64,000 nucleotides of DNA, from assembly GCF_003668575.1 (NCBI RefSeq), contig NZ_RCVZ01000002.1, forward strand, positions 62,001 to 126,000, in the 5' to 3' direction. This DNA comes from Falsibacillus albus. Its GTDB lineage: Bacteria > Bacillota > Bacilli > Bacillales > DSM-25281. Of the stretch, positions 1-64,000 are shown in pieces (the first letter of the stretch is position 1; each line of letters starts with the position of its first letter). Below the pieces are notes generated by a model. The model made no database searches, had not been told where the DNA came from, and saw only the letters and a program-made list of their open reading frames with translations. The position numbers and the translations under genes were made by a program.

Positions 1-622
1 TATTATTGGACTGGATTGTGTTTACTACATCCGTTTGGCTCAGCTTATATTTTTTAAGCTTCTCCTGATCGAGTTGAACGTTGATTTGATCGACGAAGCT
101 TCCAGATACATTGACATTGGCAACTCCTTTTACCTTCGTCAACTCCTGTTTCAATTTCTCCGAAAGCTTTTTCAAATCCTTTTCATCTGTTTCTGACCTT
201 AAAGATAATTGTATGATGGGAAATTGGGAAGGATCGAATTTCAAAAACTTGGGCTGTTCTACATCTTCCGGAATGGGAGTTTGATTGATTCGCTGGAGTA
301 CATCATTTTCAATACCATCAATGGAGGTGCTCCATGAAAATTCCAAAAGGATAAAATTGGACCCTTCCTGTGATGTCGACCGGATTTTTTTGATTCCAGG
401 GAGCGTCGATAGACTTTGCTCCAACGGCTTTGTCACCTTTTCAACCACTTCAGCAGGGCTTGCTCCCGGATAGGAAGCTACGACAACACCAACAGGAGGG
501 TTGATGTCCGGTATCAATTTCAAAGGTATTTTTAATAAAGATACGGTACCCAATATGAGGATCAGGAACATTGTTACGATCGTAAACACGGGTCTCCTTA
601 TCGAAAAATTGCTTAATTTCAA
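1..622 (-). CDS. RND efflux transporter (SwrC/AcrB-like), N-terminal part
   Basis: Partial gene running off the left edge; only about 207 N-terminal residues are present. The translation starts LKLSNFSIRRPVFTIVTMFL (TTG read as Met), the typical first membrane helix of RND pumps, then the periplasmic porter region with P-G-A-S-P-x-x-V-E and P-G-I-K-K-I-R-S-T-S-x-E-G. The TTG start is chosen because GGGAGAAG lies just upstream and the family begins at this point. Such pumps export amphiphiles and drugs using the proton gradient; in B. subtilis the relative SwrC is linked to swarming and surfactin resistance. Substrate cannot be told here. Confidence 0.85.
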   Translation of the reverse strand, partial: MKLSNFSIRRPVFTIVTMFLILILGTVSLLKIPLKLIPDINPPVGVVVASYPGASPAEVVEKVTKPLEQSLSTLPGIKKIRSTSQEGSNFILLEFSWSTSIDGIENDVLQRINQTPIPEDVEQPKFLKFDPSQFPIIQLSLRSETDEKDLKKLSEKLKQELTKVKGVANVNVSGSFVDQINVQLDQEKLKKYKLSQTDVVNTIQSNN

Positions 623-853
623 GTAAACTTCTCCCTTCAATGCTGCCCTCGAAAAATAATTTTACTGGATATATGTACCTTTAAATATAATGGATGGATA
701 TTGTTTGATTCAACTTATTGTCTTCTCTTTTTTATAAATGGACACATTTGAATGGGATTGATATCTCTGCCCCCGCAGCTTAAATCAACTACTGGCAGGC
801 TTTGAATAATTGCAGTTAACTATACAAAAGAGACAAAATCAAAGCATCAAAAT

Positions 854-878
854 AGGGCTGCCTCCTTCAGGCAGCCCT
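854..878 (-). terminator. Terminator of the NhaC-family gene
   Basis: Perfect 10-bp hairpin (AGGGCTGCCT with a 5-nt loop) directly after the stop codon of the minus-strand transporter, followed by ATTTTG. It lies between that gene and the RND pump. Confidence 0.75.
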
Positions 879-885
879 TCAGCCG

Positions 886-2286
886 TTATGCAACTGCTTT
901 ATGTTCTTCGTCCTCGAATGTCAATGTTTTACCTGTCAAACCAAATAGAATCGTCAAAACAGGGGAAAGCAGACAAAAGATTGAAAACGGTAAATAGGAT
1001 AATGTGGAAATTCCAAGGACGTTCGATATGAATACTCCGCACACACTCCAAGGAACCAGCGGATTGATGACAGTTCCGGCGTCTTCCAATACTCGTGATA
1101 AATTTTTTCTGGCCAATCCGACTTTTTGGAATGAAGATTGAAATGTCTCACCGGTCAATAAAATGGAAAGATACTGTTCCCCCACTAAAATATTGATGCC
1201 GATGGCCGTCAGCGCCGCTGAAGCGATCGTCCGCGAACTATGGGTAAAGAGATGCTCTACTCTATTTAAAAGCACCGGGATGATACCTAGCGTGAACAAC
1301 AGGCCTCCCATACTCAAAGCGAGAATGACAAGAGAAATGGTAAACATCATACTATCAATTCCGCCTCTTGATAGTAGAGAATCGACTGCATCAATTCCTG
1401 TATGAGACACATACCCGTTAAATAAAATATTGAACAGCTCTTTGCCTCCTGCAGAATGATGAATGAATGACAGAACGATTGCCGATACGGAACTTAATGC
1501 AAGTGTCAGCAGGGCAGGCTTTTTGGCCACTGTCATGATCAATAGGATGACAATCGGAATGATGCTGTACCAATGGACAAGATCTGTTTTCAATAGCCCT
1601 TCTTGATAATGGTTGATCTTACTTAGGTCGGCCTCAGATATATCCGGTGAGAGAACCCCGAAGAAAAGCAGTGATAATATAAAAGCAGGTCCAGTCGTCC
1701 ACATCATATTGCGGATATGCTCGAATAAATCCACTTTGATGATGGATGAGGCTAAATTCGTGGTATCTGACAACGGAGACATTTTATCACCGAAGAATGC
1801 CCCAGACACAATCGCACCAGCTGTGATTGCTTCTGAAAGCCCAAGAGCATTGGATATTCCAAGAAATGCGATGCCGATTGTGGCAATGGTCGTCAAGGAA
1901 CTGCCGATGCATACCCCGACGATCGATGTCACGATGAATGCCAATGCGTAAAAGAACTTTGGTGTCACGATGCTGAATCCACTGTATATCAAAGTGGGGA
2001 TCGTTCCGCTGATCATCCACGAACTGATCAAGATCCCAATAAAAAAGAAAAGATAAATGGCCGGCAACCCTGCTTTGGCCCCTTCTGCCATTCCCATTTC
2101 CAACTCTTTATAGGCAACCTTCTTTCCAAGTCCAAATAAGAACAGCATCATGATCGATATGAGAATGGGGATATGCGGAGCTGCCTCCAGCTTGATGATA
2201 CTGAAGCCCATAATCAAAAGAATGGCAATAATGATGCCGACCGCTTCGGATAATTTTGGAGTATAAATCGATTTAATTCTGAACAT
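886..2286 (-). CDS. NhaC-family antiporter, probable amino-acid (tyrosine) transporter
   Basis: A 466-residue polytopic membrane protein of the NhaC ion transporter family (about 11-12 hydrophobic segments; conserved G-A-x-F-G-D-K-x-S-P-L-S-D-T-T near the middle). The start MFRIKSIYTPK is used because AGGGGGGT lies 6 nt before that ATG; the reading frame stays open further upstream, but there it crosses the T-box leader. NhaC proteins are annotated as Na+/H+ antiporters, yet the leader is a T-box with a UAC (Tyr) specifier. T-box control of NhaC-like genes (YheL type) has been taken to mean tyrosine uptake. So tyrosine/H+ or Na+ transport is my inference; the family call is firm. Confidence 0.85.
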   Translation of the reverse strand: MFRIKSIYTPKLSEAVGIIIAILLIMGFSIIKLEAAPHIPILISIMMLFLFGLGKKVAYKELEMGMAEGAKAGLPAIYLFFFIGILISSWMISGTIPTLIYSGFSIVTPKFFYALAFIVTSIVGVCIGSSLTTIATIGIAFLGISNALGLSEAITAGAIVSGAFFGDKMSPLSDTTNLASSIIKVDLFEHIRNMMWTTGPAFILSLLFFGVLSPDISEADLSKINHYQEGLLKTDLVHWYSIIPIVILLIMTVAKKPALLTLALSSVSAIVLSFIHHSAGGKELFNILFNGYVSHTGIDAVDSLLSRGGIDSMMFTISLVILALSMGGLLFTLGIIPVLLNRVEHLFTHSSRTIASAALTAIGINILVGEQYLSILLTGETFQSSFQKVGLARKNLSRVLEDAGTVINPLVPWSVCGVFISNVLGISTLSYLPFSIFCLLSPVLTILFGLTGKTLTFEDEEHKAVA

Positions 2287-2349
2287 ATAGGACCCCCCTG
2301 AAATAAATAAGGCGATATCGCCGAAAATATCAGGGAAGAAGCGTTCCAA

Positions 2350-2545
2350 CACAAAAAAGCTTCCTCCCCAATCATAGGGACGAAGAATTCTCCGCGGTAC
2401 CACCCTATTTGACAGGCACTGCCAGTCCACTCAAAGTGATTCAACTCATAGCCAAGCGGTGTAATTCGTTTTATGACTGCCTGGATTTCCACCAACCATC
2501 CAGTCTCTTCCTGCTGCAATTCATATCACTACTATGTCCGCTAAA
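2350..2545 (-). promoter_or_regulatory. T-box riboswitch, tyrosine specifier (UAC)
   Basis: On the minus strand the leader has stem I closed by AGCGG/CCGCT, an AGUA motif on the 5' side of the internal loop, and UAC followed by A on the 3' side next to CCGCT, the expected specifier position. The distal part of stem I carries GGTTGGTGGAAATCC. Then come the T-box AGGGTGGTACCGCGG and the antiterminator partner CGTCCCT. The competing terminator pairs CTTC.TCCC with GGGGA.GAAG (plus-strand 2352-2384) and ends in TTTTTT. Uncharged tRNA-Tyr binding should allow read-through into the NhaC-family gene. Confidence 0.85.
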
Positions 2546-2561
2546 GTTGATTCGTTTTATT

Positions 2562-2592
2562 CTCAAACGCTTTTAAACTTAAACGCTTTTAA
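2562..2592 (-). promoter_or_regulatory. Tandem TTAAAAGCGTTTRAG boxes upstream of the T-box
   Basis: Two 15-bp copies (plus-strand 2562-2576 and 2578-2592) differ at one base and start 16 bp apart. The core AAGCGTTT resembles LacI/CcpA-type operator cores, but the outer bases do not match a cre site well. They sit just upstream of the expected transcript start. Operator function is a guess. Confidence 0.35.
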
Positions 2593-2599
2593 TCGTTAA

Positions 2600-2980
2600 A
2601 GTATTTATAAATAATAATTTAACACGAAAATAAAATTAGTCAAGTATTTTATTCATTATGAAAGGCTGTTTTCGTAAAGATTGTTGTCAAAATCCTACTG
2701 CGTTTTTAACGTAAAAATAGCCTTTTAGTTCGTTGAATGAAATTTTTTCAGCTCTTTACTCCCTATTACGCGATCTTGAAGTTGAAACTTTGCTTAAACA
2801 ATCCTACTTTATTAGCTAAAGCAACAAAGTATGAGGAAAGACCCTTATGAAAAATAAGACGCACCCTGTGTTATGGATGCCTCTGTTAGCATTTGAAATC
2901 AAATAAGATTTATTCAGCTTCAAGCAACTCTTTAACAATAGCTTGCATTCATTAATTTACCTTTATTAACAACGATTGTT
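2600..2980. other. Gene-free stretch between the T-box and the GNAT gene
   Basis: AT-rich and without a plausible gene. The only structure noticed is at 2661-2725, where GGCTGTTTTCGTAAAGATTG resembles sequences flanking the dispersed repeats elsewhere in the window (for example near 54076 and 56046) and is followed by a weak inverted repeat. It may be a decayed repeat end. Confidence 0.4.
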
Positions 2981-3457
2981 TTAATATAGAACTTTCTTCA
3001 AAACGATTTCGTCAATGATTGGAATGCCGTTTTGAGCAACGAGTGGGATATTTGGTTTCATCTTCCTTGCTTCATTGACTGCATTCTCTTTAATTTCTAT
3101 CAAACGGTACCCTCTTTTTTGATAGAAGGCAATCGCCCTAATATTGTCATTGGTAGTTATCAGGGAAATGTACTTCTTTCCTAATGTGAGAGCCAGTTGT
3201 TCAACTTCATATAATAATTTGCTTCCTATGCCCTTCCCTTCATTCCTGGCATCCAATGAAATGACTTCTAAATATTCCTGCCTTTCAAAATATGAGACAA
3301 GTCCAATTATATTTTCATCTAACATGCAGGCAAACCCAGGCAATGTGGAACATTGAAAAATCCCACTGGAAAGGACCATCTCCTCAGATCCCCAATGCTC
3401 GAAAAAGAATTCCTTGCGTTCTTCAACGGATATGATGGAAAGCGAAACAATCTTCAT
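2981..3457 (-). CDS. GNAT-family N-acetyltransferase
   Basis: 158 residues with the acetyl-CoA motif near residue 70-80 (A-R-N-E-G-K-G-I-G-S-K-L-L) and the C-terminal motif D-N-I-R-A-I-A-F-Y-Q-K-R-G-Y typical of GNAT enzymes. The start MKIVSLSII is chosen because GAGGT lies 8 nt upstream; an upstream ATG (3472) would overlap the preceding gene. It follows the EAL protein by one base, so the two form an operon. Substrate unknown. Confidence 0.85.
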   Translation of the reverse strand: MKIVSLSIISVEERKEFFFEHWGSEEMVLSSGIFQCSTLPGFACMLDENIIGLVSYFERQEYLEVISLDARNEGKGIGSKLLYEVEQLALTLGKKYISLITTNDNIRAIAFYQKRGYRLIEIKENAVNEARKMKPNIPLVAQNGIPIIDEIVLKKVLY

Positions 3458-3458
3458 A

Positions 3459-4502
3459 TTATTGTACCTCACACCAAAATGTGCCGGTCATTTTAGGGTG
3501 AAGCGACGGCTTTCCGATTAAATAGCCCTGCCCTAAGTGAATTCCTGCATCCCGGCAATAATACCATTCTTCCATTCTTTCAATTCCTTCAGCCAAAATG
3601 ATAAACCCCAGTTTTTCAGCTAATTCAATCACTTCATTTAAAAAGTTTTGTTTCCTTCCATCCCTGTCACAGAACGAGATATACTCTCTATCAATCTTTA
3701 CATAGTCAGGCTGAAGGCGTGAGAGCATGTCAATGGTTGCAAAGCCTGTCCCAACATCATCGAGCGCTACTTTCATCCCTTCCCTTTTATATCGATCGAG
3801 AACACTCTGCAAATGATGTACATCTTCAATTTTTTCAGTTTCCACCACTTCAAAAACTAAATCCTCAGGCTGAACCTTGTATTGCTCGACTATTTGGAAT
3901 GTATGACGCAGGCAATATTCTGGATTATAAATCGTTGAGGGCAGGAAATTAATAAAGCTTTTAATCCCATCAGGAATGGATCCATGTCTTGTTTTAATAG
4001 CTGTTTCCCTGGCACGCTTATCAAGCAAGGAATGGAGGCCGGTACGATCTGCGAGCTGAAACAATTGGGATGGATTAATATTCGCCCCTTCATCTTCTGA
4101 CCGTAAAAGGGACTCATATCCATAGATTCCGAGGTTTTGCATATCGACTATTGGCTGGAGATGGCTTACCATCCCACCATATTGAATGAACTCAATCATT
4201 TCTTTATTCCTTAAATACAGCAAGAATGTCTCGAAGGTAAACCACTTATTTGTTTCTTTCGTTCGGGATATTCCAACCTGCACCCCTTCAAACATATTGA
4301 TTTTATTGCATGCTTCCATGATTGCAATTAACTCTTGAAACTGTTCAAAATGATAATAATATGTATTCATACTTTGTTGTAAAAAGCCTAAATTGCTCAA
4401 TTCCTTCATTTGACGTCCATCATTCTCAGCCTTTTTAAGCAGAAAAAACCCTTGACTTAAAAAAGTAAAGGGTATTCCGCAATGGAAACAAGTAGTTTTC
4501 AT
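3459..4502 (-). CDS. EAL-domain protein, probable c-di-GMP phosphodiesterase
   Basis: 347 residues. The N-terminal ~105 residues match no domain I recognise; they hold a CxxC near the start (C5-F-H-C8). The EAL domain follows from about residue 112. The signature reads E130-S-L rather than EAL, and the other catalytic/metal positions look intact: N185, E221, D248-D249 (DDVGTG instead of DDFGTG), K269, E305 and Q325 (GQGY). An active phosphodiesterase that linearises c-di-GMP is therefore plausible. No transmembrane segment is seen, so it is likely cytosolic. It lies 13 bases downstream of prfC and just before a GNAT gene. Confidence 0.85.
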   Translation of the reverse strand: MKTTCFHCGIPFTFLSQGFFLLKKAENDGRQMKELSNLGFLQQSMNTYYYHFEQFQELIAIMEACNKINMFEGVQVGISRTKETNKWFTFETFLLYLRNKEMIEFIQYGGMVSHLQPIVDMQNLGIYGYESLLRSEDEGANINPSQLFQLADRTGLHSLLDKRARETAIKTRHGSIPDGIKSFINFLPSTIYNPEYCLRHTFQIVEQYKVQPEDLVFEVVETEKIEDVHHLQSVLDRYKREGMKVALDDVGTGFATIDMLSRLQPDYVKIDREYISFCDRDGRKQNFLNEVIELAEKLGFIILAEGIERMEEWYYCRDAGIHLGQGYLIGKPSLHPKMTGTFWCEVQ

Positions 4503-4515
4503 TTTTTACCTCCAA

Positions 4516-6096
4516 TTATTCAGATAAATCCATTGGGTTAATCAACTTGATAGTTGGATTTTTGTCTTGGAACCATCTTAGAGCAAAATCATTTTCAAAT
4601 AAAAATAACTTTTTATCAAATCGATCTTTTACAAGCAAGCTTCTGGAATTGGATAGCGTGTCATCGATTTTCTCGTCCTCGAGCCAGCGTGCCACTTTTG
4701 AACCTAATGATTCCATGTTCACTTCTGAATTGTATTCATTTTTCAACCGGTGCTCAAAAACTTCGAATTGAAGCTGGCCAACTGCACCAAGAATATAATC
4801 CTCTGTATGGAGTGTTTTATATAATTGTATTGCTCCTTCTTGAACAAGCTGATGAATTCCTTTATGAAACTGCTTTTGTTTCATGACGTTCTTTGCTGTG
4901 ACTTTAACGAAAAGCTCTGGTGTAAATTGAGGCAGTTTCTCAAACTGCATCGTTTTCTTCCCAGTTGTGATCGTATCCCCGATTTGGTAGGTGCCGGAGT
5001 CATACAACCCGATGATGTCCCCGCTGACCGCTGCATTTACAGTACTGCGGTCATCAGCTAAAAATTGAGTCGATTGGGATAGCTTCATCGATTTTCCTGT
5101 ACGGGACAAAGTGACGTTCATCCCTCTTTCAAATTGGCCGGAGCAAATACGGATGAAGGCAATGCGATCCCTATGTGCAGGATTCATGTTCGCTTGGATT
5201 TTGAATACGAAACCGGAAAAATCAGTTGATGCAGGATCTACCATTCCATCATCGGTTTTCCTAGGCTGTGGAGATGGCGCGAATTGCAAATAGGTTTCCA
5301 AAAAGGTTTGCACGCCAAAGTTTGTCAATGCACTCCCAAAAAATACTGGAGATAGTGTTCCGTCCGCAATTCTTTCTCTTGAGAATTCATTTCCAGCTTC
5401 ATTAAGCAAAAGGACTTCTTCCAATGCCTGCTCATAAATGGAAGATTCTTTCATTGGGTGATCGACGGCAAGCCCCCCATCCGCATCCAGCGGCAAGAAA
5501 CGCTCAGATTCATCTGTCCTGAACTGCTCGATTCGATTGTAGAATCGGTCATAGATCCCTAGAAATTCTTTCCCCATGCCTATCGGCCAATTCATTGGAT
5601 ATGATTCGATGCCCAGTACTTCCTCCAGTTCTGCTAGAAGCTCCAGGGGCATTTTGCCTTGACGGTCCATTTTATTGATAAAGGTGAAGATGGGGATGCC
5701 TCTCATGCGGCACACTTTGAAAAGTTTGATGGTCTGGTCCTCGATCCCTTTTGCCGAATCGATGATCATGACAGCACTGTCAACGGCCATCAGTGTACGA
5801 TATGTATCTTCACTGAAATCCTGATGTCCTGGAGTGTCAAGAATGTTGACACGATACCCATCGTATTCAAATTGCATAACTGAAGAAGTTACAGAAATCC
5901 CTCTCTGCTTTTCAATTTCCATCCAATCGGATGTCGCAAACTTTCCAGTCTTCTTCCCTTTTACGGTTCCTGCTGCCCGGATGGCGCCTCCAAATAGGAG
6001 CAGCTGCTCGGTTAAAGTTGTTTTCCCTGCATCCGGATGGGAAATAATGGCGAAAGTCTTTCGTGATTTTACTTCTTCTACAAATGATAATGTCAT
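4516..6096 (-). CDS. prfC: Peptide chain release factor 3
   Basis: A 526-residue translational GTPase. P-loop S-H-P-D-A-G-K-T at residues 19-26, then R-G-I-S-V-T-S (switch I), D-T-P-G-H-Q-D-F (switch II) and N-K-M-D, and a C-terminal part of usual RF3 length. RF3 releases RF1/RF2 from the ribosome after termination. The start MTLSFVEEV follows AAAGGA by 8 nt; an upstream in-frame ATG lacks such a site. RF3 is patchily distributed and, as far as I recall, absent from B. subtilis, so its presence marks a different lineage. Assignment is firm. Confidence 0.95.
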
Positions 6097-6266
6097 TGTT
6101 GTGTTCCTTTCTAACATAGGTTTCTATTCTTGTTTATCTCGCTCAAAACACCTATGATGCCCTTAGTCTTATAATATTGTTTGTATTTTCACTATTTTTA
6201 AAGGCTCTTTCTAAAAGTTTGCGGCTAATAAACAAAAGGTTGAGTCAGGCTGCAAACAACAAGCTT

Positions 6267-6500
6267 TTACATTTCCCGAGTCCATTGGAATATTCTATTG
6301 GATAAAACTTCTGATTCTTCTATTTTTGTCGAAAGCGAAGATTCCATTCTCTCAAGCAGAGCTGTTTTTTCTTCTTCATATGAAAATGTTGTGGACCATT
6401 CGAGTTGTGGCACTGCTACCATAAAGGATTCTTCCTTTTTGTTTTCATATATATATACTTTCGTCTCATGGCCATTCATAAAAGTTTTACGAATCTTCAT
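6267..6500 (-). CDS. Small conserved hypothetical protein, YueH-like
   Basis: 77 residues starting MKIRKTFMNGHETKVYIYEN, rich in charged residues, without membrane segments. AAAGGAGAT just before the ATG decides the start. The opening resembles what I remember of the YueH family of small bacillar proteins, but the match is from memory only. Function unknown. It stands alone between prfC and the JAMM gene. Confidence 0.7.
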   Translation of the reverse strand: MKIRKTFMNGHETKVYIYENKKEESFMVAVPQLEWSTTFSYEEEKTALLERMESSLSTKIEESEVLSNRIFQWTREM

Positions 6501-6594
6501 CTTTATCTCCTTTAATAAGTGATTCATTTAGACGTTCTATCATTCCGATTACCATCATATCAAAATATACAGCCATTTGGACAGTGCACAAATT

Positions 6595-6635
6595 AAAAAA
6601 GCTTCTTACAATAAATGCAGGAAGCTCTCATTCAA
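6595..6635 (-). terminator. Terminator of the JAMM protease gene
   Basis: AGCTTCCT / AAGAAGCT stem (one mismatch) with an 11-nt loop, followed on the minus strand by TTTTTT. It overlaps the very end of the JAMM coding region. Confidence 0.7.
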
Positions 6636-7023
6636 TTATGGAAAAAGGTATATTAATGTAAATTCCATTAATGATTCGATATATCTTTAACTGAGGGTTT
6701 CCATTTTTGTAAGACATGATCGCCATCTTCACCTGAGAATCCGGATGAAACTGGATGTCGGATTGAGAAGGGATGGGATTTGAATTTGGATGACTGTGAT
6801 AAATGGCAAGAACCTCTTGTTCATAATGGGCTAGTTTATTGAAAACAATTTCAACGTGCTCTTGTCTGACATAAAAATTTTTATTGGTGTTGCTTTCATT
6901 TGGAAGAGCAAAGATGGACAAAATATGATCGTTCACCCCGCCGAGTATGCCGCATGCTTCTTTTGGAAGCTCCCTTTCTACAAAGTGAATGAGTTGATTA
7001 TAAAGCTGTCTCGATAGCTTCAT
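6628..7023 (-). CDS. Stand-alone JAMM/MPN metalloprotease-like protein
   Basis: 131 residues forming a single MPN domain. The complete JAMM zinc motif is visible: E22 (K-E-A-C-G-I-L), H76-S-H78-P, S86 and D89 (HxHx7SxxD). JAMM proteins cleave isopeptide or C-terminal peptide bonds, for example removing ubiquitin-like tags or processing sulphur carrier proteins and cysteine conjugates. No ubiquitin-like gene is next to it. The start MKLSRQLY follows TAGGA by 6 nt. It is downstream of two genes that probably act at the spore surface, so a role in processing a coat component is possible but unproven. Confidence 0.8.
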   Translation of the reverse strand: MKLSRQLYNQLIHFVERELPKEACGILGGVNDHILSIFALPNESNTNKNFYVRQEHVEIVFNKLAHYEQEVLAIYHSHPNSNPIPSQSDIQFHPDSQVKMAIMSYKNGNPQLKIYRIINGIYINIPFSIIE

Positions 7024-7036
7024 GAAAATTCCTACT

Positions 7037-7234
7037 TTACGTTTTCTTTTTCTTGAATAAGGAGAGGAAAGAAAAGGGATTTGATTGTGACTGATGGACG
7101 ACCAGATCATTCTCTATTTTTTCCTGTTTCATTTCCTCCTTACTGATAGTCGGCAGCTCCTTGTTATCTATTTTGTTCTCAGGCTGGTTGTGGGAATTAA
7201 CTTGATCCACAGATGGTGGTGCTTCCCCGTCCAT
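7037..7234 (-). CDS. Small hypothetical protein, acidic with a basic tail
   Basis: 65 residues, low in hydrophobics, ending FLSLFKKKKT. GAGGCG 7 nt before the ATG supports translation, and the gene fits between the coiled-coil gene (7284-8192) and the JAMM gene with short gaps. I do not recognise a family. It resembles the C-terminal lysine-rich end of the upstream protein, so the two may be functionally linked. Confidence 0.6.
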   Translation of the reverse strand: MDGEAPPSVDQVNSHNQPENKIDNKELPTISKEEMKQEKIENDLVVHQSQSNPFSFLSLFKKKKT

Positions 7235-7283
7235 GATTATCGCCTCGGATCTTGCTTCATTATGGAGGGTGGAATTGATGGAT

Positions 7284-8192
7284 TTATTTATTTTTTTTTT
7301 TTAGCATATGCTGATTTCCATGTGATTGTTTATTATTTGATTTAGGTGCATAAATACTTTCCGCCCTCTGGATATCTCGAAATGAAAAGGAAGACGGTCT
7401 TGCTTGCTGTGAAGGTTCATAATATTGGGGTATTGGCTGGCTGGAAGAATAGTTTGGATATTGCTGCTGAGGCTGGGCATTTTGGGTATAAGGAAATTTC
7501 TTTTTCGGCTGCTGTGTTTGCGGTGGATAAGACGACTGGCTTTGTGATGCATATTGCGGTGGTGATGGCTGCTGATAAGATGTCTGGTTTTGGTTTCGGT
7601 TATCATATTGTTCGGATGCAGACTGCTGGTATGATTGCGGGGACTTAGGCTGCTCATATTGCACCGGCGCCTTCTCTACATATTCGTTTATTTCTTGATG
7701 ATGGTGCTGTTCTTCCGCCTGAACGTTTTGCTCCAACAATATCTTCAATGCTTTTTGGATGTCACCAAGGATTGCATTATTGCTTTCAATCAAATTTTTC
7801 ATCGGGTCAGCTGCAGGCTGTGACTTATTTGCTTCCACTGAGTGGGCAAGGACTTGAATTTTATTTGTCATGACGGAAAGCTGCTGCTGGATCCTGTCGA
7901 CCATCCCTTTCAATTCATTGACTTCCTGCGACACTGCCTCGATCTCTTTTTCAAACTGTTGATTATTTTGATTCAGCTCATGAAAGAGCCTCTCGTTATC
8001 AAAGCTCATTTTGTTCAATCTCTCCTCTTTGAGACTAACCTGGCTGGTTAAATGCCGATTTGTTTTTTTCAGTTTCATATAATCATCCGTCAAATCGTTT
8101 TCCTTGTAATGTTGGACAAGCTTTTTATACTTTTTCAGCTCTTCATATAAATTTTTATACTCTGCGGACAATTGTTCGTTTCCCTGTTCCAC
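7284..8192 (-). CDS. Coiled-coil protein with a Q/P/S/Y-rich tail, putative spore-surface protein
   Basis: 302 residues starting with GTG after AGGGGGG. Residues ~1-155 are a long charged coiled coil (heptad-like E/K/L pattern). Residues ~165-270 are low complexity, with many Gln, Pro, Ser and Tyr, followed by a lysine/asparagine-rich end. No signal peptide or membrane segment. Such architecture is common in spore coat and crust scaffolds, and a sigma-K-like promoter lies upstream, back to back with that of the Cys-rich gene at 8431. Family not recognised; spore-surface role is inference. Confidence 0.7.
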   Translation of the reverse strand: MEQGNEQLSAEYKNLYEELKKYKKLVQHYKENDLTDDYMKLKKTNRHLTSQVSLKEERLNKMSFDNERLFHELNQNNQQFEKEIEAVSQEVNELKGMVDRIQQQLSVMTNKIQVLAHSVEANKSQPAADPMKNLIESNNAILGDIQKALKILLEQNVQAEEQHHHQEINEYVEKAPVQYEQPKSPQSYQQSASEQYDNRNQNQTSYQQPSPPQYASQSQSSYPPQTQQPKKKFPYTQNAQPQQQYPNYSSSQPIPQYYEPSQQARPSSFSFRDIQRAESIYAPKSNNKQSHGNQHMLKKKNK

Positions 8193-8225
8193 TTTCGTCC
8201 CCCCTATTTAACTACAGGACTTTAA

Positions 8226-8253
8226 CAATATATGTCGGCACACAGACAAGTGT
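8226..8253 (-). promoter_or_regulatory. Sigma-K-like promoter for the coiled-coil gene
   Basis: On the minus strand AC (8252-8253), 17 bp, then CATATATTG (8226-8234), matching the sigma-K pattern AC-N16/17-CATANNNTA except for the last base. It lies 34 bp upstream of the GTG start. Confidence 0.4.
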
Positions 8254-8363
8254 GATGAACATACGCTAAGAAAAAGCAATCCCTTAATTTGTAAAGTTGG
8301 AAAAATGGCCTCGTGTCATAGGACAATAGCTTGTTTTCATCGAAAATATGCGCTTTCCCTAGT

Positions 8364-8391
8364 ACACAAACATGCTATTTTTCATACTTTG
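8364..8391 (+). promoter_or_regulatory. Sigma-K-like promoter for the Cys-rich gene
   Basis: AC (8364-8365), 17 bp, then CATACTTTG (8383-8391), one base off the sigma-K consensus. It sits 40 bp before the ATG at 8431 and is divergent to the similar promoter at 8226-8253. Confidence 0.45.
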
Positions 8392-8430
8392 AAACTGTAA
8401 TAAAAAACTTTTGAAGGTGGTAGATTTTTT

Positions 8431-9108
8431 ATGCAAGCACAGCCATTGCGCGGGGCTCAAGAGCTTTTGTGTATCAATGCAGAAAAAGTGTATGACTGGG
8501 TCATTCTTCAGTCAAGCGATTCAACAACCGTCACAGCAACCGGACTTGGATTGCCATCTGGATTCAATCCATGTGCCTCTGGAATTCTTGATCTAGAAGT
8601 CGCATGTATGTTGACAGATGCATCAGGAAATCCTGTTTCTTTATCAAATGGAGTGACATTTGAAGAAATCGGCGAACGTACTTCTCAGCAATTCGTCGTC
8701 GACGGAGCTCTTGTAACATTGCAAGACGTTTCTTGGGTCAAATCATTGTATGTGACCTTGGAATTCACTGGGGTATCAGGAGTGACTCCATTTGTTGTAT
8801 CAAGTACTCCAATCTTATTCGAAATTCCTGAGTCTGCATTCTTGTGTGCTCCGGATGGAACTGACCTGTTGATCAGGTTGACTGATTTCTCCTGCCGTAC
8901 TCGTGTAAACTGTACAGGTACAACTCTCGTCAGCGTTGATGTATTCATCAATCTTTGCCAAAGCGTTCAAACGTTTGCCAACGTCACAATCGAGCTTGAA
9001 GCAGAATTCTGTCAGCCGCGCGACATTATCAATGAACAATGTCCGTCTCCAATGATTCCGCCTCAATGCCCGGTGATCTTCCCGGCTAACGGACCAGCTG
9101 CCCGATAA
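8431..9108 (+). CDS. Cys-rich beta-strand protein, putative spore coat/appendage component
   Basis: 225 residues, no signal peptide. Ten cysteines (14, 48, 59, 139, 155, 161, 176, 194, 204, 213), seven of them in the last 90 residues, in a Thr/Val/Ser-rich, beta-looking sequence ending in a Pro-rich tail. The opening C-I-N-A-E-K-V-Y-D-W-V recalls cysteine-containing proteins of spore formers (DUF3794-like), but this is weak. GGTGG precedes the ATG and a sigma-K-like promoter lies upstream. Disulfide-linked coat, exosporium or appendage protein is the best guess. It is followed by two small genes on the same strand. Confidence 0.7.
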   Translation: MQAQPLRGAQELLCINAEKVYDWVILQSSDSTTVTATGLGLPSGFNPCASGILDLEVACMLTDASGNPVSLSNGVTFEEIGERTSQQFVVDGALVTLQDVSWVKSLYVTLEFTGVSGVTPFVVSSTPILFEIPESAFLCAPDGTDLLIRLTDFSCRTRVNCTGTTLVSVDVFINLCQSVQTFANVTIELEAEFCQPRDIINEQCPSPMIPPQCPVIFPANGPAAR

Positions 9109-9137
9109 TAATCCTTTATTACCGTGCATACACTTTG

Positions 9138-9165
9138 AAGAGAGGGATTCCCTCTCTTCTTCTAA
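9138..9165 (+). terminator. Hairpin between the Cys-rich gene and its partner
   Basis: AGAGAGGGATTCCCTCTCT hairpin (9-bp arms, almost no loop) followed by a weak pyrimidine run. It may end or attenuate transcription so that the downstream genes are made at a lower level. Confidence 0.5.
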
Positions 9166-9188
9166 TTTATATAGAATGTGGTGATATC

Positions 9189-9728
9189 ATGAATGAAAAT
9201 TCGGTGGTAGCCAAAATTCAGCAAATTAATGATCAAACCGATCATTACATAAAACAAATCCGCGAAGCCCATAAACTCTCTACCAAAGGTTCACACCTCT
9301 CTTTTGTCAGCTATTTCAGCCATTCATTGTCCGTTGCGGAAGAAAAAGGAGAAGATCATGTTCTGCTCGGCAATTATACCGTCAAAAATACAGGTACTGT
9401 CCCCATCCACTCGCCAGTTCTTTTCATTAGAATCCAATCTGACACAGAATTCTCATTTTCCGGAAAGTATAAACAAGGAAAGTCAACGGCAAATATTCAA
9501 ATCCCATGGGAACGCCTCGAGGTGGAAGGATCTAATCCTTCCAGCGAATATTGGCTAAAGCCTTCCCGTGAAACCACTATTGGAGTAAATGAACAGGTCG
9601 TATTTCAGAATTTCCAGTTGAAATGGACCTACGAAAATCGGGCGCAGCTTCTTGTGGAAGGATTCACTTACAGCCAGGAGGTCAAGGAAGGAATCGCCTC
9701 ATTGAACTCGATCTCGGTTCGGGGATAA
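9189..9728 (+). CDS. Hypothetical protein with a helical start and a beta-sandwich-like body
   Basis: 179 residues. The first ~35 are helical and charged; the rest looks like an Ig-like beta sandwich (L-G-N-Y-T-V-K-N-T-G-T-V-P-I-H-S-P pattern, as in structural repeat domains). No signal peptide, no cysteine. Start MNENSVVAK is chosen for the GGTG 6-8 nt upstream; an earlier ATG would run through the hairpin at 9138. Family not recognised. Position between two other unknown genes suggests a three-gene unit. Confidence 0.7.
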   Translation: MNENSVVAKIQQINDQTDHYIKQIREAHKLSTKGSHLSFVSYFSHSLSVAEEKGEDHVLLGNYTVKNTGTVPIHSPVLFIRIQSDTEFSFSGKYKQGKSTANIQIPWERLEVEGSNPSSEYWLKPSRETTIGVNEQVVFQNFQLKWTYENRAQLLVEGFTYSQEVKEGIASLNSISVRG

Positions 9729-9749
9729 ATAGAAAAGGGGGGAGCTTCA

Positions 9750-10067
9750 TTGGAAGAAAGTATGGAAAATCTGATTGAGAATGCAGTAAAGAAATATGTC
9801 CAAGATTACTTTCAGAATGAAGAAGGTGAAGGAAAGACGAATTTATATGAAGGCCAATCTGTCGTCCATGTCGACAATGGAAACCTTCCGATCGTTTTAT
9901 TATATCTTTTCATGAATCAACAAAAACAATCATCGGCAGTCTCTATTCCCAAAACATCCAATCAGATGGAGATTGTCCAGGCACTCGATGAATTGATGAA
10001 GGATCAGAAAGAAAAGCTTGAAGGGCTTCTAAAAGAAATGCTCCCCTCAGATAAAAAAGGCTCCTAA
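9750..10067 (+). CDS. Small hypothetical protein, TTG start
   Basis: 105 residues, acidic N-terminus, a short hydrophobic stretch (I-V-L-L-Y-L-F-M) near residue 50 and a helical C-terminus with coiled-coil character. The TTG start is backed by AAAGGGGGGAG about 6 nt upstream. It follows the preceding gene by 21 bases and ends at a strong terminator, so it is the last gene of the unit. Family not recognised. Confidence 0.65.
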   Translation: MEESMENLIENAVKKYVQDYFQNEEGEGKTNLYEGQSVVHVDNGNLPIVLLYLFMNQQKQSSAVSIPKTSNQMEIVQALDELMKDQKEKLEGLLKEMLPSDKKGS

Positions 10068-10092
10068 TCACCTTGGGAGCCTCTCTTTTTTA
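10059..10092 (+). terminator. Rho-independent terminator
   Basis: GGCTCC / GGGAGCC stem with a 10-nt loop and a TCTCTTTTTT tail; it overlaps the last codons of the 105-residue gene and ends the 8431-10067 unit. Confidence 0.85.
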
Positions 10093-10179
10093 ACAAAAGG
10101 AAATAGTCCTCTCGATTCTATTTGTCAATTTATCTGACTTTTTCTTAAAATACATATTGTTTGTGGTTAGAACGTTAGT

Positions 10180-10310
10180 CCGTTCCTTTCCGCTACAGGC
10201 ACTTGCTTTCAGCGGGAGGGACGGGATCCTCCTCGGCTTCCTGCGGGGTCCACCGATTCCCTCTATTTCCCGCCGGAGTCAAGGCCTTCCGCTTCAATTC
10301 ACTCAGCATT
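10180..10310 (+). repeat. Dispersed palindromic element, copy 1
   Basis: Reads TTTCCGCTACAGGCACTTGC ... TGCGGGGTCC ... GGCCTTCCGCTTCAATTCA, sharing order and wording with copies near 25019, 36920, 56088 and 62909. The inner part is self-complementary (GGGACGGGATCC... against CGGCTTCCTGCGGGGTCC). An open frame across it is not a real gene. Confidence 0.75.
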
Positions 10311-10344
10311 TCAAAATAAAACGTATATTGAAAGCCGGACAATC

Positions 10345-10405
10345 CCCCCTCAGTCTGGGCTGCGAGGAAGGCGAGCATCCTGCACCGGAAATTAACTTTG
10401 CACTT
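10345..10405 (-). repeat. Dispersed element, inverted fragment
   Basis: Contains GGCGAGCATCCTGCACCGGA, the reverse complement of the element's left part (compare GGCGAGCATCCTGCAGTGGA at 52552). It lies directly after copy 1, so this 377-base gap holds nothing but repeat material and a terminator. Confidence 0.65.
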
Positions 10406-10444
10406 CCTATAAAGAATTGGATTAAACTTTACGAATAAAGCCTA

Positions 10445-10921
10445 TTATTTAAGTAATTCAACTATTTCCTTTTCGAGTTTGGCCGGTTTTGTCTGTGGCG
10501 CGAATCTCCCCACCACTTTGCCTTCCTTGTCCACTAGAAATTTCGTGAAGTTCCACTTCACTTCCGAACCCATCATTCCTTTTTGCTCATTCGTCAAATA
10601 CTTGAACAATGGATGGGCACTTTCCCCTTTTACATCTGTTTTGGCGAACATCGGGAAAGAAACGCCATAATTCACTTTGCAAAAATCCATGATCTCATCA
10701 TTGCTGGAAAATTCCTGGTTCATGAATTGGTCGGAAGGGAAACCTAATATCTCCAATCCTTGATCGCTGTATTTTTCATAAAGCTCTTGCAGCCCTTCGA
10801 ATTGTGGCGTAAACCCGCACTTGCTGGCAGTGTTTACGACAAGCAAAACCTTCCCCTTGTATTCGTCTAAAGAAACCTTCTCTCCATTTGGTTTATCTGC
10901 CATATAAGAATATATCTCCAT
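10445..10921 (-). CDS. Glutathione peroxidase family (thioredoxin-dependent type)
   Basis: 158 residues. Peroxidatic Cys in A-S-K-C-G-F-T-P-Q (about residue 37), the Gln of G-F-P-S-D-Q-F and the Trp of K-W-N-F-T-K-F complete the active site. The Cys usual in GFPCNQF is Ser here, but the resolving Cys of thioredoxin-dependent members is present (D-F-C-K-V-N-Y-G). It reduces hydrogen and organic peroxides in the cytosol; related to B. subtilis BsaA. GGAGG precedes the ATG. Single gene. Confidence 0.92.
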
Positions 10922-11006
10922 TTATGAAAACCTCCGATTATTTCATTTTCATTATTTTACCTTATCCAAATTCAGATATGAAATAATAACTCTTTTCCGT
11001 AATCGG

Positions 11007-11034
11007 TTGTTTCTATTTGTGTATCCTTTATAAT
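11007..11034 (+). promoter_or_regulatory. Sigma-A promoter of the ArAE exporter gene
   Basis: TTGTTT, 16 bp, TATAAT. Transcription should begin near 11041, so the ATG at 11039 would not be in the message; this supports the TTG start at 11072. Confidence 0.6.
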
Positions 11035-11071
11035 AGAAATGACGCTATATTTTAAAAAGAAGGTAATTGGA

Positions 11072-12133
11072 TTGAAATATTTGAAACAGTGGAAAATCAT
11101 TGGAGGAAGAACGGTCAAAACAGGAATAGCCGTTTTTTTTACATCATTAATATGTCATTTATTGAATTGGCCATCTGTATTTGCTGTGGTGACCTCGATT
11201 GTCACGATTGAACCGACTGCTTCGGATTCGATCCGCAAAGGGATGGTCCGATTTCCTGCATCGGCCATAGGAGCAGCATTTGCGATGGTCTTGACTTCCT
11301 ATTTCGGGGACGAACCATTAACGTACGCATTTGCAGCTATATTTACAATTGCAATCTGCCATAGGTTGAAACTCCATGCCGGGATGGTGGTCGCCACGTT
11401 GACAGCGGTCGCTATGATCCCTGCAACACACGATCACTTTTTAATCAACTTCTTGGTAAGGTTGGGAACGACTACGATCGGATTGGTCGTTTCGACTGTC
11501 GTCAACCTATTCATCATGCCTCCTAACTATTCTAAAATTATTTTTAATAGTGTTCATAATCTATACATTCGCACAGGGAATATATTGGAACGGAGAATGA
11601 TGGAAATTCTTCATCTTCAGCCTATTGAAAAGAGAACCAAGAACTTATTCATCGATTTGGTGAATGATTTGCGAAAGGCAGAAAAATTATGTGAATATCA
11701 AAGGGAAGAGTGGAAGTTTCATCGGAATTCGAAAGAGGAAATGAGGCAGCTGCATTATTTGCAGAAAAAGATCCACCTGCTCCGGCAAATCGTCTACCAT
11801 TTAGGAAATATAATTTACATGCCATCCTCTTTGTATTGTTGGCCAGAAAACGAGAAAGAGAAAGTATTGACCGCGATTCAATCCTTGACGACAATCATCC
11901 AGGAACCGAGAGCGGAAATTACGGCTGAACACAATGAATTGATCAATGAGCTTGTCGGCACCTTCTGGGAGCAAAAAGGGCAAATTCCCACCGATCATTG
12001 TCATCATTTTTCACCTGAAACGGTGATTCTTTATGAATTGTTGTCCATTCATGATTTATTGGAAGAGCGGCGCCAGATTCAAGAATTCGAAATGCGCAGG
12101 CAAAAGGCGTTAGCTTCCCCAATTAGAGCGTAA
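11072..12133 (+). CDS. Aromatic acid exporter family protein (ArAE/DUF939, FUSC-like)
   Basis: 353 residues. The N-terminal ~140 residues hold four to five membrane helices with the conserved R-T-V-K-T-G-I-A and I-E-P-T-A-S-D-S-I-R-K-G motifs of the ArAE family; the rest is a long helical cytoplasmic domain. Members resemble half of the E. coli AaeB efflux protein, and bacillar relatives include YqjA/YgaE. The TTG start is chosen for AAGGT 7-8 nt upstream and because the promoter -10 box lies just before the alternative ATG. Substrate unknown. Confidence 0.85.
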   Translation: MKYLKQWKIIGGRTVKTGIAVFFTSLICHLLNWPSVFAVVTSIVTIEPTASDSIRKGMVRFPASAIGAAFAMVLTSYFGDEPLTYAFAAIFTIAICHRLKLHAGMVVATLTAVAMIPATHDHFLINFLVRLGTTTIGLVVSTVVNLFIMPPNYSKIIFNSVHNLYIRTGNILERRMMEILHLQPIEKRTKNLFIDLVNDLRKAEKLCEYQREEWKFHRNSKEEMRQLHYLQKKIHLLRQIVYHLGNIIYMPSSLYCWPENEKEKVLTAIQSLTTIIQEPRAEITAEHNELINELVGTFWEQKGQIPTDHCHHFSPETVILYELLSIHDLLEERRQIQEFEMRRQKALASPIRA

Positions 12134-12136
12134 AAA

Positions 12137-12176
12137 AAGAAGGTTTACAAGTTCACACTTGTAAGCCTTCTTTTTT
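12137..12176. terminator. Bidirectional terminator
   Basis: AAGAAGG-TTACAAG / CTTGTAA-CCTTCTT hairpin with A-run before and T-run after. It serves the exporter gene (plus) and the diguanylate cyclase gene (minus), whose end overlaps it. Confidence 0.85.
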
Positions 12177-13251
12177 ATGCCGTTTCTCCCTTGTTCAACG
12201 CATTGTTCAATATGAATTTTTCGTTTTTCAAGGCAGCGCGATTTTTTCCTGATTTCTTTGCATAATAGAGAAGTTCATCAGCGCAAGTTATTACCTTTTC
12301 TGGTTCATCATGCTCTGCTATGGCTACGCCAAAGCTCATTGTGACGGACCATTGTTCAGTTGTAAAATGGGTCTCATTTAATTCCTTATTCAGTTCTCCA
12401 AAAAACTGAGGAAGTTCATCATTTGATTCAATGGGTAGAATGAAGGCAAATTCTTCACCGCCATAGCGGTATGCGCTTCCGTCATATTTAGGGAGAACAT
12501 TCTTGAAAATCTTCCCGAGCGATTGAAGCACCTCATCCCCAATGAGATGTCCGTAGCTGTCATTTATTTTTTTAAACCCGTCGATGTCTCCTAATATAAG
12601 AATATATCTTTTACCGGACTTGTGGTAAAAACGGATTTCTTCCTGAAAGCAGCGATGGTTGTACAATTCTGTTAAATAGTCTTGATGAAGGAGGTTATTG
12701 ATCAGCTCTTTCTCCCTTAAATGGACACGCTCCCTTAATACGATCATTGAACCAAATAGGCCGATCACCCAAAGAAAGACAATGGTAAACAAAAAATAAC
12801 TTAAATCCACAAAGCTTACCGCATGAATATAAAAAATAAAGACGCCGAAGCCGAGTGAAATGAAAAAAGCTGAGATGAAGGCTCCTTTTGTCCTCCAATA
12901 AATCGTAGCATGAATGACAATGAGGTACGAAATTGGCAGCAAAGGGCTCTTTAATCCCCCTGTTAGCGCAAGAAGCCAAAAAAATGCGAGGTAATCGAAA
13001 ACAATCCCGCATCTTGTGATATATGCAAAAATAAGGGAAGAATCCTTTGCTTTATAGAGAGCAAACTGGGTTATGGACATATATAGAATCCCTATCAGAA
13101 AGAGCGTCATAAAGCTATCTGTATGAAACCCGAGCTTCTCCGGAAATGGAGGTACGTAAAATAATACGAGTGATACAAGCAAAAAAAACCATCTTAAATA
13201 AGAAAATAGCTTTTCAGTTTCAAAATCATTTAAATAAAGACTGATTTTCAT
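12175..13251 (-). CDS. Membrane diguanylate cyclase (GGDEF)
   Basis: 358 residues. Six hydrophobic segments in residues ~15-172, then a GGDEF domain from ~185 with D-x-L-T-x-L-Y-N-H-R, G-D-I-D-G-F-K-K-I-N-D and the active-site GGEEF at 264-268. It should make c-di-GMP from GTP. No RxxD product-inhibition site is seen just before GGEEF. The sensor part is a plain membrane bundle without a recognised ligand domain. The ATG directly abuts the stop of the upstream Cys-rich gene, so the two are translationally coupled. Confidence 0.92.
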   Translation of the reverse strand: MKISLYLNDFETEKLFSYLRWFFLLVSLVLFYVPPFPEKLGFHTDSFMTLFLIGILYMSITQFALYKAKDSSLIFAYITRCGIVFDYLAFFWLLALTGGLKSPLLPISYLIVIHATIYWRTKGAFISAFFISLGFGVFIFYIHAVSFVDLSYFLFTIVFLWVIGLFGSMIVLRERVHLREKELINNLLHQDYLTELYNHRCFQEEIRFYHKSGKRYILILGDIDGFKKINDSYGHLIGDEVLQSLGKIFKNVLPKYDGSAYRYGGEEFAFILPIESNDELPQFFGELNKELNETHFTTEQWSVTMSFGVAIAEHDEPEKVITCADELLYYAKKSGKNRAALKNEKFILNNALNKGETA

Positions 13252-13749
13252 TTAATACCCTTCTTTTTTGCATGGATTGTATTTCTCAATAATAAATTCA
13301 CCAATTTTCTCATTACCTTCGTTCAATTGGAGTACATCCATCATTTCAACCAGTTTCAACACTATTTCGGTTGGAAAAGACACTTCTTCAAATATGGAAA
13401 TACAATTCTCACCTGTTTGACAGCAATTAATCTCTTTGCAGACAGGAAAAAGTTGAAGTTCACTGTCTGATGCTTGAGTCATCCACTTCATCAAAGCACT
13501 CCAACGAGTATGCATCGGCAAAAAGAATGATTTATATAATCCAGGTTCTTCAAGAAGGAATTCTACTTCTCTCTCACAAATCCCTCTAATTAGGAAATCT
13601 TTTTTCATCTCATTTCTATCTAGAAAAAATTGATCATTAGCCCATTTCAAAAAGAGGATTTGAAAAAATAATGCATTCGACTGGCAATCATATTTTGTAC
13701 CTGAAAAAAAGTCTCTGTACAATGACTCGACCGTTTCCAACGAATCCAT
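13252..13749 (-). CDS. Cys-rich hypothetical protein coupled to the diguanylate cyclase
   Basis: 165 residues, acidic, mostly helical, no membrane segment. Cysteines cluster at 104, 109, 110 and 116 (C-K-E-I-N-C-C-Q-T-G-E-N-C), with others at 22, 58 and near the C-terminus. AAGGAGGG precedes the ATG. Its stop codon touches the start of the GGDEF gene. I do not recognise a family. The cysteine cluster suggests metal or Fe-S binding and so possibly a redox or metal input to the cyclase, which is inference. Confidence 0.75.
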   Translation of the reverse strand: MDSLETVESLYRDFFSGTKYDCQSNALFFQILFLKWANDQFFLDRNEMKKDFLIRGICEREVEFLLEEPGLYKSFFLPMHTRWSALMKWMTQASDSELQLFPVCKEINCCQTGENCISIFEEVSFPTEIVLKLVEMMDVLQLNEGNEKIGEFIIEKYNPCKKEGY

Positions 13750-13780
13750 TGGTTCCCTCCTTCTATAAGCACGTGTTGGC

Positions 13781-14836
13781 TTATCTTTCGACGAGCGGAG
13801 ACTTTACATATGCCAATAAGAGCTTTTCCGTATGATAAATGGAAGTTTCATGCGTTCGTTCAAAAGCATGGGATGCCTCAATGCCGGGACCGATCAATCC
13901 ATGGATGATGTCGAATCCTGCCCGTATTGCCGCGGATGCATCCGATCCATAATACGGGTAAATATCGACTTTATATTCCACTTCATTCTCCTTTGCGATT
14001 TCAATAAGTTTTTTTCGCAGTCCATAATGATAGGGGCCGCTTGAATCCTTTGCACAAATGGAAACTGTATATTCGTCAGAGTTTTGACCGTCTCCCAGAG
14101 CTCCCATATCCACTGCTAAATATTCGACCGTTTCAGGGGTGATGTTTGAGTTTCCGCCATATCCGATTTCTTCATTATTTGAAATCAAGAAATGTGTTGT
14201 GACAGGCAGTTCGATGTTTTCCATTACGATATGGCGTATAAGTTCCAAAAGAATGCCTACACTCGCTTTATCATCCAGATGGCGTGATTTGATGAACCCA
14301 CTCTCCGTCACCTGAACCCTTGGATCGAATGAGACAAAATCACCTTCCTGTATGCCCAATCTCCTTACTTCATCAGCGCTGGATACTTTTTCATCGATCC
14401 TGACTTCAATATTTTCATCGTTGCGAGGGGCATCACCCGCATTTTTATAAACGTGGACAGAGGTTTGATGCATCAATATGGTTCCGGTAAAGATCTTCCC
14501 TTCGTGCGTCTGTATCTCACAATATTCCCCTTCCACCGAATTCCAGCGAAAACCACCGATCATAGATAACTTCAATCTTCCTGAAGGTGTGATGCTTTTC
14601 ACCATGGCTCCAAGTGTATCTACATGAGCGGTCAACATCCGGTGCCGGTTATCATCTTGACCGGGCAGCGTGATGAGCAGACCGCCCTTTCGATTCCTCT
14701 TCATTTCAATGGATAAATCCGACAAAGAATTTTCTACAAATGAAATGATTTTCTCGGTATTGCCTGAAGGACTTGGAATCGATACAAGTTTTTTTATCAT
14801 GTCAATCGTATTACTGCTGTTTGGATATGTATTCAT
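13781..14836 (-). CDS. M42-family metallopeptidase (YhfE-like)
   Basis: 351 residues. Metal ligands and motifs of the M42 (glutamyl/deblocking aminopeptidase) family: H71-V-D, H-L-D-D-K-A-S, N-N-E-E-I-G-Y-G-G, V-D-M-G and the late H of G-I-E-A-S-H-A-F-E-R. These are dinuclear, often dodecameric cytosolic aminopeptidases; many are annotated as endoglucanases by mistake. GGGGGAAGG precedes the ATG. The upstream region carries TATAAT at about 14866 on the minus strand, a likely -10 box. Confidence 0.92.
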   Translation of the reverse strand: MNTYPNSSNTIDMIKKLVSIPSPSGNTEKIISFVENSLSDLSIEMKRNRKGGLLITLPGQDDNRHRMLTAHVDTLGAMVKSITPSGRLKLSMIGGFRWNSVEGEYCEIQTHEGKIFTGTILMHQTSVHVYKNAGDAPRNDENIEVRIDEKVSSADEVRRLGIQEGDFVSFDPRVQVTESGFIKSRHLDDKASVGILLELIRHIVMENIELPVTTHFLISNNEEIGYGGNSNITPETVEYLAVDMGALGDGQNSDEYTVSICAKDSSGPYHYGLRKKLIEIAKENEVEYKVDIYPYYGSDASAAIRAGFDIIHGLIGPGIEASHAFERTHETSIYHTEKLLLAYVKSPLVER

Positions 14837-15058
14837 GATATGCCTTCCCCCTTGTTTTTTAGTTCTATTATATCATCAATGCTCATCTTTAGGATGTTTT
14901 GCCTCTCTTGGCAATTTGTCTTAAAATATATACTTGGTACATAAAGGCTTATGACCCCAATATGGGTAACAATAAATATTATATTATTCATTAAAACATC
15001 GCTCACCATTCTGGGGGACATCGATATCATAAGCGATTATGAGAAAAGGAGGCGTTGT

Positions 15059-15508
15059 ATGGCTCAGCATATATTCCATTTAAAAGCGGAATGGCCTGGC
15101 GGCAGGAATAGCGTTGGAAAAATCGAAACCGGTGAATTGAAAACAAGCGTTTCCATACCACCTGAAATGGATGGTCCGGGAGTGGGGACCAATCCGGATG
15201 AGATGCTCCTCGGTGCTGCTGCAACCTGCTATATCATCACCCTGGCTGCTATGCTTGAACGCAGCAGAATCGAAGTTATTCAAAATTTGAAAATGACCAC
15301 TGAAGGAACAGTTGAAGTTAAAAATGGGATCATCACCTATAAGAATATCTCTCATATGCCCATCATAACCGTTCACAAGAACTCCACAGAAACAACAATC
15401 TCCAAAATTAAAAGGCTTGTGCATAAAGCTGAAGACAGCTGCATGATCTCAAGAGCAGTCAGAGGAAATGTGGAAATTCAAGTCAACGAAACGATTGAAA
15501 TGATTTGA
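15059..15508 (+). CDS. OsmC-family peroxiredoxin (SACOL1771-like)
   Basis: 149 residues. Both redox cysteines of OsmC/Ohr proteins are present: A-A-T-C-Y-I (about residue 60) and E-D-S-C-M-I-S-R (about 127). It should reduce organic hydroperoxides in the cytosol. AAAGGAGG 6-7 nt before the ATG fixes the start, although the frame is open upstream. Divergent from the M42 gene. Confidence 0.9.
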   Translation: MAQHIFHLKAEWPGGRNSVGKIETGELKTSVSIPPEMDGPGVGTNPDEMLLGAAATCYIITLAAMLERSRIEVIQNLKMTTEGTVEVKNGIITYKNISHMPIITVHKNSTETTISKIKRLVHKAEDSCMISRAVRGNVEIQVNETIEMI

Positions 15509-15512
15509 TTAT

Positions 15513-15555
15513 CAAAGAAGCTGATTCATCATGGAATCAGCTTCTTTAAAATTTT
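15513..15555. terminator. Bidirectional terminator
   Basis: AAAGAAGCTGATTC / GAATCAGCTTCTTT perfect hairpin with flanking A and T runs between the OsmC gene (plus) and the Maf gene (minus); the Maf stop codon lies inside it. Confidence 0.85.
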
Positions 15556-17391
15556 TTCATGTGTTTCGGTTAAGTCTTTTGCGATTTCCATGGCATATTC
15601 GAAGCATTTCATAACATATTGCTCGATTGCATCCACCATTTCACTTTTTTGAAGATGAAAACGGTCGATCTCTTTGGCACTCTGCATTTTATTTGTAAAC
15701 ACCTCATAACCTAAAGCATTGACTTTAGTGATAAAAACTCGATAAAATTCATTTTTGTTCATTTCCTGTAAGAGTTGGTTCGTTTTATTTAGCCAAGTAT
15801 TGATTTTTTGAATAGATTTACGCTGAGAAATCATAGATTTATTTTTTTCCAGATTTTTTGTGAAGTCTTTTTCCAAATCTAAGAATTCATTCATTTTCTT
15901 TTCCATCTGCTCCATTTGCTTGATCAACGTTTCCTTATCATAAGGAATCCCATCCTTTATCCTCCAGTCTGTATCATCAATTCTTTTCATCAGACGATTT
16001 TCCATTAAATGATCCAATGCAATAAAGTCAGTACCTTTAATATTGGCTCCGCCTTTTGTGGTATTGATTGTTTCTACATTGAATTTTTCAATATACTCCT
16101 CCAGTAAAATCCTCATTTCATGAAAGGTGGGATCCGTGGTGATCCAATTCCCTTCTACATCTTCGACCAACATCTTTCCCTGAGCCATTTCCTCATCGGT
16201 CAGTTTTGTATCACGCCATTCGTATGAGATCCCTTCGGCATAGTATTGCCCTTTTCGAAAAGCTAAATTTTGCCCGACTAAAATGATCGGGCTGCACCCC
16301 AGCCTTGCCAGCGTTTCATAGGTGAAAATGGCGATCGAATAAGCATCATTGACTACATCCGGTTTTCTTCCCCCCTCTTTGATCAAGTAGGATTGTGAAA
16401 CGACATCTTGTGAAGTTATCACATGATATTTCTCGCCTGGGTATTGTTCAAGTGAATCCCTGTATATACTCGTTCCATAGATGATCGGGATGGTCGAAAT
16501 GTTATTTTTGACAATTTCCTCAAAAACATGGACATTTGCCCGCTGCGGCTCAAATGAACATACAGCATCCGGATAAATCTCATTTTGTACAAGCGCGCGG
16601 TTGGCAGATCCAACCGCAAAGATATACGCTAGTTTCTTTTCCTTGATGCTGCGAAGATTTTCCAGCTCATCTTGCAGCGAAGGACCCGCTGAAACGATGA
16701 TGGCAGGCTTATTTTGAAAATGGCGTTTTTTATCCAGGATGGCTTCTGTATCAATCGTTGTGGGGAAGTTTCCTATTGAATTTTTGATCCAATTCAACTG
16801 ATTGATTCCTAGGGTCGATAAATTAATTCCTTTTTTATTGAACGAGTTCTTTAAGCATTGAATAAATCCAGAATAATCATCTGGAAATTTCTTCTCATAG
16901 CTCGGCAGCGGGATCACCAGGACCCTTCCCCCTATCACCCTTGCGACTTCATCGGTTATTATCGATATATCCTCTCCTATTGGAAGGAAAACGCCTTTAA
17001 GGTGCTTGTTTAGAAACGGTGATACACTCCGGTTATTCAGAAGGAGATAAAAAACCTCTTCAAAAGGCTCAAAAATCGTAAACTCATTGTTGGGGAACAT
17101 CCTTAAAAATTCTTCTATATGATAGCCCATGCCCATTCCCCAAAATATAACATGTGTTTCTTCATTTATTTTAGCTGATTGTTCCTCGATGATATTTTGC
17201 GCCTCTTCTCTCATGGCTTCAAATCTATGGATATACCATTGCTCGGATGCGTACCTACATACGATGTTTTTCTCGTTTTCAACAGACCAAGCCATTTCAA
17301 ATTTCCCAAGCGGCTCAAATTCGAACATATGATCAACTAATGCAGGATTACAAAAATGTGTAAGAAGAATTAAGTTCTCTTGAAACATCAT
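15529..17391 (-). CDS. maf: Motility accessory factor (Maf, DUF115) putative nonulosonic acid transferase
   Basis: 620 residues. The middle part (~200-420) is the DUF115/MptE-like domain with I-V-S-A-G-P-S-L-Q-D-E and F-A-V-G-S-A-N-R-A-L; the N-terminal ~190 residues are the usual Maf domain (W-G-M-G-M-G-Y-H, F-E-P-F-E-E-V-F); the C-terminal 130 residues are helical and charged. Maf proteins attach nonulosonic (pseudaminic or legionaminic) acids to serine/threonine of flagellin in the cytosol. It is divergent from the six-gene nonulosonic acid operon, which supports that role. No flagellin gene is in the window, so the acceptor is unknown. Confidence 0.88.
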   Translation of the reverse strand: MMFQENLILLTHFCNPALVDHMFEFEPLGKFEMAWSVENEKNIVCRYASEQWYIHRFEAMREEAQNIIEEQSAKINEETHVIFWGMGMGYHIEEFLRMFPNNEFTIFEPFEEVFYLLLNNRSVSPFLNKHLKGVFLPIGEDISIITDEVARVIGGRVLVIPLPSYEKKFPDDYSGFIQCLKNSFNKKGINLSTLGINQLNWIKNSIGNFPTTIDTEAILDKKRHFQNKPAIIVSAGPSLQDELENLRSIKEKKLAYIFAVGSANRALVQNEIYPDAVCSFEPQRANVHVFEEIVKNNISTIPIIYGTSIYRDSLEQYPGEKYHVITSQDVVSQSYLIKEGGRKPDVVNDAYSIAIFTYETLARLGCSPIILVGQNLAFRKGQYYAEGISYEWRDTKLTDEEMAQGKMLVEDVEGNWITTDPTFHEMRILLEEYIEKFNVETINTTKGGANIKGTDFIALDHLMENRLMKRIDDTDWRIKDGIPYDKETLIKQMEQMEKKMNEFLDLEKDFTKNLEKNKSMISQRKSIQKINTWLNKTNQLLQEMNKNEFYRVFITKVNALGYEVFTNKMQSAKEIDRFHLQKSEMVDAIEQYVMKCFEYAMEIAKDLTETHEKILKKLIP

Positions 17392-17587
17392 TCAATCCAC
17401 ATCTCCCCATATTCCATAATTTCACTTTAACAATATTCATATGTTCGATTTTATGAATGGAATTTTTGAAACATGAAAACTCCAAAAATAAAGTACGAGA
17501 CCACTGCTTTTCCAAACGTTCTAAATACATCAGCAGTTTTGTATAACATATATAAGGGAAATTCCATTACTTCTTATAGGGGGAGCT

Positions 17588-18592
17588 ATGTTTAAAAACA
17601 AGCGGATTTTAATTACAGGAGGTACAGGGTCTATTGGCAGCGAGATTGTCAGGCAAGTACTCGAAAAATCCCCAGAAGTGATCAGGATATACAGCAGGGA
17701 TGAATCCAAGCACTTCCAATTGCAGCAGGAATTTGCCAATCATGAAAATATCCGGTTTCTTGTCGGGGATGTAAGGGATAAAGACCGCCTCGCCTATGCG
17801 ACTAAAGAAGTTGACATCATTTTTCATGCGGCTGCGTTAAAACATGTTCCATCCTGCGAGTTCAATCCATTTGAAGCTGTGAAAACAAACGTTCTAGGAA
17901 CACAAAATGTGATTGAAGCAGCCATCGCCAATAAAGTTCAGCGAGTGGTCTCAATATCCACTGATAAAGTGGTCAACCCAGTCAATACGATGGGGGCCAC
18001 CAAACTATTATCAGAAAAAATCCTAATGGCTGCTGAATTATATAAAGGCAATTCACCAACTAAATTTTCATGTGTGCGATTCGGCAATGTGATGGGATCA
18101 CGCGGTTCGGTCATACCTCTATTCAAAGCGCAGATTCAAAAAGGGCTGCCCATAACATTGACACATCAAAATATGACCCGCTTCATGATGACAATAAAAG
18201 ACGCAGCCACCCTTGTGCTTCAGGCAGCTGAAAAAGGTATTGGCGGAGAAACATTTGTCCTAAAAATGCCGATCATCAACATTCATGATTTAGCTGAAAT
18301 TCTACTTGAAGAGCACCTTTCAAATCATAGGAAGCATATCCATCCGGGCATCGTCGAAATTGGCATCCGGCCGGGAGAGAAGCTTCACGAAGAACTTATG
18401 ACATTGGAAGAGTCCGAACGTGCCTATGAGAGCAGCAGCATGTATATGATTTTACCAATCGGGCCAATGAGAAAGGAGATTCCCCCTGACTTTAAAAAAG
18501 CGAAAAGAAGAGCATATGTATCAAGTAAATCTGCTGCCATGAGCAAAGAAGACATTCGCAGCCTTCTTAGCCTAAAAGGATTTCTTGATTGA
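17588..18592 (+). CDS. legB: UDP-GlcNAc 4,6-dehydratase (LegB-type)
   Basis: 334-residue extended SDR enzyme: N-terminal NAD motif G-G-T-G-S-I-G, and S-T-D-K with M-G-A-T-K in place of the usual Y-x3-K. A Met at the Tyr position is known from WbpM/CapD/FlaA1-type dehydratases that keep C5 configuration, unlike PseB which has Tyr. It is the short soluble form without membrane helices. It would start the pathway by making the 4-keto-6-deoxy sugar. AGGGGGAG precedes the ATG. First gene of an operon of six with gaps of 8 bases or overlaps. Confidence 0.88.
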   Translation: MFKNKRILITGGTGSIGSEIVRQVLEKSPEVIRIYSRDESKHFQLQQEFANHENIRFLVGDVRDKDRLAYATKEVDIIFHAAALKHVPSCEFNPFEAVKTNVLGTQNVIEAAIANKVQRVVSISTDKVVNPVNTMGATKLLSEKILMAAELYKGNSPTKFSCVRFGNVMGSRGSVIPLFKAQIQKGLPITLTHQNMTRFMMTIKDAATLVLQAAEKGIGGETFVLKMPIINIHDLAEILLEEHLSNHRKHIHPGIVEIGIRPGEKLHEELMTLEESERAYESSSMYMILPIGPMRKEIPPDFKKAKRRAYVSSKSAAMSKEDIRSLLSLKGFLD

Positions 18593-18600
18593 GGTGAAAC

Positions 18601-19302
18601 ATGAAAACGATAGCGATCATCCCTGCCCGCGGAGGCTCTAAAGGACTGGTAGGGAAAAACCTATTATCATTGAACGGAAAGCCATTGATAGCCTATACCA
18701 TTGAAAGTGCAATCAGAGCTGATATATTCGATCAGATCATCGTGACGACAGATAGTGTGGACATTCGCAGGACTGCAAATCAATATGGTGCCTCCACTCC
18801 TTTCCTTCGTCCGGAAAGGCTGGCAACCGATACCGCTTCGACCATCGAAGTAGTGCAGCATGCAGTAGATGAATATTTTTCAGGGGCGCAGCATCCATTC
18901 GAAAAGATATGTGTAATCCTTCTTCAGCCCACCTCTCCCCTTCGGACCAGCGATCACATAAAAGAGGCTTTTTCTTTATATATCGAAAACAAAGGCGTTC
19001 CTGTCTTGAGTGTGTGTGAAGCGTACACCCATCCACTGTTGCTGATGAAGGTTGAGAATAATCGGATAATGAAATACAGCCCTCATTCATCAATCAATCG
19101 TCGTCAAGATTTCCCACCATTGTACCAGTTGAACGGGGCCATTTATATTTCTGACTCCAGCTTGATTTCGCAAGGATATCTCTACAAAGACTTAGCAATC
19201 CCTTTCTTTATGAAAAAGGAAGATTCGATCGACATCGATGATGAGCTGGATTTCCAACTTGCCTCTTATGTTTTAACCAAACGGAGTGATCAACATGTTT
19301 AA
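18601..19302 (+). CDS. legF: CMP-nonulosonate cytidylyltransferase (CMP-legionaminate synthase)
   Basis: 233 residues of the NeuA/PseF/LegF family: I-I-P-A-R-G-G-S-K-G-L-V-G-K-N at the N-terminus, then L-Q-P-T-S-P-L-R and a D-I-D-x-E-x-D metal-binding motif near the end. It activates the sugar acid with CTP. The ribosome site GAGGTG overlaps the legB stop codon, so translation is coupled. Substrate is inferred from the neighbours; the protein alone could also be called NeuA or PseF. Confidence 0.88.
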   Translation: MKTIAIIPARGGSKGLVGKNLLSLNGKPLIAYTIESAIRADIFDQIIVTTDSVDIRRTANQYGASTPFLRPERLATDTASTIEVVQHAVDEYFSGAQHPFEKICVILLQPTSPLRTSDHIKEAFSLYIENKGVPVLSVCEAYTHPLLLMKVENNRIMKYSPHSSINRRQDFPPLYQLNGAIYISDSSLISQGYLYKDLAIPFFMKKEDSIDIDDELDFQLASYVLTKRSDQHV

Positions 19303-20329
19303 GATAGGTAATCGACTCATCTCCAAAGAATCACCTGTCTATGTGATTGCCGAGATCGGGGTAAATCATAACGGATCGGTGGAAATGGCTGAGAAGTTGA
19401 TTAAAGCCGCACACTCAGCCGGGGCTGATGCAGTGAAATTCCAAACTTTCAAAAGCAATAAACTGGTCAGTAAACATGCCAAAAAAGCATCCTATCAACT
19501 GCGTGATCCTTCACCTGGTTCGTCGCAGCATGCAATGCTGACAAAATTGGAGCTTGATGATGACCAATTCATCCGTTTAAAAAAACATTGTGATTCCCAT
19601 GGGATTGAATTCCTTTCCACTCCTTTTGACAGTGATAGTGCTGATTTTTTATATAAGACGGGGGTCAAGGCATTTAAGATCGGATCGGGTGACCTGACTA
19701 ACATCCCTTTATTAAAAGAAATAAGCACCTATGGAATTCCCATCATCTTATCAACAGGGATGGCGAACCTTGCCGAAATTGAAGATGCGGTTCTAGCGAT
19801 CGAAAATAGTCCCATCGCTCTTTTACACTGTACTTCAGCTTATCCTGCCCCCATGGATGAATTGAATCTATTGGCAATCCCTGCTTTGCAATCGGCATTT
19901 CACCTGCCAGTCGGATATTCCGACCATTCAGATGGCTGTGAAGCGGCGATTGCCTGTGTTGCATTAGGTGCACAAATCATTGAAAAGCATATTACATTGG
20001 ATCGATGCTTACCTGGCCCCGACCATATGGCATCACTTCCTCCAAAAGAATTTGAATCATATGTTAAATCGATTCGAACCATTACAAAAAGTTTAGGCAG
20101 CGGACGAAAACAATGTACGAGTGCAGAATCAGAAATCCGGGATATCGCGAGAAAAAGCTTAACAACTTCAGTCAGTATCTCGAAGGGGCAGATCCTTTCT
20201 AAAGAACATCTTGTCTGCAAACGGCCGGGTACCGGAATTCCGCCAAAATACCTTTCCAAAATAATTGGGAAAGAAGCAAAAATGGATTTTCATGAAGATC
20301 AAACACTCTCTTGGGATGACATATTATGA
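19295..20329 (+). CDS. legI: N,N'-diacetyllegionaminate synthase (NeuB family)
   Basis: 344 residues. NeuB barrel with V-I-A-E-I-G-V-N-H-N-G, K-F-Q-T-F-K-S, S-T-P-F-D and H-C-T-S-A-Y-P, followed by a C-terminal SAF (antifreeze-like) domain from about 285 (K-R-P-G-T-G-I). It condenses a 6-carbon N-acetyl sugar with phosphoenolpyruvate to the 9-carbon acid. The ATG (GGAG 8 nt upstream) overlaps the legF end by 8 bases; a GTG nine bases earlier is less likely. Confidence 0.9.
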   Translation: MFKIGNRLISKESPVYVIAEIGVNHNGSVEMAEKLIKAAHSAGADAVKFQTFKSNKLVSKHAKKASYQLRDPSPGSSQHAMLTKLELDDDQFIRLKKHCDSHGIEFLSTPFDSDSADFLYKTGVKAFKIGSGDLTNIPLLKEISTYGIPIILSTGMANLAEIEDAVLAIENSPIALLHCTSAYPAPMDELNLLAIPALQSAFHLPVGYSDHSDGCEAAIACVALGAQIIEKHITLDRCLPGPDHMASLPPKEFESYVKSIRTITKSLGSGRKQCTSAESEIRDIARKSLTTSVSISKGQILSKEHLVCKRPGTGIPPKYLSKIIGKEAKMDFHEDQTLSWDDIL

Positions 20330-21483
20330 CCAGAAAAATCACAAAAATCTGTGTGGTTACAGGTACACGGGCAGATTATGGAATCTATATCCCCCTTTTG
20401 GAAAAATTGCAGATCCACCATCGATTTGAACTGTCCATTTTGGCAGCAGGCATGCACCTGTCCCCTGCCCACGGGCACACAATAAATGAAATAAAAAGGG
20501 ATGGATTCAATATAACCGGGAAGGTTGATACGATCCTGATCAATCATACAGAGGGAAATATGGCAAAATCCATCGGTATGGGGATCCTTGGGATGACACA
20601 GCATTTTGAAACACAACCTCCAGATCTTGTTATCATTTTGGGTGACCGTGGAGAAATGCTTGCCGCTGCCATCGCTGCTGCTCACCTTAATATCCCGGTT
20701 GCACATTTGCATGGAGGGGAAATATCCGGGTCCATCGATGAGAGTGTCAGGCATGCCATAACAAAACTTTCACATATTCATTTCCCCGCCACCAGCCAAA
20801 GTGCGGCAAGAATACAGAAATTGGGGGAGGATCCCTGGAGGATATTTAATGTGGGCTCTTTGCGGGTTGAACAGATTTTATCCGGCAATCTCCCCCTTTT
20901 TGAAACAGTCACTGAAAAATATTCACTTCCAATAACACCCAAACAATTCATTCTATATATATTTCATCCTGTTTCGTTTGAATGCGGCTCCATTCAAATG
21001 CAGGCAAGCTTGACATTAAAGAAAATACTAGCAAAGAATCTACCTGTCATTTGCATATTGCCGAATACGGATGCCGGTGCCGACGAAGTCATGATGGCTT
21101 ATCAAAACATTTCACATGATAATCAGGTTTTTTATATTAAAAATTTTCAACAAGCGGACTACTTGACCATTTTACAAAATGCTCGCTGTTTGATCGGCAA
21201 TTCTTCTTCGGGAATCATCGAAGCGGCTTCCTTTCATGTGCCCGTCTTGAATGTGGGAAGCAGACAGCAAGGCAGGGAACGGTCTGGAAATGTTATCGAT
21301 GTAACGCCGGATCCTGCTGACATTGAAAGTGGGATCGATTTGTTATTTAGTGCGGATTTTCAGAAAAAAGTCAATGAAGTTAGAAATGTATACGGTGCCG
21401 GGAAAACAACTGAAAAAATCATCAATACGCTTGAAAACATTGAAATCACCCCACAATTAACATCAAAGAGGATTTCTTACTAA
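20326..21483 (+). CDS. legG: Hydrolysing UDP-sugar 2-epimerase (LegG/NeuC family)
   Basis: 385 residues; GT-B-like epimerase with V-V-T-G-T-R-A-D-Y-G-I-Y, H-L-H-G-G-E-I-S-G-S-I-D-E and N-S-S-S-G-I-I-E-A. It removes UDP and inverts C2, giving the substrate of the NeuB-family synthase. Its presence, instead of a PseG-type hydrolase, is the main reason to call this a legionaminic rather than pseudaminic pathway. Start overlaps the legI stop as ATGA. Confidence 0.88.
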   Translation: MTRKITKICVVTGTRADYGIYIPLLEKLQIHHRFELSILAAGMHLSPAHGHTINEIKRDGFNITGKVDTILINHTEGNMAKSIGMGILGMTQHFETQPPDLVIILGDRGEMLAAAIAAAHLNIPVAHLHGGEISGSIDESVRHAITKLSHIHFPATSQSAARIQKLGEDPWRIFNVGSLRVEQILSGNLPLFETVTEKYSLPITPKQFILYIFHPVSFECGSIQMQASLTLKKILAKNLPVICILPNTDAGADEVMMAYQNISHDNQVFYIKNFQQADYLTILQNARCLIGNSSSGIIEAASFHVPVLNVGSRQQGRERSGNVIDVTPDPADIESGIDLLFSADFQKKVNEVRNVYGAGKTTEKIINTLENIEITPQLTSKRISY

Positions 21484-21488
21484 GCGAG

Positions 21489-22145
21489 GTGTGGAACATT
21501 TACGCTTTAATAGGAGCTGGCGGGCACGGAAAGGTCATTTTGGATATGTTAATCAGGAACAAAGAAGATGTCTTGGGATTTGTGGACGATTTTTCGGTTC
21601 AGCCCTCCTTAAAGGGATTTCCTCTCCTCGGAACTCTAAAGGATATCCCTGAACTGATGAGTAGGAATCCCGCCCTTAAATTCATCATTTCAGTAGGAGA
21701 TAATTTCACAAGGAAAGAAATATCCATTCAGCTCGAACCACTTTCGGTGAAATATGGGACCGCTGTCCATCCTACCGCTCATATCGGATCTGGTGCCGCA
21801 ATCGGGGAGGGCACGGTCGTCATGCCTTATGCAGTCATCAACACAGATGCTGTTGTCGGAAGCCATTGCATCGTCAATACCCACTGTGTGATCGAGCATG
21901 ACTGTAGGATTGACTCTTTTGTCCATGCAGCGCCTCAGACTGTTTTAACTGGCAATATCGGGGTACAGGAGGGAGTTCTGATTGGCGCTGGAGCGAGCAT
22001 CATTCCGGGTGTGACAATTGGAAAATGGTCGATCATCGGGGCAGGCTCGACTGTCATAAAGGACATTCCCCCTTATTCGAATGCTCTCGGTTCCCCTGCA
22101 AAAATATCTACAAGGAAAGGCGGCTTCGATATTGATGGCGTATGA
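21489..22145 (+). CDS. legH: Sugar N-acetyltransferase (LegH/PglD/NeuD family)
   Basis: 218 residues: N-terminal nucleotide-sugar binding part (I-G-A-G-G-H-G-K) and a left-handed beta-helix with hexapeptide repeats (I-G-E-G-T-V-V, V-G-S-H-C-I-V, catalytic-type H-x-x-x of N-T-H-C-V-I-E-H-D). It would acetylate the amino group added by LegC. The start is odd: GTG at 21489 is touched by its own ribosome site (GCGAGG), while an in-frame ATT at 21498 has ideal spacing (GAGGTG, then 6 nt). The ATT start would give the length usual in the family. I list GTG but this is undecided. Confidence 0.83.
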   Translation: MWNIYALIGAGGHGKVILDMLIRNKEDVLGFVDDFSVQPSLKGFPLLGTLKDIPELMSRNPALKFIISVGDNFTRKEISIQLEPLSVKYGTAVHPTAHIGSGAAIGEGTVVMPYAVINTDAVVGSHCIVNTHCVIEHDCRIDSFVHAAPQTVLTGNIGVQEGVLIGAGASIIPGVTIGKWSIIGAGSTVIKDIPPYSNALGSPAKISTRKGGFDIDGV

Positions 22146-23292
22146 TCGCATATACCTTTCTCCCCCTCATATGAGTGGAGATGAACAACAGTTTATTTCA
22201 GAAGCCTTCAGGACGAATTGGATTGCTCCATTAGGCAACAACGTCGATCAATTCGAAAAGGAAATATCAACATATGTCGACTCAGACTGTTCCCTTGCTT
22301 TAAGCTCCGGAACTGCTGCTATCCATCTGGCACTCAGGCTGTTGAATATTGAACGCAATGATATCGTGCTATGTTCAGCCTTGACTTTCATAGCAAGTGC
22401 AAATCCCATTTTGTATGAAGGGGCAATTCCAGTTTTTATCGACTCTGAGCCCGAAACATGGAACATGTCCCCGAGAGCATTGGAACGCGCCATTGAGCAT
22501 TACAGAAGAATCGGAGTTCTGCCTAAAGCTGTCATCGTTGTGAACTTATATGGGCAAAGTGCTGACTACAATGAAATCTTGGAGATTTGCTGCCGTTATG
22601 GGGTGCCAATTATCGAGGATGCTGCAGAATCTCTCGGTTCGATGTACCATGGAAAGAAAAGCGGGACATTTGGAAAGTTTGGCGTCTTCTCTTTTAATGG
22701 CAATAAAATCATTACTACTTCTGGGGGTGGAATGCTCGTTTCTGATGATCATGACCTCATCGAAAAGGGGCGATTCTTATCTACACAGGCCAGGGACAAA
22801 GCTCTCCATTATGAACATAGCCAGATCGGCTACAATTACAGGTTAAGCAATGTCTTGGCTGGAATTGGACGGGGGCAGCTTCTCCACATTGAAGAAAGGG
22901 TAAGGAAAAGAAGAGAAATTTTCAAGAAATATAAGCATGCCCTAGGATCTATAGAAGGCATCGCCTTTATGCCAGAACCTGAGCATTCAAGATCCAATCG
23001 ATGGCTCACAGCCATCCTCTTGGATCCGTCAGTTCTTTCTACCACTCCCATCGAGCTGATCGACGGCATGGAAAATTTCAATATCGAGGCACGTCCAATT
23101 TGGAAGCCGCTTCACCTTCAGCCAATATTTAAAAATAATCATTACTTTCCTCATGAAGAGGAACAAAGTGTATCCGCTCATCTTTTCAATACCGGTTTGT
23201 GCCTCCCATCAGGCTCATCGTTAACCCCCGTCGACCAGGATAGAATCATTGCAGCGATCAAAGATGTCCTTTCAAAAAAAATTCTTAAATGA
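22135..23292 (+). CDS. legC: PLP-dependent sugar aminotransferase (LegC, DegT/DnrJ family)
   Basis: 385 residues. S-S-G-T-A-A-I-H (cofactor phosphate), E-D-A-A-E-S-L-G (Asp to the pyridine N) and the Schiff-base Lys in F-N-G-N-K-I-I-T are all present. It would aminate C4 of the 4-keto sugar. The ATG start overlaps the legH end by 11 bases. Last gene of the operon, followed by a terminator. Confidence 0.88.
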   Translation: MAYDRIYLSPPHMSGDEQQFISEAFRTNWIAPLGNNVDQFEKEISTYVDSDCSLALSSGTAAIHLALRLLNIERNDIVLCSALTFIASANPILYEGAIPVFIDSEPETWNMSPRALERAIEHYRRIGVLPKAVIVVNLYGQSADYNEILEICCRYGVPIIEDAAESLGSMYHGKKSGTFGKFGVFSFNGNKIITTSGGGMLVSDDHDLIEKGRFLSTQARDKALHYEHSQIGYNYRLSNVLAGIGRGQLLHIEERVRKRREIFKKYKHALGSIEGIAFMPEPEHSRSNRWLTAILLDPSVLSTTPIELIDGMENFNIEARPIWKPLHLQPIFKNNHYFPHEEEQSVSAHLFNTGLCLPSGSSLTPVDQDRIIAAIKDVLSKKILK

Positions 23293-23295
23293 CTT

Positions 23296-23329
23296 AACTC
23301 ATTTCTTATCATGAAATGAGTTTTTTTAT
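23296..23329 (+). terminator. Terminator of the nonulosonic acid operon
   Basis: AACTCATTTC / GAAATGAGTT hairpin with a 7-nt loop and a T7 tail, three bases after the legC stop. Confidence 0.85.
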
Positions 23330-23508
23330 GTAATCGGCACTAAATAAAACAGGTGCTCAAGAACTGTTCACAACATGCATAATTACAACAAAAAATAGAT
23401 GTTTATTCACCAGAAACTTTCCTTCTCTAATCAACTAAATTGTGGGAATTGCGATTAACTCTCTGAATTGGGACAATTGTTTTAAGATTATTACTTCTCC
23501 GTTATTTA

Positions 23509-23537
23509 TTGATTATAAATTTTGTGTCAATTATAAT
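23509..23537 (+). promoter_or_regulatory. Sigma-A promoter of dtpT
   Basis: TTGATT, 17 bp, TATAAT, about 43 bp before the GTG start. The following AAATTTCAGACA has a weak likeness to a CodY box (several mismatches), so CodY control is possible only. Confidence 0.65.
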
Positions 23538-23579
23538 TTGTAACTGTGTTAAAAAATTTCAGACATCAGGAGTGGTTTT

Positions 23580-24953
23580 GTGGAAGAAACATTGCAAAAA
23601 GACACGAAAAAACACCCCAAAGGGCTTTATCTTCTCTTCTTCACAGAATTATGGGAACGATACAGCTACTACGGAATGAGATCATTATTGGTTCTGTATC
23701 TAACGGTAGCCTATGTGAGCGGCGGCTTGGGGATCGATGATGCCACTGCCTTAAGAATCTATGGACTATACACAGGATTAGTGTATTTCACTCCACTGAT
23801 CGGAGGCTATCTCACTGACAGATTCATCGGACTCCAAAGAGCGATTACAATTGGTGGAATCACGATGGCATGCGGGGACTTTACCGTATTCGCCACACAT
23901 TCGACTACAGGATTGTATGCCGGATTGCTTCTCTTAATTATTGGAAACGGTTTCTTTAAACCGAATATCTCTACATTGGTAGGGGAGCTATATCCGAAGA
24001 ACGATAAACGAAAAGATGCAGCCTTTACGATTTTCTACATGGGAATCAACTTAGGTGCACTATTTGCTCCATTAGTAGCCGGATACCTTGCTGAAACACT
24101 TTTCTTTGGAAAAGATGCAAGCGGTGTTGAGCATTGGGGATTCAAATGGGCATTCCTTGCTTCATCGATGGGGATGGTCATCGGTCAAATCATCTATAGT
24201 ACTCTAGGAAGTAAATACCTCGGTGATATCGGAAAGAAACCATTGCGTCAAGGTCAATCCATCGACAGTAAAGCTCCAAGTCAACCTCTTACTCCAGGCG
24301 AAAAGAAAAGAACATGGGCAATCATCATCATTACATGTTTTGTGGTATTTTTCTGGGCAGGATTTGAACAAGCCGGAAGCTCATTCACACTTTATACTGA
24401 AAAATTCGTTGATAGAACGGTATTTGGATTTAAAGTTCCAGTAGCATGGTTCCAATCCATCAACCCTATATTCATCATCATTTTAGCTCCAATCCTATCC
24501 GCTCTTTGGACAAAACTTGCCAACTCCAAAAGCGGCGACCTTAAAATGACGACAAAAATGGGTATTGGAATGATCTTATTGGGAGTCGGATTCCTGGCGT
24601 TGATCCCAGCGGTCCTTCAAACAGGAAGCGATGAATCAAACATCCCGATGAAAGCAAACATGCTTTTCATTATCTTTACTTACTTCCTTCATACATTGGG
24701 TGAATTATTCCTATCCCCTGTCGGATTGTCCCTTGTAAGTAAAGTGTCCCCTGTAAAGCTTGCTTCACTCTTAATGGGAGTTTGGCTATTCTCCAGCTCC
24801 GTCGCGAACTTTGTTGCGGGTGAATTAGCTGCTTTGACAGAATCATTAGGTTATATGGAAATATTCTTGGTAATCGGTGCTGCAGCCATCATACTTGGAT
24901 TGGTCTTGTTGAGCATCTCAAGAAAGCTTGTAGACATGATGAGCAGTACTTGA
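23580..24953 (+). CDS. dtpT: Proton-coupled di-/tripeptide transporter (POT family)
   Basis: 457 residues, about 12-14 membrane helices. The POT signature E-x-x-E-R-x-x-Y-Y-G is visible (E-L-W-E-R-Y-S-Y-Y-G-M) in the first helix and the PTR2 motif F-K-P-N-I-S-T-L-V-G near residue 125. It imports small peptides with protons. GTG start after GGAG with 7-nt spacing. Single gene between its own promoter and terminator. Confidence 0.92.
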   Translation: MEETLQKDTKKHPKGLYLLFFTELWERYSYYGMRSLLVLYLTVAYVSGGLGIDDATALRIYGLYTGLVYFTPLIGGYLTDRFIGLQRAITIGGITMACGDFTVFATHSTTGLYAGLLLLIIGNGFFKPNISTLVGELYPKNDKRKDAAFTIFYMGINLGALFAPLVAGYLAETLFFGKDASGVEHWGFKWAFLASSMGMVIGQIIYSTLGSKYLGDIGKKPLRQGQSIDSKAPSQPLTPGEKKRTWAIIIITCFVVFFWAGFEQAGSSFTLYTEKFVDRTVFGFKVPVAWFQSINPIFIIILAPILSALWTKLANSKSGDLKMTTKMGIGMILLGVGFLALIPAVLQTGSDESNIPMKANMLFIIFTYFLHTLGELFLSPVGLSLVSKVSPVKLASLLMGVWLFSSSVANFVAGELAALTESLGYMEIFLVIGAAAIILGLVLLSISRKLVDMMSST

Positions 24954-24970
24954 TATCCTATATGACACTA

Positions 24971-25003
24971 AAAACCAGCCTTTTTTACAGGCTGGTTTTT
25001 TTT
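24971..25003 (+). terminator. Terminator of dtpT
   Basis: AAAACCAGCCT / AGGCTGGTTTT hairpin and T8 tail. Confidence 0.9.
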
Positions 25004-25018
25004 ATGTTAAGCTTCGCG

Positions 25019-25213
25019 GTTGATTTCCGTAAAACAGATTTAATAGTACTAATATCAACACTAAGCTTTAACACAGGATTTTTTCACGCTCATCACGAAG
25101 AAGAATGCCTGGCGAATTTAATCGAACGTCCGCTAATATCTCCTCGCTTCGCTGCGGGGTCTCACCTGGCCCGCTGTTCCCTCCTTAGTCTCGCACCTTC
25201 CGCTCCAATCAAC
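25019..25213 (+). repeat. Dispersed palindromic element, copy 2
   Basis: Begins GGTTGATTTCCG and ends CACCTTCCGCTCCAATCAAC, so the ends are GTTGATT/AATCAAC inverted repeats. Inside are TTTAATCGAACGTCCGC and a TCGCTTCGCTGCGGGGTCTC hairpin, both shared with copy 3. It fills most of the gap between dtpT and feoA. Confidence 0.75.
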
Positions 25214-25344
25214 ATCATATGATGAGAGGTATTAAAGAAAACCTGTTAAAAGCAACAATCTTTAAGAAAATACCCTATCATTATAAGAAAATTTCTTTTT
25301 TTTATACTCACATAATTAAAAGTATGTTAGAATAAAGTTGTAAT

Positions 25345-25365
25345 TGAGAAGGTTTATCATTCTCA
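25345..25365 (+). promoter_or_regulatory. Fur-box-like palindrome before feoAB
   Basis: TGAGAAGGTTTATCATTCTCA: perfect TGAGAA/TTCTCA arms around an AT-rich centre, close to the Fur 7-1-7 pattern, 33 bp before the feoA start. Iron repression of the operon is expected. Confidence 0.65.
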
Positions 25366-25397
25366 TTTGATTTCAATAAAAAAATGGAGATTTGCAT

Positions 25398-25640
25398 ATG
25401 AACCTTACAACGTTAAAAAAAGGACAAATCGGTGTCATAAAAGATATTTCAAATACAACTAAAATACTCCAGGATCGCTTATTACATATCGGTGTCTGTG
25501 AAGGCTGCCCGATAAAATTGGAACGAACCCTGCCATTTGGAGGCCCTTGCATGATTGAGTGCGGAGGTCAGCTGATTGGCATTCGCCGGAAGGATGCCGA
25601 ATTTATCAAGGTGGAATCAGATTCATGCAAACAGCTCTGA
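25398..25640 (+). CDS. feoA: Ferrous iron transport protein A
   Basis: 80 residues forming one SH3-like FeoA domain (L-L-H-I-G-V-C-E-G motif). It is the small cytosolic partner of FeoB. ATG with GGAGA 7 nt upstream; a TTG two codons earlier is less likely. Overlaps feoB by 16 bases. Confidence 0.92.
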   Translation: MNLTTLKKGQIGVIKDISNTTKILQDRLLHIGVCEGCPIKLERTLPFGGPCMIECGGQLIGIRRKDAEFIKVESDSCKQL

Positions 25641-27610
25641 TCGGAAACCCGAACACGGGAAAGACTTCTCTATTTAATACACTGACGAATTCCTATGAAT
25701 ATGTAGGGAACTGGAGCGGAGTGACTGTCGAGAAGAAAATCGGCATCCTTTCAAAAACCAACGGCGAATTGATTGATTTACCTGGAGTTTATTCATTGCA
25801 GCCTTTATCGAAGGATGAATCTGTCGTCATCAATTTTTTATTGAATGAGCCATTTACCAATATCCTAAACATTGTAGATGCCTCCCAATTGGAACGTAAT
25901 TTGCAGCTGACACTTACTTTGCTGGAGTTCGGAAAACCTGTCCATATTGGACTCAATATGATGGATGTTGCAAAAAAACGGGGAATTCACATCAATGTAA
26001 ATAAACTAAGTTCTCTTTTAGGTGCTACCGTTACACCGATCATTGCCAGGACTGGCAAAGGATGTTTAGAGATGCAGAAAGTTCTATTGGATTCGACTGA
26101 AAAACAGCCGCCGCTGCATATCGATTATGGTCCTGAAATTGAAGGATTGATAGCTGAGTTACAAAGCACTTTTCCAATGGATATCTCCTTCCCTTCCAGA
26201 TGGTTGTCACTTCAGCTTCTTGAAGGAAATGAACAGGCTTTTCATTTTTGCAGAGATTGGATTTCTGACGAGCAATTAAGGAGACAAATAGAATCAGTTG
26301 AAGCAAACCTTTCTTTTGGTTCAGTAAAAAGAAATATTTTCCATACAAGAAAGCAATGGATCGATTCTGTTTTGGATGAAGTCATGGAACAGGATAAGAT
26401 TGTTCAGGAAACGGGCACAGCTAAAATTGACCGCATTCTCACCAATCGATGGCTGGGGATTCCAATTTTCCTTTTATTTATGTACATTATGTTCATGGTG
26501 ACATTTGATTGGCTTGGAACTCGTTTGTCGGACGCATTGGATGCCTTTTTCTCGGGGCCGTTGACTTCTGTGATCATGTACATGCTGGATGCCATCCATG
26601 CAAATGGCTTTATCAAGGATTTAATTACTCAAGGAATTATTGCCGGTGTCGGCGGGGTATTAGTGTTCGTACCTCAAATATTCATCCTATTCTTTTTCAT
26701 TTCATTCCTTGAAGATTCTGGATACATGGCAAGGGCTGCCCTCGTAATGGATAGACTCATGGAAAGGGTGGGGTTGAACGGAAAAGCGTTTATTCCGATG
26801 ATCATTGGATTCGGATGCAATGTGCCAGGCGTCATGGCAGCAAGAACCATTGAACAGCCGAAAGAACGTCTCCTGACCGTTCTATTGACACCACTTATGT
26901 CATGTTCGGCGCGACTGCCGGTCTATGCGCTGTTCGCAGGGGCGTTCTTTACAAGCCATCAATCCCTCGTAGTATTCTCGTTGTATGTACTTGGGATTGC
27001 TGTTGCACTCTTATTGGCCAGCATCTTTTCAAAGACCATCTTAAAGAATGAAGCATCATTGTTTGTTGTGGAGCTTCCTCCTTATCGCATTCCACATGGC
27101 AGGACGTTATGGAGAAGCACTTGGGAAAAAGGAAAAGGCTTTGTCCGCAAAGCAGGCACATTCATATTTGGGGGCTCTGTATTTATTTGGCTTCTATCCT
27201 ATATGGGTCCTGATGGAATTAACGTCCCAATGGATGACAGCTTTCTTGCCATGATTGGAGGAGTGCTTGCGCCACTTCTTGCACCGTTGGGATTCGCTTC
27301 ATGGCAGGCAGGTGCTTCACTTCTGACAGGTTTCCTTGCTAAGGAAGTGGTAGTGTCAACGATGAATATCATTTATCATACGCCTGATACAGGAAGCCTT
27401 CAAGGTATTTTGGCCGATCACTATACGGCATTGAGCTCCTACAGTTTCATGGTGTTCATCCTATTATATGTGCCATGCGTAGCAACAGTCGCAGCGATTA
27501 AAAATGAAGCAGGTTCAAGGAAGTGGACATTGTTTTCCATTGGATATGCCTTGCTCATTGCTTATCTCTTATCCTTTGCCATCTACCAAATAGGCAAGCT
27601 GGTAATATAG
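25625..27610 (+). CDS. feoB: Ferrous iron transporter FeoB
   Basis: 661 residues. N-terminal G domain with G-N-P-N-T-G-K-T-S (residues 7-15), D-L-P-G and N-M-M-D, then the guanine-dissociation-inhibitor-like helical part and a membrane domain with the two gate motifs (F-I-P-M-I-I-G-F-G-C-N-V-P-G with its conserved Cys). It moves Fe2+ across the membrane. The start MQTALIGNPN sits inside the feoA end, after AGGTGG. Confidence 0.95.
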   Translation: MQTALIGNPNTGKTSLFNTLTNSYEYVGNWSGVTVEKKIGILSKTNGELIDLPGVYSLQPLSKDESVVINFLLNEPFTNILNIVDASQLERNLQLTLTLLEFGKPVHIGLNMMDVAKKRGIHINVNKLSSLLGATVTPIIARTGKGCLEMQKVLLDSTEKQPPLHIDYGPEIEGLIAELQSTFPMDISFPSRWLSLQLLEGNEQAFHFCRDWISDEQLRRQIESVEANLSFGSVKRNIFHTRKQWIDSVLDEVMEQDKIVQETGTAKIDRILTNRWLGIPIFLLFMYIMFMVTFDWLGTRLSDALDAFFSGPLTSVIMYMLDAIHANGFIKDLITQGIIAGVGGVLVFVPQIFILFFFISFLEDSGYMARAALVMDRLMERVGLNGKAFIPMIIGFGCNVPGVMAARTIEQPKERLLTVLLTPLMSCSARLPVYALFAGAFFTSHQSLVVFSLYVLGIAVALLLASIFSKTILKNEASLFVVELPPYRIPHGRTLWRSTWEKGKGFVRKAGTFIFGGSVFIWLLSYMGPDGINVPMDDSFLAMIGGVLAPLLAPLGFASWQAGASLLTGFLAKEVVVSTMNIIYHTPDTGSLQGILADHYTALSSYSFMVFILLYVPCVATVAAIKNEAGSRKWTLFSIGYALLIAYLLSFAIYQIGKLVI

Positions 27611-27628
27611 TACAAGGAGGGAACTGAC

Positions 27629-27814
27629 ATGATAGCAAGCATCATCATCGGTCTGCTGGTCTTCGGATATGCCGGCTTTACCTTATATAAGTTCTTCAAG
27701 AAAAGCAAACAGGGGGTTTGCGCCACTTGTGCACTTAAAAAAAGCTGTGAATCAAAATGCGAAACTTTCTTAAGTGAATCACAGGAGTTTTCCTTGCATA
27801 AAGAAGCGAAATAA
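27629..27814 (+). CDS. FeoB-associated Cys-rich membrane protein
   Basis: 61 residues: one N-terminal membrane helix (I-A-S-I-I-I-G-L-L-V-F-G-Y) and a short cytosolic tail with four cysteines (C-A-T-C ... C-E-S-K-C). Small proteins of this type follow feoB in many Firmicutes and may act as FeoC-like partners. AAGGAGGG precedes the ATG; 18 bases after feoB. Confidence 0.88.
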   Translation: MIASIIIGLLVFGYAGFTLYKFFKKSKQGVCATCALKKSCESKCETFLSESQEFSLHKEAK

Positions 27815-27821
27815 ATGGTTT

Positions 27822-27857
27822 AGGCTGTCGAGAATATATCCCGACAGCCTTTTTTTA
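27822..27857 (+). terminator. Terminator of the feo operon
   Basis: AGGCTGTCG / CGACAGCCT hairpin, 11-nt loop, T7 tail. Confidence 0.9.
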
Positions 27858-27891
27858 TATTTTATATAAGCATAGGAGAAAGAGTGAGACC

Positions 27892-29283
27892 TCAAAATAA
27901 ATTTTTAAAGAAAGCGATTATTTTCCCAAAAAAAGTTGCTGAATCTTTACTCTCATTCTTATTGACTGTCCTGGCTGATAATAATTTTGGTGAATCGGTT
28001 TGCTCAGTAGAAACGATGTTAGTATATGAAGTCTGTTTCGGTGTTTCAGATGCAGCATTTTGTTCTATTGGTTTATCGAACACAAGCACATAAGTTTTTC
28101 GGTCGTCCCCTTTTGTTGCTAATACAGAAACCACCGTCCTGTTTCCCGTTAACTGAATTGTATGATCTGTTTTACCTTCGTATAAAACAGATGCACCGCT
28201 GTATTTAGGCACAGGATTTATGGTTATTGAAGTCATCCCTTTCGGAACGGCAATATGATACGTGTATTCATCACTCGTAAATCCAGAATCCCATGTACCA
28301 TCAGAAACAGTCAGCGATGAAAGGACAGCTGTACTGACCTTCACGGTCGAATCTGCTGCAGTTCCAGCCTGTTGGTTTGAACTTTGATTACCTTGAGATG
28401 ATCTTTGGGAAGTGGACCCTCTGGAACTTCTAAAAGCCCCCTGCGCCTTAGAACTATCGGACGAATGGGAAGTAGTTCCCTGTTTACTTGAATTCTTGTC
28501 ATCCTGCTTATTCTGAGAAGGGTCTTTTGGCGGATTTGTACTTCCCTCAGGATTCTTATCAGCTCTGATCATATGAATCGTATAGGTCTTTTCATCCCCG
28601 TTTTCAGCAATTACGTTTAATGAAAAGTCCATTTTGCCAACAGGAAGCTGCACCGTTGTCCCAGCATCCTCCAACAAAGTGTTGTTAACTTTGATTATAG
28701 AAGTTTCAACATCTTTTTCAGCAGACAATGTCAGTGCAGCAACTTCATTATCCACTTGAATGTTGTAATCAGTCACAGCAGGATCGAATCCGGGGGACAA
28801 CTCCCCTTTTGAGATTGTAATTGCTTTAAGCTTGTTATCACTATTTTGTTTTCTTGTCACAGTCAGAGTATATATACTCTTAGGATCAGTACCGTCATCC
28901 ACTGTAATCATGAATTTATTCTCACCTGTCACCAATGGATATGTATGAGAATCATCGTCTTCTGGATTTAAGCCTTCTATCGTAATGATGGCGTTTGAGT
29001 TTTCACTTTCAGCAGTGATTTTTATAGTTTGAATGTCGTTTTCTACTGTCGCAGTATAGTCAAATAGGTCAGGCGCCAATGTTTCATCAAGTTGTATCCC
29101 CTCTACTTCCAACTTGGACAACAAATTGTTGTTTTGCACTTGTTCTTCTTTTGTTTGACCATCACTCGGACTTTGATCACCCTCAGCAAAAGCAGCCAGA
29201 CTTGTTGAATATATGCTTATAGATATGATTGATACTACAGCCATTAGCTTAATCCCATTACGATTTAACCTTTTCCCCACCAT
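27892..29283 (-). CDS. Secreted protein with three cadherin-like beta-sandwich domains
   Basis: 463 residues. Signal peptide (basic start, hydrophobic core, A-F-A cleavage site before E-G-D-Q). Three repeats of the cadherin-like/PF12733 type: ~54-145, ~152-242 and ~315-400, each with L-x-x-L-x-V-x-x-G-x-L-x-P-x-F ... Y-x-x-x-V. A Ser/Gln/Gly-rich linker separates repeats 2 and 3. The C-terminus ends in an amphipathic/hydrophobic F-F-G-K-I-I-A-F-F-K-N-L-F; there is no LPxTG. AAGGAGGATTG precedes the ATG. Probably a wall- or surface-bound adhesin-like protein; partner unknown. Confidence 0.82.
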   Translation of the reverse strand: MVGKRLNRNGIKLMAVVSIISISIYSTSLAAFAEGDQSPSDGQTKEEQVQNNNLLSKLEVEGIQLDETLAPDLFDYTATVENDIQTIKITAESENSNAIITIEGLNPEDDDSHTYPLVTGENKFMITVDDGTDPKSIYTLTVTRKQNSDNKLKAITISKGELSPGFDPAVTDYNIQVDNEVAALTLSAEKDVETSIIKVNNTLLEDAGTTVQLPVGKMDFSLNVIAENGDEKTYTIHMIRADKNPEGSTNPPKDPSQNKQDDKNSSKQGTTSHSSDSSKAQGAFRSSRGSTSQRSSQGNQSSNQQAGTAADSTVKVSTAVLSSLTVSDGTWDSGFTSDEYTYHIAVPKGMTSITINPVPKYSGASVLYEGKTDHTIQLTGNRTVVSVLATKGDDRKTYVLVFDKPIEQNAASETPKQTSYTNIVSTEQTDSPKLLSARTVNKNESKDSATFFGKIIAFFKNLF

Positions 29284-29405
29284 CTACAATCCTCCTTAAT
29301 ATTCTTTTAAGACCAAATTAGGAATACTTTATCATTTAATGCTTAAAATACTCTTAAGTTTTTTAAAACGGATTGTAGATGGATGCGAAGTTTCTATGAA
29401 AATAT

Positions 29406-29445
29406 AAAAAGGTCTCAATCCTATAAGGATTGAGACCTTTTTCAG
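29406..29445. terminator. Bidirectional terminator next to tRNA-Val
   Basis: AAGGTCTCAATCC / GGATTGAGACCTT perfect hairpin with A5 before and T5 after. On the minus strand it ends the tRNA transcript just past its 3' end. Confidence 0.85.
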
Positions 29446-29447
29446 TA

Positions 29448-29519
29448 TGATCTGAGAGGGATTCGAACCCCCGACCCCTTCCCTGTCAAGGAAGTATTCT
29501 CCCGCTGAACTATCAGATC
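29448..29519 (-). tRNA. tRNA-Val (anticodon GAC)
   Basis: Full cloverleaf on the minus strand: 7-bp acceptor GATCTGA/TCAGATC, D stem GTTC/GAAT, anticodon stem CTTCC/GGAAG with loop TTGACAG (anticodon GAC, reading GUC/GUU), variable loop GGGTC, T arm with TTCGAAT, discriminator A. No CCA is encoded. 72 nt. Single tRNA gene with its own promoter. Confidence 0.93.
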
Positions 29520-29537
29520 GTGTTAGCTACAAATTCT

Positions 29538-29565
29538 ATTATAATCATTTTTCAGCCAATGTCAA
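29538..29565 (-). promoter_or_regulatory. Sigma-A promoter of the tRNA-Val gene
   Basis: Consensus boxes on the minus strand: TTGACA (29560-29565), 16 bp, TATAAT (29538-29543), 18 bp before the tRNA 5' end. Confidence 0.85.
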
Positions 29566-29661
29566 CGGATTTTAATATATTTTTTAAAATATGTTTTTCT
29601 TTGTTTATACACACCACATTAGTGGTAAAAAATTACCATTATGATTAAGGAGGTATTATGA

Positions 29662-29973
29662 ATGAGCAATCATTTGGGAAAAGTTGAAGAGAAACTGAAG
29701 CATGTCGATGGTGAAGAAAAAGAGCAAATACTCCAATCCTTCGATGATTTCAAACAATACTTAGCGGATAAAGTTGAACTTGGGGAAAAACTCGGTTTGA
29801 ATGAAGAACAGTTGGCGATGGCAGCTGAAAAGATTGCGGACCACCTTGCGAAAAGAGAAGATCCTAAAAACCGAGAAGAACATCTTCTAAATGAACTATG
29901 GAGCGTAGGGTCAAAGGAACAGCAGCATCATCTTGCACACATGCTTGTTCGTTTAGTAAAGGCAGAAAAATAA
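29662..29973 (+). CDS. DUF3243 family protein (YmfJ-like)
   Basis: 103 residues, charged and fully helical, with L-x-x-F-D-D-F-K-Q-Y-L and E-x-L-L-N-E-L-W-x-V-G-x-x-x-E-Q near the end, as in the DUF3243 family of Bacillales. Function unknown. The second of two overlapping ATGs is used: it is in frame and 8 nt from AAGGAGG. Confidence 0.88.
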   Translation: MSNHLGKVEEKLKHVDGEEKEQILQSFDDFKQYLADKVELGEKLGLNEEQLAMAAEKIADHLAKREDPKNREEHLLNELWSVGSKEQQHHLAHMLVRLVKAEK

Positions 29974-29983
29974 AGAACGTAAA

Positions 29984-30013
29984 AAGAGCGGGAAAACTCC
30001 CGGTCTTTTTTTT
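29984..30013 (+). terminator. Terminator of the DUF3243 gene
   Basis: GAGCGGGA / TCCCGGTC stem (one mismatch), 4-nt loop and T8 tail. Confidence 0.75.
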
Positions 30014-30021
30014 GGATGAAC

Positions 30022-30052
30022 AAAAAAAAGAAGGGCTGCCGGACAGCCCCTC
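30022..30052 (-). terminator. Terminator of the TRAP transporter operon
   Basis: On the minus strand GGGCTG-TCCGG-CAGCCC followed by TTCTTTTTTTT. Confidence 0.85.
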
Positions 30053-30057
30053 CTTCC

Positions 30058-32022
30058 TTATACCTGTGCATTTAATTTCCTAGATTTTGGTTCTTTTTTA
30101 TTGATCCATTGAATTGCAAGCATTCCGATGAAAAGTACGACGCCGATAATATCCGAAATACCTTCTGGATAAACGAGCATCAGTCCTGCCGCTGCTCCGA
30201 CGATCCGTTCAAACCAATAAAGTTTGCGATACCAATACCCGATCATTCCTGCCCCTATTGCCATCATCCCTGCAATCGCAGTGATGACCACCCAGATGAC
30301 TCTCGTGATCGTCGTGTCGATCATCAGCAAATCGGGCTGCAGGACGAACATATATGGAATGATGAAGGCGGCTATTGCCAGCTTCGAAGAGTTCACGCCA
30401 GTTTTTATTGGCTCCCCCCCTGATACACCAGCTGCTGCGAAGGCAGCAAGAGCAACCGGCGGTGTGATATCGGCAATGATCCCGAAATAGAACACAAACA
30501 AATGCGCTGCTAATTGAGGTACCCCAAGCAAAATGATGGCAGGTGCAGCGATCGTGGATGTGATAACATAATTGGCTGTGGTGGGCGATCCCATCCCCAG
30601 GATGAGAGCTGTAATCATCGTAAAGAACAGTGTCAACAGGAGCTTTTCATCCGCTAAATCAACAAGTCCGTTGGCCAGCTTCAATCCAAGGCCCGTCTTT
30701 GTGACCACCCCTACGATTATTCCCGCGCAGGCAGTCGCAGCAGCCACTGACAGAGCCGTACGCGCTCCATCCACAAGCGCATCGATGATCGACCTTACAT
30801 TCATTCTCGTTTCTTTATTGAAAGCACTGATGACTATGGCCGATACAATGGACCATAAAGCGGCTCGCATGACGCTCATATGCAGCATCAAAAGAACAAT
30901 GACCGTTAAAATCGGAATGAGCAGATAGATTTTCTTTAATACTTCCAAACGATTTGGCATTTCTTCATCGGTCAGTCCCCTTAGCCCGATCCTTTTCGCC
31001 TCAAAATGGGTCATGATCCAGATTCCTGTAAAATATAGCAATGCCGGAATCGCAGCGGCTTTGGCAATGTCCCAGTAAGATATTCCACCAATGAATTCAA
31101 CCATTAGGAATGCTGCTGCCCCCATGATCGGCGGCATCAGCTGACCACCGGTTGACGCAGCTGCTTCAACGGCTCCTGCAAATTCCTTCCGGTACCCCAG
31201 TTTCTTCATCATTGGTATCGTAAATGAACCGGATGTTACGACGTTGGCAACTGAACTTCCACTGATCGTCCCTTGGAGCGCACTCGAAAATATCGCTACC
31301 TTAGCTGGCCCGCCTATTCTCTTTCCTGCAATGGCGACGGCCAAATCATTGAAATACTGTCCGACTCCTGTCTTCACCAAAAATGCACCGAAAAGCAAAA
31401 ACAAAAAGATATATGTAGCAGATACGGATAATGGGGTACCTAAAATCCCTTCCGTTGTGAAAAACATCGTTTTCACCAAATCCTCCAGATCCAATCCCCT
31501 GTGTGCAAGGAACCCCGGCATGTATGGTCCAAAATAGGCATAAAGCAAAAAGAGGATTGAGATCGTCATGATCGGAAGTCCCACTGCCCGCCTTGTCGCT
31601 TCCAGCACCAGCAGAACTGCGGTGATGCCGACGGCAAAATCAAGGGATGTCATGATCCCGACACGGCTGACGATATCATCCATCATGATTGGCCAATATA
31701 TGCCTACCCCTACTGCCAAGAAGGAAAGAATGATATCGTACCATGCGGCTTTGTTGTTCTTTCGTGTTTTTTTTGCTGCCGGGAATAAAAGAAAGATGAG
31801 CGATAATGCAAATCCCAAATGGATGGAAAGTAAAATCTGTTTCGGGAAAACTTGAAAAATGGAAGCATACAATTGAAAGATTGAAAATGCCAAGAGTCCT
31901 AAGAAAACAACCTTGCCGGAGATACCGGATAATTTTCTGGTTCCTGCTTCCGGATCGAATTTTTCCAACAGCTCCTGTTGTTCCTCCATTGATAATGTTT
32001 CGTGCTGAGTCTTTTCAGTCAA
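30058..32022 (-). CDS. TRAP transporter fused permease (DctQM type)
   Basis: 654 residues with about 16-18 membrane helices: a small DctQ-like part fused to a DctM-like part with G-T-I-S-G-S-S-V-A-N-V and G-G-Q-L-M-P-P-I-M-G-A-A-A-F. It takes solutes from the TAXI binding protein using a Na+ or H+ gradient. TTG start after GGAGTG (7 nt). Overlaps the DUF1850 gene by 8 bases. Substrate unknown; TAXI/fused-permease systems are linked to C4-dicarboxylates and glutamate-like acids in other organisms. Confidence 0.9.
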   Translation of the reverse strand: MTEKTQHETLSMEEQQELLEKFDPEAGTRKLSGISGKVVFLGLLAFSIFQLYASIFQVFPKQILLSIHLGFALSLIFLLFPAAKKTRKNNKAAWYDIILSFLAVGVGIYWPIMMDDIVSRVGIMTSLDFAVGITAVLLVLEATRRAVGLPIMTISILFLLYAYFGPYMPGFLAHRGLDLEDLVKTMFFTTEGILGTPLSVSATYIFLFLLFGAFLVKTGVGQYFNDLAVAIAGKRIGGPAKVAIFSSALQGTISGSSVANVVTSGSFTIPMMKKLGYRKEFAGAVEAAASTGGQLMPPIMGAAAFLMVEFIGGISYWDIAKAAAIPALLYFTGIWIMTHFEAKRIGLRGLTDEEMPNRLEVLKKIYLLIPILTVIVLLMLHMSVMRAALWSIVSAIVISAFNKETRMNVRSIIDALVDGARTALSVAAATACAGIIVGVVTKTGLGLKLANGLVDLADEKLLLTLFFTMITALILGMGSPTTANYVITSTIAAPAIILLGVPQLAAHLFVFYFGIIADITPPVALAAFAAAGVSGGEPIKTGVNSSKLAIAAFIIPYMFVLQPDLLMIDTTITRVIWVVITAIAGMMAIGAGMIGYWYRKLYWFERIVGAAAGLMLVYPEGISDIIGVVLFIGMLAIQWINKKEPKSRKLNAQV

Positions 32023-32536
32023 GAATATTCACTCCTCTCCATAGCTTGTACAGAGTCAATTTTTCCACTTTGATTTGAACGATCGTCCCTGGCTTGATCG
32101 TATCCTTCAACGGGTAGGTCCTTCCCTTAAAGATAATCCGATGATTCGCAACTACTTGACCAGTGCTTAAATTAATGTAAGGAAATACTCTCTTCATATT
32201 TTTGATGTAATATTCTCCATTTTTCATTTCGAAGGTTTCTCCCTTTTCAGCATTTGAAGGCATACCGATGGCAGTGTCCTTATACATAAGTTCGACCTGA
32301 CGGATGTTTCCATCTCCTTGAATCTTATAGAATTCTTTAACCTCTGATAAATGAATGGAATGGGTATACTGGATTTGGAAGGCCCTTTCCCCTTTTAAAG
32401 GAATGTAGGCTAATTCCCTCCCGCTTGAAAGCTCCTCGATGGAGAGGCACTTTTCAATTGGAAGAAAATATCCGACGCATATGAAGAAAAGCATAATGAA
32501 AATAAACAAACCAATTATTGAGCCCTTTTTTTTCAT
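32015..32536 (-). CDS. DUF1850 protein of a TAXI-TRAP system
   Basis: 173 residues with one N-terminal membrane helix (I-I-G-L-F-I-F-I-M-L) and an outward DUF1850 domain (F-Q-I-Q-Y-T-H-S-I-H, T-A-I-G-M-P-S). DUF1850 proteins are found beside TAXI-type TRAP transporters and their role is not known to me. Start MKKKGSIIG follows AGGGTGGT by 6 nt; earlier Met codons would extend into the hairpin at 32610. Confidence 0.8.
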   Translation of the reverse strand: MKKKGSIIGLFIFIMLFFICVGYFLPIEKCLSIEELSSGRELAYIPLKGERAFQIQYTHSIHLSEVKEFYKIQGDGNIRQVELMYKDTAIGMPSNAEKGETFEMKNGEYYIKNMKRVFPYINLSTGQVVANHRIIFKGRTYPLKDTIKPGTIVQIKVEKLTLYKLWRGVNILD

Positions 32537-32609
32537 TTCTGACCACCCTAGCTGCATTCTTACGATATTCCAGAAATTCATTTTAAAATGGCAGCCTATA
32601 AGCAACAGC

Positions 32610-32652
32610 AGCTGCACACGACGATCGACCAAGCCGATGCACATGTGCAGCT
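32610..32652 (-). repeat. Inverted repeat between binding-protein and DUF1850 genes
   Basis: AGCTGCACA / TGTGCAGCT, 9-bp perfect arms with a 25-base loop, no T-run. Such stem-loops after a binding-protein gene often protect its message and lower expression of the permease genes. Inference from position. Confidence 0.5.
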
Positions 32653-32692
32653 CAATGGAAATGCTTAGGAAGCCGCCCTACTTTTCAAACGA

Positions 32693-33655
32693 TTATTGTT
32701 TGATTCCTTTTTCATCGAAATACTTCTTGGCGCCTGGGTGAAGTTCGATGCCCAATCCTTGCAGAGCATTTTCAGCTTTGATGTATTCTTTTTTATTTGT
32801 GATCTTGTCTGTATGGTCAAAGATTGCTTTTGTCATTTTATAAACCATATCCTTCGATAAGTCAGAGCGTACGACGAGCATCGCACGTACGGCTACAGTA
32901 GGAACATCCTCTTCAAGACCATATGTACCGGACTTGACTACATCCTTTGCGTAGTAAGGGTACTTTTTGATTAAATCATCCATTTTATCATCATCCAGCG
33001 CAATGATGTTGACTGGCGTAGTGGCAGACAACCCTTCAACCGCACCAGTTGGAGCCCCCGATGTAATAAATGCAGCGTCAATCGTCCCATCTTGGATACC
33101 TTGTGCTGAATCATCAAATGATAGGTTGCGTGCCTTTAAGTCGTCTGTCTTAAGGCCATATACTTCCAGGATCTGTTCGGCGTTTGCCAATGTACCAGAT
33201 CCGGCTTCCCCTACTGAAACCACTTTTCCTTTTAAATCTTCAACAGATTTAATGCCGGATTTTTTTGATGTGACAATTTGAATCGTTTCCGGATACAATG
33301 TTCCGATCGCTTGAACATTATCTACTTTATTATCTTTGAACATTAATTCGCCTTTTGTGGCATAAGAAGCGATGTCTGATTGAGTGAAAGCGACTTCGAC
33401 TTTTTTCTTTTTTAAGGAAGCCATATTTTCAGCTGATGCCCCTGAAGTAATGGCATTTGCATCGATGCCCGTTTCATCCTGGATGAGTTTTGCAAACGTC
33501 CCTCCCAAAGGATAGTACGTTCCACCTGTTCCACCTGTGGCAAGACTGATAAATTTCACTTTGCCTGAACCATCCTTCTCGCCGCCGCACGCTGCAAGCA
33601 GCAAAGATAATGCCAGTACTATTGCAGTGCCGAGAAAAAAGCTTCTCCTTTTCAT
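32693..33655 (-). CDS. TAXI-family TRAP transporter solute-binding lipoprotein
   Basis: 320 residues. Lipoprotein signal with L-A-A-C near residue 22, then the TAXI (NMT1-like) fold with A-T-G-G-T-G-G-T-Y-Y-P-L-G-G and N-A-I-T-S-G-A-S-A-E-N. It would capture the solute outside the membrane and deliver it to the permease. First gene of the operon TAXI - DUF1850 - permease. GGGGGA lies before the ATG. Confidence 0.9.
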   Translation of the reverse strand: MKRRSFFLGTAIVLALSLLLAACGGEKDGSGKVKFISLATGGTGGTYYPLGGTFAKLIQDETGIDANAITSGASAENMASLKKKKVEVAFTQSDIASYATKGELMFKDNKVDNVQAIGTLYPETIQIVTSKKSGIKSVEDLKGKVVSVGEAGSGTLANAEQILEVYGLKTDDLKARNLSFDDSAQGIQDGTIDAAFITSGAPTGAVEGLSATTPVNIIALDDDKMDDLIKKYPYYAKDVVKSGTYGLEEDVPTVAVRAMLVVRSDLSKDMVYKMTKAIFDHTDKITNKKEYIKAENALQGLGIELHPGAKKYFDEKGIKQ

Positions 33656-33862
33656 TGAAAATCCCCCTTTTTATGGAAAATAATAGTTACTAGAATATTT
33701 TAACATAATTTTTATTTTAATAGTTAATGAATTTAGATTATTGAAATAATAAAAACAGCTCCATTTGATGCTTCATCGTTTTAGGCATTTGCCAGTGCTA
33801 TATGTTAAAATCATGGTGTATGCGCTTTATTTTTATTATGAACTAAGTTGGAGGTCATCATC

Positions 33863-34585
33863 ATGTCTATACCTAAAGGAACGATCAATGAACTAACCTT
33901 TCATAGTGCTGAACTCGAAGAAGAAGTGAAGCTTCTTGTCTATTTGCCTGCTACTTACTCTCCTTTATACAAATATTCCTTACTTATTGCACAAGATGGA
34001 AAAGATTATTTTCAACTGGGACGGATCGCCCGTTTAGCCGACGAGTTTTTGGATAAAAGAGAGATAGAGAATCTTATCATTGTCGGAATTCCCTACAATG
34101 ATGTAGAGGATCGCAGAAGGAAGTACCATCCTGATGGAGAAAAGAACGGTGCTTATATCCGTTTCCTAGCCCATGAGCTGGTCCCGTTCCTGGATCGGGA
34201 ATATCCGACATATCAAATGGGAATGGGACGTGCACTAATCGGAGACTCACTCGGAGCGACTGTTTCATTGATGACGGCGGTCAAGTATCCAAATACATTT
34301 GGAAAACTCATTCTCCAATCACCATATGTAGATGAGAGAGTGTTGGCTGGTGTAGATGAACTTGCACATCCTCATCTGTTGAACATATACCACATCATCG
34401 GGACTGGGGAGACAGCCGTTAAAACAACCGATGGAAAGGTGAAGGATTTTCTAGCGCCAAATCGCGACCTCCATAGGCTTATGGAAGAAAAAAAGTTTCA
34501 TGTATTTTATGAGGAATTCGAAGGAGAACATACATGGAAGCATTGGCAGCCAGATTTAAAAAGAGCATTGAAGCACATGTTTTAA
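33863..34585 (+). CDS. yjcH: Alpha/beta hydrolase, esterase family (YjcH-like)
   Basis: 240 residues of the esterase-D/enterochelin-esterase-like family. Nucleophile Ser in G-D-S-L-G (about residue 127) and late His in G-E-H-T-W-K-H-W. The position beside yjcG and yjcF matches B. subtilis. Start at the ATG 7 nt after GGAGGT; the in-frame TTG upstream overlaps the ribosome site. Substrate unknown. Confidence 0.85.
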   Translation: MSIPKGTINELTFHSAELEEEVKLLVYLPATYSPLYKYSLLIAQDGKDYFQLGRIARLADEFLDKREIENLIIVGIPYNDVEDRRRKYHPDGEKNGAYIRFLAHELVPFLDREYPTYQMGMGRALIGDSLGATVSLMTAVKYPNTFGKLILQSPYVDERVLAGVDELAHPHLLNIYHIIGTGETAVKTTDGKVKDFLAPNRDLHRLMEEKKFHVFYEEFEGEHTWKHWQPDLKRALKHMF

Positions 34586-34736
34586 ATTCAGTGGACTAGT
34601 GCAAAAGAATTATTTTAGTATCATTTCTTATCGGTAATTTTTGCTCACATCGAATTTATATTAAAATTTTCAAAAAAATGCTATAATATCAACTATAGAA
34701 CGTATTCTACATAGTTAAATAAGGAGGTTCACCAAT

Positions 34737-35249
34737 ATGAAATATGGAGTTGCCATTTTTCCATCAAAAAAGCTTCAAGATACAGCTAATTCTTATCGTA
34801 AAAGATATGATCCCCATTATGCCCTTATTCCACCGCATATCACATTAAAAAATTCATTTGACATAGACGATGATCAAATCAAGGATGTTTCCAATAAACT
34901 AGAACACGTTGCCCGCAACCATGAACCGTTTACACTGAAAGTATACAAGATCAGCTCCTTTCAGCCTGTAAACAATGTCATTTATTTAAAGGTTGAGCCG
35001 TCTGCAGAGTTGGAGGGCCTTCATAAAGAAATGCACACGAATTTCTTTGGTGAAGATCCTGAATACTCATTCGTTCCGCACATCACGATTGCTCAAAAGC
35101 TTTCTGATGATGAACATTCGGATGTTTATGGATCGCTTCGCATGCTTGGTGTCGAGCATGAGGAAGTGATTGACCGCTTCCACCTCCTTTATCAGCTGGA
35201 AAATGGTTCTTGGACAGTCTATGAAACATTTCGGCTTGGGAAGGAATAG
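34737..35249 (+). CDS. yjcG: 2H phosphoesterase / RNA ligase-like protein
   Basis: 170 residues with the two H-x-T motifs of the 2',5'-RNA ligase family (P-P-H-I-T-L and V-P-H-I-T-I). Probably hydrolyses a cyclic phosphate or 2',5' bond; substrate unknown. AAGGAGG precedes the ATG; TATAAT at 34682-34687 is a likely -10 box. Five bases before yjcF. Confidence 0.88.
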
Positions 35250-35254
35250 TTGAA

Positions 35255-35686
35255 GTGATAGCAAAAATTGTGAATGGTGACCAAGAATTGATGCAAGCAT
35301 TTTCTGTTCGCAGGAAAGTGTTTATTGATGAACAAAAGGTACCTGCTGAAGAAGAAATTGATCAATTCGAACAATCTTGTACACACTTTTTATTGTTGGA
35401 AGACGATAATCCAATCGGTGCGGGTAGATTTCGGATTATTGATGGAAAAGGAAAAGTGGAACGGATTTGTGTCCTTAACCAATTTCGTGGCAATGGTGCA
35501 GGAAAGCTGATCATGGATAAAATCGAAGAATACGCCAAGGATGGCAGCGTTGAATACTTAAAGCTCAATGCCCAAACACATGCCATTCCCTTTTATGAAA
35601 GGTTGGGCTATGAGGTCATTTCTGAAGAATTCCTTGATGCAGGCATCCCTCATAAATCGATGCAGAAGCAAATTTCCATAATATAG
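35255..35686 (+). CDS. yjcF: GNAT-family acetyltransferase (YjcF)
   Basis: 143 residues; the F-x-V-R-R-K-V-F-I-D-E-Q-K-V start and R-G-N-G-A-G-K-L-I-M-D acetyl-CoA loop are typical of the YjcF/ElaA-like group. GTG start with AAGGA 9 nt upstream. Operon with yjcG. Substrate unknown. Confidence 0.88.
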   Translation: MIAKIVNGDQELMQAFSVRRKVFIDEQKVPAEEEIDQFEQSCTHFLLLEDDNPIGAGRFRIIDGKGKVERICVLNQFRGNGAGKLIMDKIEEYAKDGSVEYLKLNAQTHAIPFYERLGYEVISEEFLDAGIPHKSMQKQISII

Positions 35687-35728
35687 AAAGAGACAGTGCC
35701 TGAAATACGGCACTGTCTCTTTCTATTT
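35686..35728 (+). terminator. Terminator of yjcGF
   Basis: GAAAGAGACAGTGCC / GGCACTGTCTCTTTC perfect 15-bp hairpin; the yjcF stop lies at its edge. Confidence 0.9.
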
Positions 35729-35819
35729 CAGAACTTTATTCATGTATGCATCCCTCCCCCATTGACCATAATGAAAAGTGATGAATATGGGTTACCGGAA
35801 TAAAAAAGGGGATAATTAC

Positions 35820-36509
35820 ATGGATTATTTACATATTGCACTTGAGCTATTTGTTGGCTACATAGCACTCTTTATATTAACCAAAATATTAGGAAAGACA
35901 CAAATAACACAAATTACAGCATTTGATTTCATTTCAGCATTGATACTTGGTGAGCTTGTAGGAAATGCCCTATATGATGGAAAAATCGGTGTAAAGCAAA
36001 TATTATTTGCTGTCATTTTATGGGGTCTTTTTATATTTTTAACAGAATACATTACTCAAAAGGTACGGAAAGCAAGGCATTTTCTGGAGGGAACTCCAAC
36101 CATCGTCATTCATAAAGGAAAAATAAATTATGAGGCACTAAAGAAAAACAATCTGGACATCAACCAGCTGCAGCACCTTTTGCGTACAAAAGATGTGTTT
36201 TCCATTCGAGATTGTGAATATGCGTTTTTGGAATCGGACGGGACAATATCCATTATGAAAAAATCACTATGTCAAAATGTCACAAGAGAAGATCTGAACA
36301 TCGCCCCAAGCCCGGTCAACATACCGATGTCTGTCGTGCTGGATGGAAAGATCATTTATGATAATGTGAAGCTAATCAATAAAAACGAATCCTGGTTATT
36401 AAACGAATTGAGCATTCATGGATTCCAAGACCCCAAAGAAGTATTTTTTGCAGAATGGAAAGAGGGAGAACCGTTGTTTGTTCAAGGATATCATATCGAT
36501 CATCAATGA
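35820..36509 (+). CDS. DUF421 membrane protein (YetF-like), copy A
   Basis: 229 residues: three N-terminal membrane helices, then two soluble DUF421 parts (F-L-E-G-T-P-T-I-V-I-H-K-G-K-I ... D-C-E-Y-A-F-L-E-S-D-G). YetF/YdfS-type proteins are in the spore inner membrane in B. subtilis. Upstream, TGTATG-N18-CATAAT at ~35744-35773 resembles a sigma-G promoter, weakly. Start MDYLHIAL follows AAAGGGGA. A paralogue lies at 37749-38444. Confidence 0.85.
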   Translation: MDYLHIALELFVGYIALFILTKILGKTQITQITAFDFISALILGELVGNALYDGKIGVKQILFAVILWGLFIFLTEYITQKVRKARHFLEGTPTIVIHKGKINYEALKKNNLDINQLQHLLRTKDVFSIRDCEYAFLESDGTISIMKKSLCQNVTREDLNIAPSPVNIPMSVVLDGKIIYDNVKLINKNESWLLNELSIHGFQDPKEVFFAEWKEGEPLFVQGYHIDHQ

Positions 36510-36511
36510 TA

Positions 36512-36769
36512 TCAAATGATTTCATTGATGAATTTGCCCTTGCCGGTTGAACGATAAAGTAAATCGGAAGAGATATGTTTAATCCGTGTATTTTCTTGCA
36601 TTGCATGGGATTCATCATCTTCCTGCATATCTTTTAGGATTTGGCCAAATTGTGAAGCAGGTGCAGTTTTTTCGACCGGAATCAAATCAAAAGGATCATA
36701 CCCTTTATTGGCGACTCGTTTTTGATACTGCATATACTGATAATGAGGAACAGGTGCAATGTAGCCCAT
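36512..36769 (-). CDS. Small hypothetical protein, Tyr-rich start
   Basis: 85 residues beginning MGYIAPVPHYQYMQYQKRV, soluble, no cysteine. GGAGG 8 nt before the ATG decides the start. Family not recognised; it converges on the DUF421 gene with a 2-base gap. Confidence 0.7.
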   Translation of the reverse strand: MGYIAPVPHYQYMQYQKRVANKGYDPFDLIPVEKTAPASQFGQILKDMQEDDESHAMQENTRIKHISSDLLYRSTGKGKFINEII

Positions 36770-36919
36770 TCCAATCACCTCCGTTATCTGTATTCCCTAA
36801 AATATTGCTGAATTAACCTTTTGGATGTAATATATTTTTCGTTTGTCATCAAAAGTATATGTCCGTCAATGTTTTAAAATTTCATAAAGTATGCTGTTAT
36901 TTATCAAAAGTTGTCCCAG

Positions 36920-37044
36920 GTTGATTTCCGCTGAAGGATTGTCGCTTCCCGAGGACCCTCACACGAAGTTCCGAACTTAATCGAACATCCGCCTCCCCCC
37001 TACTCGCTCCGCTGCGTGGTATCACATCTTCCGCACCAATCAAC
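36920..37044 (+). repeat. Dispersed palindromic element, copy 3
   Basis: GTTGATTTCCGCTGAAGGAT to CTTCCGCACCAATCAAC, with the internal AACTTAATCGAACATCCGCC shared with copies 2 and 7. It occupies the gap between the 85-residue gene and spoVIF. Confidence 0.75.
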
Positions 37045-37125
37045 ATATAAAGATGACTGATTTACAAAATATCCTTTTAATAACTACAATCATTGAGGGA
37101 AAGGACTAATATAATAATCAGCCGT

Positions 37126-37166
37126 CAAAAAAGCGATTGAAAATATATTTTCAATCGCTTTTTTTG
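37126..37166 (-). terminator. Terminator of spoVIF
   Basis: AAGCGATTGAAAATA / TATTTTCAATCGCTT hairpin with A6 and T7 flanks. Confidence 0.85.
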
Positions 37167-37171
37167 TTTAT

Positions 37172-37429
37172 TTACTGTTTCTTATTCATCATTTTGGAGA
37201 TGGTCCCGAGATCGAGCTGTTTTCCATCCTTTATTATTGATTGGACAATTTTATCTTCCATTTCCTTCGATACTGGTTTATTCGCTATTTGTGAGACTCG
37301 TTGGATGACACCGCGAACAGTTTTTTCATCCTTGAAATTGGCATTTTGCAATGAATTGGCCAGTTCGAAAATATCATTCATATTAACGCCGGTTTTTTTC
37401 TCGATATTTTTAAAAAATTGATTTTCCAT
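37172..37429 (-). CDS. spoVIF: Stage VI sporulation protein F
   Basis: 85 residues, helical, with K-K-T-G-V-N-M-N-D-I-F and V-R-G-V-I-Q-R-V-S-Q-I-A-N-K-P-V as in SpoVIF (YjcC) of B. subtilis, which is needed for proper coat assembly late in sporulation. A sigma-K-like promoter lies upstream (37462-37488). Confidence 0.9.
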   Translation of the reverse strand: MENQFFKNIEKKTGVNMNDIFELANSLQNANFKDEKTVRGVIQRVSQIANKPVSKEMEDKIVQSIIKDGKQLDLGTISKMMNKKQ

Positions 37430-37461
37430 TTTTCAAACACGTCCTCTCATTCAATCTAATT

Positions 37462-37488
37462 TATCTTATGAGAGGAATGGAAAATGGT
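37462..37488 (-). promoter_or_regulatory. Sigma-K-like promoter of spoVIF
   Basis: On the minus strand AC (37487-37488), 16 bp, CATAAGATA (37462-37470), a full match to AC-N16/17-CATANNNTA. Fits known mother-cell expression of spoVIF. Confidence 0.65.
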
Positions 37489-37495
37489 GAAAGAA

Positions 37496-37532
37496 AAAAG
37501 AAAGAACAAAACGACAAGGTTTTGTTCTTCAT
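37496..37532 (-). terminator. Terminator of yjcZ
   Basis: AGAACAAAAC / GTTTTGTTCT hairpin on the minus strand followed by TTCTTTTTTC. Confidence 0.75.
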
Positions 37533-37539
37533 CTTTTCA

Positions 37540-37668
37540 TTAGCAGAAGCTTGCGCCAACAATTATTAACAATATAAATAACACGACGATTAAAACAAAA
37601 GTAGAACCAACACCGCCGTATCCGCCATAACCGCAGCCGCCCCATCCATATCCATATCCATAAGGCAT
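37540..37668 (-). CDS. yjcZ: YjcZ-family sporulation protein
   Basis: 42 residues: a Gly/Tyr-rich start ([18 protein letters not shown]) followed by one membrane helix ending A-S-F-C. This is the YjcZ family of tiny sporulation proteins. GAGGTG lies 7 nt before the ATG and a sigma-K promoter match lies upstream. Confidence 0.9.
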
Positions 37669-37702
37669 CGACTGTCACCTCACTTTGTATTGAGTACACT
37701 CT

Positions 37703-37730
37703 TAACATATGTAGGTCGGTACAAAAGTGT
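37703..37730 (-). promoter_or_regulatory. Sigma-K-like promoter of yjcZ
   Basis: AC (37729-37730), 17 bp, CATATGTTA (37703-37711) on the minus strand; full match to the sigma-K pattern, 35 bp before the yjcZ start. Confidence 0.65.
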
Positions 37731-37748
37731 ATGGGCGAAATCCCTAGT

Positions 37749-38444
37749 TTATGGATTGTTTTCATTTTTGTCGTAAAGATCGAAGGTGAGTTCTCCTTTT
37801 TGATCGGCTTGAGCAAAGAATACTTGGTCTGGTTCGATCCCCTTTTTTTCAAGCTCATAGGTCAGCCATTTCTCATTCAATCCAAGCATCCTGAGCATTT
37901 CATCATCGATTTCCCCATCATTTATCACTGCCTGAGGTGGATATGTTTTATGTTCTTTGCCCCCGAAGTCGCCGTATGTCAACGGCTGTTTGGACCTTTT
38001 TAATAGCACGCTCAAGTCCCCGTTTGTGTCCAGAGTTGCAAATTCTACATCTGCCACTTTAAAGATATCTTTTTTCCTCAATTGTTCCAGAAGCTCGTCG
38101 GTTGAATATTTTTCTTTTCTCAAGCCCTTTTCTTTGATTTTCCCATTTTCAATGAACACAGTCGGTTTTCCTTCTACAATGTGCCTGATTTTAGGACTTT
38201 TCAGAGAAACAACTGAAAGGATGATTGGAAATATCGACCAAATGACAATGCTTGTCACACCATCCGTCAAGCTCAGATTTGGATCCATTGATAAGGTTCC
38301 CGCAATGTCCCCAACCGTGATCCCTGTAATATACTCAAAAAATGAAAGCTTTGAAAGCTGTTTTTTCCCCAATAACTTGGCAATGATAAAGATTCCCAAA
38401 ATTAAAAAGACAGATCGTACAGCTGCTAATAAATAACTTGGCAT
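37749..38444 (-). CDS. DUF421 membrane protein, copy B, last gene of the spoVA-like operon
   Basis: 231 residues, three membrane helices (L-I-L-G-I-F-I-I-A-K-L-L-G-K-K) then the soluble DUF421 region (V-E-G-K-P-T-V-F-I-E-N-G-K-I). It follows spoVAEb by 18 bases. In spoVA2-type operons a DUF421 protein (2Duf) with an added DUF1657 part raises spore heat resistance; here the protein ends without a DUF1657 extension. GGAGGAG precedes the ATG. Confidence 0.88.
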   Translation of the reverse strand: MPSYLLAAVRSVFLILGIFIIAKLLGKKQLSKLSFFEYITGITVGDIAGTLSMDPNLSLTDGVTSIVIWSIFPIILSVVSLKSPKIRHIVEGKPTVFIENGKIKEKGLRKEKYSTDELLEQLRKKDIFKVADVEFATLDTNGDLSVLLKRSKQPLTYGDFGGKEHKTYPPQAVINDGEIDDEMLRMLGLNEKWLTYELEKKGIEPDQVFFAQADQKGELTFDLYDKNENNP

Positions 38445-38462
38445 ATGGCTGCTCCTCCGGAA

Positions 38463-38819
38463 TTACCCTTTAGGTTTAAATAAAATGGCGCCGATGAATC
38501 CGAAAACGATTGCAGCGGATATCCCTGATGAAGTTACCTCAAACATTCCGGTCAATACCCCTACTAATCCGTGTTTATTGGCTTCAGACATAGCTCCGTG
38601 GACAAGTGAATTCCCGAAGCTTGTGATCGGGATCGTTGCTCCGGCACCTGCAAAATCAATCAATGGATCATATAAGCCTAACCCGGAAAGGACTGCCCCG
38701 ATGACGACTAAAAGACTTAATGTATGCGCAGGTGTCAATTTTGCTACATCAAACAGAAGCTGGCCGATAACACAAATGATTCCCCCGATTATAAAAGCCC
38801 ATAAAAACATTGCAAGCAT
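38463..38819 (-). CDS. spoVAEb: SpoVAE-b family protein
   Basis: 118 residues, three to four membrane helices, with [10 protein letters not shown] and [12 protein letters not shown] as in SpoVAEb. Part of the inner-membrane channel that moves dipicolinic acid (DPA) into and out of the spore. Between spoVAD and the DUF421 gene. Confidence 0.93.
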
Positions 38820-38846
38820 GAGTTTCTTACCTCCTTTATCAAAAAA

Positions 38847-39863
38847 TTAGACATATTCGATCGATACAGCATGTGCAATGCAAGGAATGGATTCGTTTTG
38901 CTGGAAAGTAAGCGGCGATAATAAAGCCCCTGTAGCAACAACGAGAATTTTTTTGTATGTTCCTTGTTTCATTTGATTAAGCAGATGTCCATATAAGACT
39001 GTGGCTGAACAGCCAGGTCCGCTTGCACCAGATTGTACAGGCTGATCTTCGCCGTAAATCAACAGCCCGCAATCCTGGAATTGATTATCTTGCACGGCTA
39101 CCCCTTTTTGATTCAACATATCCAAAGCTGTTTCCCTTCCGATTTTGGCCAAATCCCCAGTCACGATGAGATCATAATAAGATGGATCACGCTGAGTATC
39201 CTGGAAGTGTGCCTGGATGGTATCGACCGCGGCAGGCGCCATGGCACCTCCCATATTAAAAGGATCCGTCAGCCCCATATCGATTACCTTGCCAATTGTG
39301 GCCGAGGTGATACGCGGCTGAGGTGATCCCCCGTTCATGCATGAACCAACCAAGGCATAACCTGCCCCTGTCACCGTCCATTGGGCTGTCGGAGGTTTCT
39401 GCCCGCCGTATTCCGTTGGATATCTAAATTGTTTTTCAGTCGCTGCATTATGACTGGAAGCCCCGGTAACAATATATTGAGCTCCTTGATAGTTGACGAT
39501 GAATGCCGCCAGCGCCAATCCTTCCATGGAGGTAGAGCATGCACCAAAGACCCCCAGATATGGAATTTGATTTGTTCTTGCAGCAAAACTGGAAGGCGTG
39601 ATCTGATTGATTAAATCACCGGTTATGAATTGCTGTATTTGGTTTTGGTTTATGCCGCTTTTTTGAAGGGCGGTTTGCACTGCATCTTCAATCAGCACTC
39701 TTTGGGCTTTTTCATATGTGTCCTGTCCCATCCATAAATCATCATAAAATCGATCAAAGTCAGCCGAAAGCTTTCCATTCTTTTCAAATGGGCCCCCGAT
39801 CACACCTGTTGAAAGAATCGCAGGGCGATTTGAAAATATCCAGGACTGGTTTCCTTTTAACAT
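38847..39863 (-). CDS. spoVAD: SpoVAD, DPA-binding protein
   Basis: 338 residues with a thiolase-like fold (F-G-A-C-S-T-S-M-E-G-L; S-G-P-G-C-S-A-T-V). SpoVAD binds DPA on the spore inner membrane. The start MLKGNQSWIF is chosen: it has GGGGAG 7 nt upstream and overlaps the spoVAC stop as TGATG. The gene order C-D-Eb matches spoVA operons. Confidence 0.95.
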   Translation of the reverse strand: MLKGNQSWIFSNRPAILSTGVIGGPFEKNGKLSADFDRFYDDLWMGQDTYEKAQRVLIEDAVQTALQKSGINQNQIQQFITGDLINQITPSSFAARTNQIPYLGVFGACSTSMEGLALAAFIVNYQGAQYIVTGASSHNAATEKQFRYPTEYGGQKPPTAQWTVTGAGYALVGSCMNGGSPQPRITSATIGKVIDMGLTDPFNMGGAMAPAAVDTIQAHFQDTQRDPSYYDLIVTGDLAKIGRETALDMLNQKGVAVQDNQFQDCGLLIYGEDQPVQSGASGPGCSATVLYGHLLNQMKQGTYKKILVVATGALLSPLTFQQNESIPCIAHAVSIEYV

Positions 39864-40333
39864 CAAATCACTCCCCATTTCATTAATAGTGTTTTTATCA
39901 GAGCTACAATAAATGCAGAAAACACGCCAAAGACAATAACCGACCCTGCGAGCTTAAAAATATTCCCCCCGACCCCTAGTACAAATCCTTCGGTGCGATG
40001 TTCGATTGCTGCAGAGATGACTGCATTGCCAAAACCTGTAACCGGTACGGCGCTGCCTGCACCGCCAAACTGTCCAATTCGGTCATATAACCCAAAACCT
40101 GTGAGGAGCATAGCGATAAATACCATTGTTGCGACTGTTGGGTTGCCAGCTGTCTGTTCGGTGAAATTGAAAAAATATATGTAAAAATAGGTGAGCGCCT
40201 GCCCCACAAAGCAAAAGATCCCACCGACAAAAAATGCTTTCACACAATTTTTTAGCACCGGCCGCTTTATTTCATATTTTTGCTCCAATTGTTCATACTG
40301 CTGTTGTTCTGGTGTTTTTTGGTTTTTGGCCAT
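39863..40333 (-). CDS. spoVAC: SpoVAC, mechanosensitive channel subunit
   Basis: 156 residues, four to five membrane helices, with G-Q-A-L-T-Y-F-Y and G-A-G-S-A-V-P-V-T-G-F-G-N-A. SpoVAC acts as a channel for DPA release in germination. ATG after GGTGG (8 nt); a GTG four codons earlier overlaps the ribosome site. Confidence 0.93.
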   Translation of the reverse strand: MAKNQKTPEQQQYEQLEQKYEIKRPVLKNCVKAFFVGGIFCFVGQALTYFYIYFFNFTEQTAGNPTVATMVFIAMLLTGFGLYDRIGQFGGAGSAVPVTGFGNAVISAAIEHRTEGFVLGVGGNIFKLAGSVIVFGVFSAFIVALIKTLLMKWGVI

Positions 40334-40350
40334 CAGTCGATCCACCTTCC

Positions 40351-40824
40351 TTATGCTTGTTCATGATGAAGCTTGATGATTTTTTTGAAACGCTTTCCCG
40401 CTTCAAGGTTACTGATTTTCCCATTATCTAAATCCTCCTTGAGCCTTACAGCTTCCAAGAAGATTTTATAGTCGCTTGAAACGATGAAGTTTTCATCCGG
40501 ATATTTCTTTTCAAGCATGGACGTGATCTGCTTTTCTATCTTTTTCATTGAAAAGCGCTTGGAGTGCTTTACTTTGTATGCAACGATAATATCCTTTTTC
40601 CCCTCTATGACAGCTACATCGTATAATTCCGGTATGGCATTTACATCTTTTCGGACCTGATAGCCGATTGATTTGTGTTCTGGCCGTTCTTTCAATTCTA
40701 TCGGGGCAGGGTTCGTTGTCTTAATAAGGGCAAATTGACTTTTATTCTTTTGTTCTGAATTGGAAGAGCACCCATTTAAAATGATCAGGATGGCTAAGAT
40801 CATCGAAAAACTGATTTTCTTCAT
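40351..40824 (-). CDS. YhcN/YlaJ-family sporulation lipoprotein
   Basis: 157 residues with a lipobox L-N-G-C (Cys 19) and a YhcN/YlaJ domain (Y-D-V-A-V-I-E-G-K-K-D-I-I-V-A-Y-K-V). These lipoproteins sit in the spore inner membrane and are the usual first gene of spoVA2-type operons. It precedes spoVAC by 17 bases. I could not find a convincing sigma-G promoter by eye. Confidence 0.88.
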   Translation of the reverse strand: MKKISFSMILAILIILNGCSSNSEQKNKSQFALIKTTNPAPIELKERPEHKSIGYQVRKDVNAIPELYDVAVIEGKKDIIVAYKVKHSKRFSMKKIEKQITSMLEKKYPDENFIVSSDYKIFLEAVRLKEDLDNGKISNLEAGKRFKKIIKLHHEQA

Positions 40825-40905
40825 AATTAATCCCCTCTAACTAATTTTCGATTCACACGTTTTTATTGTGCATAAAAGGTTTTTGTTTTATGAAAAAGTC
40901 ACAAG

Positions 40906-40942
40906 AAAAAAGACTGCCATTTTTTAGGGCAGTCTTTTGAGG
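40906..40942 (-). terminator. Terminator of the small Cys/Lys peptide gene
   Basis: AAAGACTGCC / GGCAGTCTTT hairpin on the minus strand with a TTTTTTC tail, directly after the stop of the 32-residue gene. Confidence 0.8.
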
Positions 40943-41041
40943 CTATTTCTTTTTCCCGCATCCACAGCCTTTTTTCTTAGGTTGTACGGCTTTCACAGGT
41001 TTGGCTGATGAGCTATAGATTTTTGATTTTTTTGTGTTCAA
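40943..41041 (-). CDS. Tiny Lys/Cys-rich peptide, putative spore protein
   Basis: 32 residues from a TTG start: LNTKKSKIYSSSAKPVKAVQ then PKKKGCGCGKKK. Support: GGAGGG upstream (10-nt spacing), a sigma-K-like promoter at 41080-41107 and its own terminator, so it is a full transcription unit in the middle of coat genes. Family not recognised. The start could also be an upstream ATG only if a stop were ignored, so TTG is the sole choice. Confidence 0.55.
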   Translation of the reverse strand: MNTKKSKIYSSSAKPVKAVQPKKKGCGCGKKK

Positions 41042-41079
41042 TTCATTATTCCCTCCAATCAAAAGAAAAAGACTCCCTA

Positions 41080-41107
41080 CACTATATGTGAGTGATTCTA
41101 AGCCCGT
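41080..41107 (-). promoter_or_regulatory. Sigma-K-like promoter of the small peptide gene
   Basis: AC (41106-41107), 17 bp, CATATAGTG (41080-41088) on the minus strand; one base off consensus. It lies close to the end of yjcA. Confidence 0.4.
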
Positions 41108-41134
41108 TTAAACCAATTGCCTATTTGATATTTT

Positions 41135-41491
41135 TCATTCATTCACTAATTTTTGGATGATGGATTCAATGAATGCCCCGACACCAGCAACCGCTAAAAT
41201 TAAAATGACCGGATCTGCTATATAAGGAACATACTTGGCAAACAAGAATAAGAATATGGCCATCCAGATGCCGGTGCACCAATAACAGCTCAACAATTCA
41301 CCGATCCAGCCCCTTACCCCGGATTGCTTGGGCATGATATACAGTTCTTCTTTCCCATTCTCATCCTTTTCCATGAATTCTTCAAAAAAAGGCGCCCTAA
41401 TAAATGACGTGATCTTATCAAAGACCAAAAGATGTGTTAATCGAAAGGAAGCAAAACTCAAAATAATAAATTGGAGTAATGTAAGATGCAC
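41135..41491 (-). CDS. yjcA: YjcA-like DUF1360 membrane protein
   Basis: 118 residues, two to three membrane helices and the conserved S-C-Y-W-C-T-G-I-W of DUF1360. YjcA is a sporulation protein of unknown function in B. subtilis, next to the cot genes as here. Confidence 0.87.
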   Translation of the reverse strand: MHLTLLQFIILSFASFRLTHLLVFDKITSFIRAPFFEEFMEKDENGKEELYIMPKQSGVRGWIGELLSCYWCTGIWMAIFLFLFAKYVPYIADPVILILAVAGVGAFIESIIQKLVNE

Positions 41492-41553
41492 AGACCTGTC
41501 CCCTTTTGCTTATATTTATGCCTATTTTCACTAAAAACAGGCTATTGTCCGTT

Positions 41554-41581
41554 ACTCATGATAGGTAATTGCAATATGTTA
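41554..41581 (+). promoter_or_regulatory. Sigma-K-like promoter of cotZ
   Basis: AC (41554-41555), 17 bp, AATATGTTA (41573-41581); one base off CATANNNTA. 36 bp before the cotZ start. Confidence 0.45.
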
Positions 41582-41617
41582 GTAATGTAAAAACAATTAA
41601 TCTAAGGAGGAAAAAAC

Positions 41618-42157
41618 ATGGGTTGTGGAAGTCATGACGGACGTAATGACCGTAATTGTGTATGTGAAGTAGTACGCGCGATTAAAGATATACAAGATAA
41701 TGCTGTAAATGACGATTGTTTAGAGTGTTCATCAAGCTGTTTCTTGGAGCCGCTTGGAGATTTGGTGAGCCCGGCTCGCCGTCGTCGTGCAGATACTCGC
41801 GTATTTACACTCACTACTAGTAACGGTGATCTTTTCAAAGGTCTATTCAGAGATCATGAGGAAACAGATGCTGCCGCAGATACTCAAGATAGCAGACATA
41901 GAGAAAAAACTTGCGCCTCTATCTATTTCCGCGTGGAAGATGTTTTCGATAACTGCTGCGCCACTCTTCGCGTATTAAAACCATTCAAGAACTCCTACCG
42001 CGTGAATGTTGTCGATGACAAAGGCCGAGTGCAGTACGATAAAATTTGCGAAGTCACTCGCTTCGAGAAAACAAATTCTTGTATTACTGTAGACCTTGAC
42101 TGCTTCTGCGCGATCCAATGTATTAAAGATGAATTTTTAAATATCTGCGATAATTAA
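41618..42157 (+). CDS. cotZ: CotY/CotZ-family spore crust protein
   Basis: 179 residues with more than a dozen cysteines, starting MGCGSHDGRNDRNCVCEVVR, with D-x-C-L-E-C-S-S-S-C-F and the late T-V-D-L-D-C-F-C-A-I-Q-C-I. This is the CotY/CotZ/ExsY family that forms the cross-linked outer spore layer. Only one member is in the window, so it may do the job of both CotY and CotZ. AAGGAGG precedes the ATG. Confidence 0.93.
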   Translation: MGCGSHDGRNDRNCVCEVVRAIKDIQDNAVNDDCLECSSSCFLEPLGDLVSPARRRRADTRVFTLTTSNGDLFKGLFRDHEETDAAADTQDSRHREKTCASIYFRVEDVFDNCCATLRVLKPFKNSYRVNVVDDKGRVQYDKICEVTRFEKTNSCITVDLDCFCAIQCIKDEFLNICDN

Positions 42158-42165
42158 TATATTGG

Positions 42166-42200
42166 AAATAGCCACCGGATTTTAATCCGGCTGGCTATTA
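42166..42200. terminator. Hairpin between cotZ and cotO
   Basis: AATAGCC-A-CCGGATT / AATCCGG-C-TGGCTATT stem shared by the two converging genes; no long T-run. The cotO stop lies at its right edge. Confidence 0.65.
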
Positions 42201-42683
42201 CATAAGTCCGATCATCCGGATATCCCGTAAGTCATCCCGATTGATGATGACGGAATCATTTGTAAATGTTTTAATCTCAAGATATTTTCCGTTCATTTGT
42301 TGAATAATTCCTTTTGCCCTCAATTCTGTTGATATAAACTCGCATGGAAAAGGCGCTTTTCTTCCTGAAAAACCGGTAAGGTATTTTATTTTTTCATCCA
42401 GGTCCATTAATCTAAATGGTTTAACAGGGGTAAATGAATAGTCTGTATGAATTTCTTCAGCCAATTCATCCTCCTGTGCGTCTTCAATTTCTACAACATC
42501 CTGCAGTATAGCCTCTTCCTTTTGTTTTGGAGGCTTCGTTTTTTTCGGATGCTCAAAGACTTTTGTCGATGTTCGAAAAGTCGCCTGCATATTTGAAGCA
42601 CCAACGTGAAAATTAGGCTGTTGAATATAAATGAGGGGCTCTTGATTTCCCTTTGATGGCTTCGCTTCTTTATTCACCTTCAT
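42198..42683 (-). CDS. cotO: Spore coat protein CotO
   Basis: 161 residues: a long Lys/Glu-rich, low-order N-terminal half and a C-terminal CotO domain (D-L-D-E-K-I-K-Y-L-T-G-F and R-D-D-L-R-D-I-R-M-I-G-L). CotO (YjbX) is an outer-coat morphogenetic protein. GAGGAGG 5 nt before the ATG. Confidence 0.88.
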   Translation of the reverse strand: MKVNKEAKPSKGNQEPLIYIQQPNFHVGASNMQATFRTSTKVFEHPKKTKPPKQKEEAILQDVVEIEDAQEDELAEEIHTDYSFTPVKPFRLMDLDEKIKYLTGFSGRKAPFPCEFISTELRAKGIIQQMNGKYLEIKTFTNDSVIINRDDLRDIRMIGLM

Positions 42684-42859
42684 CTTCACCTCCTCAACAA
42701 GTCATTTCATTCTATATGTATGCATAAATAAGCAATACGTTTCCTTATCCATATCTAACGGAAAATTTACTTTCATCTCATTGTTTTTTAATCTTGCTTT
42801 GTTAATTTCATTATGAAGGAAACAGCATCTCCTTCTCCCCCCCAAAAGTAAATATAAAA

Positions 42860-42900
42860 AAATAGAGGCTGTCCAAACTTGGACAGCCTCTATTTTTTAG
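42860..42900 (-). terminator. Terminator of fabI
   Basis: TAGAGGCTGTCCAA / TTGGACAGCCTCTA perfect hairpin with A and T runs on both sides. Confidence 0.9.
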
Positions 42901-42925
42901 CATTTTTCGTACTTAATGACTGAAA

Positions 42926-43702
42926 TTATCCTAATATGTGATACCCTGAATCGACATGAATATTTTCTCCAGTGATCCCTCTAGCCAAATCGCTGAATAG
43001 GAAAAGAGCAGTATCACCGACTTCTTCAGGAGTCGTCGTTCTGCGGAGCGGAGCACGTTCTTCAATCTGCTTTAGGATGGAGTTGAAGTCACTTACCCCT
43101 TTAGCAGAAAGTGTACGGATCGGACCAGCCGAAATGGAATTCACGCGAACTCCATATTTGCCTAAATCACTGGCTAAATAGCGTACGCTAGCTTCAAGGG
43201 ATGCTTTGGCAACACCCATGACATTGTAGTTTTCAAGGACACGCTCTCCGCCAAGATAAGTCAATGTAACAATGCTTCCGCCTTGATTCATGAGTTCAAG
43301 CTTCTGCGCTGCCTTCGCAACGGCAGTCAAAGAATAAGAGCTGATATTCTGCGCCATAAGGAAGCCATCACGTGTTGTATTCATATACTCGCCATTTAAT
43401 TCTTCTTTTTTGGCAAATGCGATGCAATGGGCAATCCCATGAACGGCGCCGACTTTTGCTTTAATGTCGGCAAAGCTTTTTTCGATTTCTTCATCATTCG
43501 TCACATCACAAGGGATGACCATATATTCAGGATTCAGACTTGATGCTAGATCACGCACGCTTTTTTCCAGGCGTTCACCTGCATATGTAAAAACTAAATT
43601 TGCTCCGGCTTCATGCAATGATCTTGCAATGCCCCAAGCAATGCTCCTTTTGTTTGCAACACCCATCACGATAAATGATTTATTTTCTAAAGAAAGGTTC
43701 AT
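42926..43702 (-). CDS. fabI: Enoyl-ACP reductase FabI
   Basis: 258 residues. FabI-type SDR: N-terminal V-M-G-V-A-N-K-R-S-I-A-W-G, active site Y-N-V-M-G-V-A-K (Y-x6-K) and R-V-N-S-I-S-A-G-P-I-R-T-L. It reduces enoyl-ACP in the last step of fatty-acid elongation. GGAGG 8 nt before the ATG; an in-frame TTG overlaps the ribosome site. A FapR operator lies 29 bp upstream. Confidence 0.95.
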   Translation of the reverse strand: MNLSLENKSFIVMGVANKRSIAWGIARSLHEAGANLVFTYAGERLEKSVRDLASSLNPEYMVIPCDVTNDEEIEKSFADIKAKVGAVHGIAHCIAFAKKEELNGEYMNTTRDGFLMAQNISSYSLTAVAKAAQKLELMNQGGSIVTLTYLGGERVLENYNVMGVAKASLEASVRYLASDLGKYGVRVNSISAGPIRTLSAKGVSDFNSILKQIEERAPLRRTTTPEEVGDTALFLFSDLARGITGENIHVDSGYHILG

Positions 43703-43730
43703 TATTATTTCCTCCAATTACTACAAGTTA

Positions 43731-43747
43731 TTAGTACTTGGTACTAA
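43731..43747. promoter_or_regulatory. FapR operator of fabI
   Basis: TTAGTACTTGGTACTAA, a 17-bp inverted repeat (TTAGTAC/GTACTAA) matching the known FapR site TTAGTACC-N-RTACTAA. FapR represses fatty-acid genes until malonyl-CoA is high. Confidence 0.85.
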
Positions 43748-43778
43748 TTTTAACGTATTTCTAAAAAAATGAAAAGTT

Positions 43779-44264
43779 TTATCGGACAGCTTGTTTTATT
43801 TGGTTAATTTGATTTATATGGTGCCGTTCATGCCTGCCCAGCAATTCAAATATTTGCCAAGCCGGCATCTCACCGAAACGATGATGATCCAAACAATAGC
43901 CTTCCAATTCTCCTTCACTGAACCTTGACAAAAAGTCTTTTGTCAAGGCACGCGAATTCGATAATGCTTCGACTAAATCCGCTTTGGTTTGATAATCATC
44001 TTTGGGGTCAATCGGTGCCTTCATTTTCACCTCTGGGTCATCAAAAACAGAAAGATCTACCTTTTTAGGGTAGGAGATTTTCTTTTCCTCGACAGCTTTG
44101 AATGCTGCCTGCAGGAACCTTTTTTCCGCTCCTGCAAGATGCAGCACCACTTGGGCAATGCTCCATTTTCCTTCCTCTGGCTGCTCATTCAGCTTTTCAA
44201 CCTGAACATCGGAGAAGCTCTTCAATAAATCATTTCTGATTTGATCCAGCATTATTTCGTCCAT
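43779..44264 (-). CDS. DinB-superfamily protein
   Basis: 161 residues, four-helix bundle of the DinB type with a likely metal triad: His of Q-V-V-L-H-L-A-G and the two His of H-E-R-H-H-I-N-Q. Many members are bacillithiol- or mycothiol-dependent transferases; substrate unknown. It follows no clear operon; the next gene (fabI) has its own operator. Confidence 0.85.
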   Translation of the reverse strand: MDEIMLDQIRNDLLKSFSDVQVEKLNEQPEEGKWSIAQVVLHLAGAEKRFLQAAFKAVEEKKISYPKKVDLSVFDDPEVKMKAPIDPKDDYQTKADLVEALSNSRALTKDFLSRFSEGELEGYCLDHHRFGEMPAWQIFELLGRHERHHINQINQIKQAVR

Positions 44265-44345
44265 TTTTCATCCCCCGTTTATCAAATGTTACTTCAAATA
44301 TACCATCGGTTAACAGAATTTTCTATCAATATGACAAGCGGCAGC

Positions 44346-46211
44346 TTAACACACTTCACAAAACTCAAGTTCACGTTTCAGCTCATCGACATATTTCTTT
44401 GATCCCGTGACAATCAAGCGGTCATTCATTAATAATTCAGTATCTCCATGGGGCACGATGGAATCCTTCCCTCTGAAAATACGGACAAATATGATATCAC
44501 CAGTGAAAGGAAATTCACGAAGCGTCATTCCGTCAAATTGAATGTTCATCATTTTTATTTCGTACAATGAGGTTTCCTGGTTGGTTAAAATATTGATTAA
44601 ATTCGGTGATTCGATTAAACCTCTTAACAAAGTTTTATTGGACAGCATAGCAGAAAAGATCTCTACATCATGGTCGATCAGGTTCTCTTCCAAATCCGGA
44701 CTTTCCACCAAAGTGATGACTCGGTCGACTCCTTGATCCTTGGCTGCGATGGCAAGCATCGCATTCATTTCTTCATCTCCAGTAGAAAATACGGCAATAT
44801 CAGCTGTAAAAAGACCTTCAGTAATTAAGGTATCCATATGATAATTGTCGATTTCGTGCACTTCAAATAAGGAATCTGAAATTTGCTTATCCGATTTTTC
44901 CATCTTTGTATGATATAAGATAGGGCTGTATAGAGATGATTCAAGCTCTCTTGAAACGGGAAGTGTAAGCTGGTTCGCTCCGACAAATGCCACTCTTATT
45001 TTCGTTGGTTCCGCATTTTCCTTAGGAAAGTATTTTTTAAAGAAAATAGGTGTGATTACACATGTGATGACGGCAACCAAGATCAACGTACCACTGATTT
45101 CATTTGTAATGATGTCCAGTCTCTCAGCGATCTTTGCTGCTGCTATGACCAATGATAATGTGGATGTCAATAAAAATGCAGATGCAATGACCGTCTTGGA
45201 ATCATACCACTTCTTCAATGCGTATACAGGGATGAACTTGGATATCAAAAAAGCGATCATCAGCAAGGGAATTAAAAGAAGCATTTTTTTATCGCTCAAT
45301 AACGTCCATAAATCAAGGTCGACCCCTACCATCACAAAGAAAATCGGAATCAGGAACCCATAGCCGAAAGAGTCAAGTTTATGGATCATTTCCTGATTCG
45401 GCGATAAAAGGGACACCAGCACACCAGCCAGAAAGGCACCCAATATATTTTCAGCACCGACTGATTCAGACAAAGCTACGAGCAAAATGATCAATGTAAA
45501 TACAGCTCTCGTACCAATTTGAATTGTCCCTGCTGACATTTTCTCAAAGATTTTTCGGTCTTGGAATCTTTTGCCGACAAAATAGAGGATGACACCTGCC
45601 ACAAACAGGATGAGCAGAAGCCACATATTCCCTTGAGCTTTATCATTCAATGATACAAAGACGGAAAGCAGGATCATAGTTGCCAGGTCGGCGATGACGG
45701 CGATAAGCAATATGATTTGCCCGATACCGGTATTCATTAAATGTTCTTCTTTTAATGTCGGAACAACGACCCCAAGTGAGATTGTTGAAATGATGAGTGT
45801 CATCAGGAATGCATTGTGTATTAAACCAAACAATACGAATAAATAAGACAATCCAAGTGAAACAACAAATATACCGCTGAATATGACAATGGCGACAAGA
45901 AAACGATTTGGTTCCAATTTTCCGTTCGGCAGGGTTTCTCTTTTTTGGCTGCCTTTAAATGCCGAAAAGTCAATTTCAACACCGCTCAGGAACATTAGAA
46001 AAATAAATCCCAGCGTTGACAAAGTGCCAAGCCACATATCCTGTGTGACCAGGTTGAATCCCGACTTCCCAAGCAATAAGCCTACAAGGATCTCCGCCAC
46101 AACGACTGGAATGAAGTTCAATTTTAAGCGGTGCAAAAGAATCGGTGTAATAAACGCCGCCAAGATGACAATAACAAGTGATGCTACAGACGCATGCTGC
46201 TCCACGCTCAT
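44346..46211 (-). CDS. yjbQ: CPA2 cation:proton antiporter with TrkA domains (YjbQ-like)
   Basis: 621 residues: 12-13 membrane helices (residues ~1-385, G-K-S-G-F-N-L and G-A-F-L-A-G-V-L-V-S), then a TrkA-N-like domain (~405-520, F-V-G-A-N-Q-L) and a TrkA-C domain near the end. Such proteins expel K+ or Na+ in exchange for protons. It follows mgtE by 19 bases, so the two may share a message. Confidence 0.88.
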   Translation of the reverse strand: MSVEQHASVASLVIVILAAFITPILLHRLKLNFIPVVVAEILVGLLLGKSGFNLVTQDMWLGTLSTLGFIFLMFLSGVEIDFSAFKGSQKRETLPNGKLEPNRFLVAIVIFSGIFVVSLGLSYLFVLFGLIHNAFLMTLIISTISLGVVVPTLKEEHLMNTGIGQIILLIAVIADLATMILLSVFVSLNDKAQGNMWLLLILFVAGVILYFVGKRFQDRKIFEKMSAGTIQIGTRAVFTLIILLVALSESVGAENILGAFLAGVLVSLLSPNQEMIHKLDSFGYGFLIPIFFVMVGVDLDLWTLLSDKKMLLLIPLLMIAFLISKFIPVYALKKWYDSKTVIASAFLLTSTLSLVIAAAKIAERLDIITNEISGTLILVAVITCVITPIFFKKYFPKENAEPTKIRVAFVGANQLTLPVSRELESSLYSPILYHTKMEKSDKQISDSLFEVHEIDNYHMDTLITEGLFTADIAVFSTGDEEMNAMLAIAAKDQGVDRVITLVESPDLEENLIDHDVEIFSAMLSNKTLLRGLIESPNLINILTNQETSLYEIKMMNIQFDGMTLREFPFTGDIIFVRIFRGKDSIVPHGDTELLMNDRLIVTGSKKYVDELKRELEFCEVC

Positions 46212-46230
46212 CTCCCCTTTACAGTTGTAT

Positions 46231-47604
46231 CTATATTAAATAATCCATAAAAATTGTAGCCATGCCAAAGTATATTAAAACGGAAATGATGTCATTGATC
46301 GTCGTAATGAATGGACCCGATGCAACTGCAGGATCGATTTTTAACTTATGCATCAGAAGCGGCACCAAAGCTCCTGCCAAAGTAGCCACAAACAATGAAG
46401 CAACAATGGAAAAGCCAACGAGCATGCCAAGGTAAATGCTTCCTTGCCAAACATAAACGATCACCGATACGAGCAGTCCACAGCATGTACCCGTGATAAT
46501 CCCCGTGCCGGCTTCCCGAGCCACCAATTTCCATTTACTTTCCTTTTCCAAGTCTCCGGTCGCAATCCCTCTCACGACAACTGCCAGGGCCTGGGTTCCC
46601 GTATTCCCCGACATCCCGCCGATCAATGGGATGAATACTGCCAATATGGCCACTTTGTTCAACGTATCTTCAAACCTGCCAATGAGACTTGCTGTAAACA
46701 TTCCCAAAAACAACAAAACAATCAGCCATGGAAGACGCTTTTTAGCCGCGGAAAAAGGATTTCGATCAACCGTATCCATATCCGTCACACCAGCCAATTT
46801 CGAATAATCATCAGATGCTTCTTCATCCAGTACATCAATGATGTCATCGACGGTAATGATTCCCAACAGATGGTTCTGAAAGTCCACTACAGGGACAGCC
46901 AAAAAGTTATAATCCTTCATTTTTTTTGCGACAGCCTCTTGATCCTCACCTACAGAGACCGAAACTACTTTACTATACATGATTTCATGAATCATCGTTT
47001 CATCATCGCTGACGATTAAATCGCGGAGGGAAATGACTCCGGCCAGCCTTCTCTCTTCATCGACTACATAAACATAATAGATCGTTTCGGCATTCGGTGC
47101 TTCGTTTTTCAATATGAACATAGCCGAACGGACAGTTTGATTGGCAGAAATTGCGACGAATTCTGTCGTCATGATACTACCTGCAGTATATTCTTCGTAA
47201 TGAAGCAATTCCTTTATTTCTTCCGCAGCCTCTTCATCCATAATCGTTAAATATGTAGCAACTTGTTCCTTTTCCAATTCATTTAATACATCGACAGCAT
47301 CGTCGGCGTACATATTGGCGAGCATGGAAGAAGCATACTCCAAGTCCATTTCAGTCAATATGCTTTGATAATCTTCTTCGTCGATCTCAATATTTTCAAA
47401 GATATCGGCCATTTCTTCAGGGGAGAGGAATTGATAAATGACCGTTCTAAGACCTTTATCCACCTTTAAGAAGAACTGTGCTTGGTCATACGAGTGCAGG
47501 GTCATGAATTCATGCCTGAATTGGTCCAATTCATGGTTTTGCAATGACTCAATCAAATAAGGAAAAGATATTTCTGTGTTCTCTTGTGCTTGACCTTGCC
47601 CCAT
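46231..47604 (-). CDS. mgtE: Magnesium transporter MgtE
   Basis: 457 residues: N-terminal superhelical domain, two CBS domains (~135-260), then five membrane helices with G-G-M-S-G-N-T-G-T-Q-A (Mg2+ pore). Start MGQGQAQ has GAAGGAGG at good spacing; the open frame further upstream would overlap the divergent prpE start and encode an unrelated hydrophobic stretch. No M-box riboswitch was seen in the leader. Confidence 0.92.
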   Translation of the reverse strand: MGQGQAQENTEISFPYLIESLQNHELDQFRHEFMTLHSYDQAQFFLKVDKGLRTVIYQFLSPEEMADIFENIEIDEEDYQSILTEMDLEYASSMLANMYADDAVDVLNELEKEQVATYLTIMDEEAAEEIKELLHYEEYTAGSIMTTEFVAISANQTVRSAMFILKNEAPNAETIYYVYVVDEERRLAGVISLRDLIVSDDETMIHEIMYSKVVSVSVGEDQEAVAKKMKDYNFLAVPVVDFQNHLLGIITVDDIIDVLDEEASDDYSKLAGVTDMDTVDRNPFSAAKKRLPWLIVLLFLGMFTASLIGRFEDTLNKVAILAVFIPLIGGMSGNTGTQALAVVVRGIATGDLEKESKWKLVAREAGTGIITGTCCGLLVSVIVYVWQGSIYLGMLVGFSIVASLFVATLAGALVPLLMHKLKIDPAVASGPFITTINDIISVLIYFGMATIFMDYLI

Positions 47605-47797
47605 ATTCCCTTCCTCCTTCACACTTCTTATTTTTTCTTCCATCATACTAGCAAATTTTTCGACTGTTGTCTCTTGAGAGCCTATATCACATTCATTTAG
47701 TATTTCCACAACCAAGTCTGCGCATGTTCCTGAATCAATTCTTTGCTTTTCATGCCATAATAGAAAAAGGATTAAAAGAAAGGCAATGAGGTGTATT

Positions 47798-48535
47798 ATG
47801 AAAATCGACATCATTGGAGACATCCACGGATGCATGAAAGAGTTTGAAACGCTGACTGAACAAATGGGCTACAAATGGGAAAAAGATCTTCCTGTGCATG
47901 AGGATGATAGACTGCTCGGTTTTGTAGGTGATCTAACCGATCGCGGTCCCGACTCGCTTGAAGTAATCCAAACCGTTTGGAAACTATGGAAAAAAGGGCA
48001 GGCTTTGTTTGCTCCTGGCAACCACTGCAACAAGCTTTACCGATATTTGAATGGGAATAATGTACAAATCACACACGGGCTGGAAACAACAGTCGCAGAG
48101 TTTGATGCTTTGACAATATCAAACAGAAACGACATTGCGGCAATGTTCATGGAATTATATGAGGAATCCCCATTATACCATGTTTTAGATAATGGGAAAT
48201 TGATAATAGCTCATGCGGGTATAAAAGAAGATGATATCGGAAAGTATAGCAAAAAAGTTAAAACATTTGTTCTTTATGGAGATATTACAGGAGAAAAGCA
48301 TCCGGATGGGTCTCCTGTGAGAAGGGATTGGGCCAAACATTACCAAGGCAGCGCCTGGATTGTTTACGGCCACACCCCTGTGAAAGAAGCAAGGCTCATC
48401 AACCGTACCATAAACATTGATACAGGCGCCGTTTTCGGAGGCAGCCTGACATCCGTTCGATATCCAGAAATGAACCTTTACAACGTCCCTTCCTCCATGC
48501 CATACGTAAAAGAAAAATTCCGGACATTTGACTAA
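47798..48535 (+). CDS. prpE: Bis(5'-nucleosyl)-tetraphosphatase PrpE
   Basis: 245 residues; metallophosphoesterase motifs [22 protein letters not shown] and Y-G-H-T-P. It hydrolyses Ap4A asymmetrically; in B. subtilis it also affects spore germination. ATG after GAGGTG. Its TAA stop supplies the first base of the 152-bp tandem array. Confidence 0.93.
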
Positions 48536-49180
48536 GAAAAGCGGAGGCTGCTTGGTTAGAGGCGAAGAGATTGGACTGAAGCACCGCGAGATAAAGGAAA
48601 CACGATGAGCGGAGCGAATCGATGTTGACTTATCGTAAGCGTGCTGAAGGAAATCTCACAGCCTCTAGCTGCCGGAGCTGGACAATAGAAAAGCGGAGGC
48701 TGCTTGTTCAGAGGCGAAGAGATTGGACTGAAGCACCGCGAGATAAAGGAAACACGATGAGCGGAGCGAATCGATGTTGACTTATCGTAAGCGTGCTGAA
48801 GGAAATCTCACAGCCTCTAGCTGCCGGAGCTGGACAATAGAAAAGCGGAGGCTGCTTGTTCAGAGGCGAAGAGATTGGACTGAAGCACCGCGAGATAAAG
48901 GAAACACGATGAGCGGAGCGAATCGATGTTGACTTATCGTAAGCGTGCTGAAGGAAATCTCACAGCCTCTAGCTGCCGGAGCTGGACAATAGAAAAGCGG
49001 AGGCTGCTTGTTCAGAGGCGAAGAGATTGGACTGAAGCACCGCGAGATAAAGGAAACACGATGAGCGGAGCGAATCGATGTTGACTTATCGTAAGCGTGC
49101 TGAAGGAAATCTCACAGCCTCTAGCTGCCGGAGCTGGACAATAGAAAAGCGGAGGCTGCTTGGTTAGAGGCGAAGAGATT
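48535..49180. repeat. 152-bp tandem repeat array, four full units plus a partial one
   Basis: Units start at 48535, 48687, 48839, 48991 and 49143, exactly 152 bp apart; the fifth stops after about 38 bp. Units are almost identical; units 1 and 5 have CTTGGTTAGAGG where units 2-4 have CTTGTTCAGAGG. Each unit is self-complementary (GGAGGCTG... with ...CAGCCTC, GAGATT with AAATCTC), so transcripts would fold into long stems. No open frame of note and no repeat-spacer pattern, so not CRISPR. Confidence 0.95.
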
Positions 49181-49242
49181 TTGAAAATTGCAGGTCAAAT
49201 TTTCCTTGGACTGAAAAGTTTGTGCCGAATTTTGCCGCATTT

Positions 49243-49388
49243 TGTCGATTGGCCGATATATGCTTATAATTGACCGATATATTCTATTTTAGACCGATAT
49301 ACACCTGAGATTGACCGATATATTCTAACTTAGACCGATATACAACTGAAATTGACCGATTTATTCAAATTCCGGTCAATAATCGGGA
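49243..49388. repeat. Phased GACCGATATA boxes
   Basis: CCGATATA or CCGATTTA begins at 49253, 49274, 49294, 49315, 49335 and 49356: spacing 21, 20, 21, 20, 21 bp, i.e. two helical turns. Five are preceded by TTGA or TAGA. An inverted CCGGTCAAT follows at 49372. The flanks between boxes differ, apart from an alternating ATTCTA / ACACCTGA wording. Confidence 0.9.
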
Positions 49389-49463
49389 AAAATGGATGAT
49401 AAAACACCAATCGCCCCACTCCTAAAGAGTTAAATTAGCAAGTTTTCACCAAAACAACCATTC

Positions 49464-49503
49464 AAAAAAGGAGTTTGAACTGCTAAAAGTTCAAACTCCT
49501 TCT
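49464..49503. terminator. Terminator of the yjbO operon
   Basis: AAGGAGTTTGAAC / GTTCAAACTCCTT hairpin; on the minus strand it ends in TTTTTTG. Confidence 0.88.
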
Positions 49504-49535
49504 TTATGCACCTTCAAGTCATCATTAATGAAGAA

Positions 49536-50444
49536 TTATACATCTTCGAAATTAGAGCCGATCAATGATTCCAGGTCCTTCGGCAATCTTGATCGGAAGG
49601 TCAAAGTCTTTTCCTGGAATGGATGAAAAAAGGACAATTCAGTACAATGGAGTGCCTGCCTTTGAAGCAGCTCTGTATTGCCGCCGTATAAATCATCGCC
49701 GATAAGGGGGTGCCCTTTATATGTCATATGGACCCTTATTTGATGGGTCCTCCCGGTTTCAAGATTCAGCTGGACCAGTGACATCCGTTCATTTGCATGC
49801 AGCACCTTGTAATGAGTGACTGCCGGCCGGCCATCCCATGTGACTTCCCTTTCAATGATGCTTGTTTTTTTCCTTCCAATCGGGGCATCTATCGTTTCTT
49901 CAAGCGGTGTAGGGATCCCTTCCACCACAGCTTGATATGTTCGTTGAATGAGCCTTTTCTGCTGCTGATTTGACAGCAAATGATGGACAAACCGATGCTT
50001 TGCCACAAGGAGGAGGCCAGAGGTATCGCGATCGAGCCTTGTCACGATATGTATAGTTGATGAAATTCCATTCTCCTTATAATAGCTAAGCAGGGCATTT
50101 GCCAAACTCCCCTTCGGATGCTCCCGAGAAGGAATCGTATTCATATATGGCTGCTTGTCGATGACCATTACATCATCATCTTCATAGACAATATTCAATG
50201 GAAGCGTTTCTGCCACAAGTCCATCACTGTGAATTTCAACCGGAAACTCGACGTTCAGCACATCTTTTTCCTTCAATACATATCTGACATTTACTTCTTC
50301 GCCATTAACCGTGATTTTCCCACCGGCAAATTTAATATCAGTCAATGCACGCTTGGAGATGTTTTGTTCTGAAAGAAATTGCTTAATTTTCTTGGCAGCG
50401 TCTTCGTGCTTAATTTCCCACGAGATCTTATATACTTTTGACAT
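49536..50444 (-). CDS. yjbO: RluA-family pseudouridine synthase (YjbO)
   Basis: 302 residues: N-terminal S4 RNA-binding part (residues ~15-75) and RluA catalytic domain with H-I-V-T-R-L-D-R-D-T-S-G-L-L (catalytic Asp) and G-R-T-H-Q-I-R-V-H. It modifies uridines in rRNA, like RluD. Follows nadK by 15 bases. Confidence 0.92.
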   Translation of the reverse strand: MSKVYKISWEIKHEDAAKKIKQFLSEQNISKRALTDIKFAGGKITVNGEEVNVRYVLKEKDVLNVEFPVEIHSDGLVAETLPLNIVYEDDDVMVIDKQPYMNTIPSREHPKGSLANALLSYYKENGISSTIHIVTRLDRDTSGLLLVAKHRFVHHLLSNQQQKRLIQRTYQAVVEGIPTPLEETIDAPIGRKKTSIIEREVTWDGRPAVTHYKVLHANERMSLVQLNLETGRTHQIRVHMTYKGHPLIGDDLYGGNTELLQRQALHCTELSFFHPFQEKTLTFRSRLPKDLESLIGSNFEDV

Positions 50445-50459
50445 ACTGCTGTCTCCCTG

Positions 50460-51254
50460 TTAATCCGCGACAAACGAATCGTGTACTCGTTTCCAGAACG
50501 GGAACGGGCGGAACCTGGCGAAGCGGATCCGTTCATCTGCAACCCTGAACTGAATCGATTTTACATCCTTATGCAAAAGTGTTAAATGATCGATCGTTAT
50601 CAAGAAATCAGTTTTGTTGACCGGCTTTAGCATGCACGTATGATGTGCTGGTAAAATGAGCGGCGATCCGATTGTACGAAAGACTTTATTATTGATTGAG
50701 GCCATCTCAGCCAACTGGATGGCAGGCAGCGAAGGATGGATGATCGCTCCGCCAAGGGCTTTGTTATAGGCAGTACTTCCTGAAGGCGTCGATACACATA
50801 ATCCGTCGCCGCGAAATCTTTCAAAATGCTGGCCCCTGATTTCCACATCCATCACTAATGTTCCTTCGACCGCTTTCACAGTAGACTCATTCAATCCAAG
50901 GTACCTCGTTTCCTTCCCGCCATGCTGGTAGCGGATAATGACCTCGAGAAGCGGATATTCGATCACTTGATATGGTGTTTTGGCAATCGCAATGACCAAT
51001 TTTTCAATTTCTTCAGGCACCCAATCAGCGTAAAAACCGAGGTGCCCGGTATGAACACCGACAAAAGCCGTTCGATCTAAACGGGAGCTATAACGGTGGA
51101 AGGCATATAAGAGCGTCCCATCCCCTCCGACTGATATGACGATATCCGGCTGGTCTTCGTCGTATTCCAAATTAAAATCCTGTAAATAGGTCCGCATTTT
51201 ATGCATCAGTGCGTTTGATTTGGAATCCCCTTTTGACGTGATAGCAAATTTCAT
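50460..51254 (-). CDS. nadK: NAD kinase
   Basis: 264 residues with V-G-G-D-G-T (43-47 catalytic GGDGT), N-E-S-T-V and T-P-S-G-S-T-A-Y-N. It makes NADP from NAD. ATG near AAAGGGTG; an ATG three codons earlier is possible. Part of the unit yjbM - nadK - yjbO. Confidence 0.93.
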
Positions 51255-51280
51255 CCTATACACCCTTTTCGTCTAATTGT

Positions 51281-51925
51281 CTAAGTATTTTTCTTATTGT
51301 CCTTATGTATATCCTTTTTGTTTGAAAAGAAGGCTTGTGCCTCTTGGATTTCCTCTCTAATGAGGGACATCTCTTCATCCAATCGAAATGCTGCTTCAGC
51401 GGCTCGCTGCAGCCTCATCTTAATTTCCTCCGGAAACTGCCCTTTATACTTATAATTAAGGGAATGTTCGATGGTTGCCCAAAAATTCATGGCGAGTGTC
51501 CGAATTTGTATTTCCATCAAAATATTTTTCTCACCTTGAATGGTCTGGACCGGATAGCGGATGACTAAATGATAAGACCGATAGCCGCTCTGTTTCTTAT
51601 GCGAGATGTAATCTCTTTCCTCGACAATTTCAAAATCATTCCTTCTTCGCAGCAATTCCACCACTGTCTTAATGTCATCAACAAATTGACACATCATCCT
51701 TAGACCCGCGATATCCTGCATCTCTGATTCAAGCCGATCCAATGGAATCCCCTTTTGGTTGGCTTTATCCAATATGCTGGCAATCGGTTTGACTCTGCCT
51801 GTTACGAATTCAATCGGGGAATGCACGCTTTCCATTTCGAATTGACCGCGCATCCCTTTCAGTTTTATCTTTAATTCGTCAACAGCTTGTTTATATGGTG
51901 CTAAAAAAATTTCCCAATGCTTCAT
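51281..51925 (-). CDS. yjbM: Small alarmone synthetase (RelQ/SasB type)
   Basis: 214 residues; single RelA/SpoT synthetase domain with S-G-Y-R-S-Y-H-L-V-I-R (GTP/ATP site) and E-I-Q-I-R-T, no hydrolase or regulatory domain. It makes (p)ppGpp. Start at the ATG after GAGGTGGGG. Confidence 0.92.
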   Translation of the reverse strand: MKHWEIFLAPYKQAVDELKIKLKGMRGQFEMESVHSPIEFVTGRVKPIASILDKANQKGIPLDRLESEMQDIAGLRMMCQFVDDIKTVVELLRRRNDFEIVEERDYISHKKQSGYRSYHLVIRYPVQTIQGEKNILMEIQIRTLAMNFWATIEHSLNYKYKGQFPEEIKMRLQRAAEAAFRLDEEMSLIREEIQEAQAFFSNKKDIHKDNKKNT

Positions 51926-51952
51926 TTTCCCCACCTCATGTTGACTACAACT

Positions 51953-52327
51953 TTACTTGGACAGAAAAATAGTCTCTACCTTGTTCACCATCTCTTCCCC
52001 ATAATTGCTGTTGCCTTCAATATTTTCGATCAGGTATCCAAGTTCATCCTGAATGTTTTCCAATATCATTTCAGTGTCACCCGATACTGCCTTTACAATT
52101 AAATTTTGTTGTATGGCTGTATGAATATCACCCCAAATTGATTCAGGTATATATAGATAGATAAATTCATCATCAGATTCTGCCAAATATACGAATGACA
52201 GAGCATCAGAGTCAACAATGACCTGTCCTGTTGCCCGAAGGTCCGAGAATGAGAAATCCTCTTCAGTATGTAAAATGAGTTCTTCGTCTCTTTTTTCTGT
52301 ATTCTTAAGCTGTATTTTCTTTCTCAT
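51953..52327 (-). CDS. yjbL: UPF0738 family protein (YjbL)
   Basis: 124 residues, acidic, soluble, with V-Y-L-A-E-S-D-D-E-F-I-Y-L-Y. The family is known only as UPF0738; place and length match YjbL. GGAAGGAG precedes the ATG. It opens the minus-strand unit that includes yjbM and nadK. Confidence 0.85.
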   Translation of the reverse strand: MRKKIQLKNTEKRDEELILHTEEDFSFSDLRATGQVIVDSDALSFVYLAESDDEFIYLYIPESIWGDIHTAIQQNLIVKAVSGDTEMILENIQDELGYLIENIEGNSNYGEEMVNKVETIFLSK

Positions 52328-52502
52328 AACAATCTCCTTCCTAATTACATCTGTTCATATTTTAACACATTCCCTGAAAATCATCTAAACATTGATGTAT
52401 CCTGCTTTTTTAGAGATAATGATTTAAAATACTGTATTTTTTTGAAAGCAGTTTTCTCAAAAAACGATGGCTATACAATTTGAATCACCAAGTCGTCTTG
52501 AA

Positions 52503-52580
52503 GAAGCGGAAGGTGCGAGACTCCCTAGGGCTCACCACCCGTCCCTCAGCAGGCGAGCATCCTGCAGTGGAAATCAATCT
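52503..52580 (-). repeat. Dispersed palindromic element, copy 4 (inverted)
   Basis: AAGAAGCGGAAGGTGCGAGA to GGCGAGCATCCTGCAGTGGA, the reverse complement of the order in copy 5b (56088). It fills much of the 326-base gap between yjbL and yjbK; nothing else is seen there. Confidence 0.75.
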
Positions 52581-52653
52581 TACCCAACCTTTGATGAATA
52601 GCAATCAAACTAATTTAAAAAAACGCTAAATATGTGCTGAAAGGAAGCATCTG

Positions 52654-53244
52654 ATGAGCAAAGAAATCGAAATCGAATTTAAGAACATGCTGACAAAAGA
52701 TGAGTTTGATAAAATAAATAATGCCCTTTCGCTTACCAGCGATGATTTTTTTCAACAGGAAAATCATTACTTTGATACCGATGACTTTTATTTAAAAGAA
52801 AACAAAAGCGCCCTTAGAATCAGGGTGAAAAACGGAAAGTATGTCCTAACGCTCAAAGAACCTGCTGAAGTAGGTTTATTGGAAACCCATCAACTTCTCA
52901 ATGCCGTGCAGGTCGACCAGGTAATACACGATTTAAATTTCCCTCGAGGGGAAGTGACCAATCGTTTGCATGAAATGGGAACAGATATCGAGCGCCTTCA
53001 ACTTGTCGGAAGCTTAAAAACAAATCGGGCCGAGCTACCTTTCCGAGGCGGATTGCTTGTAATGGACCATAGCTCCTATTTAAACAAAGAAGACTTTGAG
53101 TTAGAATATGAAGTATCTGATTTCCAAAATGGGGAAGAAATATTCCTGGAATTTCTTTCAGACCTAAAAATCCCCAGACGGAACACCGAAAATAAAATTC
53201 AACGCTTTTACAAAGAAAAGATGCGGTTATCCAATAATCTTTAA
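52654..53244 (+). CDS. yjbK: CYTH-domain protein (YjbK)
   Basis: 196 residues forming a CYTH tunnel: E-x-E-x-K at residues 6-10 and many paired charged residues (R-I-R-V-K, T-L-K-E). Members hydrolyse inorganic triphosphate or thiamine triphosphate. GAAAGGAAG precedes the ATG. Confidence 0.9.
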
Positions 53245-53264
53245 ATAATGAACGGAGGACTCCA

Positions 53265-53903
53265 ATGACTGCAATCAATCAATTAAGCTCTCTTCTTCAA
53301 CTTCAAGCCATTAAAGGACTTTCCAATGATCCTATGAACGGTATATATGATGACAGCAGCAATGATGCATTTTCCGAAATCTTGAATGAAGTAATGATGG
53401 AATTAAGCGGAACGAAAACGGCAGATAATGGACAGACTGATTACCTATTATCAAAGCTTCAATATTCACCAGCTGCAGCCGCCTCCGCTTCTCTGATGTC
53501 AAGCAGAGCCGATCAGCCTCTTCCAAAGACATCATACGATCAACTTATTCAAAAAGCATCGGAAAGCTTTCAGGTGCCTGAAAAACTTATCCACGCAGTC
53601 ATTCAACAGGAGTCCAATTATAATCCTCTTGCTCAAAGTGCGTCTGGAGCTGCTGGATTGATGCAATTAATGCCTTCAACTGCAAAATCGCTTGGAGCAG
53701 AAGATCCATTCAATCCAGAAGAAAATATTGCGGCAGGCACGAAATATTTAAAGCAGATGATCGATAAATATAATGGCAGCATCGACCTGGCACTGGCCGC
53801 ATACAATGCTGGTCCAGGGAACGTGGATCGTTATGGAGGGGTCCCGCCATTCGCGGAAACACAAAATTATGTTAACAATGTGAAAAGCACCTTCCTTGCT
53901 TAG
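53265..53903 (+). CDS. yjbJ: Lytic transglycosylase-like SLT protein (YjbJ)
   Basis: 212 residues; a low-order N-terminal ~95 residues then an SLT domain with catalytic Glu in [20 protein letters not shown] and [10 protein letters not shown]. It cleaves peptidoglycan glycan chains. No signal peptide is visible, so export is unclear. 20 bases after yjbK. Confidence 0.92.
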
Positions 53904-53927
53904 TGAAATGAGTCTGACCAGTTTGAT

Positions 53928-53962
53928 TTGAAGCCGACCTATAATGGGAGGCTTTTTTTATT
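53928..53962 (+). terminator. Terminator of yjbKJ
   Basis: AAGCC / GGCTT short stem with a 14-base loop and T7 tail. Confidence 0.55.
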
Positions 53963-54104
53963 TCGTCTGGAAAACGAAGAATTGCAGGGAAGTCAGGTGC
54001 TAAACAAAGCATTTTGACTAATGTAAAAGGAGCAGCATTCAAAAGTATAAGTTAACAAAAACATTCAAAAAATAAAGCTGTTTTCTCATAGATTGTTGTT
54101 TTTA

Positions 54105-54172
54105 AGAGCGAAGCGAGGAGGCTCACCGCCCGCCCCTGGGAAGACGGGCATTTTGCAGCAGAATTAACATTG
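54105..54172 (-). repeat. Dispersed palindromic element, copy 5a (inverted, decayed)
   Basis: GCGAAGCGAGGAGGCTCACC to GACGGGCATTTTGCAGCAGA, related to copy 4 and inverted. Flanked on the left by GCTGTTTTCTCATAGATTG, a sequence also met near 2666 and 56050. The rest of the 53963-54315 gap shows no gene. Confidence 0.6.
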
Positions 54173-54315
54173 CAGCACCTTCGAAGAAAAGAAGAAAATT
54201 TTACGGACAGAGGAAAAATTAAAGTGATTTGACGTCATTAAAAGCGATTTGTTTGAGTTATCAATACCGGCTTGCTACAATAAATATAAATCTCAAAGTA
54301 AAAGGAGTTAACAAT

Positions 54316-54717
54316 ATGATCGAGAACGAAGCTACGCCGTTTGAACGGATCGGCGAGGAAAAACTCTCGATGCTGGTGGATGCCTTCTATCACAGAATAG
54401 GGCGTCATCCTGATTTAATGGAAATATTTCCTGACGACTTAACAGAAACGGCCAGAAAACAAAAACAATTCCTGACACAATATTTAGGCGGTCCACCCTT
54501 ATATACAGAAGAACACGGTCATCCTATGATGCGTGCACGCCATCTTCCACACCCGATTACACCTAAAAGGGCACAATCATGGTTGGAATGCATGAGTGAA
54601 GCAATGGATGAAGTCGGATTGGACGGTCCGGTCCAAGAAGAATTTTTTTCCAGGTTAATATTGACTGCTCGGCACATGGTCAATATTTCGGAGGAAGAGC
54701 TAGGTGAAAAGGCATAA
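54316..54717 (+). CDS. yjbI: Truncated haemoglobin, group II (YjbI)
   Basis: 133 residues of the 2-on-2 globin trHbO group: F-Y-x-R-I-G-R-H-P-D-L, Y-L-G-G-P-P-L-Y, and the conserved R-A-R-H-x-x-x-P-I. It may serve oxygen or peroxide chemistry and in B. subtilis is genetically tied to yjbH. Start MIENEATPF has AAAGGAG upstream. Overlaps spxH as TAATG. Confidence 0.92.
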   Translation: MIENEATPFERIGEEKLSMLVDAFYHRIGRHPDLMEIFPDDLTETARKQKQFLTQYLGGPPLYTEEHGHPMMRARHLPHPITPKRAQSWLECMSEAMDEVGLDGPVQEEFFSRLILTARHMVNISEEELGEKA

Positions 54718-55583
54718 TGGGAAAGCCTATTTGGGATAATGCAACCGGGTGTGGACCGGATAAAAAACCGTTGGAAATTTACATGTTTATCGATCCTCTT
54801 TGCCCGGAATGCTGGGCGCTGGAGCCAATTGTTAAAAAGCTCCAAATTCGATACGGCAGATATTTCACGCTGAAACATGTAGTCAGCAGCCAAATATCCA
54901 GACTGAATCTGGGAAAGAAAAAAAACCATGTAGATATAGCTGAATTATGGGAGAAGACCGCAAGCCGAACAGGAATGTCCTGTGATGGGACCCTTTGGTT
55001 TGAAAACCCGATCTGCACTCCATATTTGGCTTCCATGGCATTGAAAGCAGCTGAACTGCAAGGCAAAAGGGCAGCTTCCAAATTCCTTAGGAAAGTCCAG
55101 GAATATTTGTTTTTAAATAAGGAGAACATCTCCAATCTCGACATTCTGATGGAATGCGCTGAGGCAGTAGGGCTTGATACTGAAGAGTTTAAGAAGGATT
55201 TACATTCCACCAGCGTTGCGAAGGCATTGCAATGCGACTTGAAGATTACTTCGGAAATGGAAGTATCAGAAATACCAACTTTGGTTTTCTTCAATGAGAA
55301 TATCGAAGATGAAGGCTTAAAGGTAACTGGTTTATATCCATTTGAAGTATATGTCCAAATTATTATGGAACTATTGAACGAAATGCCTGACCCCGCTCCG
55401 CCACCCCCGCTTCAAAAGTTCTTGTCCCACTTCAATCTCGTTGCTTCCAAGGAAATTGCGGAGGTATACGATATGACGATTGAAGAAGTGGAAAAGGAAA
55501 TGAAAAAGTGGGTTCTGCAGCAGAAAGTGAAAAAGGTTCCAGCAAAATATGGCACCTTTTGGAGATACATCGGGGAAAATTAA
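54717..55583 (+). CDS. spxH: SpxH (YjbH), ClpXP adaptor for Spx
   Basis: 288 residues; DsbA-like thioredoxin fold with C29-P-E-C32 (D-P-L-C-P-E-C-W), then a C-terminal helical part. It delivers Spx to ClpXP for breakdown. The ATG overlaps the yjbI stop. The client gene spx lies about 7 kb away. Confidence 0.93.
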   Translation: MGKPIWDNATGCGPDKKPLEIYMFIDPLCPECWALEPIVKKLQIRYGRYFTLKHVVSSQISRLNLGKKKNHVDIAELWEKTASRTGMSCDGTLWFENPICTPYLASMALKAAELQGKRAASKFLRKVQEYLFLNKENISNLDILMECAEAVGLDTEEFKKDLHSTSVAKALQCDLKITSEMEVSEIPTLVFFNENIEDEGLKVTGLYPFEVYVQIIMELLNEMPDPAPPPPLQKFLSHFNLVASKEIAEVYDMTIEEVEKEMKKWVLQQKVKKVPAKYGTFWRYIGEN

Positions 55584-55606
55584 TATATTAAACAAATATA
55601 AAAACA

Positions 55607-55640
55607 AGAAAAGGCCTGGCACCGAGCCAGGCCTTTCCAT
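55607..55640 (+). terminator. Terminator of yjbI-spxH
   Basis: AAAGGCCTGG / CCAGGCCTTT hairpin with a 6-base loop. Confidence 0.85.
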
Positions 55641-55856
55641 TTACGAACAAAGGGGATGGGAGAAATTTTTCACGGTCAAACAAAGGGGTATATGTTTGCT
55701 TGTGATCAACTTCACACTAGTAATATAGCATGTATGAACTTGTATTTGCAAGTGTATGTTAGTTATTTCACAATATTGTCAAAATCAATTAACAACATGT
55801 CTTCTTGCATTTATGCATATACATATACCATCAATTCATGTGGAGTGAATACGCAT

Positions 55857-56036
55857 ATGAAATCAAAATGGATGATGGCTTCCATGTTATCCTTTTTCTT
55901 TGTATCTTTTTGGATCAACATGATGGGACTTATGAAAATGTATCCTATCTATATCACTTCTCCTCTCTTGTTTTTATCACTCTTTATTCTAGTTTATTAT
56001 TTCAGCATAAAAAACAAATTTCGAGGCTTTAAGTGA
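55857..56036 (+). CDS. Small two-helix membrane protein
   Basis: 59 residues with two hydrophobic segments (A-S-M-L-S-F-F-F-V-S-F-W and L-L-F-L-S-L-F-I-L-V-Y-Y-F) and a basic end. GGAG lies 11 nt before the ATG, a loose fit. It occupies the place of yizD of B. subtilis, as I recall the order. The frame is open further upstream but reads as unlikely protein. Confidence 0.5.
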   Translation: MKSKWMMASMLSFFFVSFWINMMGLMKMYPIYITSPLLFLSLFILVYYFSIKNKFRGFK

Positions 56037-56087
56037 AAATTTTGAAAGACTGTTTTCGCATACTTTTTGATGACATCATGAAATGTG

Positions 56088-56168
56088 AATGATTTCCGCT
56101 CCAGGATGCTCGCTTTCTGAGGGGCGTGCGTGTGATCCCTCCGGGGTCTCGCACCTTCCACTCCAATC
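56088..56168 (+). repeat. Dispersed palindromic element, copy 5b
   Basis: TTTCCGCTCCAGGATGCTCG then GGGGCGTGCG, CTCCGGGGTCTCGCACCTTC and ACTCCAATC. The clearest single copy; its two halves pair around the CCTCCGGGG centre. Confidence 0.75.
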
Positions 56169-56223
56169 TCCCCCTTTTTTCATGGTTTGCAATTACATTG
56201 GAAAAACACCACTAATAAAAAAA

Positions 56224-56262
56224 CTAAAAGGATGATGCAAACGCACCATCCTTTTTACATTA
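56224..56262 (-). terminator. Terminator of pepF
   Basis: AAAAGGATG.TGC / GCA.CATCCTTTT hairpin between the repeat and the pepF stop. Confidence 0.85.
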
Positions 56263-56265
56263 AGA

Positions 56266-58083
56266 TTAGGACAATAATTCTTCCATTTCAGTCAGCTTCT
56301 CTTCAAATACTTTAAGTGCGGCTTCGATCGGGGCGGAAGTTGTCATATCCACTCCTGCTTTTTTCAATACTTCAATCGGATAATCGGAGCTTCCTGCTTT
56401 CAAGAAATCTACGTAGCGAGAAACCGCTTCGTCCCCTTCATCCAAGATTTGTTGGCTGAGCGCAGTTGCAGCACTGAAACCTGTTGCATATTGGTACACA
56501 TAATAGTTGTAATAAAAATGTGGGATCCTTGACCACTCCAGCCCAATCTGTTCGTCGATGACAATATCTTGATCACCAAAATATTTCTTGTTCAGGTTGT
56601 AATACTCTTCCGTCAATAAATCTGCCGTCAGGGCTTCCCCCTCCTGGGCTTTTTTATGGATGAGGTGCTCAAATTCGGCAAACATGGTCTGGCGGAATAC
56701 CGTCCCCCTGAAGCCCTCCAAATAATGATTCAACAAGTAAATTCTCTTCTTTTCATCATCGATCGTATTCAGCAAATAATCGTTCAGCAAAGCCTCATTG
56801 CATGTCGAGGCTACCTCCGCGACGAAAATGGAATAATGGCCATAAGTGTATGGCTGATAGTTGCGTGTATAATAGCTATGGACACTATGGCCGAACTCAT
56901 GTGCGAGTGTAAATAAATTATTTACATTATCCTGCCAATTCATTAATATATATGGGTTTGTTCCATATGCACCAGAGGAATACGCACCGCTTCTCTTTCC
57001 TTTATTCTCTTCAACATCAACCCATCTGTTATTGAAGCCTTCCTCCAGGATTTTTTTATATTCATCCCCAAGTGGTGCGAGGCCTTTTAGAACAAGATCT
57101 TTTGCCTCATCATATGGGATTTCCATTTTCACATCTTTTACGAGCGGTGTATATAGGTCATACATATGCAGTTCATCTACACCAAGGATCTTTTTTCGGA
57201 GCTTGATATATCGATGCAGCAGATGCAAATTCTCATTGACAGTGTTGACCAGGTTATCGTAGACACTCTCAGGAATATTGTTTGCCGCCAGGGCAGCATG
57301 GCGGGCTGAATCGAAATGACGCACACGGGCATTGAAATTATCATTTTTCACTTGGCCGCTCAGTGTGCTGGCAAACGTATTCCGGAAGTTGCCATATGTA
57401 TCATAGACAGCTTTAAAAGCTTCTTCTCTCACCCGGCGGTCTGAACTTTCCAAGAATCGGATGTATCTTCCATGTGTAATTTGAACTTCTTCTCCATTTT
57501 CATCTTGAATGGAAGGGAACTCCAAATCAGCATTGTTCAGCATTCCAAACGTGTTGCTTGAAGCATTCAACACTTCACCGGCTTGTGCCAGCAAAGCTTC
57601 CTCTTCAGCTGATAACACATGTGGCCTTTGTAGATTGATTTCTTCCAGAGCATGTTCATACTGCTCCAATTCAGCTTTCTCTTCCAAGAATTTCTTGATT
57701 TTCCCTTCATCAATCGATAATATTTCAGGCGTGACGTAAGCTAATGCACTGGAGATTTGTGTATATAGGTTTTTGGCACGATCATCGAGCCCTTGATAAT
57801 ATGAATTTGTCGTATCCTGGTCATATCTCATATGAGAATACGCATATAGTTTGCCCATCCGTTCCAGTACCTCATCCTGGTATTGAAATAGCTCCAACAG
57901 ATTCTCTGCACTTTCGCTCAGTTTACCTTTGAAAGATTCGGCCTTTTCCAACAGGTTCTTGATTTCTTTGAATTCTTTTTCCCATTTTTCATCGGTTGCG
58001 AAAATATCCTCTAGCTTCCATGTCATCTCCACCGGCACATCTTTGCGGCCAGGCAGCGCCTTTGTTGCAGTAGCTTTTTCCAT
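56266..58083 (-). CDS. pepF: Oligoendopeptidase F
   Basis: 605 residues, M3B metallopeptidase. Zinc site H-E-F-G-H near residue 390 (L-A-H-E-F-G-H-S-V-H) and the downstream E of the E-V-A-S-T-x-x-E motif. It cuts peptides of about 7-17 residues in the cytosol. Same place (after coiA) as in B. subtilis. Confidence 0.95.
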   Translation of the reverse strand: MEKATATKALPGRKDVPVEMTWKLEDIFATDEKWEKEFKEIKNLLEKAESFKGKLSESAENLLELFQYQDEVLERMGKLYAYSHMRYDQDTTNSYYQGLDDRAKNLYTQISSALAYVTPEILSIDEGKIKKFLEEKAELEQYEHALEEINLQRPHVLSAEEEALLAQAGEVLNASSNTFGMLNNADLEFPSIQDENGEEVQITHGRYIRFLESSDRRVREEAFKAVYDTYGNFRNTFASTLSGQVKNDNFNARVRHFDSARHAALAANNIPESVYDNLVNTVNENLHLLHRYIKLRKKILGVDELHMYDLYTPLVKDVKMEIPYDEAKDLVLKGLAPLGDEYKKILEEGFNNRWVDVEENKGKRSGAYSSGAYGTNPYILMNWQDNVNNLFTLAHEFGHSVHSYYTRNYQPYTYGHYSIFVAEVASTCNEALLNDYLLNTIDDEKKRIYLLNHYLEGFRGTVFRQTMFAEFEHLIHKKAQEGEALTADLLTEEYYNLNKKYFGDQDIVIDEQIGLEWSRIPHFYYNYYVYQYATGFSAATALSQQILDEGDEAVSRYVDFLKAGSSDYPIEVLKKAGVDMTTSAPIEAALKVFEEKLTEMEELLS

Positions 58084-58158
58084 ATAAATCCTCCATTCTT
58101 TCGTGGCACGAAAATAAAATTCCTTTATTACTTATTCTTTTTTTCTCCGTATATTCCT

Positions 58159-59388
58159 TCAAAAAATGTGAATCATCCGATTAAACTGCCCATTAATTTT
58201 CATCAGATTTTCCAAATAAAATTTTTTCTCAAAATCTAAACTCTTCAACATATTCTGCTCAAATAAAAAGGGTTTTAACAGCAAATATCTTTCAGGAGAC
58301 AATCGCTTCATATATCCAAGCGAACAAAGCAAATCCAAGTATTGAATGACCATATCCCTTGAGTGATCTATTTTCAATAAGGGAAGACACCTCTTTTTTA
58401 GGCATCCCTGTTTAATCCGCTCTTCAATCATTGCTGTGCATCCCTTCGCTGAGATACACTCCCCCTCCCGTTTAAACCTGATATTGTCATACCAGACAAA
58501 AAACTGCCACTCGATTGGGTGTACAGCCATCGTGTACATAGATGGAACCGGCAGACCTATTTGGGGAGACATAACGAGTAGGTTCTTTCCACTATTATAC
58601 ACACACTGCAAAAATGGGTCTTTGTATTTTCTCGAGAAACGCATTCTTTGCCCGGCCCATCTAGCTTTCTCCATTAGCCAATGGGAAAGAGGGATTTTTA
58701 GCTGTTTCGTTTGGATGGAAGACAATTGTGATGGATGAAGCTGATGGAGTGGTAAGGTGGTTATTACACTGTAGATTTTCTTTGAGGAAATCGGGAATGG
58801 TCTTGATAGATGAAGAAGGCTTTTCTTTTGGGGACAATAGCTGAGAAGATATAGCCCTGAATCCTGCATGTGTTGAAAAAATGACCATTGAAATGCGGAT
58901 AACTGATTAACAGATGGTGAGGCTCCGTAAATTTTTTCAAAAACAGGACCTAAAATCCAGATCGGATGAATATCTGCACTTATATACCCTTTTGTGCGAT
59001 TGACCATATCTTCAATCGGGATTGCTGAACACTGATACTCAAGCGAATATATTCGATCTTCCCATTGAAAAAGAATATCCGGCCTTTGACCGATCGCAGG
59101 GAGATATGGTTCTAATTCAGCATGTACCCCCCTATGGCTTGTTAGCCAGTTATATAAATCAAGCTTTCCCTGCAAGTGGACTTTACTTTCCCCCTCGCTA
59201 AAGCTGCAGCTGGAATTAGGCATATGCGAAAAATGCGGAAATTTAATGTTTCCAACCCTCATGTGGACTCTCTCATGACAATGTGGACAGTAAAAGTTCA
59301 TTTCTTTTCTGATGGATCGCAATTCCTCCTTCGGAAAACCATGAACCAATGAAAAAACTTCTCCAATCTGATTAACAGCTGTAAGCAC
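58159..59388 (-). CDS. coiA: Competence protein CoiA
   Basis: 409 residues. N-terminal zinc-type C-P-H-C-H-E-R-V-H followed by G-N-I-K-F-P-H-F-S-H, and a nuclease-like core R-P-D-I-L-F ... L-E-Y-Q-C-S. CoiA promotes recombination of incoming DNA during competence. The start is GTG at 59388, with a perfect AAGGAGGTG upstream; the frame is open further but begins in the ribosome site. Confidence 0.9.
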   Translation of the reverse strand: MLTAVNQIGEVFSLVHGFPKEELRSIRKEMNFYCPHCHERVHMRVGNIKFPHFSHMPNSSCSFSEGESKVHLQGKLDLYNWLTSHRGVHAELEPYLPAIGQRPDILFQWEDRIYSLEYQCSAIPIEDMVNRTKGYISADIHPIWILGPVFEKIYGASPSVNQLSAFQWSFFQHMQDSGLYLLSYCPQKKSLLHLSRPFPISSKKIYSVITTLPLHQLHPSQLSSIQTKQLKIPLSHWLMEKARWAGQRMRFSRKYKDPFLQCVYNSGKNLLVMSPQIGLPVPSMYTMAVHPIEWQFFVWYDNIRFKREGECISAKGCTAMIEERIKQGCLKKRCLPLLKIDHSRDMVIQYLDLLCSLGYMKRLSPERYLLLKPFLFEQNMLKSLDFEKKFYLENLMKINGQFNRMIHIF

Positions 59389-59492
59389 ATTTTCACCTCC
59401 TTCCCATATATTCCATAACACATTGGAATTTCCTGCAAAAAAAATGACGAATTTTCATTCGTCAAAAGTTGTTAATCATTATCTTCTGTAGA

Positions 59493-61004
59493 TCACAGTA
59501 ATGGTGAGAGCAGCCTTGAGGTCGATTCCAGCAGCCGATATCCTAAATGGCGTTTATTGAATGACTCCAATTCAATTTCTTTCGCGTTATCTAAATCATT
59601 TTTATATTCTTTTACCAATGTTTGCGTACTTAATGTGCGATAGAGGAATGCATTCACTTCGAAATTTAAATGAAAGCTTCTCATATCCATATTTGATGTA
59701 CCGATGGAAGCGAGTTCATTGTCGACGATGACGATCTTGCTGTGCATGAATCCTTGTTCATATTCAAAAATCTTAACGCCCGCTTCAAGAAGTTCAGGAA
59801 AATAAGAGCGTGAAGCATGAAAGACGATCCTTTTATCAGGACGGTTTGGCACAAGCAACCTGACATCAATGTTGCTTAATGCAGCTATCTTCAGTGCTGA
59901 AAAGATATCTTCATCCGGAATGAAATAAGGAGAAGCAATCCAGACAGAATGCTCGGCCGAGTTAATCATAGAAAAGAAAATATCCTTCAAGACGCTCCAC
60001 TCATTATCAGGGCCGCCTGCAATCATCTGCACTCCCCCATCTTGAAAGAGCTCTGAAGGTTCTGTGCTGATGTATTCTTCATTTAAGAAATCATCATTAG
60101 TCATATAATACCAATCCTGAAAAAAGATCAATTGCAACGACTTAACGGCTTCTCCATGAACCATGAGATGGGTATCTCTCCAAAAGCCAAAGTGCCTGCT
60201 TCTTCCGAGATATTCATCGCCTATGTTCAATCCCCCAACGAATCCAACCTTGCCATCGATGACAATGATTTTCCGATGGTTGCGGAAATTAAATTTATTA
60301 TTTAAAAAAGGAAGCTTAACCGGTCCAAATGGGACCATTTCGACGCCCGCACTTTTCAGTTCATTTACATACGATTTAGATAATTTCCAAGAACCCACTG
60401 CATCATAGAGGAACCTAATCTTCACTCCATTCTCAGCACGGTCAATAAGAATGTCTTTTATTTCACTTCCGATTTCATCATGTCTGACAATATAATATTC
60501 CAGATGAATATGGTCTTGAGCATTCATCAATTCATCTTTAATGAATTGAAACGTCTCCTCCCCATTTGTGAGGACCTTCGTTGAGGTCGAAAACGAAACC
60601 GGGCTATGTCCAAGCCTCTGTGCTAAATGATATAGCTTCTTTTGATGCTCGCCAAGCTGCTCTAACCTGGAATCATGGTCATCTGGAAATGACTCATACT
60701 TCGTATATGCTTCTTGATCTAAAACGTATTTTTTTCTGAACATTTTTTCTTTTCGGTAATTCCTGCCAAAAAGAAGATAAAAAATAAAGCCAAGGAGTGG
60801 AAATCCCCCTAAAACAATGAGCCAAGTCAACGTTTGGGTAGGATGTCTATTTTCCATAAAAATGACCAGTCCGATAAAAATAACGGACAATGAGATGATG
60901 AAGCTTGCATATTTCAATAAATCATAATCGAGCCAATTTTGAAGCAGATAGTAAAATGCCGTTAGTGCACCAATAAAAATCAAAAGCCTGACAGTATTTT
61001 TCAA
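59493..61004 (-). CDS. cls: Cardiolipin synthase
   Basis: 503 residues: two N-terminal membrane helices, then two phospholipase D motifs (H-R-K-I-I-V-I-D-G and M-H-S-K-I-V-I-V-D). It joins two phosphatidylglycerols into cardiolipin. The TTG at 61004 follows TAGGTG by 7 nt; upstream ATGs give a non-family start. It stands between coiA and mecA, an insertion against the B. subtilis order. Confidence 0.92.
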   Translation of the reverse strand: MKNTVRLLIFIGALTAFYYLLQNWLDYDLLKYASFIISLSVIFIGLVIFMENRHPTQTLTWLIVLGGFPLLGFIFYLLFGRNYRKEKMFRKKYVLDQEAYTKYESFPDDHDSRLEQLGEHQKKLYHLAQRLGHSPVSFSTSTKVLTNGEETFQFIKDELMNAQDHIHLEYYIVRHDEIGSEIKDILIDRAENGVKIRFLYDAVGSWKLSKSYVNELKSAGVEMVPFGPVKLPFLNNKFNFRNHRKIIVIDGKVGFVGGLNIGDEYLGRSRHFGFWRDTHLMVHGEAVKSLQLIFFQDWYYMTNDDFLNEEYISTEPSELFQDGGVQMIAGGPDNEWSVLKDIFFSMINSAEHSVWIASPYFIPDEDIFSALKIAALSNIDVRLLVPNRPDKRIVFHASRSYFPELLEAGVKIFEYEQGFMHSKIVIVDNELASIGTSNMDMRSFHLNFEVNAFLYRTLSTQTLVKEYKNDLDNAKEIELESFNKRHLGYRLLESTSRLLSPLL

Positions 61005-61047
61005 ACAACAAACACCTACCATTCCAATTACACACAATATTCCATAT

Positions 61048-61080
61048 TAAAAATACCGATTTCTTAAAGAAATCGGTATC
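61048..61080 (-). terminator. Terminator of mecA
   Basis: ATACCGATTTCTT / AAGAAATCGGTAT hairpin with a TTTTT tail on the minus strand. Confidence 0.88.
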
Positions 61081-61089
61081 GATGAGCTA

Positions 61090-61755
61090 TCACGAAAAGT
61101 GCTCATTCAAGACAGGAAATACATTTTCCTCAATGACCACATTCCCGTATTCTTCCAACCTGTGTATGGTCATTTGCGTGTCATAACCATATTCCAGAAG
61201 GATACTCAAGACATTATCTATATTTTCCTCTTCAAATACATCTTCTGGGAATTCTACATACAAATAATATTTGTTCTCAAACGAGTAAAGTTTTGTCATC
61301 AATTGATCCAGTCCTGGGCGTTTTGCCAATGAAATGACATCTTCAAAGTCTTTGAATGTCAACAGGAATTCAAGTGACTCTTCATTATCGGTATCTTGCT
61401 GCCTGAGCTGGAAATGCTGGTCCAACAGCTCTTCGATTTTTTCATCAACCGGAAGCTCCTTTAGCTTATCTTCCGGGATAGGCAGCTCGAATTTTTGACC
61501 GTCCTTAGAAAGTTGAGCTCTGGTAACAAGCACTTCAAGACCTTTATCAAGGGCCTGTACCTGTATCCATAATGGGCCTTCAACCGAGAATTCTTCTTCC
61601 TGATGGACTTCATCCATCATTTCCCAAAATAATTCTTCACTTCTTTCACGATTGTACCAAATCTCTTCGCGATCGAAGCCTCTTTCCTCTATATCAATAT
61701 AAGAAATGTAAAACTTAACTGTATCTTCGTTAATTCTTTCGATTTCCACTTTCAA
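61090..61755 (-). CDS. mecA: Adaptor protein MecA
   Basis: 221 residues: N-terminal substrate part MKVEIERINEDTVKFYISY, an acidic linker and a C-terminal ClpC-binding domain. It targets ComK and other proteins to ClpCP. AAGGGAGAG precedes the ATG; TATAAT at 61824-61829 on the minus strand is a likely -10 box. Confidence 0.95.
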   Translation of the reverse strand: MKVEIERINEDTVKFYISYIDIEERGFDREEIWYNRERSEELFWEMMDEVHQEEEFSVEGPLWIQVQALDKGLEVLVTRAQLSKDGQKFELPIPEDKLKELPVDEKIEELLDQHFQLRQQDTDNEESLEFLLTFKDFEDVISLAKRPGLDQLMTKLYSFENKYYLYVEFPEDVFEEENIDNVLSILLEYGYDTQMTIHRLEEYGNVVIEENVFPVLNEHFS

Positions 61756-61764
61756 CTCTCCCTT

Positions 61765-62058
61765 CTTTTTAAAAGTGTTGAAGGGACTGCACCCCCGAGC
61801 TCATGCTCCAATCGATGGTGAATATTATACAAAGTATTTTGTACCTTGTACTCTTATTTTATGATAAATGAGACTGAAATGGAAACAAAATGTGTTCCAT
61901 CTTTTGAAAATAATCAAATACCCAGTAGCTTTCAAGCATTTTGGTTATTTTATCGAATTTGACCGTAAAATTCAAGACTAAAGTATTATTGGTATTCACA
62001 AAATGCAAAAGAATTAAACCCATCATTCACACTTTGCTCTATTATGGCGTAAATGGCA
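61765..62058. other. Gene-free stretch upstream of mecA
   Basis: AT-rich. It holds the likely mecA -10 box (61824-61829) and the GTACAAGGTACAAAATACT wording just before it on the minus strand, an imperfect repeat of GTAC. Nothing else supported. Confidence 0.4.
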
Positions 62059-62095
62059 AAAAAAACCTTCAAGCTAAAAAGTTTGAAGGTTTTTA
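62059..62095 (-). terminator. Terminator of spx
   Basis: AAAACCTTCAA / TTGAAGGTTTT hairpin with runs on both sides, 5 bases past the spx stop. Confidence 0.85.
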
Positions 62096-62099
62096 AAAA

Positions 62100-62495
62100 T
62101 TAATTCACCAATTTTTGAGCTTCGCGCAATTGAAAGGTTCTTACTTTTCGTGGCAGGAATCTTCTGATTTCATCTTCATTGTATCCCACTTGAAGCCGTT
62201 TTTCATCGATGATAATCGGACGTCTTAACAAACCAGGATTTTCCTGGATAAGCTCAAACAATTGTTGGAGCGGCAGTGTTTCAAGGTCTACATTTAACTT
62301 TTGGAAAATTTTAGAACGGGTGGAGATGATTTCATCAGTTCCATCTTCAGTCATTCTCAATATTTCCTTGATTTCTTCCAGGCTAAGGGGCTCTGAAAAA
62401 ATATTTCGCTCAGTATATGGAATTTCATGTTCCTCTAGCCATGCTCTCGCTTTGCGACATGATGTGCAACTCGGTGAAGTGTATAATGTAACCAT
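62100..62495 (-). CDS. spx: Transcriptional regulator Spx
   Basis: 131 residues, nearly identical in the parts I remember to B. subtilis Spx: redox C10-x-x-C13 (S-P-S-C-T-S-C-R), [10 protein letters not shown] and the C-terminal [10 protein letters not shown]. It binds the RNA polymerase alpha subunit under disulfide stress. The family start MVTLYTSPS is chosen; a GTG four codons upstream touches GGGAG and a slightly longer form cannot be excluded. Confidence 0.95.
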
Positions 62496-62765
62496 TTCTT
62501 CATTCACACTCCCTTATATAATAATGAAATTTTTATTAAATGGAGGATTTTTAAATTATAATTAATATAAAGAAAAAATCTCTATTATGTATTATACACT
62601 AATTAAAATAAATTGAACATAGATTTTCACATAATGTAATATTTGTTATACATTTATTGTACAGAATGTGACAAGAATTTGTTGCTTTATAGTATATGTT
62701 CCCGCGTGCGAATCATTTAAACCTATAATCTTCTAATTAATAATCATTGTTTCTTCATTTAACAT

Positions 62766-62820
62766 GAAGCGCCAGGGCCGCCATACGAATCCGTTTCGAT
62801 ATGAAAATGCCAGGCGCTTC
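62766..62820. repeat. Inverted repeat with GAAGCGCC arms upstream of spx
   Basis: GAAGCGCC-A-GG / CC-A-GGCGCTTC arms around a 33-base loop that itself contains ATACGAA / TTTCGATAT. No T-run fit for a terminator on either strand. It lies in the 640-base gap between spx and yjbC. Confidence 0.6.
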
Positions 62821-62908
62821 TGTACATTTGTTGCTATGAAATATAGTGAGTAACTTTGAGAAAGGTTAAGGTTCATTGCTATTCATCAAATCAAAGATTG
62901 TGCAAGGA

Positions 62909-63090
62909 AGTTTTCCACTGCAGAAGGCTCGCTTTCCGCGGGTTCTCACAGGAAGTGAGGTCGTTCGATTTTGGCACACGAACTGCCGAACTGAATCGAA
63001 CTTCCATCTTACCTCTCCTCGGTTTCACCTGTGGTATATCACCTGATCCGCCAATCCCTCTGAAGTCCTGAACCTACAACTGCAATCAAC
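62909..63090 (+). repeat. Dispersed palindromic element, copy 6
   Basis: TTTTCCACTGCAGAAGGCTC and CTTTCCGCGGGTTCTCAC at the left, GAACTGAATCGAACTTCC inside, CAATCAAC at the right end. Long form like copies 2 and 3. A short open frame across it is not a gene. Confidence 0.7.
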
Positions 63091-63135
63091 AGCTCTATGC
63101 TGCATTTTCACATCGTAAAAACAGTTTGAGGCTCT

Positions 63136-63714
63136 TTAAATGTCCTCAAGCATGTCAACGGCTTTTTCCTGCTCCTCATCATACGTCAACACTTCCTCTA
63201 CAGGCTGGTAGGATGAACCATAAAATTTTTCATCATTATACGTATGGATCATTTCATATGTTTTCTTCATTGCTTCATATACTTGCTCTTCAGACTCATC
63301 ATTAGGAGCCCAATATAAAATCTCCATCGCATTTATTTCATTCGTTGCCAATGATCTTCTCCGATACCCAATGCTTGTAGCGTGTTCAAAACCTTCCCTT
63401 TTGTAGAACCTCAAGCGTTTTTCTGTATCTGTATCTTCGTAGTCAACAGGCTCTACTTCTAAAATGATCGGTTTATTCTTTGCCTTCAGCTTTTCGATGA
63501 GCTTATGGCCTAATCCCTGTCCCCTTGCATCCTTGGAAACGAATAAATAGTCAATGAATACAAATTCGTCGGATTCGACATACATCAGGACGTGAAGCGG
63601 CCCTTCATCCTTATGATAGATATCGCTCTTTTCTTTCAGCAATGATTCCATATGTTCCTTTGATTTCATTTCCTCAACAGGGAAATATTGATTTAATTTT
63701 TCATACCAATGCAT
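63136..63714 (-). CDS. yjbC: GNAT-family acetyltransferase YjbC
   Basis: 192 residues; acetyl-CoA loop D-A-R-G-Q-G-L-G-H-K-L and a tail rich in Glu/Asp ending V-D-M-L-E-D-I. Place and length match YjbC, which precedes spx in B. subtilis and shares stress-induced transcripts with it. Here a 640-base gap with a repeat separates them. AAAGGAG precedes the ATG. Confidence 0.9.
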   Translation of the reverse strand: MHWYEKLNQYFPVEEMKSKEHMESLLKEKSDIYHKDEGPLHVLMYVESDEFVFIDYLFVSKDARGQGLGHKLIEKLKAKNKPIILEVEPVDYEDTDTEKRLRFYKREGFEHATSIGYRRRSLATNEINAMEILYWAPNDESEEQVYEAMKKTYEMIHTYNDEKFYGSSYQPVEEVLTYDEEQEKAVDMLEDI

Positions 63715-63876
63715 GGATCTACTCCTTTAATTTTATTCCCAATCAATAAACTCCCATCTTCTTATTCATATTATTTCAACAATAATGGCTTTTAATTCAG
63801 GACATGCTGCATACAATGTTATAGATTAGAGCAGTCTTACAGTTTGATCTAAATAAAAAGATGGAGGTTCATATGA

Positions 63877-64000
63877 ATGATTGAGTATGTAACAGAATTG
63901 ATTTTGTTCTCCCTTTTTGTGATCGGATCGACCGCCATAATGGGTGTGCTCACAAATGGTATTGGAAGAGCTGTTTTTGGTGGCAAAAACAAAAAGCACT
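63877..64000 (+). CDS. Start of a small membrane-type protein (partial)
   Basis: 41 residues before the window ends: a hydrophobic helix (L-I-L-F-S-L-F-V-I-G-S-T-A-I-M-G-V-L) and a basic stretch G-K-N-K-K-H. GGAGG lies 9 nt before this ATG; the earlier ATG at 63873 meets a stop after three codons. Family not recognised. Confidence 0.65.
   Translation, partial: MIEYVTELILFSLFVIGSTAIMGVLTNGIGRAVFGGKNKKH

Follow-up and report, generated by a model that had tools for sequence, protein, structure and literature searches.

A Maf-type glycosyltransferase gene beside a predicted legionaminic acid operon of the UDP-linked kind in Falsibacillus albus

In the 64,000-nucleotide stretch of Falsibacillus albus DNA analysed here (the window; positions 62,001 to 126,000 of contig NZ_RCVZ01000002.1, assembly GCF_003668575.1), seven neighbouring genes most likely provide for the synthesis of legionaminic acid and for an enzyme that attaches this sugar to flagellin. 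The kind of system is known; the departures are the version of the pathway, which from its enzymes should be UDP-linked and is the kind found among surface-glycan-type genes in relatives, and the distance from the flagellum genes. We consider it probable that the six operon enzymes make CMP-di-N-acetyl-legionaminic acid through UDP-linked intermediates and that Maf passes the sugar to flagellin. In the scheme we infer, UDP-GlcNAc would undergo 4,6-dehydration with the configuration at C5 kept, the UDP-linked keto sugar would be aminated at position 4, and 4-N-acetylation would give UDP-diacetylbacillosamine, to be hydrolysed with inversion at C2; condensation with PEP and activation with CMP would complete the donor, from which Maf would transfer the sugar in the cytoplasm to serine or threonine in the exposed part of flagellin, prior to export.

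The maf gene (15529 to 17391, reverse strand) is divergent from a forward-strand operon whose genes run dehydratase, CMP-transferase, synthase, epimerase, acetyltransferase and aminotransferase, adjacent frames overlapping or lying 5 to 8 nt apart. A sequence-only reading of this DNA had proposed a Maf protein facing a complete CMP-legionaminic acid-type operon at 15529-23292, and all seven genes are there; the six tightly coupled functions that it named are likewise all present within one operon, but the order in which it listed them is that of the pathway, not of the genes. Three of the six (aminotransferase, CMP-transferase and dehydratase) score below their NCBIfam cut-offs, yet each exceeds the Pfam cut-off of its broad family. 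The LegC-type PLP aminotransferase (22135 to 23292) reaches 378 bits with the LegC model TIGR04181 (cut-off 420) and 247 with the PseC model; its frame is open from 22081, but the start is most likely the ATG at 22135, which is preceded by AAGGAAAGG. The CMP-nonulosonate cytidylyltransferase (LegF/NeuA type; 18601 to 19302) matches PF02348 at 91 bits and the PseF model TIGR03584 at 158 bits against a cut-off of 206. Over their cut-offs are the nonulosonic acid synthase (LegI/NeuB type with a SAF domain; 19286 to 20329; TIGR03569, 444 bits), which among PDB chains matches SpsE (1vli, 221 bits), SiaC/NeuB (198) and PseI (172), and the NeuD/PglD-type acetyltransferase (LegH; 21489 to 22145; TIGR03570, 219 bits), which has a PglD_N domain and matches perosamine N-acetyltransferase best in the PDB, at 132 bits. 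A second, weak NeuB match on contig C1 (33 bits) may be a DAHP synthase instead. The block M42, OsmC, Maf, six genes and POT is also present in the only other genome of the family examined, and the arrangement is thus more than chance. One terminator-like hairpin (15514 to 15547, 14 pairs) separates the end of maf from the OsmC gene, and another lies 3' of the operon (23296 to 23322, forward strand); the scan that gave them shows a chance number of such hits in the region (8 observed, 7.9 expected). GC content is 0.43-0.45 in the operon and 0.37-0.43 around it, a difference too small to argue for foreign DNA.

That the product is legionaminic rather than pseudaminic acid, as the earlier reading held, accords with the whole genome, in which the operon's hydrolysing epimerase is the only one over cut-off and no PseG hydrolase reaches its own (best 36 bits against 153.55). 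This epimerase (LegG type; 20326 to 21483) scores 429 bits with the NeuC model TIGR03568, over cut-off, and its best PDB match is the diNAcBac 2-epimerase 5xvs (253 bits; human GNE, 203). In a tree of 20 epimerases (the window's and those of loci L040-L157, later-fetched loci left out) and two PDB chains, it clusters with 5xvs, separate from human GNE, with support of 96/96, and it carries a leucine (L105) before the GDR motif. Among the 35 LegG/NeuC-type epimerase loci found in 299 genomes of the order, this position holds L in 28 and H in seven; H marks all seven sialic-type loci, which have only synthase, epimerase and cytidylyltransferase, and the ten loci without dehydratase and aminotransferase comprise seven with H and three with L (L158, L161 and L163). 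Exceptions within the L040-L157 epimerase set are L097 and L150, with I and V, respectively, before ADR. Judged by tree and residue, the enzyme appears to be of the NDP-diacetylbacillosamine kind and not a NeuC. The same evidence bears on an outcome that the sequence-only reading had itself raised against its proposal, namely that the LegG homologue acts on plain UDP-GlcNAc and the operon makes N-acetylneuraminic (sialic) acid. Such a product would suit the NCBIfam NeuB, NeuC and NeuD models, all over cut-off, and the acceptance of CMP-Neu5Ac by Clostridium and Geobacillus Maf enzymes that is described in the accessible part of PMC11339370, but it would leave the dehydratase, the LegC-type aminotransferase and the acetyltransferase idle, and both the clustering with the diacetylbacillosamine enzyme and the L rather than H at residue 105 argue against it; we hold it to be very improbable.

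A point overlooked by the earlier reading is that the place of LegB is taken by a predicted UDP-GlcNAc 4,6-dehydratase of the PF02719 (PseB/SpsM/PglF) family (17588 to 18592, forward strand). It scores 370 bits with PF02719, over the Pfam cut-off, 359 with the PseB model TIGR03589 (cut-off 408) and 81 with the LegB model TIGR04180 (cut-off 475), the LegB of the GDP type; its residues read T125-D126-K127...M135...K139, and on these grounds it is a PseB/SpsM-like enzyme with Met135 and not the usual LegB. The whole genome yielded no full-length PtmE homologue, only matches to the nucleotidyltransferase part, and PtmE, PtmF, PtmG and PtmA found no match in the operon; given a PseB/SpsM-like dehydratase and no full-length PtmE, the intermediates should be UDP-linked. 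In a tree of 70 of 104 dehydratases, the window's own and four PDB chains, the nearest enzymes are the LegG-linked, Met-bearing L078 and L087, through a joining branch of only 89/87, and the protein falls outside both the FlaA1/PseB group and the CapE/4j2o group. A contig search with a dehydratase alignment gave no relative above 55% identity among the best 80 of 497.

Beside LegG the dehydratase residue is Met in 13 cases and Tyr in three, and beside PseG it is Met in two and Tyr in 37, a count based on the 104 dehydratases over 150 bits in L040-L157, less 55 with neither LegG nor PseG in the stretch (45 Tyr, 10 Met), plus five from later LegG loci (all Met), and leaving aside L163, a 218-bit match whose motif was not read, and L174, a 213-bit match with Met that lies at least ~8 kb from a sialic-type epimerase. 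The three Tyr cases are L066, whose operon has its own LegB, L087, where the Tyr is in a second copy and the operon's own dehydratase has Met, and L149, where the epimerase is sialic-type and a PseG lies about as far away; the two Met cases are L077 and L079. The T-(x)9-M-(x)3-K motif is shared by Bacillus subtilis SpsM, the loss of which is rescued by PglF or Pen-Pal, with none or partial rescue by PseB or LegB, as far as the available text of PMC7439481 goes. Met135 and the tree placement fit the C5-retaining SpsM/PglF kind, but Met is also found in inverting enzymes, namely the dehydratase/5-epimerase 4j2o and CapE (same part of PMC7439481), and it was rejected as proof of retention because these two and L077 break the rule. 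Inversion at C5, as by PseB, would make the product an epimer such as 8-epi-legionaminic acid, with the later enzymes of the operon acting on the epimeric form and Maf transferring it. PseB is indeed the top-scoring curated model, though below cut-off, and Met is shared with the inverting CapE and 4j2o and with L077 beside PseG; against this, the protein has LegG-linked enzymes nearest to it and falls outside the FlaA1/PseB and CapE/4j2o groups, and Met goes mostly with LegG and Tyr with PseG. We regard an epimer as unlikely.

Maf proteins are known from flagellin glycosylation. The 620-aa protein encoded here, a predicted Maf-type flagellin nonulosonic acid transferase, matches PF01973 (the MptE-like/Maf_flag10 central domain; 125 bits, cut-off 34.6), of which it is the sole match in the genome, and PF20157 (the Maf N-terminal domain; 27 bits, cut-off 23.5). 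Its predicted structure (mean pLDDT 72.6, with a C-terminal part of low confidence) aligns with the Magnetospirillum Maf structure 5mu5 over 524 residues (Z 26.7, rmsd 8.2), and its central domain resembles an archaeal HPPK (Z 15.4) and SteA (12.7), with the sialyltransferase CstII reaching only 9.2. Among the 299 genomes, 66 with and 233 without Maf, a nonulosonic acid hydrolase or epimerase is present in 63 of the 66 and in 28 of the 233 (kinship uncorrected), and pathway and Maf occur together in this genome too. Fold and co-occurrence support the earlier assignment of Maf as a nonulosonic acid transferase. The donor sugar cannot be read from the Maf sequence, because legionaminic and pseudaminic genomes are intermixed in the Maf tree; a contig search with the single Maf protein as query found no relative.

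The sampled order shows where the pairing departs from the rule. GDP-type loci make up 17 of the 35 epimerase loci, all 17 in Maf genomes, and seven of the 35 have the window's dehydratase type (one locus, G160, is unclassed). This type stands beside Maf only in the present genus, in both of the genomes examined, and elsewhere among surface-glycan-type genes; the G241 genome has the same operon and yields no Maf match. Maf-linked legionaminic loci in the sample are thus otherwise of GDP type and this genus pairs Maf with the other type, which suggests that nonulosonic acid donor cassettes are exchanged between two roles, in surface glycans and on flagellin. Two sequence clues emerge, whether L or H precedes GDR in the epimerase (legionaminic versus sialic acid) and whether the dehydratase has Met or Tyr (legionaminic versus pseudaminic acid), and if both hold they would aid the prediction of nonulosonic acids from genomes.

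The earlier reading was right that no flagellar gene lies near the locus: the genome's four Flagellin_N matches are all on contig C3, the Maf locus is on C2, apart from any flagellin island, and the 20 kb at the sister species' Maf locus likewise hold no flagellin. Of its two suggested acceptors, flagellin elsewhere stands as the best candidate and a spore protein found no positive evidence. Three of the flagellins have 19-28% Ser+Thr in their variable part, and the flagellin locus carries its own second sugar cassette (dTDP-amino-sugar), which that reading had missed, and a candidate 788-aa glycosyltransferase. A candidate sigma-A-type promoter, TTCTAA-17 nt-TATAAC (17519 to 17547, forward strand), appears in the intergenic alignment and is conserved in the sister species; its poor first hexamer keeps it off the list of a consensus scan. 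A separate scan gave no sigma-D-like site 5' of the dehydratase gene, which weighs little because by that scan the genes for a 590-aa flagellin, fliD and flgL are likewise without one. Evidence for a sporulation promoter was limited to dispersed CATANNNT[AC] words, at positions unmatched in the sister species, and this reading was rejected. The sugar might instead be destined for a different acceptor at the surface, be it the spore surface, the S-layer or a wall glycan, with a non-flagellin target for Maf. The separate contigs, the missing sigma-D-like site, the presence of Spo0A and the place of relatives' same cassette among surface-glycan-type genes would all suit this, as would the legionaminic acid of the B. 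subtilis spore crust (PMC7439481, in the part available). It is opposed by the lack of a conserved sporulation-type -10 site in the alignment with the sister species and by the whole genome, where neither the PF07388 polysialyltransferase family nor the G241 candidate transferase (a search without positive control) found a match. It is opposed, too, by the association of Maf with flagellin glycosylation and by the flagellin present within the fetched stretch at 34 of 37 other Maf loci (one per genome, selected from 65 other Maf genomes, chiefly on score). We judge such an acceptor improbable, and similarly doubtful, a shade more so, is a version in which a constitutive surface-glycan-type UDP-linked cassette would supply legionaminic acid to a Maf that targets a surface or spore protein other than flagellin, flagellin itself being glycosylated by the dTDP-amino-sugar cassette and the 788-aa glycosyltransferase. 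In weighing legionaminic acid on flagellin, we counted against it the Met of CapE, 4j2o and L077, the want of a near flagellin, the HPPK- and SteA-like central domain, the unsorted Maf tree, the G241 operon without Maf and the candidate glycosyltransferase at the flagellin locus.

Among known systems, the GDP-type legionaminic pathway with Maf of Campylobacter and Clostridium (PtmE) shares Maf and the LegC, LegG, LegH, LegI and LegF functions, but here a PF02719 dehydratase replaces the TIGR04180 LegB, the operon gives no match to PtmE, PtmF, PtmG or PtmA and no flagellin is nearby. The B. subtilis sps pathway has SpsG (PseG-like) in place of a LegG-type 2-epimerase and is not known to include a Maf; its SpsE is the closest solved structure to the window's synthase. 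As the accessible part of PMC7439481 presents it, sps shares the UDP-linked route and the SpsM motif but differs in its spore-surface acceptor and sigma-K promoters. Legionella pneumophila shares UDP-conjugated intermediates, a NeuC-like LegG and a NeuB-like LegI (PMC6137143, in the portion available); its acceptor is the lipopolysaccharide O-polysaccharide, whereas here the neighbour is Maf. Geobacillus flagellin glycosylation islands, so far as the available text of PMC5109656 describes them, combine Maf with nonulosonic acid genes in Gram-positive spore formers, as here, but they sit in the flagellin locus; in the present genome Maf and the flagellins lie on different contigs. The cassettes of G048 and G241 adjoin a Wzx-type flippase with no Maf in the fetched stretch, unlike here, and that of G048 has Wzy_C and PF07388 proteins nearby and an operon interrupted by two inserted genes; both have the same dehydratase type, the same six functions and the same order as the window's operon, with LegC 62-65% and dehydratase 60-63% identical.

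Among 299 sampled genomes of the order, a PF02719-type legionaminic acid (Leg) cassette opposite a Maf gene is found only in this genus. The Maf protein (620 aa; window 15529-17391, minus strand) is separated by 196 nt from a facing six-gene run (17588-23292, plus strand) in which adjacent frames either overlap or are spaced by 5 to 8 nt, and all seven open frames are present as in the sequence-only reading, which had described Maf facing six tightly coupled genes. By Pfam and NCBIfam the six encode a PF02719 dehydratase, a cytidylyltransferase, a NeuB-type synthase with a SAF domain, a NeuC-type hydrolysing epimerase, a NeuD/PglD-type acetyltransferase and a LegC-family aminotransferase, the last of which probably starts at 22135. 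By the same models, an OsmC-family peroxiredoxin and a POT peptide transporter flank the locus. The family is represented in the sample by two genomes, our own (4.49 Mb, 37 contigs) and a sister (G001) that keeps the block M42-OsmC-Maf-six genes-POT, with 69-90% identity in the flank proteins, 51% in Maf and 54-69% in the six enzymes. The M42 peptidase (13781-14836) has as its top NCBIfam match a NAGGN osmoprotectant peptidase, at 329 bits and below the cut-off of 398. A Spo0A domain in the genome, together with RsaE/RoxS small RNA and Bacillaceae-1 RNA at window 55607-55715 and 62945-63011, fits a Bacillus-like spore former.

The same reading had posited a hydrolysing epimerase in place of the pseudaminic-pathway hydrolase PseG, and this holds: the NeuC-type epimerase is present and a profile search of the genome returned no PseG over cut-off. 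Among solved structures the epimerase matches diacetylbacillosamine 2-epimerase (5xvs) best, with human GNE scoring lower; a 22-sequence tree places it within a 16-member group with 5xvs (support 96/96) that excludes GNE, L150 (a fetched locus) and four sialic-type rows. Immediately before the GDR motif the window protein has L, against H in GNE and in the four sialic-type rows; across the 35 sampled loci with an epimerase over cut-off this residue is L in 28 and H in 7, the latter comprising synthase, epimerase and cytidylyltransferase and showing neither of the dehydratase and aminotransferase types looked for. Three NeuB/NeuC/NeuA-type clusters with H-GDR epimerases, likewise lacking the dehydratase and aminotransferase kinds sought, lie less than 7 kb from Maf (L047, L064 and L183, in G137, G221 and G138 respectively) and are candidate loci for true sialic acid on flagellin.

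It is the dehydratase that makes the locus unusual. The enzyme scores 359 bits against the PseB model (cut-off 408), falls to 81 bits against LegB TIGR04180 (cut-off 475), and is placed by a tree, along with its sister counterpart, outside both the FlaA1/PseB and the CapE/4j2o groups, closest to LegG-linked enzymes of uncultured lineages (wider group 89/87). Its catalytic residues are T125, D126, K127, M135 and K139, and a review excerpt (PMC8987622) associates Met with retaining PglF/WbpM and Tyr with inverting PseB. In the gathered loci Met occurs in 13 of 16 LegG-linked and 2 of 39 PseG-linked dehydratases, a count that omits 55 linked to neither; the three LegG-linked Tyr enzymes are non-operon copies or sit beside a sialic-type epimerase. 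Met is a clue and not proof, because the inverting CapE (from an excerpt of PMC7439481) and 4j2o carry it too. The genome's top match to PtmE covers the nucleotidyltransferase part only (30% identity) and, taken together with the dehydratase evidence, speaks for intermediates that would be UDP-linked.

The window Maf is the sole PF01973 match in the genome. A structure model built from nine sequences (mean pLDDT 72.6) aligned with Magnetospirillum Maf 5mu5 over 524 residues (Z 26.7, rmsd 8.2); its central part matched archaeal HPPK (Z 15.4) and SteA (12.7), both above the sialyltransferase CstII (9.2), to which an excerpt of PMC11339370 likens the Maf central domain. Matches to the protein occur in 66 of the 299 genomes, and LegG/NeuC or PseG over curated cut-off is found in 63 of these 66 versus 28 of the 233 others (raw counts, kinship ignored), with Leg-type and Pse-type genomes intermixed in the Maf tree. 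At seven loci (L041, L042, L044, L053, L063, L065 and L066) Maf is ~940-970 aa, some 320 aa above the usual length; these proteins cluster with that of L043 (support 99/97), and their genomes have PseG over cut-off, with a PF02719 dehydratase directly upstream in 5 of 7.

Flagellin is the best candidate for acceptor, because Maf is a recognised flagellin enzyme family, the genome encodes three flagellins with 19-28% Ser+Thr in their variable part, and PF07388 has no match in it. These flagellins (414, 590 and 1150 aa) lie in a stretch of contig C3 (L038); the largest (L038:10402-13854) has a variable part of 920 aa with a single match to the PD40 beta-propeller repeat (E 6e-6). All four Flagellin_N matches of the genome are on C3, a different contig from that of the locus (C2), and a second sugar cassette adjoins the flagellins (L038:466-6839), with a short RmlA-like protein below cut-off, RmlB and a WecE-like dTDP-4-amino-4,6-dideoxy-hexose transaminase over cut-off, two acetyltransferases (GNAT and NeuD-type) and a 788-aa glycosyltransferase with a GT group 1 domain; its product looks like dTDP-Fuc4NAc for flagellin. 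Because the locus is distant from the flagellins, and these have a sugar cassette of their own alongside, a non-flagellin acceptor is kept as a case beside the favoured flagellin. Of 37 other Maf loci fetched, 34 have a flagellin frame within the same ~20-kb stretch (at 2.4 kb or less in 32); none is seen at the sister locus, at L077 or at L062, which lies at a contig end. In a scan for the sigma-D consensus, the best site upstream of the 414-aa flagellin had one mismatch and that upstream of the 1150-aa flagellin had two; maf was preceded only by three-mismatch words, and the dehydratase gene by no site within three mismatches. This last absence counts for little, since the 590-aa flagellin, fliD and flgL have no site within two mismatches either. 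A TTCTAA-17-TATAAC pair 40 nt before the dehydratase gene, conserved in the sister species, suggests from these two sequences that the operon may be expressed as an ordinary vegetative one.

Every one of the 35 epimerase loci in the sample was retrieved and assigned to a type using fixed score thresholds. Seventeen are GDP-type (TIGR04180-like LegB plus PtmE), all in Maf genomes, with Maf less than 7 kb from the epimerase in 14 and on another contig in 3; ten carry neither the dehydratase nor the aminotransferase types looked for, and one is unclassed. The remaining seven have the PF02719 dehydratase (window, G001, G048, G241, G140, G112 and G181), and Maf stands alongside only in the window and G001; G048 has Maf on another contig, and a search with the window Maf gave no match in the other four genomes. 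Elsewhere in the sample this cassette is accompanied by surface-glycan-type genes, as seen from its neighbours: in G048 and G241, where the six functions are ordered as in the window (with two inserted genes in G048), it adjoins a Wzx-type flippase, joined in G048 by a Wzy_C protein and a PF07388 polysialyltransferase-family protein, and in G112 and G181 there are proteins whose Capsule_synth or Glyphos_transf domains pass the Pfam cut-off, together with matches to the BFO_1060-family glycosyltransferase model that stay below its own cut-off. Proteins similar in size and start, by eye alone, occur in G140. The G048 operon contains formyltransferase and PIG-L deacetylase genes (L168:10408-12091), inserts hinting that the sugar made there is an N-formyl variant.

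Among the matches listed from the open-licence literature, at the level of titles and abstract openings, no PF02719-type Leg cassette with Maf away from flagellin genes was found. Already known, from excerpts of PMC9298399, PMC7439481, PMC6137143, PMC5109656 and PMC13317340, are legionaminic acid on flagella, transfer by Maf, UDP-linked Leg synthesis and Gram-positive flagellin islands. According to an excerpt of PMC7439481, SpsM, which catalyses the first step of legionaminic acid synthesis in B. subtilis, carries T-(x)9-M-(x)3-K and can be replaced by PglF or Pen-Pal, and not, or just partly, by PseB or LegB; the window dehydratase shares the Met motif reported there for SpsM.
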